NCBI RefSeq assembly: GCF_028689785.1
Contig: NZ_JAQVCN010000059.1
Span: 1 to 32,229 of the forward strand
DNA: 32,229 nt
Source of the DNA: Zoogloea sp.
GTDB taxonomy: Bacteria > Pseudomonadota > Gammaproteobacteria > Burkholderiales > Rhodocyclaceae
Reading direction: 5' to 3'
The position numbers and the translations under genes were made by a program. Below the pieces are notes generated by a model. It did not search any database and had not been told where the DNA came from. It saw only the letters and a list, made by a program, of their open reading frames with translations. Below are positions 1 through 32,229 of the stretch, one piece after another (positions within the stretch are counted from its first letter, which is position 1; every line of letters begins with the position of its first letter).

Positions 1-1623
1 GCCCTGACCGCCCTCGCCTCCGCCCTCCTCGCAGCCTGTGGCGGCGGTGGTGGGGGTGGCGGTGGTGGCGCCAGCAAGTCATCCCTTTCCGGCACGGTCG
101 CCGACGGCTACCTGAAAGGGGCGACGGTGTGTCTGGACATCAACACCAATGGGGCCTGCGACAGCAGTGAGCCGAGCACCATCACCGCCGACGGTGGCAA
201 GTACACCCTGAGTGATCTCAATGCCGGCGACGAAAGCAAGTACCCGGTTCTGGTCCTCGTTCCGGCCTCCGCCGTGGACAGCGACAATCCGACCGGCACC
301 GTCGGCAAGCCCTACTTCCTGTCCGCTCCCGCCGGCAAGGGTGGCTTCGTGAGCCCGCTCACCACCCTGGTCCAGCAGAAGGTTGCGGCCGGCGCGAAGG
401 TGGACAGCGCCGAGAGCGCGGTCAAGAGCCTCCTCGGGATCACCGACACCACGGTCAGCCTGTTCAACGACTACATCGCCGGCAAGGGCAGTGCCACCCA
501 AGCCGACGCCACCGCCGCGGGTCGCTATGCCCGCGCCCATGAAGCCGCCAAAGTGGTGGCCAAATCCCTGCAGTCCGGCTACGACGACCTGAAGTCCGAC
601 AGCAATGCCAAGGCCGTGCAGAAGGTGCTGCTGGCCCAGGCGGAAGACGCCCTCACGGTGCAGAAGGCCACCTCGGCCGACACCGCCAACCCCACCTTCA
701 CCACTGCCGGCGTTGTCGCCGTCGACAGCCCCAACACGCTGAAGAAGATCGTCGCCTTCGAAAAGGGCAGCAGCACCGCCGCCACCCAGGCGGTGAACAT
801 CGAGTTCGGCGTCACCGCCGCTGGTCAGGCGGTCTCCTGCGGCGTTCCCCTAACCGGTCTGGGCACCAAGGCCACCGCCGGCCAGGTGAAGGACCTGCGC
901 TTCTACGTCAGCAACGTGATGCTCATCGACGCCCAGGGCAACACGGTTCCCGTAACCCTCGACGCCAATGCCAACCAGGCCAGGGACGTGGCCCTGATCG
1001 ACTTCGAAGACGCCACCGGCAAGTGCCCCACCAGCACCGGCAGCGCCGCCACCTACACCACCCTCACCGGCAAGGTTCCCCCGGGCACCTACGTAGGCGC
1101 AACCCTGAGCGTGGGCGTTCCGGTCAAGTCTGCCGATGCCGACAAGGTCTCCCTGAACCACAGCAGCACCACGGCCACCGCCACCCCGGAGATCCTGACC
1201 AGCTCGGCGATGGCCTGGTCCTGGCAGGCTGGCCGCAAGTTCATGAAGATCGAGTACGTGCCCGACACCCCCATCACCCGCCCGGACGGCACCACCACGA
1301 CCACCTGGAACGTGCACCTGGGTTCCACCGGCTGCAAGGGCGACCCCACCAAGGGCGTCGTGACGGCCTGCACCAACCCCAACCGCATGGACTTCTCCTT
1401 CGCGGCCTTCAACCCCGGCACCCAGAAGATCGTTCTCGACCTGGCCGAGCTGTTCAGGAATTCCGACCTGAGCCATGAAGGCGGTGGCGCCGCGGGCTGC
1501 ATGTCCGGCACCACCGATCCGGAATGCCCGGGCATCTTCCAGGCCCTGCAGATCGATCTGGCCACCGGCCTGCCCATCAACGGCGGCGGTGCCCAGAAGG
1601 TCTTCGCCGTGAAGGCCAAGTAA
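1..1623 (+). CDS. MbnP-family copper-binding lipoprotein with N-terminal fused module (5' end outside window)
   Basis: The open frame runs from base 1, so the true start lies upstream. It opens with the end of a lipoprotein signal peptide (lipobox LLAAC, Cys at base 37) and a run of ten Gly. In partial numbering, residues 27-110 form a beta-rich module with a calcium-loop-like stretch (DINTNGACDSSEP). Residues from about 250 to 540 match the MbnP / 'metallo-mystery pair four-Cys' family: several Cys (SCGVPL, GCKGDP, ACTNPN, GCMSG, ECPGI) and the conserved AMAWSWQAGRKF segment with W406 and W408. In characterised MbnP a Trp is oxidised to kynurenine by partner MbnH and helps bind copper. Two MbnH-like genes follow 23 bases downstream, which supports the call. 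The N-terminal extension makes it much longer than a bare MbnP domain. Copper binding is inferred from the family. Confidence 0.85.
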   Translation, partial: ALTALASALLAACGGGGGGGGGGASKSSLSGTVADGYLKGATVCLDINTNGACDSSEPSTITADGGKYTLSDLNAGDESKYPVLVLVPASAVDSDNPTGTVGKPYFLSAPAGKGGFVSPLTTLVQQKVAAGAKVDSAESAVKSLLGITDTTVSLFNDYIAGKGSATQADATAAGRYARAHEAAKVVAKSLQSGYDDLKSDSNAKAVQKVLLAQAEDALTVQKATSADTANPTFTTAGVVAVDSPNTLKKIVAFEKGSSTAATQAVNIEFGVTAAGQAVSCGVPLTGLGTKATAGQVKDLRFYVSNVMLIDAQGNTVPVTLDANANQARDVALIDFEDATGKCPTSTGSAATYTTLTGKVPPGTYVGATLSVGVPVKSADADKVSLNHSSTTATATPEILTSSAMAWSWQAGRKFMKIEYVPDTPITRPDGTTTTTWNVHLGSTGCKGDPTKGVVTACTNPNRMDFSFAAFNPGTQKIVLDLAELFRNSDLSHEGGGAAGCMSGTTDPECPGIFQALQIDLATGLPINGGGAQKVFAVKAK

Positions 1624-1646
1624 GCCGACCGGAAAGACAGCCCACG

Positions 1647-2822
<1,176 letters not shown>

Positions 2823-2829
2823 GCGCCCC

Positions 2830-3955
<1,126 letters not shown>

Positions 3956-3975
<20 letters not shown>

Positions 3976-5164
3976 GCCTGCCGCCCTGCTGCTGCCCGCC
4001 CTCCTCCTGGCCCTCGCGGGCCAGGCTGCCGCCCATGAGACCACGGCCCCTGCAGAAGACCGCCTGAGCCTCTCCGGCGGCTTCGGGCTGATGTCCCTGC
4101 ATGCGGACGAGCCCTACCCCGCCCCGCGCCTACCCGGCGTGCTCGAAGCCGGCAGCCCCCGGGCCGACGAACGTCGCGACGGCCTCGACTACGCCGAGAT
4201 CGCCCTGCGCGCCCGCTTCAGCGATGCCTTGCGCGGCTTCCTGAAAGTGGCCCACCACGGCGGCCCCGACAGCAGCAACCACACCGAGGAAGCCTGGCTC
4301 GAAGGGCGCATGGCGCCAGTCCACGATCACCTGGCCAGCCTGCGGGTCGGCCGCCAGCTGCTGCCCCTGGGCCTGCTCAACCCCATCCACACCCATGCCC
4401 GGGACTTCGGCATCTCGCCCCTGGCCATGCGCGGCGCGGTCAACGACTACTGGCGCGCCGACGGTGTGCGCAGCGACTGGAATCACCCGGCCGGCTGGTC
4501 GCTGGGCGTAGGTGCCTGGCGCAACCAGAGCTTCCCCGGTGCCGATGCCGGCGGCTTCAAGCTGCTAACCGCCCGGGCCGGCTGGAAGAAGGAAGCCCTG
4601 CAGCTGGAGGCCGGCTACGCCAATGTCAATGCCGACGGCCGGGCCCTGGTGACCACCGGCAACGTGGGCCATACCCACAGCGTACCCAGCTGCACCCGCA
4701 TCACCACCGACCGGGTGTGCTTCGACGGCACCGCCCAGCTGCTCTCCCTGGCGGCCCGCTGGGCTCCCGCCGACAGCCCCCTGTGGGTCGGTGTCGAGTG
4801 GTGGTACAAACGTGAGGAGGGGCGCCTCGACAGCATCAACGGCGCCCCCGCCTACACCGGCAAACTCAACGGCGGCTGGGTGGATGTGGGCTGGCAGCTC
4901 GCCCCCGGCTGGGAAGTCATCGGCCGTGCCGAACGTCTGGTGGGCCGCCACAAGCTGGCCGGCGTCAACGCCGGCCTCGTCGCCACCCAGGCCGGCCTCA
5001 CCGACGCCGACAAGAACCCCACAAGCCTCGGCGCAGTGATCAAATGGCGCCCCCTCGACGGCCACCGGATCACCGCCGAATGGCACCGGGAGCGGGACGG
5101 CACGACGAACAACAACGTCTACCTGCTGCGCTACCAGTTCACCTTTGCCAAAGGGCTGCTGTAG
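3956..5164 (+). CDS. Putative outer-membrane beta-barrel protein of the MbnP/MbnH locus
   Basis: A 402-residue exported protein. I choose the ATG at 3956 over the in-frame ATG at 3929 because it directly begins a good signal peptide (LLLPALLLALAGQAAA, cleavage before HE). It overlaps the 3' end of the second MbnH gene by 20 bases. The mature part alternates polar and aromatic/hydrophobic residues, has many Gly/Trp/Tyr-rich strands, and ends in a strand-like RYQFTF segment, as in porin-like barrels. It is His-rich early (VAHHGG, NPIHTHARDF), and one CTRITTDRVC stretch could form a disulfide loop. I do not recognise a named family. The context suggests a role in passage or capture of a metal or ligand across the outer membrane, but that is inference. 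Confidence 0.7.
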
Positions 5165-5244
5165 GGCTCCGAAGCGCGGCCTGCACCTTGCCGGTCGCAG
5201 CGCGGGCAGCGCAGCTGGCTTGGACTGAGCGTGGGCAACGCAAA

Positions 5245-5293
5245 ATTGGTATGGTCAATGTTCAAAAAGTGGATGGGATAAACAGGCCACTTT
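5245..5293 (+). promoter_or_regulatory. Candidate operator region upstream of the B6 cluster
   Basis: The 194-base gap before the transporter gene holds a perfect 7-bp inverted repeat, AAAGTGG (5266-5272) and CCACTTT (5287-5293), separated by 14 bases. Just upstream is ATTGGTATGGTCAATG (5245-5260). TGGTAT is the complement of ATACCA, the half-site of the MocR-type regulator GabR, and MocR-type PdxR proteins control many B6 genes. A looser TGGATGGGATAA follows about 23 bases later. No regulator gene lies in the window, so the link to PdxR is a guess. No convincing -35/-10 pair is visible. Confidence 0.3.
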
Positions 5294-5358
5294 CAGGTTA
5301 AAACGTAACTCCCAATACAGGTTCTTGGAACCGAGTCTGCAGGAGTTATGAAAAAGCC

Positions 5359-6612
5359 ATGTCGTCCGCATCCCCCCCCTCATCCGTACGCCTGAATGAC
5401 CTCACCCATCCCGTCGTCGCTGGCCTGATTTCGGTCATCGTCAATTACGGCGGCACTTTCATTCTGGTGTTCCAGGCCGCCAAAGTAGCCGGCCTCAGCC
5501 CGGAGCTGACGGCCTCGTGGGTTTGGTCGATTTCGATCGGCGTTGGGGTGACGGGGCTCATGCTGAGCTGGATCGCCCGCGAACCGATCATCACGGCCTG
5601 GTCCACACCGGCCGCGGCATTTCTCGTCACGGCGTTGGCGACCACACCTTATGCAGAGGCAGTCGGCGCCTACCTGATCTCCGGAGCAGCCTTCGTCCTG
5701 CTCGGCCTGTCGGGCTACTTTGAGAAGGTCATCCGCCTGATTCCGCCCGGTGTGGCGGCCGGCCTTCTGGCGGGCATCCTGTTGCAGTTCGGGATTGGCG
5801 CCTTCGGCGGCATGAGCGTCGATCCCCTGCTGGCAGGCCTGCTGATCGTCGCCTACGTCGTACTCAAACGCTTCACGGCACGCTATGCGGTGGTCGGCAT
5901 TCTGGCGCTGGGACTGGCTTTCCTGCTCGTCCAGGACCGAGTCGATCTGTCCGGCTTGACACTGGAACTCGCGGCGCCGGTCTTCACCATGCCAGCGTTC
6001 TCCCTCAACGCCTTGCTGAGCATGGCTTTGCCACTGTTCCTCATCACCCTGACCGGCCAATACATGCCCGGCATGCTGGTGCTGCGCAATGACGGGTTCA
6101 AGACCAGTGCCAATCCCATCCTGACGGTCACCGGGCTGGGCTCGCTGCTGATGGCGCCATTCGGCTCGCACGCCTTCAACGTCGCCGCGATCACGGCGGC
6201 TATCTGCACGGGTCGCGAGGCCCATGAAGTGCCCTCCAAGCGCTGGATTGCCGGCATTGCCGCGGGTGTGTTCTACATCCTCGTCGGCGTGTTCGGCGTG
6301 ACCCTGGCCGCCGTCTTCATGGCATTCCCGACCACGTTCATCACCACGCTGGCGGGTCTCGCGTTGCTGGGCACGATTGGCGGCAGCCTGGCCAGCGCCA
6401 TGGCCGACGCCAAGACCCGGGAAGCCTCACTGATCACCTTTCTGGCTGCCGCAGCCAACATCAAGATGCTGGGGATTGGCGGTGCGTTCTGGGGCCTGCT
6501 GATCGGCCTGATGGCCTACGTCGTGCTGAATGCTCAATGGTCTCGCCCCAAAGCACAGATCAAGGCGGCACCCACGGGCGTACCGGCAACGAGCACGGGA
6601 GCGGCCAACTGA
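5359..6612 (+). CDS. BenE-family (benzoate/H+ symporter-like) transporter, candidate vitamin B6 importer
   Basis: A 417-residue inner-membrane protein with about 11-12 hydrophobic segments, matching the BenE benzoate:proton symporter family. Family-like blocks include AWSTPAAAFL, LIPPGVAAGLLAGILL and the GSHAFNVAAITAAICTG segment. No benzoate-degradation gene is nearby. Instead it heads an overlapping operon of PLP-related genes: its TGA shares one base with the ATG of the YggS gene. Import of an aromatic B6 vitamer such as pyridoxal or pyridoxine is therefore a reasonable inference from context, not from sequence. The start is uncertain: AGGAG (5341-5345) is 13 bases from this ATG, and an out-of-frame ATG at 5348 would make a 15-residue peptide overlapping the start. 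Confidence 0.85.
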   Translation: MSSASPPSSVRLNDLTHPVVAGLISVIVNYGGTFILVFQAAKVAGLSPELTASWVWSISIGVGVTGLMLSWIAREPIITAWSTPAAAFLVTALATTPYAEAVGAYLISGAAFVLLGLSGYFEKVIRLIPPGVAAGLLAGILLQFGIGAFGGMSVDPLLAGLLIVAYVVLKRFTARYAVVGILALGLAFLLVQDRVDLSGLTLELAAPVFTMPAFSLNALLSMALPLFLITLTGQYMPGMLVLRNDGFKTSANPILTVTGLGSLLMAPFGSHAFNVAAITAAICTGREAHEVPSKRWIAGIAAGVFYILVGVFGVTLAAVFMAFPTTFITTLAGLALLGTIGGSLASAMADAKTREASLITFLAAAANIKMLGIGGAFWGLLIGLMAYVVLNAQWSRPKAQIKAAPTGVPATSTGAAN

Positions 6613-7430
6613 TGCGAACCTCAGCCGTCACACAAACCAGCCATGACCAGCATGGCCGATATCCACAGGCGGTCACGGTCGCGGATTTCCGCCGCAACCT
6701 GACGAATGTGCGCGAACGTATCGACACAGCTTGCCGCCGTGCCGGCCGCGATCCGGCAAGCGTGCGTCTGCTGCCGGTCAGCAAGACCTTTGATGAGGCA
6801 CATATTCGTCTGGCCTACGCGGCCGGTTGCCGTCAACTCGGCGAGAACAAGGTCCAGGAGGCCTATCGCAAGTGGACCGCCATGGCAGACCTGACAGATC
6901 TGCAGTGGTCGGTCATCGGCCACCTTCAGACCAACAAGGTCAAGCTGGTGGCGGCCTTTGCTACGGAGTTCCAGGCGCTCGACAGCCTGCGTGTTGCCGA
7001 AGCCCTGGATCGCCGTTTGCAGATCGAGGGGCGCTCGCTGGACGTTTTCGTTCAGATCAATACCTCTGGCGAGGCCAGCAAATACGGCCTGCAGCCGCAA
7101 GAGGTGCTGCCCTTCGTCAAAGAACTGCCGGCATTCAATGCCTTGCGTGTGCGAGGGTTGATGACACTGGCGCTGTTTTCCAGCGAGGCCGAACGGGTGC
7201 GGCAGTGTTTCGTCCTGCTGCGAAACCTGCGCGACCAGCTACGCGAAAGCGCGCCCGTCGGCATTGGGCTGGAAGAACTGTCCATGGGCATGTCCGGAGA
7301 TTTCGAGATCGCCATCGAAGAAGGCGCCACCGTCGTGCGCGTCGGCCAGGCCATTTTTGGTGCCCGAAGCACCCCCGACAGCCATTACTGGCCTGCGCTG
7401 GCTTCAACAACCGAGGCCTTGTCATCATGA
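6612..7430 (+). CDS. yggS: YggS/PROSC family PLP-homeostasis protein (PLPBP)
   Basis: A 272-residue cytosolic PLP-binding protein of the YggS/PLPBP family, which carries PLP and keeps free PLP and amino/keto acid pools balanced; it has no known catalytic reaction. PLP-lysine motif LLPVSKTF (Lys58), the GENKVQEAYRK block, IGHLQTNK, and C-terminal MGMSGDFEIAIEEGATVVRVGQAIFG all fit. The ATG at 6612 overlaps the transporter stop (TGATG); the frame stays open upstream into the transporter gene, but that is shadow. About 25 residues precede the usual family start, which is slightly long. It overlaps the next gene as ATGA. Placement between a transporter and a pyridoxal kinase supports a dedicated B6 operon; another genomic yggS copy may exist. 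Confidence 0.93.
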   Translation: MRTSAVTQTSHDQHGRYPQAVTVADFRRNLTNVRERIDTACRRAGRDPASVRLLPVSKTFDEAHIRLAYAAGCRQLGENKVQEAYRKWTAMADLTDLQWSVIGHLQTNKVKLVAAFATEFQALDSLRVAEALDRRLQIEGRSLDVFVQINTSGEASKYGLQPQEVLPFVKELPAFNALRVRGLMTLALFSSEAERVRQCFVLLRNLRDQLRESAPVGIGLEELSMGMSGDFEIAIEEGATVVRVGQAIFGARSTPDSHYWPALASTTEALSS

Positions 7431-8146
7431 AGACCGCCATCGCCATCCATCACGTCTGCTTTGAAGACCTGGGTACGCTGGAACCCTTGCTCGAAGCTCG
7501 GGGATACACCGTCCGCTATGTGGATGCCACGGTCGATGACCTGCGCAGGCTTGATGTCGTCACTCCAGATCTGCTGGTCGTGCTGGGCGGCCCTATCGGC
7601 GCCTTCGACGAGGCGCTTTACCCGTTCATCGCTGACGAGCTGATCCTGCTGCGCCAGCGGCTGCAGAGCCGGAGAGCGCTACTGGGCATTTGTCTGGGAG
7701 CACAGCTGACAGCCCGTGCCTTGGGCGCTCATGTCGGCTCGATGGGCACCAAGGAAATCGGCTATGCCCCACTGAGCCTGACCGTGGAAGGCAAGGCTTC
7801 GCCGCTGGGAGCACTCGGAGATGTGCCCGTGCTGCACTGGCACGGCAACCAGTTTGACATTCCAGCGGGCGCGGTGCGCCTTGCCGCTACGGAGGTCTGC
7901 CCCAACCAGGCCTTTGCCTTCGAAAATCATGTCCTCGGGCTCCAATTCCATCTGGAAGCAGATGCCCGGCGGATCGAACGCTGGCTGGTCGGTCATCACT
8001 GCGAGCTCGCCCAATCGGGGATCGACCTGTGCGAACTACGTAGCCGGGCCCATGCACTGCAGGCCCCGTTGTCGGCAGCGGCTTGTGCGGTTTTCTCCCG
8101 CTGGCTCGATGCGCTTGAGCCAGACCTCCAGCCGGGCCGGCCATGA
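7427..8146 (+). CDS. Class I glutamine amidotransferase-like protein of the B6 cluster
   Basis: A 239-residue cytosolic protein of the class I GATase fold, as in stand-alone GMP-synthase-like amidotransferases. The catalytic triad is intact: nucleophile Cys89 in GICLGAQL, His175 and Glu177 in LQFHLEAD. The oxyanion-strand GGP motif (VVLGGPIGAF) is also present. Such proteins release ammonia from glutamine or hydrolyse gamma-glutamyl bonds. It is not PdxT-like in length or motifs, and no PdxS is present. It overlaps both neighbours by ATGA, so it should be made in step with YggS and the kinase. No synthase partner that would take up ammonia is evident, so the substrate is unknown. Confidence 0.85.
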   Translation: MKTAIAIHHVCFEDLGTLEPLLEARGYTVRYVDATVDDLRRLDVVTPDLLVVLGGPIGAFDEALYPFIADELILLRQRLQSRRALLGICLGAQLTARALGAHVGSMGTKEIGYAPLSLTVEGKASPLGALGDVPVLHWHGNQFDIPAGAVRLAATEVCPNQAFAFENHVLGLQFHLEADARRIERWLVGHHCELAQSGIDLCELRSRAHALQAPLSAAACAVFSRWLDALEPDLQPGRP

Positions 8147-9081
8147 GAGCGGCATCATTTTCCGAGATCAGGCAGCCGCTCAAGATCGACGTGGTTTCAG
8201 TGCAGTCGCAGGTGGTGTATGGGCGCGTTGGGAACAATGCCGCCGTCCCCACGCTGGAGGCCCTTGGCCTGACCGTGGCCGCCGTGCCTACCGTGGTACT
8301 GAGCAATATCCCGAGTTATCCGACGATCCACGGGGGGGCACTCCCTGTTGAATGGTTCAGCGGCTACTTGCAGGATCTCGAGGCACGTGGTGCCTTGGAT
8401 GCACTGCGCGCAGTTCAAGTGGGATACCTCGGAAACGCCGACCAGGCATTAGTGCTGGGCACCTGGATCAAGGCCCTGCTGACCGACCGGCCTCACCTGC
8501 GCATTGTCATCGACCCGGTGATCGGCGATCAGGAGCATGGCATCTACAGCGCCGAGGGGATCGCCGACGTCTATCGGGGCGGGCTCACCGCACTGGCAAA
8601 CGGCCTGACGCCAAACGCCTTTGAACTCGCCTGCCTGACCGGCATGCCAGTAGACGACCTGAATGGCGTTGTGTCTGCAGCGAGGTCGTTGCTTGCCGGA
8701 CGTATCGAATGGGTCGCGGTGACCAGCGCGGCCCCGGATGCCTGGACGCCCGATGAAATGTGGATCGTCGTGGTAACGGAACGACACACGCATCTCATCA
8801 AGCATCCACGTATTGCTGTTGCACTGGCGGGTACAGGCGACTTGTTCAGTGCCTGCATGACAGGGCACTGGCTGAACGGAATGGCACTGGAAGCGGCCGC
8901 GGCAATGGCGTGTGCGCGCGTTCTCCGCGCCTTGCGTATCACCGAATTGGCACAGGCCAAGGAGCTTGTACTCCCACGACGGGCTTTCGAGCCAGAACCA
9001 GAGCAGATTTTCATCCACGACATCACGGCGGAATTCGGACACCTGACGTGCGCCTTCGCTGAGCCCAAGGAAACACCATGA
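8143..9081 (+). CDS. pdxY: Pyridoxal kinase (PdxY/PdxK family)
   Basis: A 312-residue cytosolic ribokinase-fold enzyme that phosphorylates pyridoxal (and related vitamers) with ATP to make PLP. Recognised from the N-terminal VVSVQSQVVYGRVGNNAA block, the central IDPVIGD motif, NAFELACLTG, and the catalytic anion-hole motif GTGD (Asp233) followed by LFSACMTG. The length is somewhat above the usual 285 residues because of about 14 extra N-terminal residues; the start is fixed by the ATGA overlap with the previous gene. It ends in an ATGA overlap with the aminotransferase. No pdxH oxidase is present in the window, so the operon seems suited to pyridoxal salvage. PdxY versus PdxK specificity cannot be settled by reading. 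Confidence 0.92.
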   Translation: MRAASFSEIRQPLKIDVVSVQSQVVYGRVGNNAAVPTLEALGLTVAAVPTVVLSNIPSYPTIHGGALPVEWFSGYLQDLEARGALDALRAVQVGYLGNADQALVLGTWIKALLTDRPHLRIVIDPVIGDQEHGIYSAEGIADVYRGGLTALANGLTPNAFELACLTGMPVDDLNGVVSAARSLLAGRIEWVAVTSAAPDAWTPDEMWIVVVTERHTHLIKHPRIAVALAGTGDLFSACMTGHWLNGMALEAAAAMACARVLRALRITELAQAKELVLPRRAFEPEPEQIFIHDITAEFGHLTCAFAEPKETP

Positions 9082-10256
9082 CTCATCCCTCCTACTTGAT
9101 GCGGGCCTATGCGCGCCAACCCGTTTCCTTCACCCGGGGCTGCGGCGCACGCCTGTGGGACCATCGCGACATCGAATATCTGGATGCCATTGCCGGCATT
9201 GCCGTGACCAGCCTCGGGCACGCCAACGTAGAAATCGCCCACGTGATCGCCAAGCAGGCACGAACGCTGCTGCACACCTCCAACGTGTTTAGCATTGACT
9301 GGCAGGAGCGACTGGGCGAGCGTCTATGCACGCTGACGGGGATGGAAAAGGCGTTCTTCTGCAACTCCGGCGCGGAAGCGAACGAAGCCGCCTTGAAGCT
9401 GGCACGGCTGTACGGTCATCACAAGAAAGTGGCTCAACCGCAAATTGTGGTGATGGAGAACGCCTTCCATGGTCGCACCATCGCCACACTCACTGCGACC
9501 GACAACCCGGCGAAGCAGCAGGGCTTCGAGCCCTTGCTGCCGGGCTTCCTGCGTGTGCCCTTCAACGATATCGAAGCGGTACGCCTGATGGCCGAGCAGT
9601 CGTCCGACATCGTGGCAGTGCTGATCGAACCGGTGCAGGGCGAAGGTGGCATTCGCGTAGCCGATGCGGCGTACCTGCAGGCCTTGCGCAGGCTATGTGA
9701 TCAGCAGGGGTGGCTACTCATGCTGGATGAAATCCAGTGCGGCATGGGCCGCACCGGGGCGTGGTTCGCCCATCAGCACGCCGGCATCATCCCCGATGTC
9801 ATGACGGTGGCCAAAGCACTCGGCAATGGCTTTCCCATCGGTGCCTGCCTGGCACGCGGTGCCGTGGCCGACCTGCTGTCACCGGGTCAACACGGGACGA
9901 CCTTCGGTGGCAATCCCTTGGCCTGTCGTGTTGGTTGCACCGTACTCGACATCATGACGCGGGACGACCTGCCCAGACGAGCCGCGGCCCTCGGGGGGCG
10001 CCTCCTTTCCGGATTGCGTGAGGCACTTGCCGGGCACCCCGATGTAGTCATGATCCGTGGCCATGGCCTCATGGTGGGAATCGAGCTGAATCGGGACTGC
10101 AAGGAACTGGTCGGCCGCGCATTGATTGAGCAGCGCCTGCTGATCACGGTGACCCGGAACTCCACCATCCGGCTGCTGCCCGCCCTGATCTGCGACGACG
10201 CGCAGATCGACGACATCGTCACGCGGCTTGCGGCCCTCCTGTCGCCGGAAACGTGA
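9078..10256 (+). CDS. Class III PLP-dependent aminotransferase (ArgD/acetylornithine type)
   Basis: A 392-residue cytosolic fold-type I aminotransferase. Class III features: FFCNSGAEANEAALKLAR phosphate-binding region, NAFHGRTIATL, LIEPVQGEGG, the MLDEIQCGMGRTG block with the PLP-pyridine Asp, and the Schiff-base Lys246 in VAKALGNGFPIGA. The length and motifs are those of acetylornithine/succinyldiaminopimelate aminotransferases. No arginine genes are near; instead it overlaps the pyridoxal kinase by ATGA. It may be a second, specialised copy acting on another omega-amino substrate, or simply a PLP user co-regulated with B6 supply. Followed by a 160-base gap before glyA. Confidence 0.88.
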   Translation: MTHPSYLMRAYARQPVSFTRGCGARLWDHRDIEYLDAIAGIAVTSLGHANVEIAHVIAKQARTLLHTSNVFSIDWQERLGERLCTLTGMEKAFFCNSGAEANEAALKLARLYGHHKKVAQPQIVVMENAFHGRTIATLTATDNPAKQQGFEPLLPGFLRVPFNDIEAVRLMAEQSSDIVAVLIEPVQGEGGIRVADAAYLQALRRLCDQQGWLLMLDEIQCGMGRTGAWFAHQHAGIIPDVMTVAKALGNGFPIGACLARGAVADLLSPGQHGTTFGGNPLACRVGCTVLDIMTRDDLPRRAAALGGRLLSGLREALAGHPDVVMIRGHGLMVGIELNRDCKELVGRALIEQRLLITVTRNSTIRLLPALICDDAQIDDIVTRLAALLSPET

Positions 10257-10258
10257 AC

Positions 10259-10289
10259 CTGTCCGGGCCCGGCTGCAATGACCGGGCAG
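10259..10289 (+). other. Small hairpin after the aminotransferase gene
   Basis: CTGTCCGG (10259-10266) pairs with CCGGGCAG (10282-10289): eight pairs including one G-U, with a 15-base loop, three bases after the stop codon. There is no following T run, so it is not a clear terminator. It may be an RNA processing or partial attenuation element between the overlapping block and glyA, or chance in GC-rich DNA. Confidence 0.25.
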
Positions 10290-10416
10290 ATCGAGCCGAC
10301 AACATGAAACCCCGGTCGCTCCGCCGCTCCCCGGATCCATCGATAGCTGGAATCGGATGTGCCCGAGCAGACCTCCAGCCCGAAACCCAAGAACGCCAAA
10401 TCACAGGAATACTGCC

Positions 10417-11682
10417 ATGTACGACCCATCCCTGACTCTCGCCCAGTTCGACGCCGAGCTGGACCAGGCCATTCAAACCGAAGAACGGCGCCAGGAGGAC
10501 CACGTCGAGCTGATCGCCTCGGAGAACTACGCCAGCCCCTTGGTGATGGCGGTTCAGAATTCGGTGTTCACCAACAAATACGCCGAAGGCTATCCCGACA
10601 AGCGCTACTACAGTGGCTGCGAAAACGTGGATGTCGCCGAGAGACTGGCGATCGAGCGGGCGAAGCAATTGTTCGACTGCGACTACGCCAACGTACAACC
10701 TCACGCGGGAGCCCAGGCGAACGCCGCGGTGTACCTGGCCCTGACCGATCCAGGCGACACCGTGATGGGGATGAACCTGGCACAGGGGGGGCACCTTACC
10801 CACGGCAATCCTTCCAACTTCTCCGGCCGGCACTACAAGATCGTGCCCTATGGCCTGAACCCGGAAACAGGTCTCATCGACTATGACGAGATGGAGCGCA
10901 TCGCGCAGGAAACCCGGCCCAAGATGCTGATCGGTGGTTTCTCCGCGTACTCGCGGTACAAGGACTGGGCACGCATGCGGGCCATCGCCGACAAAGTCGG
11001 GGCGATCTTCTGGGTGGACATGGCGCACGTGGCCGGCCTGGTCGCCGCAGGCGAGTACCCGAATCCGCTGCCCCACGCCCATGTGGTGACCAGCACCACC
11101 CACAAGACGCTGCGCGGGCCCCGCGGCGGCCTCATCCTGGCCAAGGGGCAGAGTGAGGACTTCTACAAGAAGCTCAACTCCGCTGTGTTTCCCGGCATCC
11201 AGGGCGGCCCGTTGATGCACGTCATCGCCGCAAAGGCGGTGGCTTTCAAGGAAGCCCTGTCTCCGGCATTCAGGGCATACCAGCAGCAGGTCGTGGCCAA
11301 CGCCCGCGCCATGGCTGCTGTGCTTCAACGGCGCGGCTACAAAATCGTGTCCGGGGGCACCGACAACCACCTGATGCTGATCGACCTGTCCGACAAACCC
11401 TACACAGGCAAGGACGCCGATGCGGCACTCAGCAATGCCTATATGACGGCAAACAAGAACTCGGTTCCCAACGACCCCCGCTCACCTTTCGTGACCTCCG
11501 GCGTGCGCATCGGCACCCCCGCAGTGACCACGCGTGGCTTCGGAGTCCCCGAGTGCGAGGAGCTTGCCGGGTACTTGGCCGATGTGCTCGATGGGCTGGA
11601 AAACGGCGCTTGCGATGAAGTCACGCAGCAGGTGCGCGACAAGATCGTGGCGCTCTGCCGCCGCTTCCCGGTGTACGAGTAA
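10417..11682 (+). CDS. glyA: Serine hydroxymethyltransferase
   Basis: A 421-residue cytosolic PLP enzyme that converts serine and tetrahydrofolate to glycine and 5,10-methylene-THF. Diagnostic blocks: [24 protein letters not shown], the PLP-lysine motif [13 protein letters not shown] (Lys230), [12 protein letters not shown] and the C-terminal [16 protein letters not shown]. The ATG at 10417 matches the usual family N terminus and follows an AGGAAT ribosome site; the 20-residue upstream extension is not family-like. A 160-base gap separates it from the preceding gene, so it may have its own promoter though none is obvious. Being next to B6 genes suggests this could be a second glyA under B6 control; whether another copy exists cannot be seen here. 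Confidence 0.95.
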
Positions 11683-11708
11683 AGCGGAGCCTACTCCTCG
11701 GAAACTCA

Positions 11709-11745
11709 ATGCTCACCACAAGGCCCCAAGGCCGATGTGGTGCAT
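11709..11745. terminator. Hairpin between convergent glyA and hybrid kinase genes
   Basis: ATGC and ACCACA (11709-11720, with a two-base TC bulge) pair with TGTGGTGCAT (11736-11745), and an inner GGCC-CCAA-GGCC stem lies inside. It sits 27 bases after the glyA stop and 51 bases beyond the kinase stop, where two transcription units converge. No T run follows on either strand, so intrinsic termination is not certain. Confidence 0.35.
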
Positions 11746-11795
11746 TCGCGCTGGTGACGGAGCAGGGCCTATGAAATCACGCCACCGCTCGTTGC

Positions 11796-14700
11796 TCACG
11801 CCCCCGGCAGCCTGATTCCGTCCACCAGCCGCGCAGCTTCTTCAAATTCGAAGTCGTCGATGAGGCGACCGATGCGCTGTGCCAGGTCGCGGGACTGGGC
11901 GCAGATGGCAGGCTTCAAGGTGTTGAAGGTGGTGACGGCGTCCATGTCACCGGTATCGAGGAGGCGCTGCAGCTTGGCCACCTGCCCGGCGTCCAGGAGC
12001 ATCGGGTTGGTGGGCCGGTCGGGCTCGACGGCTTCGTCGTCGGCAAGGGTCCGCAGGTGGGCGAAGAGGGTTTCCATGCCGGCCTGCAGGGCGCGGCGGC
12101 GGGCCTCGGTGACGGTGGCCTGGGCGGCATGGCGGAAATCGTGTTCGAGGCCGCTGGCCAGCCCGGCAAGATCAAGCAGCCCCAGCGTGGAGAACACCCC
12201 CTTGAGCGAATGGGCGATGCGGGCAGCAGTGGCCGTGTCGCCGGCAAGGCTGGCGTCGCGCAGGCGGGTCATGTCGAGGGCGTGAGCCTCGGGCATGTGG
12301 ACGAGCATGGAGAGAAGCTGAGGGGCCTGCCCGCGGAGGCTGCGCAGACCGTCATCGAGGCTGAGCCCGGGGATGCCGGCCAGGCGCTCCAGCAGGGCCG
12401 GACTGGCCGAGGGCGTAGCGCGGGGCGCCGACGGCACGGCCTGGCCCGGTACCGCCTTGCCGCTGGCCGGAAGCCATTTGAGAAGGGTGGCATAGAGCAG
12501 GTCGGGGTCGACGGGCTTGGCGATGTGGTCGTCGAGGCCCCCGGCCAGGCAACGACCGCGGTCTTCTTCAAAGGCGTTGGCGGTCATGGCGAGGATCGGC
12601 AGCTTTTCGCGGCCAGGCAAGGCGCGGATCAGGGCGGTGGCCGCGAGGCCGTCCATCTCGGGCATCTGGATGTCCATCAGGATCAACGCGTAGGCGTTGT
12701 GGGTGGCCAGCTCGACGGCCTCTCGGCCGTTGTTGGCCACATCGATCTCCAAGCCCACGTGGCGCAGCAGCTCTAGGGTCACCTCCTGATTGAGGAGGTT
12801 GTCTTCGGCCAGCAGGAGCCGGGTTCCGCGGTGCAGGGCCAGAGCGTCTTCGAGTTCGATGGAGGGCGGCACCTCGGTGCTCACGAGGGCATCACCCAGC
12901 ACGTTTTCGAGGGCCGTGAGCAGGGCCATGGGCGTGACCGGTTTGGGGAGGAAGGCACTGAAGCCCGCGGCCCGAAAACGCTCCTCCGGCGGATCGCCGG
13001 CCGCGCTGATCATGACCATGATGGGCGGCTTGTGCTTGAAGAGCTCGCGAATGCGGATACCGGTCTCGATGCCGTCCATGCCGGGCATGGCCCAGTCCAC
13101 GAGGATGATCTGGTAGGGGTCGCCCTCGGCATCGGCGTCGGTGGCGGCGGTAATGGCCGCTGCGCCACTTTGGCAGGTGTCGGCCCGGGCGCCGAGGCTG
13201 CCGAGCATGTCGGCGATGGCTTCGCAGGCGTCGGCAATGTCGTCCACGATCAGCACCCGGGTGCCGTTTCTGAGCTGATCGGGGATGCTGCGGATGGGGA
13301 AATCCGGCACCTGTTCGAAGGGCGCTTCTATCCAGAAGGTGCTGCCCTCGCCCAGGGTGGAGCTGACGCCGATGCGCCCACCCATCAGCTGCACGAGCTT
13401 TTTGGAAATCGCCAGGCCGAGCCCGGTCCCGCCGTACTTGCGGGTGGTGGAGATGTCGGCCTGCTCGAAGGCGTTGAACAGGCGCTCGCGCTGGGCCTCG
13501 CTCAGGCCGATGCCGGTGTCGCTGACCTGGAAGCGAACCCACAGGGTGAGGCCCTCCCGCGCCACCACCGATGCACTCAACAGGATGCGCCCGTGCTCGG
13601 TGAACTTGATGGCGTTGCCGGTGAAATTGAGCAGAATCTGGCCGAGACGCAGCCCGTCGCCGTGAAGCGCCGCGGGCAGGTCGTGGATGTCGACGATGAA
13701 CTCCAGCCCCTTGGCTTCAGCCTTGTCGCCACACAGGTTGCAGACGTTGCGGATGACCCGGTCCACCTCGAAGTTGACGGGCTCCATGGAAATCTTGCCG
13801 GCCTCGATCTTGGAGAAATCGAGGATGTCGTTGATGACGCCGAGCAGGTGGTGCGCGGCACCGGCCACCTTGTCGATCTGCTGGATCTGACCGGGGGTGC
13901 TGAGGCCACGCCGTAGGATGTAGCTGAGGCCGATGATGGCGTTCATCGGAGTGCGGATTTCATGGCTCATGTTGGCCAGGAAGGCGCTCTTGGAACGGTT
14001 GGCCGCCTCGGCGGCGTCCCGGGCGGCAGCCAGCTCAGCGGTGCGTTCGGCGACGATGTCTTCCAGGTGGTCCTGGTAGCGCAGCAGGTTGCGCTCGTTC
14101 TCCTTCTGCACCGAGATGTCGTTGATGACCTCGGCCAGATAGTCACGGCCCTTCAGATTGATGTGGGCCGCGGTCAACCAGATGTCCACCACCGATCCGT
14201 CCTTGCGGCGGTGCTGGTGCTCAAAGGCGACCCGCCCCGACTGCAGGATATCGCGGATGTGGGCGTCCACGTCGTCGCGGGTGTAAACCGCCTGGACGTC
14301 GTACAGCGTGATCGCGGCGAACTCTTCGCGGGTGTAGCCGAGCACCCCGCAGGCGGCGTCGTTGAACTCCACGTAGCGCTTGGTTTCCAGGTCGATCAGC
14401 ACCACGCCGCTGGCGGCCATTTCGACAATCGAGGTGTAGATTTTTTCGCGCTCGTGCAGTGCCTCGGAGGTTTCATGCAGGTCGTGCACGTCCTGCACGA
14501 TGCCGAAGGCCTTGGCTGGAGCCCCGCTGGCGTCCACCTCGATCTCGGCGCGCTGGCGGACCCAGCGCTCGGCGCCGTCGATGAAGATGCGGTGCTCGAT
14601 GTCGAAGGGGCGCTCCGGCCCGGCGGCCCGCCACATCTCCTGGAAGTAGGCACGGTCGTCGGGATGCACCAGGGCCAGCAGCCCTTCCAGACCCACTGTC

Positions 14701-16052
14701 TGACCGGACGGCAGCTGGAGCAGGCGGCAGGCTTCCTCGGACCACATCACCAGGTCGAAGCCGAAGCTGTAGCTCCAGCTACCGATGCGCGCCAGTAACT
14801 GGGTGCGACGCAGGGCAGCTTCGCTCTCGCGCAGGGTCTCCTGGGAGAAATGCAGGGGGGTGATGTCACGCCCGACCCCGAGCACGCCGATCAGCGTGCC
14901 CGAGTCATCACGGATAGGTGTCTTGATGGTCTCGACCAGCTCCCGGTGGCCGTCGCCGGCAAAGCTGACCCACTCCTCGACCACCTGGATCTGCCCGGCC
15001 TCCAGCGCCCGAAGCTCATGGGCCTGGGACACGGTCTCCGTGTCGGGTGAGTTGAGATCGCGGTCCAGACGCCCCATCAGCTCGGCTTCGCTCAGGCCGG
15101 TTAGGCGCTCGAAGCGGGCATTGCACTGGATGTAGCGGCCTTCCACATCCTTCAGCCAGACCAAGTCCGGCATGCCACGGATGATGTTCTTGAGTCGCTC
15201 CCGCTGAGCGGCGAGGGCCTGCTGGCTCTCCTGCCGCTCGACCAAGGCGGAATGGAAGCGCAGCACCGACTGGGCAAGATCGCGCAGCAGGCTGTTTCCC
15301 GAGGCGGCCAGACGCTGCACCCCGTGCAGGTCCGGGCCGGGCGTGCCGACGTCACCGAGGCGGGTCAGCGCGTCGCTGACCTGGGATATCTGCCGCGTCA
15401 TCTGACGTGACAGGAAGAACCAGATCAAGGCCACCAGGATGAACCCGGCAAGCTGGATCAGCAGCGAGGTCCGGATGTGCGATGCCAGCTTGACCTGCTG
15501 TTCGTCCACATGGGCTACGGTCTGGCCGGCGAGGTCGCCGGAAATGGCCTGGATGTGCTCGGCAAAGGCGATGTAGCGCTCGGCGGCCTGGTTGATGTAG
15601 GCGCTCGCCACTTTCACATCCACCGCAACACTGTCGGTGGCGGTAATGATGGCGCTGCGGTAGCTGAGGAAGTCTTCGAGGGCACCTTCCACGTTGCCTG
15701 CCGCTGCCGGGTAGGCGGCCAGTTGGGCGCGAAGGGTTTCCAGCACGCGCTGCTGGGCGGCCAGACTGTCGATGACCCGGGTGTGGATGAAGTAGGCCTG
15801 GGCTTCGTCGATACGGCCGGCGCGGGCGTCGTCGAGGGTCTGCGCCACCAGGCGCTGGAGCTTGAGCATGTCGTTGCTGACGCGGCTGGCCTGCAGCATG
15901 GCGTTCACGTCAGCCTTCTGGGTCTGATTGGCCTTGTGCTGGGTATCCAGCAGGGACACCTGGATGGCCACGTTGCTCAGGCCGGCCACCAGGGTGGCCA
16001 GCACCACCGGAACAAAGAGGACCAGGAAGAAGATGCGTCCGTGCGCCGACAT
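11796..16052 (-). CDS. Membrane hybrid sensor histidine kinase: 3 PAS, HisKA, HATPase, 2 receivers, HPt
   Basis: A 1418-residue inner-membrane hybrid kinase. Order seen: TM1 (about 7-28), periplasmic sensory region of about 165 residues, TM2 (194-214), HAMP-like linker, PAS domains at about 285-400, 410-527 and 534-657, HisKA with His697 in MSHEIRTP, HATPase with DTGIGL and [10 protein letters not shown], receiver 1 (Asp986 in [11 protein letters not shown]), receiver 2 (Asp1127 in [11 protein letters not shown]), and HPt with His1281 in ARIAHSLKG. All phosphorelay residues are present. Such BarA/TorS-like proteins run an internal His-Asp-His relay to a separate regulator. It starts 3 bases after the phosphatase gene and is last in an operon led by an HD-GYP response regulator, a possible relay target. 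The periplasmic ligand is unknown. Confidence 0.93.
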
Positions 16053-16055
16053 GAT

Positions 16056-16688
16056 CTAGCGCAGCAGTTCAGGCCACATGTCGGGGCGGATGCTGCCCAC
16101 GTACTCAAACCCGCTGCCCTGGGGAATGAAGATCACCACCGTTCCCTCCTGCTTGGGGAAATAGCCCATGGTGTCGGCCAGGTTGGGCGCGTGGGCCATG
16201 ATGAAACGGTTTTTGCCCGGCGCGACAGGTGCGGACATCAGGCGGCGGGTGGCCTCGACGATCGGCTTCTTCTGCTCGCTGGTCTGGTTGGTGGACGAGA
16301 AGAGTTCATCCACCACGATCACCCGGGCGTCGCGCCCGAACACCAGCTGCGCCGATTCCCGGGTGCGGCACATGGGGCTGACGTAGATATCGGCAATGGG
16401 TATACGCGCCTGGCGGAGGGACTTGCCGATGTCCGCCGCCATCTTGCGACCTTCGTCGTTGAGGGGGCGCTGGGTGTTGCAGTCGTCGAACTTCGGCTCA
16501 GGCTGGTCGGGGCGGGTCGGATCGGTCTTGCCGTGGCGCATGTAGATCACGAAGCCACCATCATCGAGCTTCCTGAACTGCTCACGGGTGAGCAGGCGCT
16601 CGACAAAGGGTGCAGGGGTTTGAGCCCGGGCCACCGGGAGACACACCATCAGGGCCAGCAGCAGGAAAGCGAAGACTCTCATCGTCAT
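16056..16688 (-). CDS. Exported histidine phosphatase superfamily protein
   Basis: A 210-residue branch-1 histidine phosphatase (phosphoglycerate-mutase-like fold). The RHG motif is seen in YMRHGKT (phosphoacceptor His52), an RPLNDEGRKMA block follows, and the second catalytic His166 is in MAHAPN. The N terminus (RVFAFLLLALMVCLPVARAQ) is a clear Sec signal with cleavage near ARA-QT, so the enzyme should act in the periplasm. It lies 6 bases after the HD-GYP gene and 3 bases before the hybrid kinase gene, so the three are almost surely one operon. A SixA-like action on the kinase's HPt is unlikely because HPt is cytosolic. It may instead act on a phosphorylated ligand sensed by the kinase; this is speculation. 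The start could be the ATG at 16682. Confidence 0.88.
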   Translation of the reverse strand: MTMRVFAFLLLALMVCLPVARAQTPAPFVERLLTREQFRKLDDGGFVIYMRHGKTDPTRPDQPEPKFDDCNTQRPLNDEGRKMAADIGKSLRQARIPIADIYVSPMCRTRESAQLVFGRDARVIVVDELFSSTNQTSEQKKPIVEATRRLMSAPVAPGKNRFIMAHAPNLADTMGYFPKQEGTVVIFIPQGSGFEYVGSIRPDMWPELLR

Positions 16689-16694
16689 TTTGGT

Positions 16695-17846
16695 TCAGTC
16701 CCGATAGTGCTCTGCGATGGCCAGAAATTCATCTTCCAGCTGAAGGAAGGCATCCAGCAGACGGGGGTCGAAGTGGGTGCCCCGCCCATCCACCATCAGC
16801 GCCCGCACCCGCTCGGGGGCGAAGGCCTCCTTGTAATGACGCTTGCACGAGAGGGCGTCGTAAACGTCGGCGATCGCCATGAGGCGCCCCGGCAGGGGGA
16901 TGGCGTCTCCCTTCAGCCCTTCGGGGTAGCCGGTGCCGTCCCAGCGTTCGTGATGGCAGCGCGCAATCTGCCGGGCGGTCTCCAGAAAGGCCAGCGAACG
17001 GCTTGGCACCTCCTGGGCATCGGCGCGGGTGGCCTCCCGGCTTAGCACCCGCTGAATGGCGTCGCCCAGGGCGTCGGCACCGATCTGACTGTGGGTCTTC
17101 ATGATCTCGAACTCGGCCGGTGTCAGCCGGCCAGGCTTGAGGAGGATGGCATCGGGGATGCCGACCTTGCCGATATCGTGGAGAGGCGCGGCCTTGGCGA
17201 TCAGCTCCTGGGTCAGCGGGTCGAGCTGCGAGCAGAAATCGGGGTGGCTCGCCAGGCGCTGCATCAGGGCCTCGATATAGGCCTGGGTGCGGTGCAGATG
17301 GTTGCCGGTTTCGTTGTCGCGCTTCTCGGCCAGGGCGGCAAGGGCATTCAGGCTGATCGCCTTGATCAGCTCGTTCTCGCGCATGCGCCGTTGCACCTCA
17401 TGCTCAAGGTAGACGTTGTGATTGGCCAGCACGTCACGGGCGCGCTTCAATTCGAGGTGCGTACGCACCCTCGCCTGCAGGATGGCAGCCCGGATGGGCT
17501 TGGTGACGTAATCCACGGCCCCCAGCGCCAGGCCAAACTCCTCGTCCTCGTCGGCGCTCATGGCGGTCACGAAGATCACCGGGATGTCCCGGGTGAGCAC
17601 ATCGGCGCGCAAGGCCTTGAGCACGGCATAGCCGTCCATCTCGGGCATCATCACGTCAAGGAGGATAAGGTCGGGCACCGGTTCCATCTGCACCGCCTTC
17701 AGCGCCCGCTCGCCGGAGTTCGCGACCCGGACACGAAACTCCGCGCCCAGCACCGCCGACAGGACAGTGAGGTTCTCCTTCGTGTCGTCGACGATCAGAA
17801 CGGTCTTGCGTTCGTCCCAATGGCCTGCGGCCGCCTGCTCATTCAT
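16695..17846 (-). CDS. RpfG-like response regulator: receiver plus HD-GYP c-di-GMP phosphodiesterase
   Basis: A 383-residue cytosolic protein. An N-terminal receiver (VLIVDD, phosphoacceptor Asp64 in LILLDVMMPEMDG, Lys in VTKPI) is joined by a helical linker to an HD-GYP domain (about 170-360). Metal and signature residues are intact: HDIGK at 223-227, KTHSQIG, HHERWDGTGYPEG with GYP at 306-308, and ADVYDALSCKRHYK. Family knowledge: these degrade c-di-GMP to pGpG/GMP when the receiver is phosphorylated. It is first in an operon with an exported phosphatase and a hybrid kinase that ends in HPt, so that kinase is its likely phosphodonor. The ATG at 17846 lacks a strong ribosome site but gives the normal receiver N terminus. 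Confidence 0.95.
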   Translation of the reverse strand: MNEQAAAGHWDERKTVLIVDDTKENLTVLSAVLGAEFRVRVANSGERALKAVQMEPVPDLILLDVMMPEMDGYAVLKALRADVLTRDIPVIFVTAMSADEDEEFGLALGAVDYVTKPIRAAILQARVRTHLELKRARDVLANHNVYLEHEVQRRMRENELIKAISLNALAALAEKRDNETGNHLHRTQAYIEALMQRLASHPDFCSQLDPLTQELIAKAAPLHDIGKVGIPDAILLKPGRLTPAEFEIMKTHSQIGADALGDAIQRVLSREATRADAQEVPSRSLAFLETARQIARCHHERWDGTGYPEGLKGDAIPLPGRLMAIADVYDALSCKRHYKEAFAPERVRALMVDGRGTHFDPRLLDAFLQLEDEFLAIAEHYRD

Positions 17847-18151
17847 GAATCACATGTCCGCTATGTCCGGCCCCCGCTCCGTGACGCCTTCGGGCACCGT
17901 CTTCTGCAAGCCCTCAAGCCTCTGAATGGGGCACTACCTCTCATTACGACCCGCCGCCTCATTCCATTTAGCGCCGCCGGGGGCGACAGCCGGCTCAACC
18001 GACGGCACGTAACAACTTATAACACTCTCCAGCCCATCCGTGGGCGCCGCAAGCTCTGCTGTGAACAAAGGCCAGAGCGCCTCTCCGGGATTTTCGGGAC
18101 ACGGCGGTGAAGCCTCCCGCCTTACCCCGGGGCGGCAGGAACGCAGGCGGA
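17847..18151. other. Intergenic region without a recognisable gene
   Basis: These 305 bases lie between the start of the HD-GYP gene and the stop of the DUF3861 gene, and must hold the promoter of the minus-strand signalling operon. An A/T-rich patch with imperfect symmetry, GTAACAACTTATAAC (18008-18022), is the only promoter-like feature; no good -35/-10 pair is seen. Plus-strand open frames crossing it have no ribosome site or family resemblance and run from the antisense of the HD-GYP gene. Confidence 0.5.
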
Positions 18152-18451
18152 TCAGTCTGCCGGAATGCCCTTCTTGAGCGTCTTCATGAACTCCCCAAAA
18201 TGGGGGAGAAGTTGCGCAAACAAGGGATGCTGGCGTTTCTCCAGCATTACCTCGCCGAACAGCTTGAGCCCCACGCCAAGGGACGTGGCAGAAGCGGCGT
18301 CAAGGTCGGAACGCCGACTGAGCCGGGCGACGACCGCGAGAATGTCATCATGGTTGCCCACCTCGAACTGCAGCGGGGCCGGATGGCTTGACGGGGCACC
18401 GTCCGGATCGCTCAGATGCTCCACGGTAACGCGGTAACGATGTTGCTTCAT
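18152..18451 (-). CDS. DUF3861 family protein
   Basis: A 99-residue small cytosolic protein of unknown function. The opening KQHRYRVTVEHLSDP and the central VGNHDDILAVVARL followed by GLKLFGEVMLEKRQHPLF are typical of the DUF3861 family. AAGGA lies 8 bases before the ATG, so the start is well supported. No signal peptide or membrane segment. It stands alone: 305 bases separate it from the signalling operon and 215 from the AraC-type gene. A short inverted repeat in its own coding DNA (CTCCCC-AAAAT-GGGGGAG, near 18189-18206) is probably incidental. Confidence 0.85.
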   Translation of the reverse strand: MKQHRYRVTVEHLSDPDGAPSSHPAPLQFEVGNHDDILAVVARLSRRSDLDAASATSLGVGLKLFGEVMLEKRQHPLFAQLLPHFGEFMKTLKKGIPAD

Positions 18452-18666
18452 TGGTCATGTCCTTCCGAGTTTTCAGAAAAAGGGTTCGTGCACATGCCGG
18501 CCCCTGGCGGGTGATGCCGGTGCGGAAAGATCTCCCCCCGTGCCCTGGGCCCGATTTTGCTGAGCAAATGTGCAGGAAGATGGGAGCGATTGTGGAGACC
18601 GCGGGCGAGCCAAGGCTAGCGCACCATGCGCAGCCGGGCGGATGCCCCGGGCCAGGCCTCCCGGCC

Positions 18667-19686
18667 TCAACCCGCTCTGCCACGAAGACGTGAGGCCTTG
18701 CCTCGATACTCCGCGGGGCTAGCCCCCGTCCAGCGGCGGAAGGCCCGGTAGAAGGCGCTGTGTTCGGCAAAGCCCAAGGCGAAACCGATGTCATCCACGG
18801 AGCGGGATGAATTGCACAGCAGGTCGATGGCCATATCGCGACGCAGATCGTCCTTGATGACCTGAAACGACGAGCCCTCGCGCGCAAGCCTCCGACGCAA
18901 GGTGGACGGCGCGGTCTGCAACTCTGCTGCCAGATCGTCGAAACCCGGCCATTCGGCCAGGGGCCGCTCCGACAGCAGCCCCCGGATCCGGGCCACACCG
19001 CCGGCCTGGGTGCGGTACTTGACCAGGAAATTGGCCGGCGCCTGGCGCAGGAAGGCCCTGACGGCAGCGGCATTACGGATCACCGGAAGGCCCAGCAGCC
19101 TGGCATCGAAGGCCAACGCACTGGCCGGCTCGCCAAAGCGCAAGGTGTTGCCGAATACCAGCCGGTACTCTGCCACGTTGGGCGGACAGGCCTGGCAGAA
19201 GCTCACTTCAACCAGGGGCAGGCGGCGCCCACCCAGCCAGCATGCCAACCCATACAAGATCACGAACAGCGTGCCATGGGCAAACAGGCGGCCAGGCGCC
19301 GCCCGATCGGCCAACACCACCTCGGCGCGGCCCCCGCTCACCCGAAGCTGGCCGGACAGCTCATCCAGAACGAGGGCGAAGAAGCCGAGGGCACGTTCGA
19401 TGGCGTCCCCGACCGTGGGGCAGTCGATCAGCGCATGACACAGGATGGCGAAGCTCCCCCGCCGCATAGGATGGGCGTCCATGCCGAAGAACTCGTCGTT
19501 CATGGCGTCCGCCAACGCATGCCAGAGGGCGCCGTACTGCTCGGGCGTAACCCGTGCCTGGGGCATCTCCAGCAGTTCCGGCACCAGCCCGGAGCCGGCC
19601 AGCAGCGCGTCGATGTCCAGCCCGCGCTGCCGGGCAACCCACAGCGCTTCGTGCACAAAATCGATTGATATGGTGCCCTTCTCCAT
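18667..19686 (-). CDS. AraC-family transcriptional regulator (arabinose-binding-like N domain)
   Basis: A 339-residue DNA-binding regulator. Residues 1 to about 190 match the OruR/ArgR-like 'arabinose-binding' domain of AraC-type proteins (DFVHEALWVARQRGLDIDALL, then GSFAILCHALIDCPTVGDAI). The C-terminal 100 residues hold two helix-turn-helix units ending in IGFALGFAEHSAFYRAFRRWTGASPAEYR, the classical AraC signature. I prefer the ATG at 19686, with AGGAGG 12 bases upstream, over the in-frame ATG at 19722, which would place that site inside the gene. It is divergent from the thiolase gene with 140 bases between starts, so it probably controls that gene, perhaps in response to a fatty or acyl compound; this is inference. 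Confidence 0.92.
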   Translation of the reverse strand: MEKGTISIDFVHEALWVARQRGLDIDALLAGSGLVPELLEMPQARVTPEQYGALWHALADAMNDEFFGMDAHPMRRGSFAILCHALIDCPTVGDAIERALGFFALVLDELSGQLRVSGGRAEVVLADRAAPGRLFAHGTLFVILYGLACWLGGRRLPLVEVSFCQACPPNVAEYRLVFGNTLRFGEPASALAFDARLLGLPVIRNAAAVRAFLRQAPANFLVKYRTQAGGVARIRGLLSERPLAEWPGFDDLAAELQTAPSTLRRRLAREGSSFQVIKDDLRRDMAIDLLCNSSRSVDDIGFALGFAEHSAFYRAFRRWTGASPAEYRGKASRLRGRAG

Positions 19687-19826
19687 CTTCACAGGCCGCC
19701 TCCTGATCGGCCGGGCTGGCAAATCCGCTCACTTATTTTGAGAGTTTTTGGCGTGGGAAGACAGGCGCCGGCTTCCTAGACTACGCCGGGCCAAACCCCT
19801 CATGACAAATACACCAGGAGAGCACC

Positions 19827-21005
19827 ATGACAGATCCCGTCGTGATCGTCGCCGCCCGCCGTACCCCCATCGGCGCCTTCCAGGGCTGTCTGGCCCCCCT
19901 CAGCGCGCCCCAGCTCGCCAGCTCGGCCATCCGTGGGGCCCTCAACGGCCTCGAAGGCCTCGACCACGACGTGGACGAGGCGGTGTTCGGCTGCTGCCTG
20001 ATGGCCGGCGTCAAGCAGGCGCCGGCCCGCCAGGCGGTACTCGGCGCCGGCCTGCCGGACTCGGTGCCGGCCACCACCCTGACCAAGATGTGTGGATCGG
20101 GCATGAAGGCCACCATGCTCGTTCATGACATGTTGGTGGCCGGCAGCTGCAGCGTGGGCCTGGCAGGTGGCATGGAGTCCATGTCCAACGCCCCCTACGT
20201 GCTGACCCGCGCCCGGGGCGGCCACCGCCTGGGCCACGGCCAGGCCTTCGACCATATGTTCCTGGATGGCCTGGAGGATGCCTATGAAGGCAAGCTGATG
20301 GGTTACTTTGCCGACCTGGCGGCCGCCGAGTTCGGCATCAGCCGGGAGCGCCAGGATGCCTACGCCGCCGAGTCGGTGCGCCGGGCCCAGCACGCGGTGG
20401 CCAGCGGCGCCTTCCGCGACGAGATCGCGCCGGTGGCCATCGCCGGCCGCCAGGGCGAGCAGCGCATCAGCGACGACGAGACGCCCGGCACCTGCGACAT
20501 CGCCAAGATCCCCAGGCTCAAGCCGGCCTTCACCCAGGACGGCACCATCACCCCTGCCAACGCCTCGTCCATCTCCGATGGCGCCGCGGCCCTGGTGATG
20601 ATGCGTGAATCGGAAGCCCTGCGGCGCGGCATCACCCCCCTGGCCCGCATCCTCTCCCATGCCACCCACGCCCAGCAGCCCGGCCGCTTTCCCACGGCGC
20701 CGGCACCGGCCATCCGCCGCGCCCTCGAGCGGGCCGGCTGGGGCGTGGGCGACGTGGACCTGTTCGAGATCAACGAAGCCTTTGCCGTCGTCACCCTGCT
20801 GGCCATGGACGAACTGGGGCTGCCGGCCGAGGTGGTCAATGTGAATGGCGGCGCCTGCGCCCTGGGCCATCCGGTGGGCGCCACCGGCGCGCGCATCCTC
20901 GTCACCCTGATCCACGCCCTGCGCGCCCGCGGCCTGCGACGCGGGCTGGCCAGCCTGTGCATCGGCGGTGGCGAAGCCACGGCCATGACCATCGAAGTCC
21001 TGTGA
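19827..21005 (+). CDS. Thiolase (acetyl-CoA C-acyltransferase)
   Basis: A 392-residue cytosolic thiolase that condenses or cleaves acyl-CoA thioesters. The active-site residues are all present: nucleophilic Cys89 in KMCGSGMKA, His348 in NGGACALGHPVGATG, and Cys378 in CIGGGEATA. NEAFAVV and GGMESMSNAPY are further family blocks. The length is that of biosynthetic acetyl-CoA acetyltransferase. AGGAGA lies 5 bases before the ATG. A divergent AraC-type gene suggests inducible expression. There is no acyl-CoA dehydrogenase, phaB or phaC nearby, so it cannot be assigned to beta-oxidation or polyhydroxybutyrate synthesis from context. Confidence 0.94.
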   Translation: MTDPVVIVAARRTPIGAFQGCLAPLSAPQLASSAIRGALNGLEGLDHDVDEAVFGCCLMAGVKQAPARQAVLGAGLPDSVPATTLTKMCGSGMKATMLVHDMLVAGSCSVGLAGGMESMSNAPYVLTRARGGHRLGHGQAFDHMFLDGLEDAYEGKLMGYFADLAAAEFGISRERQDAYAAESVRRAQHAVASGAFRDEIAPVAIAGRQGEQRISDDETPGTCDIAKIPRLKPAFTQDGTITPANASSISDGAAALVMMRESEALRRGITPLARILSHATHAQQPGRFPTAPAPAIRRALERAGWGVGDVDLFEINEAFAVVTLLAMDELGLPAEVVNVNGGACALGHPVGATGARILVTLIHALRARGLRRGLASLCIGGGEATAMTIEVL

Positions 21006-21018
21006 TGGAGGCCCCTGC

Positions 21019-21120
21019 ATGACTCTCGCGCCGGGACAGCAAATGATCTGCAACACCCTGCTCGACTTCGCGCAGGCGCTCGGAACCCTTGGCAACCTGG
21101 GGATCGTCATACCTGCTTAA
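21019..21120 (+). CDS. Possible 33-residue small protein after the thiolase gene
   Basis: A short frame (ATG at 21019, TAA at 21118) encodes 33 residues beginning MTLAPGQQMICNTLLDF. It has an excellent ribosome site, GGAGG at 21007-21011, with 7-base spacing, starting just after the thiolase stop. The frame uses normal high-GC codons. I recognise no family; it could be a true small protein, the remnant of a lost gene, or a chance ORF. No conservation evidence is available here. Confidence 0.3.
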   Translation: MTLAPGQQMICNTLLDFAQALGTLGNLGIVIPA

Positions 21121-21187
21121 TGGCCGGTAAATACAGTGCGGGGCATTCTGCAACACGCCACCTGCATTCTTTTCCCGGAGCGCTCCC

Positions 21188-22336
21188 ATGAAGATCAAAG
21201 CCCTCGTCCCACTGCTGTCGCTCGCCCTCCTCCAGGCCTGTGGCGGCAGCGACAACGACAACCCCGCCTTCAAGACCCTGTCCGGCGACGCCCCGCTGGT
21301 GATCGGCCACCGGGGCTCATCGGGCACCCTGCCCGAGCACACCCTGGAGTCCTACAAGGCCGCCATCGAGCAGGGCGCCGACTACATCGAGCCCGACCTG
21401 GTGCTGACCAAGGATGGCGTCATGATCGCCCGCCACGAGCCCATGCTCGACAGCACCACCGACGTGGCCATCAAGTTCCCCGAATCCCGCAAGACCACCC
21501 GCAACGTGGATGGCGTGCCCACCACGGCCTACTTTGCGAGCGACTTCACCCTGGCCGAGATCCGCACCCTGCGCGCCGTGCAGGCCCGCGCCAACCGCTC
21601 CCAGGCCTACAACGGCCTGTTCGGCATCCCGACCCTCGACGAAGTCATTGCCCTGACCAAGACCGAAGGCACCCGGCTGGGCCGCCGCGTGGGCATCTAC
21701 CCCGAGATCAAGCACTCCACCTTCCACGCCGACGAAGTGCGCTTCGGCGCCAACGTGTTCGAGGACAAGCTGCTCACCACCCTGCACGCCGCCTACGGCA
21801 ACGTGGCCAGCGCACCGGTGTTCATCCAGTCCTTCGAGGTCAGCAACCTGCAGTACCTCAACACCAAAACCAACATCAAGCTGGTCCAGCTGATCGACGC
21901 CGACGACGTCAAGGACGACGGCAGCGTGTCGCTGGTGGCGCCTTACCACAAGCCCTACGACTTCGTGCTCAAGAACGACAGCCGCAGCTTTGCCGATCTG
22001 CTGACCGCCTCGGGCCTGGATTTCATCAAGACCTACGCCGACGCCGTGGGGCCGTGGAAGCCCTACCTGGTGAAGACCGTGAATGACAATGTCGAACGCA
22101 CCGGCGACGCCACCCTGACCATCAACGACCGCCGGGTGGACGGCAGCACCGGCGTCATCGAACTGGCCCACCAGAAGGGGCTGCTGGTCCACACCTGGAC
22201 CTTCCGTGACGACGCGAGCGGCTACGGCTTCAAGAATCCGAAGGAAGAAATGCAGTACTACATGCGCCTCGGCATCGACGGCGTGTTCACGGACTTCCCG
22301 GCCACCGGCGTAGCGGCTGTACGCGGGATGCGCTGA
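21188..22336 (+). CDS. glpQ: Glycerophosphodiester phosphodiesterase lipoprotein (GlpQ type)
   Basis: A 382-residue periplasmic enzyme that hydrolyses glycerophosphodiesters to glycerol-3-phosphate and an alcohol. The GDPD signature is clear: VIGHRGSSGTLPEHT (catalytic His41, Arg42), YIEPDLVLTKDGVMIARHEP with metal-binding Glu/Asp and the second His, and YPEIKH. The N terminus is a lipoprotein signal with lipobox LLQAC, Cys at about residue 18. GGAG is found 7 bases before the ATG. It closes the gene group and is followed by a strong hairpin terminator at 22371-22408. The long form resembles GlpQ-like periplasmic enzymes rather than the short cytosolic UgpQ. Confidence 0.93.
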   Translation: MKIKALVPLLSLALLQACGGSDNDNPAFKTLSGDAPLVIGHRGSSGTLPEHTLESYKAAIEQGADYIEPDLVLTKDGVMIARHEPMLDSTTDVAIKFPESRKTTRNVDGVPTTAYFASDFTLAEIRTLRAVQARANRSQAYNGLFGIPTLDEVIALTKTEGTRLGRRVGIYPEIKHSTFHADEVRFGANVFEDKLLTTLHAAYGNVASAPVFIQSFEVSNLQYLNTKTNIKLVQLIDADDVKDDGSVSLVAPYHKPYDFVLKNDSRSFADLLTASGLDFIKTYADAVGPWKPYLVKTVNDNVERTGDATLTINDRRVDGSTGVIELAHQKGLLVHTWTFRDDASGYGFKNPKEEMQYYMRLGIDGVFTDFPATGVAAVRGMR

Positions 22337-22370
22337 ACACCAAAAGGCATGCGCCGATATCCGGCGCATG

Positions 22371-22408
22371 GCAAAAGGCCCGATCACCTGAGTGATCGGG
22401 CCTTTTGC
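22371..22408. terminator. Strong bidirectional terminator between GDPD gene and tRNA-fMet
   Basis: A perfect 17-bp inverted repeat (GCAAAAGGCCCGATCAC, 22371-22387, and its complement 22392-22408) encloses a CTGA loop. A/T tracts at both ends of the stem give a T4 on either strand, so it can stop the GDPD transcript (+) and the tRNA transcript (-). A second perfect hairpin, CATGCGCCG / CGGCGCATG (22348-22356 / 22362-22370), sits directly upstream. Confidence 0.9.
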
Positions 22409-22415
22409 ATGAATC

Positions 22416-22492
<77 letters not shown>

Positions 22493-22572
22493 TCTGGAGG
22501 GGGCGAATAATAAGGGCAATATCCCGAAACGCCAAGCTCTTTTTGCACGGAGCCGGCTTTTTGCACCCAAAA

Positions 22573-22607
22573 GCAAGAGGGCCAACCTCATGGGCTGGCC
22601 CTCTTGC
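22573..22607 (-). terminator. Hairpin terminator downstream of tRNA-Thr
   Basis: GCAAGAGGGCCA (22573-22584) and TGGCCCTCTTGC (22596-22607) form a perfect 12-bp stem with an 11-base loop. On the minus strand the stem is followed by TTTT, and it starts 9 bases after the tRNA-Thr CCA end. It would separate tRNA-Thr from tRNA-fMet into two transcripts. Confidence 0.75.
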
Positions 22608-22616
22608 AGATCATTC

Positions 22617-22690
22617 TGGTGCCCCCTGACGGAATCGAACCGCCAACTGATGATTACAAGTCAACTGTTATACCACTTAACTAAGGGGGC
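22617..22690 (-). tRNA. tRNA-Thr (TGT)
   Basis: A 74-base tRNA with encoded CCA. Acceptor GCCCCCT/AGGGGGC pairs fully; D arm GTTA/TAAC; anticodon loop CTTGTAA gives anticodon TGT; T arm GGCGG/CCGTC with TTCGATT loop. The anticodon stem GTTGA/TCATC has one T-T opposition at the second pair, otherwise a normal cloverleaf. A TATAAT on the minus strand at 22793-22798 is a possible -10, but no good -35 is seen. Confidence 0.92.
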
Positions 22691-22835
22691 TCCGCCGGGC
22701 TGCCGGTGGTGCTGTCCGTAATGCATGCGCATGGACGGAAAAGGCTTGCCTGCACTATCCTTGACGAAGGCGCAGGCCCGAGCGAGGGCCGGATTATAAA
22801 CAAACCGACCCTTTCACGCAGCCTTCCTGACGCGC

Positions 22836-24398
22836 ATGCCCCCTGCCATCAAGCCAGACGCCCCCCTGGAGGGCCCGGAAAGCTCCGGCAAACCGCCGAT
22901 CCGCCTGCTCTTCATCGAGGATTCGGAAAACGATGTCCTGCTGATCCTGCATCACTTCCGCAATGCGGGCTATGCGCCCGTCTTCCACCGGGTGGCCTCC
23001 GCCGCCGAGATGCGCAAGGCGCTGGAGCAGGAGCGCTGGGATCTGATCCTGTGCGACCACAACCTGCCAGGCTTCAGCGCCCAGGGCGCCCTGCACCTGA
23101 CCCGCGAGCTGGCCCTTGACCTGCCCTTCATCATTGTCTCGGGCGTCATGCAGGAAGACGAGGCGATCGCCGCCATGCGTGCCGGCGCCCACGACTACCT
23201 GAGCAAGAACAAGCTTGATCGCCTGATTCCCGCCGTGGAGCGGGAGCTGCGCGAGGTGTGCAACCGCCGCGAGAAACACCGTGCCGAACACACCCTGCGC
23301 CAGAGCGAGGCGCGCCTGCGGGCGCTCACCGACAACATTCCCGGCGTGGTTTTCCAGATGGGCTACACCCCCGAGCGCACCCTGGGTTTCCAGTATCTCA
23401 GCGAGGCCGCCGCGATGCTCTTCGGCGCACCGGCCGAAGAGCTCATCGGCGGCTCGACCGGCTGGCTCACCTGGCTGCTCGACGACGACCTGCCCGGCTT
23501 CATCGACGCGGCCACCAGCTCGGCCGACAACCTGTCCACCCTCAACTGGGAGGGGCGCATCCAGCTCCCCACCGGCGAGCAAAAATGGATCAACCTGCGT
23601 AGCTCGCCACGTCTGTCCGAGTGCGGCAAGGTGGTGTGGGAAGGGGTGATGTGGAACATCACCCACAGCAAACGCGTGGAAGCCGATCTGCGGGAGTCCC
23701 GCAGCCAGCTTGCCGCGCTCTCCAACCACCTGCAGCGCATCAAGGAAGACGAGCGGGAACGCATCGCCCGAGATGTGCACGATGTGCTTGGCGGCACCCT
23801 GGTTGCCATGAAGTTCGAGATGTCCCTGCTCGAATCCAAGCTCGACACCCAGCTCGCCCAGGCTCGGGAACGGGCGCGCAACGTGGGACGCATGGTGGAT
23901 GACGCCATCGCCACCGTCGGCCGCGTGACCCGCGAGTTGCGCCCCGGCATCCTCAAGGATTTCGGCCTCGCCGCGGCAATCGAAAGCCAGGGGGAGGACT
24001 TCGCCCAGCGCACCGGCATCACTTGTAACATTCTCTGCACCGATCACGACCTCGACCCGGACTACGATACGGCCCTGGCCCTGTTTCGCATCTTTCAGGA
24101 AGCCCTGACCAACGTCAGCAAGCACGCCCGGGCAAGCGAAGTGAATGTGCGGCTGATGCAGGAGGGCGACGAGGTGGTGCTGGAGATCGCCGACGATGGC
24201 TGCGGCCTGGCCGCCGCCGACCTGCAGAAACCCCGCTCCTTCGGCCTCCGGGGCATCCGGGAGCGGATGAGCAGTCTGAGCGGACGGCTGGAGCTGATCC
24301 CGGTTGAGCCCCACGGCACCCAGCTCGTGCTGTACGCCCCGCTCCTGCCAGCCCCGGCCGAAGAGCCGCAGAACAACAACAGGAGTACCCCACGATGA
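22836..24398 (+). CDS. Cytosolic sensor kinase: receiver, PAS, HisKA_3/HATPase (NarX/DegS type)
   Basis: A 520-residue soluble histidine kinase with no membrane segment. Order: receiver (about 20-140; phosphoacceptor Asp74 in LILCDHNLPGF, YLSKNKL near its end), PAS (about 160-290), then a HisKA_3 dimerisation domain with His315 in ERIARDVHDVLGG, and an HATPase domain (FQEALTNVSKHA, IADDGCGL, GLRGIRERM). HisKA_3 kinases pair with NarL/FixJ-type regulators, and one follows with a 4-base ATGA overlap. The N-terminal receiver suggests the kinase is itself an output of an upstream phosphorelay. The ATG at 22836 has no good ribosome site, and a slightly different start is possible. Confidence 0.93.
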   Translation: MPPAIKPDAPLEGPESSGKPPIRLLFIEDSENDVLLILHHFRNAGYAPVFHRVASAAEMRKALEQERWDLILCDHNLPGFSAQGALHLTRELALDLPFIIVSGVMQEDEAIAAMRAGAHDYLSKNKLDRLIPAVERELREVCNRREKHRAEHTLRQSEARLRALTDNIPGVVFQMGYTPERTLGFQYLSEAAAMLFGAPAEELIGGSTGWLTWLLDDDLPGFIDAATSSADNLSTLNWEGRIQLPTGEQKWINLRSSPRLSECGKVVWEGVMWNITHSKRVEADLRESRSQLAALSNHLQRIKEDERERIARDVHDVLGGTLVAMKFEMSLLESKLDTQLAQARERARNVGRMVDDAIATVGRVTRELRPGILKDFGLAAAIESQGEDFAQRTGITCNILCTDHDLDPDYDTALALFRIFQEALTNVSKHARASEVNVRLMQEGDEVVLEIADDGCGLAAADLQKPRSFGLRGIRERMSSLSGRLELIPVEPHGTQLVLYAPLLPAPAEEPQNNNRSTPR

Positions 24399-25036
24399 GC
24401 AAGCCGATTCGCGTCCTGATCGCCGACGACCACGCCATCGTCAGGCAGGGCCTGCGCCAGATCCTCTCCGACACCCCCGACCTCACTGTTTCCGGCGAGG
24501 CAGAGAACGGCGTCCAGGCGGTGCAGATGGTGCGCAACGGCGAGTGGGATGTGGTGCTGATGGATGTCTCCATGCCCGACCGCAACGGCATCGACGCTCT
24601 CAAGCTGATCAAGAAGGAGTTTCCGCGCCTGCCGGTGCTGATCCTCAGCATGTACCCCGAAGAACAATACGCCATCCGTGCCCTCAAGGCCGGCGCAGCG
24701 GGCTACCTTACCAAACAGAGCGCCCCCGACCTGCTCGTTACCGCCATCCGCCAGGTGGCCAGCGGCAAGAAATACGTCAGTCCCTCTCTGGCCGAGGAAC
24801 TGGCCAACGCCATCGGGGAAGACTCCGAGCGCCCGGCCCACGAAAAGCTCTCCGACCGGGAATACCAGACCCTGTGCATGATCGCCTCCGGCAAGACGCC
24901 CACCGAGATTGCCGAGGCCCTGAACCTGAGCGTCAAGACCGTCAGCGTGTATCGCGCCCGCCTGCTTGAAAAGATGCACCTGCGCAACAACGCCGAACTG
25001 ACCCACTACGGCCTCAAGCACGGCCTCGCCGAGTAG
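24395..25036 (+). CDS. NarL/FixJ-family response regulator
   Basis: A 213-residue DNA-binding regulator. Receiver at 1-125 (VLIADDHAIVRQGL, phosphoacceptor Asp57 in VVLMDVSMPD, Lys in YLTKQS) and a LuxR-type helix-turn-helix at about 145-205 (LSDREYQTLCMIASGKT, EIAEALNLSVKTVSVYRAR). It overlaps the kinase gene by ATGA and has CAGGAG upstream of the ATG, so the pair is translationally coupled and surely cognate. It is of the UvrY/GacA and NarL type; its target genes cannot be told from the sequence. Confidence 0.95.
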   Translation: MSKPIRVLIADDHAIVRQGLRQILSDTPDLTVSGEAENGVQAVQMVRNGEWDVVLMDVSMPDRNGIDALKLIKKEFPRLPVLILSMYPEEQYAIRALKAGAAGYLTKQSAPDLLVTAIRQVASGKKYVSPSLAEELANAIGEDSERPAHEKLSDREYQTLCMIASGKTPTEIAEALNLSVKTVSVYRARLLEKMHLRNNAELTHYGLKHGLAE

Positions 25037-25216
25037 GCCGGGCCGCAAGCCCCCACATCGGCAGCTCTTCCGCCGGCAATGCGCGCCAGCGCAGTTTTTC
25101 GGCCTTGCGTCGCAGCAGGGCTCAAGCCCGGGGCCGAATCGCCGATATCCAAAAAGATTTCCCCAGAAACCGTTGTTTGTGAGCCTGCAAAGCAGCATTT
25201 CACAGCAGGACGCCGG

Positions 25217-27007
25217 ATGATTCAACGCTTCCCTGCCCCGCGCCGACCCAAAATGACCGACACCAGCCAACCTTCGGAAGTCGCACGTGAAACCCTGCGC
25301 CAGCTCGCGCTGCGGCGGATCGCTCCGACACCGGACAATTACCGTGCGCTCTACCACGAGATCGCCGGATCGGTGGCCGAAGACGTCTTTCCTGAACGTG
25401 CGCTCAAGCTGATCGCTGCAGCCCTGCCCCGCAACAACCACGAATCCCTGCGCCTCCTCCGCGACTTTGAAAGTGCTGTTGCCCAATCCGACTGGGCTGC
25501 ACTGCGCAGCGTGCTCGCAGACGGCTTCACCCGCGACGAGCAGTTCGATCTCAACTGGGGCACCGTGCTGCGCGACCTGATTGCCGAATGGGACAGACGC
25601 CAGACCACGCTGACCCAGGCCCGCAAACGGGACATGCTCGACCGCGTTCTCAGCGCCTCCGGCAGCAACCCCGAGAAGCTCCACGAACGCCTGCAGGGCC
25701 TCCTCCGCGCCTGGTCCCGCAACGACGAGGAGGAGCTCCCTGGCAACGCGCCCGCAACAGCCCTGGCCGAAACCACCGAGACCACCGAGACCAGCCCGGC
25801 CACCAGCACCGCCAGCACCGACCGGGCTTTTGCCGACATGCTGGCCACACTGCTGGCCAGCCTCGCCGCCCAGATCCGGGCCAGCGAGCCCGAACTTGCC
25901 GGCGAAGCCGACGCCCTCGCCGAGGCGATCCGCTCCAGCCCCATGCCCGCCCCCCTGCGCGAGCGCCTCGACCGCCTGCGCGCCAGCCTCGACTGGGCCG
26001 CGGAAGACCAGCACGCCGTGCGCGAGGCCTTGCAGCGGGTGCTCCACCTGATCCTCGAGAACATCAGCGAACTCGTGGTAGACGACCGCTGGCTGCACGG
26101 CCAGATCGTCCTGATGGGCGAGATGTTCGACCACCCTCTGGACGTACGCATTCTCGGCGAACTCGAGAACCGCCTGCGCGACGTGATCAGCCGTCAAGGG
26201 GCCATCAAGTCCGAACTCAGCAATGCCCAGGCCCGCCTGAAGGAGATGCTGGCCCGCTTCGTCGATCGCCTCGGTGACTTCTCCGAATCCACCGGCGAGT
26301 ACCACGACAAGATCGAGAAATGCGCCGAGCGCATCGTTGGCGCCGCCGACATTACCGAGCTGACCGACGTGATCGCAGAAGTCATGCGCGAGACCCGCAC
26401 GGTGCAGGAGTCGACCCGACGCTCCCGCGAACAGCTCCACGAACTGCAGACCCGGGTTCACGACGCCAACAGCGAGATCAGCAGGCTGCAATTCGAACTT
26501 GAGCAGACCAGCGAACTGATCCGTCACGATCCCCTCACCGGCGTTCTCAACCGCAAGGGGCTGGACGAAGCCCTGTCCCGCGAGACCGCACTGGCCCGGC
26601 GCCGCGGCACCGGCCTGTGTCTCGGCCTGCTCGACGTGGACAACTTCAAGCAGATCAATGACAACCACGGTCACCAGACTGGCGACGAAGCCCTCCAGCA
26701 CCTGGTCGAAGTCGTCCGCGACAACGTCCGGCCCCAAGACTCGGTAGCCCGCTACGGCGGCGAGGAGTTCGTCATCCTGCTTCCCGACACCAGCCTCGAC
26801 AGCGCCATAGCCACCCTGGTGCGGCTCCAGCGCGCACTCACCAAGCGCTTCTTCATGGCTCGCCAACAAAAGCTGCTGATCACCTTCAGCGCAGGCGTAG
26901 CCGAGTTGCGTGACAACGAGACCCCGGAAGATGCCATCGACCGGGCCGACAAGGCCATGTATATCGCCAAGCGCTCAGGCAAGAACCGGGTCATCGCCGC
27001 CCCCTGA
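25217..27007 (+). CDS. Diguanylate cyclase (GGDEF) with long helical N-terminal region
   Basis: A 596-residue cytosolic protein that should make c-di-GMP from two GTP. The C-terminal GGDEF domain (about 430-595) opens with HDPLTGVLNRKGLDEAL and contains the active-site GGEEF at 514-518; an inhibitory I-site RPQD at 505-508 sits five residues before it, so product feedback is likely. The N-terminal 420 residues are alpha-helical, begin with ARETLRQLALRRIAPTPDNYRAL (a motif common in betaproteobacterial GGDEF proteins) and include a Thr/Glu/Ser-rich linker near 25760-25815. I chose the ATG at 25217 for its AGGA ribosome site; ATG 25253 is a close alternative, and the extension to 25079 looks non-coding. 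Confidence 0.9.
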   Translation: MIQRFPAPRRPKMTDTSQPSEVARETLRQLALRRIAPTPDNYRALYHEIAGSVAEDVFPERALKLIAAALPRNNHESLRLLRDFESAVAQSDWAALRSVLADGFTRDEQFDLNWGTVLRDLIAEWDRRQTTLTQARKRDMLDRVLSASGSNPEKLHERLQGLLRAWSRNDEEELPGNAPATALAETTETTETSPATSTASTDRAFADMLATLLASLAAQIRASEPELAGEADALAEAIRSSPMPAPLRERLDRLRASLDWAAEDQHAVREALQRVLHLILENISELVVDDRWLHGQIVLMGEMFDHPLDVRILGELENRLRDVISRQGAIKSELSNAQARLKEMLARFVDRLGDFSESTGEYHDKIEKCAERIVGAADITELTDVIAEVMRETRTVQESTRRSREQLHELQTRVHDANSEISRLQFELEQTSELIRHDPLTGVLNRKGLDEALSRETALARRRGTGLCLGLLDVDNFKQINDNHGHQTGDEALQHLVEVVRDNVRPQDSVARYGGEEFVILLPDTSLDSAIATLVRLQRALTKRFFMARQQKLLITFSAGVAELRDNETPEDAIDRADKAMYIAKRSGKNRVIAAP

Positions 27008-27044
27008 ACAGCACCGGCCCAGGCGGCCCTGCTTATGCTAAATT

Positions 27045-27073
27045 CGTATCGATATGGCATACACATCGATACG
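27045..27073 (+). promoter_or_regulatory. Inverted repeat around the start codon of the proline-rich protein gene
   Basis: CGTATCGAT (27045-27053) and ATCGATACG (27065-27073) form a perfect 9-bp inverted repeat with an 11-base spacer. The spacer begins with the ATG of the next gene (27054). It could be a protein-binding operator or an mRNA hairpin exposing or blocking the start codon. No Shine-Dalgarno sequence is visible upstream. Confidence 0.45.
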
Positions 27074-27389
27074 GACAGGTCTCTTCCTGCTCATTCTTTC
27101 CGCGGCCACCGCGCTGCAAGCCGAGCCCCTCGGGCGACTCTTCTTCAGCCCGGCCGAACGCCGCCCTGCCCCCCCCCCCCCCCCCCCCGCCCTGCCACCG
27201 CAACCACCTCCACGGCTTGACGGCATCATCACCCGCAGCGCCGGCGCACCCACCCTGTTTCTCGACGGCCAGACCGCCGCAGCCCGACCCGACCAGGTGC
27301 GCATCGAGGATGCAAGCGCCCTGGTGCGAAGCCCCGACGGGCGCCAGCACCGCCTACGAGTAGGCATACCGCCGCGTGACGCACCGTGA
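27054..27389 (+). CDS. Small exported proline-rich protein with C20 tract, first gene of the pilin-like operon
   Basis: A 111-residue protein with a Sec signal peptide (GLFLLILSAATALQAEP, cleavage near residue 23-24), a short LGRLFFSPAERR segment, a proline run encoded partly by 20 consecutive C, and a C-terminal domain (PTLFLDGQTAAARPDQVR) of about 55 residues. I recognise no named family. The stop overlaps the next gene as GTGA, so translation is coupled to the pilin-like gene. The ATG sits in the loop of a 9-bp inverted repeat. A one-base gain in the C run would stop translation at 27218; a one-base loss would end it at 27361 in another frame. It may be a periplasmic or surface partner of the pilin-like proteins. 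Confidence 0.7.
   Translation: MAYTSIRTGLFLLILSAATALQAEPLGRLFFSPAERRPAPPPPPPALPPQPPPRLDGIITRSAGAPTLFLDGQTAAARPDQVRIEDASALVRSPDGRQHRLRVGIPPRDAP
27169..27188 (+). repeat. Homopolymeric tract of 20 C inside a coding region
   Basis: Twenty uninterrupted C bases encode six Pro codons and the flanking base of an Ala codon. Tracts of this length are prone to slipped-strand mispairing, and in other bacteria poly-C/G tracts switch surface genes on and off. The same tract is also error-prone in sequencing, so its exact length is uncertain. Confidence 0.95.
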
Positions 27390-28579
27390 CAGCCCGCCCC
27401 CGTCAGCAGGGCATGATCCTGCCCGCCCTCGTCCTGCTGCTGTCCCTCGGCGGACTCGGCTGGCTGCTCTCCGCCCAGGACAGCCCCGCCGACCAAGCCG
27501 CCCGCCAGCTCGCCGCCGACCGCCGCACCGACCAGGCCCTGCAAATCGCCCGGGAAGCCCTGCTTGGCTTTGCCGCCAACTACCGCAACAAGGAACATCC
27601 CAACGCCGACTTCGGCTACCTGCCCTGCCCCGATCTGGATGGCGACGGCTCGTCGGAAACCTGCGGCGGCCAGGGGCAACCGAGCGTCGGTCGCCTGCCC
27701 TACCTCACCCTCAACCTGCCCGACCTACGCGACGGCAGCGGCGAGTGCCTGTGGTACGCCGTATCAGGGGCGTTCAAAAACAACCCCAAGGCCGACGTCC
27801 TCACCTGGGACAGCACCGGCAGCTTCCGTCTGCTTGATGGCGACGCCCGGGTGATCGCCCTGCCCGGCGACCAGGCCGGCCTGGCCGCCGCACTGATCAT
27901 TGCCCCCGGCCGCCCCCTCCCCGGCCAGCAGCGCAGCCCTGGCCCCGGGCGCTGTGGCGGTGACCCGGAAGCCCGCCGCATCGACGCCTACCTGGAGAGC
28001 ATCGGCACCCTCTCGGGCGCCGGGCCCATCGACGTAGCCACCAACCGCCCTGGCGGCAACGACCGCATGGTCGCCATCGACACCGCGGACATCTATCTCC
28101 AGCTGAAAAGCCGCGCCAGTTACGCCGCCCATCTGCAGAAAGTCTTTCAGGCCCTGGCCGACTGCGTGCTCACCAGCAGGCTGCCCAGCCCGATCGACAG
28201 CCAGATCCACGGCCCGGTCAACCTGGGCCGCCTGCCCGCCCTCGACAGGCTGCAGGGCCCCTGCCGCAACGCCGACCTGCGCGACCCCGCCGCCAACTGG
28301 GCCGAGGTGGTGCGCTACGCCCGCTGCAACAGCGGCACCGCCTGTCTGGCGGGGGCTGGCCAACGCTGCCGCGGCGCCCTCCTCTTTGCCGGTGAACGCC
28401 ACCCCACCCAGCGCCGGCTCGGCCCTCGAGAGCAGCAGGGCATCGACGCCTACCTGGAAGAAAGCACCCTGGCCGCCCTCAGCGCCGGCCAGCTCCGAGC
28501 GCTTCCGGTACAGATCACGCTCCCCTTTACCGCTCGCCACCAGCCTGCTACCGGTGACGTGGCCCTGTGCCTGCCCTGA
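27386..28579 (+). CDS. Pilin-like protein with degenerate prepilin signal and large extracellular domain
   Basis: A 397-residue protein starting at GTG 27386, within the GTGA overlap with the previous stop. The N terminus (TARPRQQG-MILPALVLLLSLGG) resembles a type IV prepilin leader: short basic leader, Gly at -1, hydrophobic helix. The Glu expected at +5 is Ala, as in PilX/GspK-type minor pilins. The body is Cys-rich and contains YLPCPDLDGDG, then CGGQ, VGRLPYLTL and LWYAVSGAF, a set that reappears in the next gene. Likely substrates of prepilin peptidase and parts of a pilus tip or pseudopilus, but no assembly ATPase or secretin gene is in the window. Exact family not recognised. Confidence 0.75.
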   Translation: MTARPRQQGMILPALVLLLSLGGLGWLLSAQDSPADQAARQLAADRRTDQALQIAREALLGFAANYRNKEHPNADFGYLPCPDLDGDGSSETCGGQGQPSVGRLPYLTLNLPDLRDGSGECLWYAVSGAFKNNPKADVLTWDSTGSFRLLDGDARVIALPGDQAGLAAALIIAPGRPLPGQQRSPGPGRCGGDPEARRIDAYLESIGTLSGAGPIDVATNRPGGNDRMVAIDTADIYLQLKSRASYAAHLQKVFQALADCVLTSRLPSPIDSQIHGPVNLGRLPALDRLQGPCRNADLRDPAANWAEVVRYARCNSGTACLAGAGQRCRGALLFAGERHPTQRRLGPREQQGIDAYLEESTLAALSAGQLRALPVQITLPFTARHQPATGDVALCLP

Positions 28580-28597
28580 ATCTGCCGCGAGCCTCCG

Positions 28598-29326
28598 ATG
28601 CCCCCCCTCCGCACCATGCCGAAGAATCCCGAATTGCCAGCCCATGCCAGCCCCGGCTTCACCCTCATCGAAATGGCGGTGGTGCTGCTCATCCTCAGCC
28701 TGCTGGCCGGCAGCCTCGGGGCCGGCCTGTCCAGCCACCTTGCCCGTCGGGCCGAGCGGGCCACCGACGACGCCCTTGATGAAGCCCGCGACACCCTGCT
28801 CGGCTACGCATTACGCAAAGGCCACTTCCCCTGCCCGGCCAAGGGCCCCCAGGACGGCACCGAGGATCGCAGCGGCGGCAGCTGCGCCCGGCATGTGGGC
28901 CTGCTGCCATGGGCCACCCTTGGCATCCACGGTGTGGATGGATGGTCGCGTCGCCTGCGCTACGCCGTCACCCCCGCCTACACCCGCAACATCACCAGCG
29001 TAGACGACGGCACCATTGAGCTCGTCACCCGCAATCTGGACGGCGCCGAGCTCAGGCTCACCACTGCCGGCGGCCTCACCCCGGTGGTCATCCTGTCCCA
29101 CGGCCCCAACGGCCTGGGTGCCATCACCGCCGACGGCAGCCTGCAGCCCCCACCCCTGCCCGGCAGCGACGAAGCCCGCAATACCGACATCAGCGCCCGC
29201 CTGTTCGTCAGCCGCGGGCTGTCCGAAAACCCCGGCGCACCAGGCGGCGCCTTTGATGATCGGGTCAGCTGGATCTCGCCCAACCTCATCGCCCACCGTC
29301 TGATCGGTGCCGGCCGCCTGCCCTGA
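28598..29326 (+). CDS. Type IV pilin-like (GFTLIE) minor pilin or pseudopilin
   Basis: A 242-residue protein with a canonical prepilin cleavage site, SPG-FTLIEMAVVLLILSLL, with cleavage after Gly20 and Glu at +5. The start could also be the ATG at 28616, giving a 14-residue leader, which is nearer the norm. The mature domain has GHFPCPAKGPQDG, GGSC, VGLLPWATLG and RLRYAVTPAY, repeating the motif order of the preceding gene and marking the two as distant paralogues. It lies 18 bases downstream of that gene in one operon. It is probably processed by prepilin peptidase and placed in a pilus or type II-like pseudopilus; its assembly system is encoded elsewhere. Confidence 0.85.
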   Translation: MPPLRTMPKNPELPAHASPGFTLIEMAVVLLILSLLAGSLGAGLSSHLARRAERATDDALDEARDTLLGYALRKGHFPCPAKGPQDGTEDRSGGSCARHVGLLPWATLGIHGVDGWSRRLRYAVTPAYTRNITSVDDGTIELVTRNLDGAELRLTTAGGLTPVVILSHGPNGLGAITADGSLQPPPLPGSDEARNTDISARLFVSRGLSENPGAPGGAFDDRVSWISPNLIAHRLIGAGRLP

Positions 29327-29422
29327 AGACACAATCTTCCACACACCCGACACTGGCCGCCCTTGACCCCCGTCCCCCGGGGGCATGACACTCGGGCCGA
29401 TTCAATCACCGCCTGTCATGCC

Positions 29423-30700
29423 ATGCCGGTCGCCCGGTCTCTAGCCGTCCTCAGTCGCCTGATCCATGCCGGCGTACGCCCGGAGGACGATGAAGAACGA
29501 CGCCTGCGCCTCTCGCTGCTCAATCTGGCCAGCCTGCTGTTTGGCCCCGCCGCCCTGCTCTGGCTGTGCATCGGCCATCAACTCGACCCTGCGTTTTCAG
29601 CCGTACCTGGCGCCCTGGTGCCGCTTCTGGTGCTGCTCAACTACGCCCTCTTTCCCCGACACCGGCGCTTTGTGCGCTACCGGGCCAGCCAGCTCGGGCT
29701 GATGCTGGTCTTTCCCCTGCTCAACCTGGTCAGCCTGCCGCCCACCCCCGCCACCTCGGGCCTGGCCCTGTGGGCAGTCATCGCCCCGGCCGGCGCCTTG
29801 CTCACCGTCGGCAATGCGGCCTCCAACCTGTGGTTCATCGGCTTCCTGGCGCTCACAGCCCTTTCGGCCGGCGTCGGCCCGCAGGCGGCCAGTTCCCTGT
29901 TCATGGCCCTCCACGTCACCCTGGTGTCCGGCGTGCTCTACCCCCTGCTGCGCTTTGCCCTGCGCCAGCGGGGCAAGACCCGCGCCCGCCTGGCGGCCGC
30001 CCACCGCCAGCTGCGCCGCGAGCAAGAACGCTCCGAGCGCCTGCTCCTCAACATCCTGCCGGCCCCCATCGCCGCACGCCTGAAGGAACAATCCGGAACC
30101 ATCGCCGACGGACACTCCGAGGTGGTGGTGATGTTTGCCGACATCGTCAACTACACCCGCATCGCCAGCGACATGCCGCCAGAAAAGGTCTTCGAGCTGC
30201 TCAACCGGATCTTCTGCCGTTTCGACGAGCTCACCGACGAACGCGGCCTGGAGCGCATCAAGACCATCGGCGACGGCTACATGGTGGCCGGTGGCCTCAA
30301 CGCCCACCCGCGGGAGCCCCACGCCGCAGCCGCATCCCTGGCCATCGCCATGCAGTCCACCCTGCGCGACCCAGCCATCACCGACGGTCTCGCCCTTGAA
30401 CTGCGTATCGGCATCGCTTCAGGACCGGTCGTAGCCGGCGTGGTGGGGCGGGGGAAGTTCATCTACGACCTGTGGGGCGACACCGTCAACCTGGCCTACC
30501 GCCTATGCACCGAAGGCGAGCCCAGCGTGATCCAGTGCGACGGCCGCATGTTCGAACGCCTCGGCAACACCTTCGTTTTCGCCAAGCCCTTGCTGCTCGC
30601 CCTCAAGGGCAAGGGCTACGTCCCCGTGTATCGCCTGCGCAGCCCGCGCATCTTCGCCGTCAGTCCGGCTGCTCGGCGACGCACACCGGAAGCAGCCTGA
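29423..30700 (+). CDS. Membrane-bound class III adenylate cyclase
   Basis: A 425-residue inner-membrane enzyme that makes cAMP from ATP. Six hydrophobic segments fill residues 30-190, followed by a coiled helical linker and a cytosolic class III cyclase domain (about 215-405). Metal-binding Asp240 is in VMFADIVNYT and Asp284 in IKTIGDGYM. The Lys before TIGDGYM and the Asp in IYDLWGDTVNLAYRL are the adenine-selecting residues of adenylate (not guanylate) cyclases; Asn and Arg of VNLAYR are the transition-state pair. I chose ATG 29423 because the TTG extension to 29363 is hydrophilic and unlike the family. No strong ribosome site is seen. The membrane ligand is unknown. Confidence 0.92.
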   Translation: MPVARSLAVLSRLIHAGVRPEDDEERRLRLSLLNLASLLFGPAALLWLCIGHQLDPAFSAVPGALVPLLVLLNYALFPRHRRFVRYRASQLGLMLVFPLLNLVSLPPTPATSGLALWAVIAPAGALLTVGNAASNLWFIGFLALTALSAGVGPQAASSLFMALHVTLVSGVLYPLLRFALRQRGKTRARLAAAHRQLRREQERSERLLLNILPAPIAARLKEQSGTIADGHSEVVVMFADIVNYTRIASDMPPEKVFELLNRIFCRFDELTDERGLERIKTIGDGYMVAGGLNAHPREPHAAAASLAIAMQSTLRDPAITDGLALELRIGIASGPVVAGVVGRGKFIYDLWGDTVNLAYRLCTEGEPSVIQCDGRMFERLGNTFVFAKPLLLALKGKGYVPVYRLRSPRIFAVSPAARRRTPEAA

Positions 30701-30720
30701 CAGGCACCCGAAAGCTCGCT

Positions 30721-30924
30721 TCAGTAATGGGGCGGAATCTCTTCCCGCAGATCCCGCGCCTCGGCCGAGGGCGTGGATGACTGCAGCTGCCTGGCCAGCG
30801 CCACCAGCTGCCGCTGCAGGGCGTCGATCTGCTCCTGCTGGCGGTGCACCGTGAGGTTGAGGGTGTCCACCAGATCTTCGGTCAGGGCGAGCTTGATCTC
30901 GATTTCCATCAGTCGGGATTCCAT
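30721..30924 (-). CDS. slyX: SlyX family protein
   Basis: A 67-residue small cytosolic coiled-coil protein of unknown exact role. MESRLMEIEIKLALTEDLVD followed by LNLTVHRQQEQIDALQRQL and the C-terminal PPHY are characteristic of SlyX. The start at 30924 matches the family N terminus; ATG 30936 is possible, and the longer frame to 30981 contains unlike residues. It is convergent with the adenylate cyclase gene (20-base gap between stops) and divergent from the rlhA-type gene. Confidence 0.92.
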   Translation of the reverse strand: MESRLMEIEIKLALTEDLVDTLNLTVHRQQEQIDALQRQLVALARQLQSSTPSAEARDLREEIPPHY

Positions 30925-31002
30925 GTTTCGGCCCATATGTGAGTAAGCCCCGGATTGTCCCACGCCGCAGCACCGCGCCAAACCTCACTTTGCCGGCCAT
31001 GG

Positions 31003-31031
31003 TCGACGCTCCCCTCGCGACCGGGGATAAT
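31003..31031 (+). promoter_or_regulatory. Candidate sigma70 promoter for the rlhA-type gene
   Basis: TCGACG (31003-31008) and GATAAT (31026-31031) are separated by 17 bases and match 4/6 and 5/6 of the -35 and -10 consensus. The -10 lies about 54 bases upstream of the ATG at 31085, in the divergent slyX/rlhA gap. Confidence 0.45.
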
Positions 31032-31084
31032 GTCGGGTTGCAAGCGGCCGACCGAGCCGCACACCCACCCCCGAGAGCACCACC

Positions 31085-32229
31085 ATGAGCCACTCCCGCA
31101 AGCAACTTGAACTCCTCGCGCCCGCCCGTAATGCGGACATTGGCATCGAGGCGGTCAATCACGGCGCCGACGCCGTGTATATCGGCGGCCCCGCCTTTGG
31201 CGCCCGAGCCAACGCCGAGAACACGGTGGCCGACATCGAGCGCCTTGCGCGCCACGCCCACCGCTTCGGGGCGCGGGTTTTCGTCACCTGCAACACCATT
31301 CTCCACGACGCCGAGATCGACGGCGCCGTGCAGCTCATCCGCCAGCTCCACGAAGCCGGGGCCGATGCCCTGATTGTCCAGGACATGGGCCTGCTCGAAC
31401 TCGACCTGCCGCCCATCCAGCTCCACGCCAGCACCCAGACCGACATCCGCCACCCCGAGAAAGCACGCTTTCTGCAAGACGTGGGCTTCTCCCAGATCGT
31501 GCTGGCCCGGGAGATGACTCTCACCGAGATCAAGAAGGTGGCCGCCGCCACCGACTGCACCCTGGAGTTCTTCATCCACGGCGCCCTGTGCGTGGCCTTC
31601 TCGGGCCAGTGCTACATCAGCCACGCCCATACCGGCCGCAGTGCTAACCGCGGCGAATGCTCCCAGGCCTGCCGCCTGCCCTACGACCTCACCGACAAGG
31701 ACGGCAATCTGGTGGCCAGCAACCAGCACCTGCTGTCCATGAAGGACAACAACCAGAGCGCCAACCTGCGCGCCCTGGCTGACGCGGGCATCAGCAGCTT
31801 CAAGATCGAAGGCCGCTACAAGGACATGGCCTACGTCAAGAACATCACCGCCCACTACCGTCTGATCCTCGACAGCATCATGGAGGACGCGCCCGAGTAC
31901 TCGCGCACCTCCGCCGGGCGCAGCACATTCCTGTTCACACCCCTGGCCGACAAGACCTTCAACCGCGGCGCCACCGACTACTTCGTCAACGGCCGCACCG
32001 CCGACATCGGTGCCTTCGACTCACCCAAGTTCGTTGGCGAACCGGTGGGCAGCGTGATCCGCCTTGACGGCAAGCAACGCCGTCATTTCGACACCACCAG
32101 CGCCGTCGAGCTGCACAACGGCGACGGTCTCAGCTTCTACGACCGCAAGGGCGAGCTGGTAGGCCTGCGGGTCAACCGGGCCGAGAAGATTGGCGACGAC
32201 TTCCGCATCCACACTGCCGAGCCCCTGCC
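31085..32229 (+). CDS. rlhA: U32 family protein, RlhA-type 23S rRNA hydroxylation factor (3' end outside window)
   Basis: The first 381 residues of a longer protein; the frame is open to the window edge. ELLAPARNADIGIEAVNHGADAVYIGGPAFGARA, FVTCNTILHDAE and ADALIVQDMGLLEL resemble E. coli YdcP/RlhA, needed for hydroxylation of C2501 in 23S rRNA, more than the shorter TrhP/YegQ. The U32 signature HGALCVAFSGQC is present, and four Cys (169, 176, 192, 196; GECSQAC) are placed to bind an iron-sulfur cluster. GAGAG before the ATG serves as ribosome site. A candidate promoter lies in the divergent gap with slyX. TrhP-like tRNA activity is the main alternative. Confidence 0.9.
   Translation, partial: MSHSRKQLELLAPARNADIGIEAVNHGADAVYIGGPAFGARANAENTVADIERLARHAHRFGARVFVTCNTILHDAEIDGAVQLIRQLHEAGADALIVQDMGLLELDLPPIQLHASTQTDIRHPEKARFLQDVGFSQIVLAREMTLTEIKKVAAATDCTLEFFIHGALCVAFSGQCYISHAHTGRSANRGECSQACRLPYDLTDKDGNLVASNQHLLSMKDNNQSANLRALADAGISSFKIEGRYKDMAYVKNITAHYRLILDSIMEDAPEYSRTSAGRSTFLFTPLADKTFNRGATDYFVNGRTADIGAFDSPKFVGEPVGSVIRLDGKQRRHFDTTSAVELHNGDGLSFYDRKGELVGLRVNRAEKIGDDFRIHTAEPL

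What the first reader, a model, noticed from the sequence alone, without database searches (positions are those of the whole stretch)
5359..11682. Self-contained vitamin B6 uptake, salvage and use cluster with an unassigned transporter
A BenE-type transporter, YggS/PLPBP, a GATase-like protein, pyridoxal kinase and a class III aminotransferase overlap by 1-4 bases, with serine hydroxymethyltransferase next. Three genes use or handle PLP directly and one makes it. No benzoate genes are near. The BenE homologue is therefore a candidate importer of a B6 vitamer, a function not usually given to this family. The frames and motifs are seen; the transport substrate is inferred.
Basis: partly seen in the sequence, partly recalled or inferred. 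Interest (0 to 1): 0.72.

Follow-up and report, generated by a model that had tools for sequence, protein, structure and literature searches.

The report
PdxR-controlled vitamin B6 operon with BenE
A bacterial gene cluster pairs a probable vitamin B6 importer with B6 salvage genes and second copies of B6-dependent enzymes under a B6-sensing switch; the importer idea was already predicted in print, and I saw no experimental test of it.

Summary
In detail: benE, yggS, a class I GATase, a pyridoxal kinase and a class III aminotransferase overlap by 1-4 bases (5359-10256), and glyA follows after 160 bases (10417-11682). The B6 link is real. The window BenE belongs to a distinct BenE subclade. 81 of 83 loci of that subclade carry a PdxR/MocR-type regulator close by (the two misses end under 0.9 kb upstream), 80 of them divergently upstream. 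Among 61 more distant BenE loci, 6 have a detected MocR, at 26-28% identity. A three-box operator lies before benE here; its only other match in this genome precedes the resident PdxR-type gene, on another contig. Corrections: (1) the 'BenE = pyridoxine transporter' idea is not new; Suvorova and Rodionov (2016) predicted it from PdxR regulons with the same gene families. (2) The cluster is not an auxotroph's lifeline: the genome has pdxJ, pdxA and pdxH. Its YggS, aminotransferase and SHMT are second copies, whereas its kinase is the only convincing one found in the genome. Related clusters on conjugative plasmids add trpBA. I read it as a PLP-supply / PLP-stress operon with a probable B6 importer. 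The transport substrate is untested.

The parts
5244..5293 (+). PdxR/MocR-type operator: AATTGG (5244-5249), AAAGTGG (5266-5272), CCACTTT (5287-5293); TGG-TGG 23 bases, TGG-CCA 17 bases
   Evidence: Same spacing in 51 of 83 subclade benE upstream regions (53 with +-1), 0 of 61 distant BenE, mononucleotide shuffles mean 0.5, max 3 for the +-1 set; one of only 2 places in the genome with up to 3 mismatches, 0 for the reversed control
5359..6612 (+). BenE-family transporter (417 aa), member of a distinct PdxR-linked subclade; proposed B6-vitamer importer
   Evidence: PF03594/TIGR00843; subclade of 88 rows split from 61 other BenE rows with support 100; only BenE found in the genome
6612..7430 (+). 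YggS/PLPBP paralogue (PLP homeostasis protein), second copy
   Evidence: TIGR00044; other copy at G000:C90, 43%
7427..8146 (+). class I glutamine amidotransferase-like protein (GuaA-like, stand-alone)
   Evidence: PF00117 and NF005458 over cut-off
8143..9081 (+). pyridoxine/pyridoxal/pyridoxamine kinase; only convincing one found in the genome
   Evidence: NF006034 over cut-off; the only other match in the genome is 30% over 136 aa, E 7e-5
9078..10256 (+). class III aminotransferase, ArgD-type paralogue
   Evidence: TIGR00707 over cut-off; nearest other copy in genome G000:C122, 56%
10304..10416 (+). apparent deletion scar: start of a trpB reading frame and the last ~60 bases of trpA remain; pKAZ5 has trpBA here
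   Evidence: window aligns to pKAZ5 (L197) 8906-13951 and 15967-17303 with the trpBA stretch missing (annotation)
10417..11682 (+). serine hydroxymethyltransferase paralogue
   Evidence: PF00464; another SHMT at G000:C116, 63%

Best explanation
This is a PLP-supply / PLP-stress operon under a PdxR-type (MocR) regulator. Shown by sequence: gene order, operator, subclade-specific link of BenE to PdxR-type regulators, second copies of YggS, aminotransferase and SHMT, the only convincing pyridoxal kinase found in the genome, and pdxJ, pdxA and pdxH elsewhere. Inferred: when PLP is low or disturbed, the regulator encoded on contig C64 acts in trans on the operator at 5244-5293 and turns the operon on. 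BenE imports an unphosphorylated B6 vitamer by ion-coupled transport, the kinase traps it as the 5'-phosphate, YggS buffers or delivers PLP, and the second aminotransferase and SHMT keep amino-acid and one-carbon metabolism running. I have no firm role for the GATase-like protein.
For: Regulator near BenE in 81 of 83 subclade loci (an earlier reading by open frames alone found 69 of 80). The two misses end 537 and 863 bases upstream; 80 of the 81 are divergent and upstream; 79 of 81 are at 70% or more to my two query regulators, two at 35-36%. Distant BenE: 6 of 61. 18 of 83 loci show only the regulator and none of the eight other families sought, so the regulator-transporter tie is the core. 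The own regulator is over the NCBIfam PdxR cut-off (408 vs 320). It keeps the lysine aligned to GabR K312 and lacks the residues aligned to GabR R207 and R430, as does 7pq9, which fits PLP rather than an amino acid as effector (roles recalled). Operator. No second convincing kinase in 8 of 9 genomes tested, own included, so the operon supplies the salvage step. Same gene families already grouped in PdxR regulons. BenE has 47 subclade-diagnostic positions, among them N29, G31, T33, F34, A85, F88, Y235, M236 and F273, which fits a different substrate from other BenE.
Against: No transport, binding or expression data. The organism has pdxJ, pdxA and pdxH, so import is not essential. pdxK is in only 9 of 83 loci, so transporter and kinase usually do not travel together. 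Second copies of enzymes for glycine, arginine, tryptophan and serine are more than an uptake system needs. The regulator's highest NCBIfam score is for rhizopine MocR (426 bits, cut-off 650 not met), and the genome has at least five other MocR-like genes, so the C64 gene acting on this operator is not proven. The operator spacing was chosen after looking, and 30 of 83 loci lack it even with one base of play. BenE has no solved relative by sequence at E<=0.1, and my model was too poor to use (pLDDT 52). Suvorova and Rodionov also report BenE and GlyA in MocR regulons of unknown function.
Confidence: 0.58

Rival explanations
1. Tolerance module against PLP antagonists. The operon protects against natural or industrial compounds that trap PLP or poison PLP enzymes (hydrazines, aminooxy compounds, cycloserine, deoxypyridoxine-like antivitamins). 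Extra enzyme copies replace poisoned targets, YggS and the kinase restore PLP, and BenE exports the compound or imports competing vitamer.
For: YggS, aminotransferase and SHMT are second copies beside others; relatives add TrpBA (6 of 83 with TrpB) and SerC (10 of 83). The module rides on conjugative plasmids pKAZ5 and pBYT1-1 next to transfer genes. SHMT copies differ from canonical ones at 14 diagnostic positions, including Ala for the Ser aligned to E. coli Ser99, recalled as a PLP-phosphate contact. 36 of 37 genome handles have pdxJ, the other a PdxS homologue.
Against: No compound identified; the regulator looks like a plain PLP sensor; 18 of 83 loci show only regulator and BenE; the kinase is not a second copy.
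Confidence: 0.23
2. BenE imports a different substrate, such as an amino-acid-like or aromatic compound metabolised by the aminotransferase and SHMT; the PLP genes serve that pathway.
For: SHMT and a class III aminotransferase are the commonest partners beside YggS (44 and 38 of 83); a more distant BenE at 51% (L133) also sits beside an SHMT.
Against: 18 of 83 loci have the regulator-BenE pair with neither enzyme detected; the enzyme set varies (SerC, TrpB, ArgD, GlyA) and shares only the cofactor; the regulator lacks the arginines aligned to R207 and R430 of GabR.
Confidence: 0.15
3. Ordinary benzoate/H+ symporter that happens to lie in a B6 operon.
For: Family name and TIGR00843 score over cut-off.
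Against: No benzoate gene among the scanned neighbours; distinct subclade with full support; regulator link in 81 of 83 loci.
Confidence: 0.03

Closest known systems
PdxR regulons with BenE, COG325 (YggS), ArgD, GlyA, GuaA-type amidotransferase and pdxK (Suvorova and Rodionov 2016, PMC5320631; abstract and section 11 read, passages elsewhere, supplements not read)
   Same: Same gene families, same regulator class, same proposed role of BenE as putative pyridoxine transporter
   Different: Here the regulator gene is not adjacent but on another contig, trpBA has been deleted, and three of the enzymes are shown to be second copies; the paper is a prediction without transport data in the parts I read
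PdxR-PdxKU locus of Streptococcus pyogenes (PMC11619246; listing and start of abstract only)
   Same: PdxR with a pyridoxal kinase and a predicted B6 acquisition gene
   Different: The transporter is called PdxU there (title), not BenE; no spare PLP enzymes named in what I saw
BenE family (PF03594, TIGR00843), benzoate/H+ symporters
   Same: Family membership over both curated cut-offs
   Different: Distinct subclade, 47 diagnostic positions, no benzoate genes in the scanned neighbours, PdxR-type regulator
Zur-regulated zinc-sparing paralogue clusters (recalled, not tested)
   Same: Cofactor sensor controlling an importer plus second copies of cofactor-dependent enzymes
   Different: Cofactor is PLP, not zinc; that the copies need less PLP is not shown

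Membership tests
PdxR-regulated B6 locus | PdxR/MocR-type regulator (GntR domain plus aminotransferase domain) tied to the operon | tested here: met
   Own regulator 499 aa on C64, NCBIfam PdxR 408 bits vs 320, 88.8% to the regulator adjacent to BenE in L105; in trans here, link by shared operator only
PdxR-regulated B6 locus | Regulator keeps the PLP-binding lysine and lacks the GABA-binding arginines | tested here: met
   K341 aligned to GabR K312; G231 and A460 aligned to R207 and R430; roles of these residues recalled
PdxR-regulated B6 locus | Operator upstream of the target genes | tested here: met
   Three boxes at 5244-5293, spacing 23/17 as in 51 of 83 relatives
PdxR-regulated B6 locus | Expression responds to PLP or B6 vitamers | not testable with these tools
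   Needs expression data
BenE family transporter | Match to the family profiles over curated cut-off | tested here: met
   PF03594 424.7 vs 27; TIGR00843 383.7 vs 203.4
BenE benzoate symporter (function) | Benzoate degradation genes nearby | tested here: not met
   None among the scanned window neighbours
B6 vitamer importer | Transport of a B6 vitamer | not testable with these tools
   No assay; structure model unusable
YggS/PLPBP | TIGR00044 over cut-off | tested here: met
   195.5 vs 106.25

The most novel reading that the evidence does not exclude
A transferable PLP-stress kit: PdxR-type regulator, a new B6-transporter subclade of BenE, salvage genes and spare PLP enzymes (SHMT, ArgD-type, TrpBA, SerC) moving between Proteobacteria on conjugative elements, where the spare enzymes work at low PLP or resist PLP antagonists, as Zur paralogues do for zinc.
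Probability: 0.3. Interest if true: 0.75.

Novelty: new member of a known kind. Interest (0 to 1): 0.5.

Why it matters
[quoted passage not shown] coli' (PMC10202323, passages). A well-bounded BenE subclade tied to a PdxR-type regulator in 81 of 83 loci gives a concrete, cheap candidate to assay. If the spare enzymes really work at low PLP or resist PLP antagonists, bacteria would have a transferable answer to cofactor stress, and the pressure that selects it would be worth finding.

Tried and rejected
Auxotroph lifeline: rejected, the own genome has pdxJ, pdxA and pdxH; the one handle of 37 without pdxJ (G405, Lampropedia) has a near full-length PdxS homologue slightly under the cut-off. Benzoate transport: rejected as best reading. 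Amino-acid-sensing MocR of GabR type: not favoured. Structure route: AlphaFold2 model of BenE from 38 rows had mean pLDDT 52, so no fold search was run. Sequence search of PDB with BenE: no hit at E<=0.1. Papers: BenE with MocR gave 2 papers: PMC5320631, and PMC9484086, whose passages name benE only as an up-regulated gene listed with benK and catA, with pdxR a separate engineering target. BenE with pyridoxine gave 49, 20 listed, of which only PMC5320631 looked relevant by title. BenE (prefix) with vitamin B6 and transporter gave 3,281, 20 listed. YdcO with transporter gave 8, none about transport assays by title. PdxR with vitamin B6, transporter and uptake gave 12, seen as listing only except PMC5320631. 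The ICE plus three enzyme terms gave 0. pKAZ5 gave 1 paper, on a Citrobacter strain by its title. PMC13353753 (YggS in Salmonella): passages only, no transporter named. The library lacks most subscription papers and all preprints, so a test of BenE may exist outside it.

Limits: the 80 relatives are the best 80 of 444, ranked by likeness to the window BenE, and include near copies. The 37 handles are 8 same-order genomes (own included) plus the genomes of 29 of the 80 loci, picked by me and favouring loci with a longer gene row; one genome is in twice (G267 = G422). Searches used 14, 9 and 9 of them. Several lower-identity YggS matches, the own one at C90 among them (2 TGA), hold stops inside the matched stretch, so their integrity was not checked. 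Five further SHMT rows at 51-52% were in the alignment but in neither compared group.
Full report
Observation. Searches confirm the genes and overlaps. The row is benE (5359-6612), yggS (ATG at 6612), a class I GATase-like gene (7427-8146), a pyridoxine/pyridoxal/pyridoxamine kinase (8143-9081), an ArgD-type class III aminotransferase (9078-10256) and, after 160 bases, glyA (10417-11682). Overlaps are 1, 4, 4 and 4 bases. Neighbours scanned by Pfam are an MbnP-like protein, two MauG-type peroxidases, a frame without match, and downstream a hybrid histidine kinase, signalling and other genes; none is a benzoate gene.

Organism. The window is a whole 32 kb contig (C92) of a 5.08 Mb genome in 128 contigs with a single BenE match. 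So the order is the one holding Pusillimonas and Delftia (Burkholderiales, recalled).

BenE subclade. In 399 genomes of the order, 116 have a BenE match. Eight, own included, have a BenE of the window's kind (the other seven at 68-89% identity); all other matches are at 52% or less. The genome collection gave 80 loci at 80-93%, by record title mostly beta- and gammaproteobacteria (classes recalled), plus one Pseudochelatococcus and one Cephaloticoccus. A tree of 149 rows puts the 88 subclade rows on one side of a branch with support 100 (quick method, SH-aLRT). 47 positions are at least 95% fixed in the subclade and found in at most 10% of the others.

Neighbourhood. Of 83 subclade loci, 81 have a MocR-type regulator within 6 kb; the two misses lie 537 and 863 bases from a contig end. 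In 80 of 81 it is divergent and upstream, in one (L132) downstream. 79 of the 81 are at 70% or more to one of two query regulators, two (L130, L131) at 35-36%. Of 61 distant BenE loci, 6 have a MocR detected within 6 kb, at 26-28% identity. Counts in the 83 within 7.5 kb: YggS 45, SHMT 44, aminotransferase 38, GATase 17, SerC 10, kinase 9, TrpB 6; at least one in 65, two or more in 42. In the 61 controls: SHMT 2, YggS 2, at least one in 4, none with two (short contigs counted as misses). With looser limits the 80 loci give YggS 49, SHMT 44, aminotransferase 40, GATase 20, kinase 9. 18 of the 83 have the regulator and none of the other eight families sought.

Operator and regulator in trans. 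The benE upstream regions share three boxes, TGG-TGG at 23 bases and TGG-CCA at 17. Seen first by eye, this was also the commonest of 240 spacings tried (51 of 83; the next has 13). With one base of play it is in 53 of 83, in 0 of 61 controls, and in 0.5 on average (at most 3) of mononucleotide-shuffled subclade sets. The window has it at 5244-5293. A pattern search of the whole genome with up to 3 mismatches gave two places, this one (3 mismatches, one base out of register) and G000:C64:37183-37231 (2 mismatches, first spacing 22), and none for the reversed control. No MocR-type gene was found in the window. The C64 site precedes a 499-aa regulator (L129 9686-11185, minus strand), 88.8% identical to the regulator beside BenE in L105. 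After the C64 operator comes a leader like that of relatives and an ATG, but no benE; an unrelated large gene ends about 155 bases on. The operon at C64 was therefore probably lost, and the window copy is of the pKAZ5 type. It aligns to pKAZ5 from base 5264 at 86%, and to its glyA part at 89%. That the C64 regulator acts on the window operator is inferred; the genome has 17 GntR-domain matches, five more of them MocR-like by their match to the query regulator.

Regulator type. NCBIfam scores it 408 bits for PdxR (cut-off 320, met) and 426 for rhizopine MocR (cut-off 650, not met). The best PDB hit is 7pq9, recalled as Bacillus clausii PdxR, then GabR. In the printed alignments the PLP lysine is kept and the residues at both GABA-binding arginines of GabR differ, as in 7pq9.

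Second copies and the kinase. Of the 37 genome handles (36 distinct genomes, picked as told under limits), 25 have a cluster-type SHMT (81-100% to the window's), and all 25 also have another SHMT at 75% or less. 32 have a cluster-type YggS at 72% or more; 31 of these also have a second, lower-identity match (37-58%) and one (G416) only a fragment. In 14 genomes tested, all have the cluster-type aminotransferase (72-100%), and 8, own included, also have one at 50-57%; in the other six the next distinct one is at 43% or less. The kinase is different: in 9 genomes tested, own included, only G419 has another clear match (35%, E 2e-33); the own genome's only other match is 30% over 136 aa at E 7e-5. 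So the operon seems to bring the salvage kinase itself. 36 of 37 handles have pdxJ, 35 over cut-off; own pdxA and pdxH are present; pdxH was found in 7 of 9 tested.

SHMT comparison. 44 cluster SHMT rows against 21 canonical rows give 14 positions fixed differently at 90% or more in each. One is Ala where canonical copies have Ser, aligned to Ser99 of E. coli SHMT 1dfo. Its role in holding the PLP phosphate is recalled; the effect is unknown.

Mobility. The same row, with trpBA between the aminotransferase and glyA, is on pKAZ5 (conjugative, uncultured bacterium; its GATase stretch is annotated on the other strand) beside VirD2-type relaxase, TraF and lipoprotein genes, and on pBYT1-1 (conjugative, Pseudomonas sp. 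BYT-1, activated sludge; with an extra GNAT gene) beside relaxase, S26 peptidase, EexN and TraG genes. pKAZ5 also carries a second MocR-type gene, a phosphoserine aminotransferase and a short histidinol-phosphate aminotransferase frame upstream. In plasmids, 22 of 98 records with a match have a BenE at 60% or more. The window copy has lost trpBA.

What is in print. Suvorova and Rodionov 2016 list these families in PdxR regulons and call BenE a putative pyridoxine transporter. They also note BenE and GlyA in MocR regulons of unknown function, which weakens an exclusive B6 reading. My searches, several of them capped lists, showed no assay of BenE with B6 in the titles and abstract starts listed.

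Verdict. The B6 link is well supported, the importer role is likely but untested, and it was predicted before. What my calls add is the subclade boundary, the operator with a regulator in trans, the second-copy nature of YggS, aminotransferase and SHMT beside a sole kinase, and carriage of the module on conjugative plasmids.

Noticed in passing
window 127-5164: MbnP-family protein, two MauG-type di-haem peroxidases and an open frame without Pfam match (possibly outer-membrane) stand in a row upstream of the operon: looks like an MbnP/MbnH-type set (name recalled).
   Followed up: no
L129 9686-11400 (G000:C64): PdxR-type gene with its operator and leader kept but benE gone; ends near a 2250-aa repeat-rich protein gene. 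Looks like the remnant of a second, lost operon.
   Followed up: partly
L221 and L197 (pKAZ5 196-222 kb): Second MocR-type regulator, CMD-family protein, phosphoserine aminotransferase, short histidinol-phosphate aminotransferase frame, MFS and EamA transporters, PEP-mutase-like gene next to the B6 row, beside transfer genes.
   Followed up: partly
L097: Cephaloticoccus primus (Verrucomicrobia, recalled) carries regulator-BenE at 89% with YggS: transfer across phyla is likely.
   Followed up: no
L066, L074, L075, L078, L079, L080, L083: Near-identical BenE (end branches under 0.01) in records named as gamma- and betaproteobacteria, with aminotransferase and SHMT: recent spread.
   Followed up: partly
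L133 (G138:C25): A BenE at only 51% identity still sits beside an SHMT (58%) and a weak MocR (28%), so the BenE-GlyA link may be older than the subclade.
   Followed up: no
genomes G408 (L067, Thauera sp. 28) and G419 (L107, Alcanivorax sp. S71-1-4): No pdxH match at E<=0.001 although both have pdxJ and the BenE operon: PNP oxidation may be done by another enzyme there.
   Followed up: no
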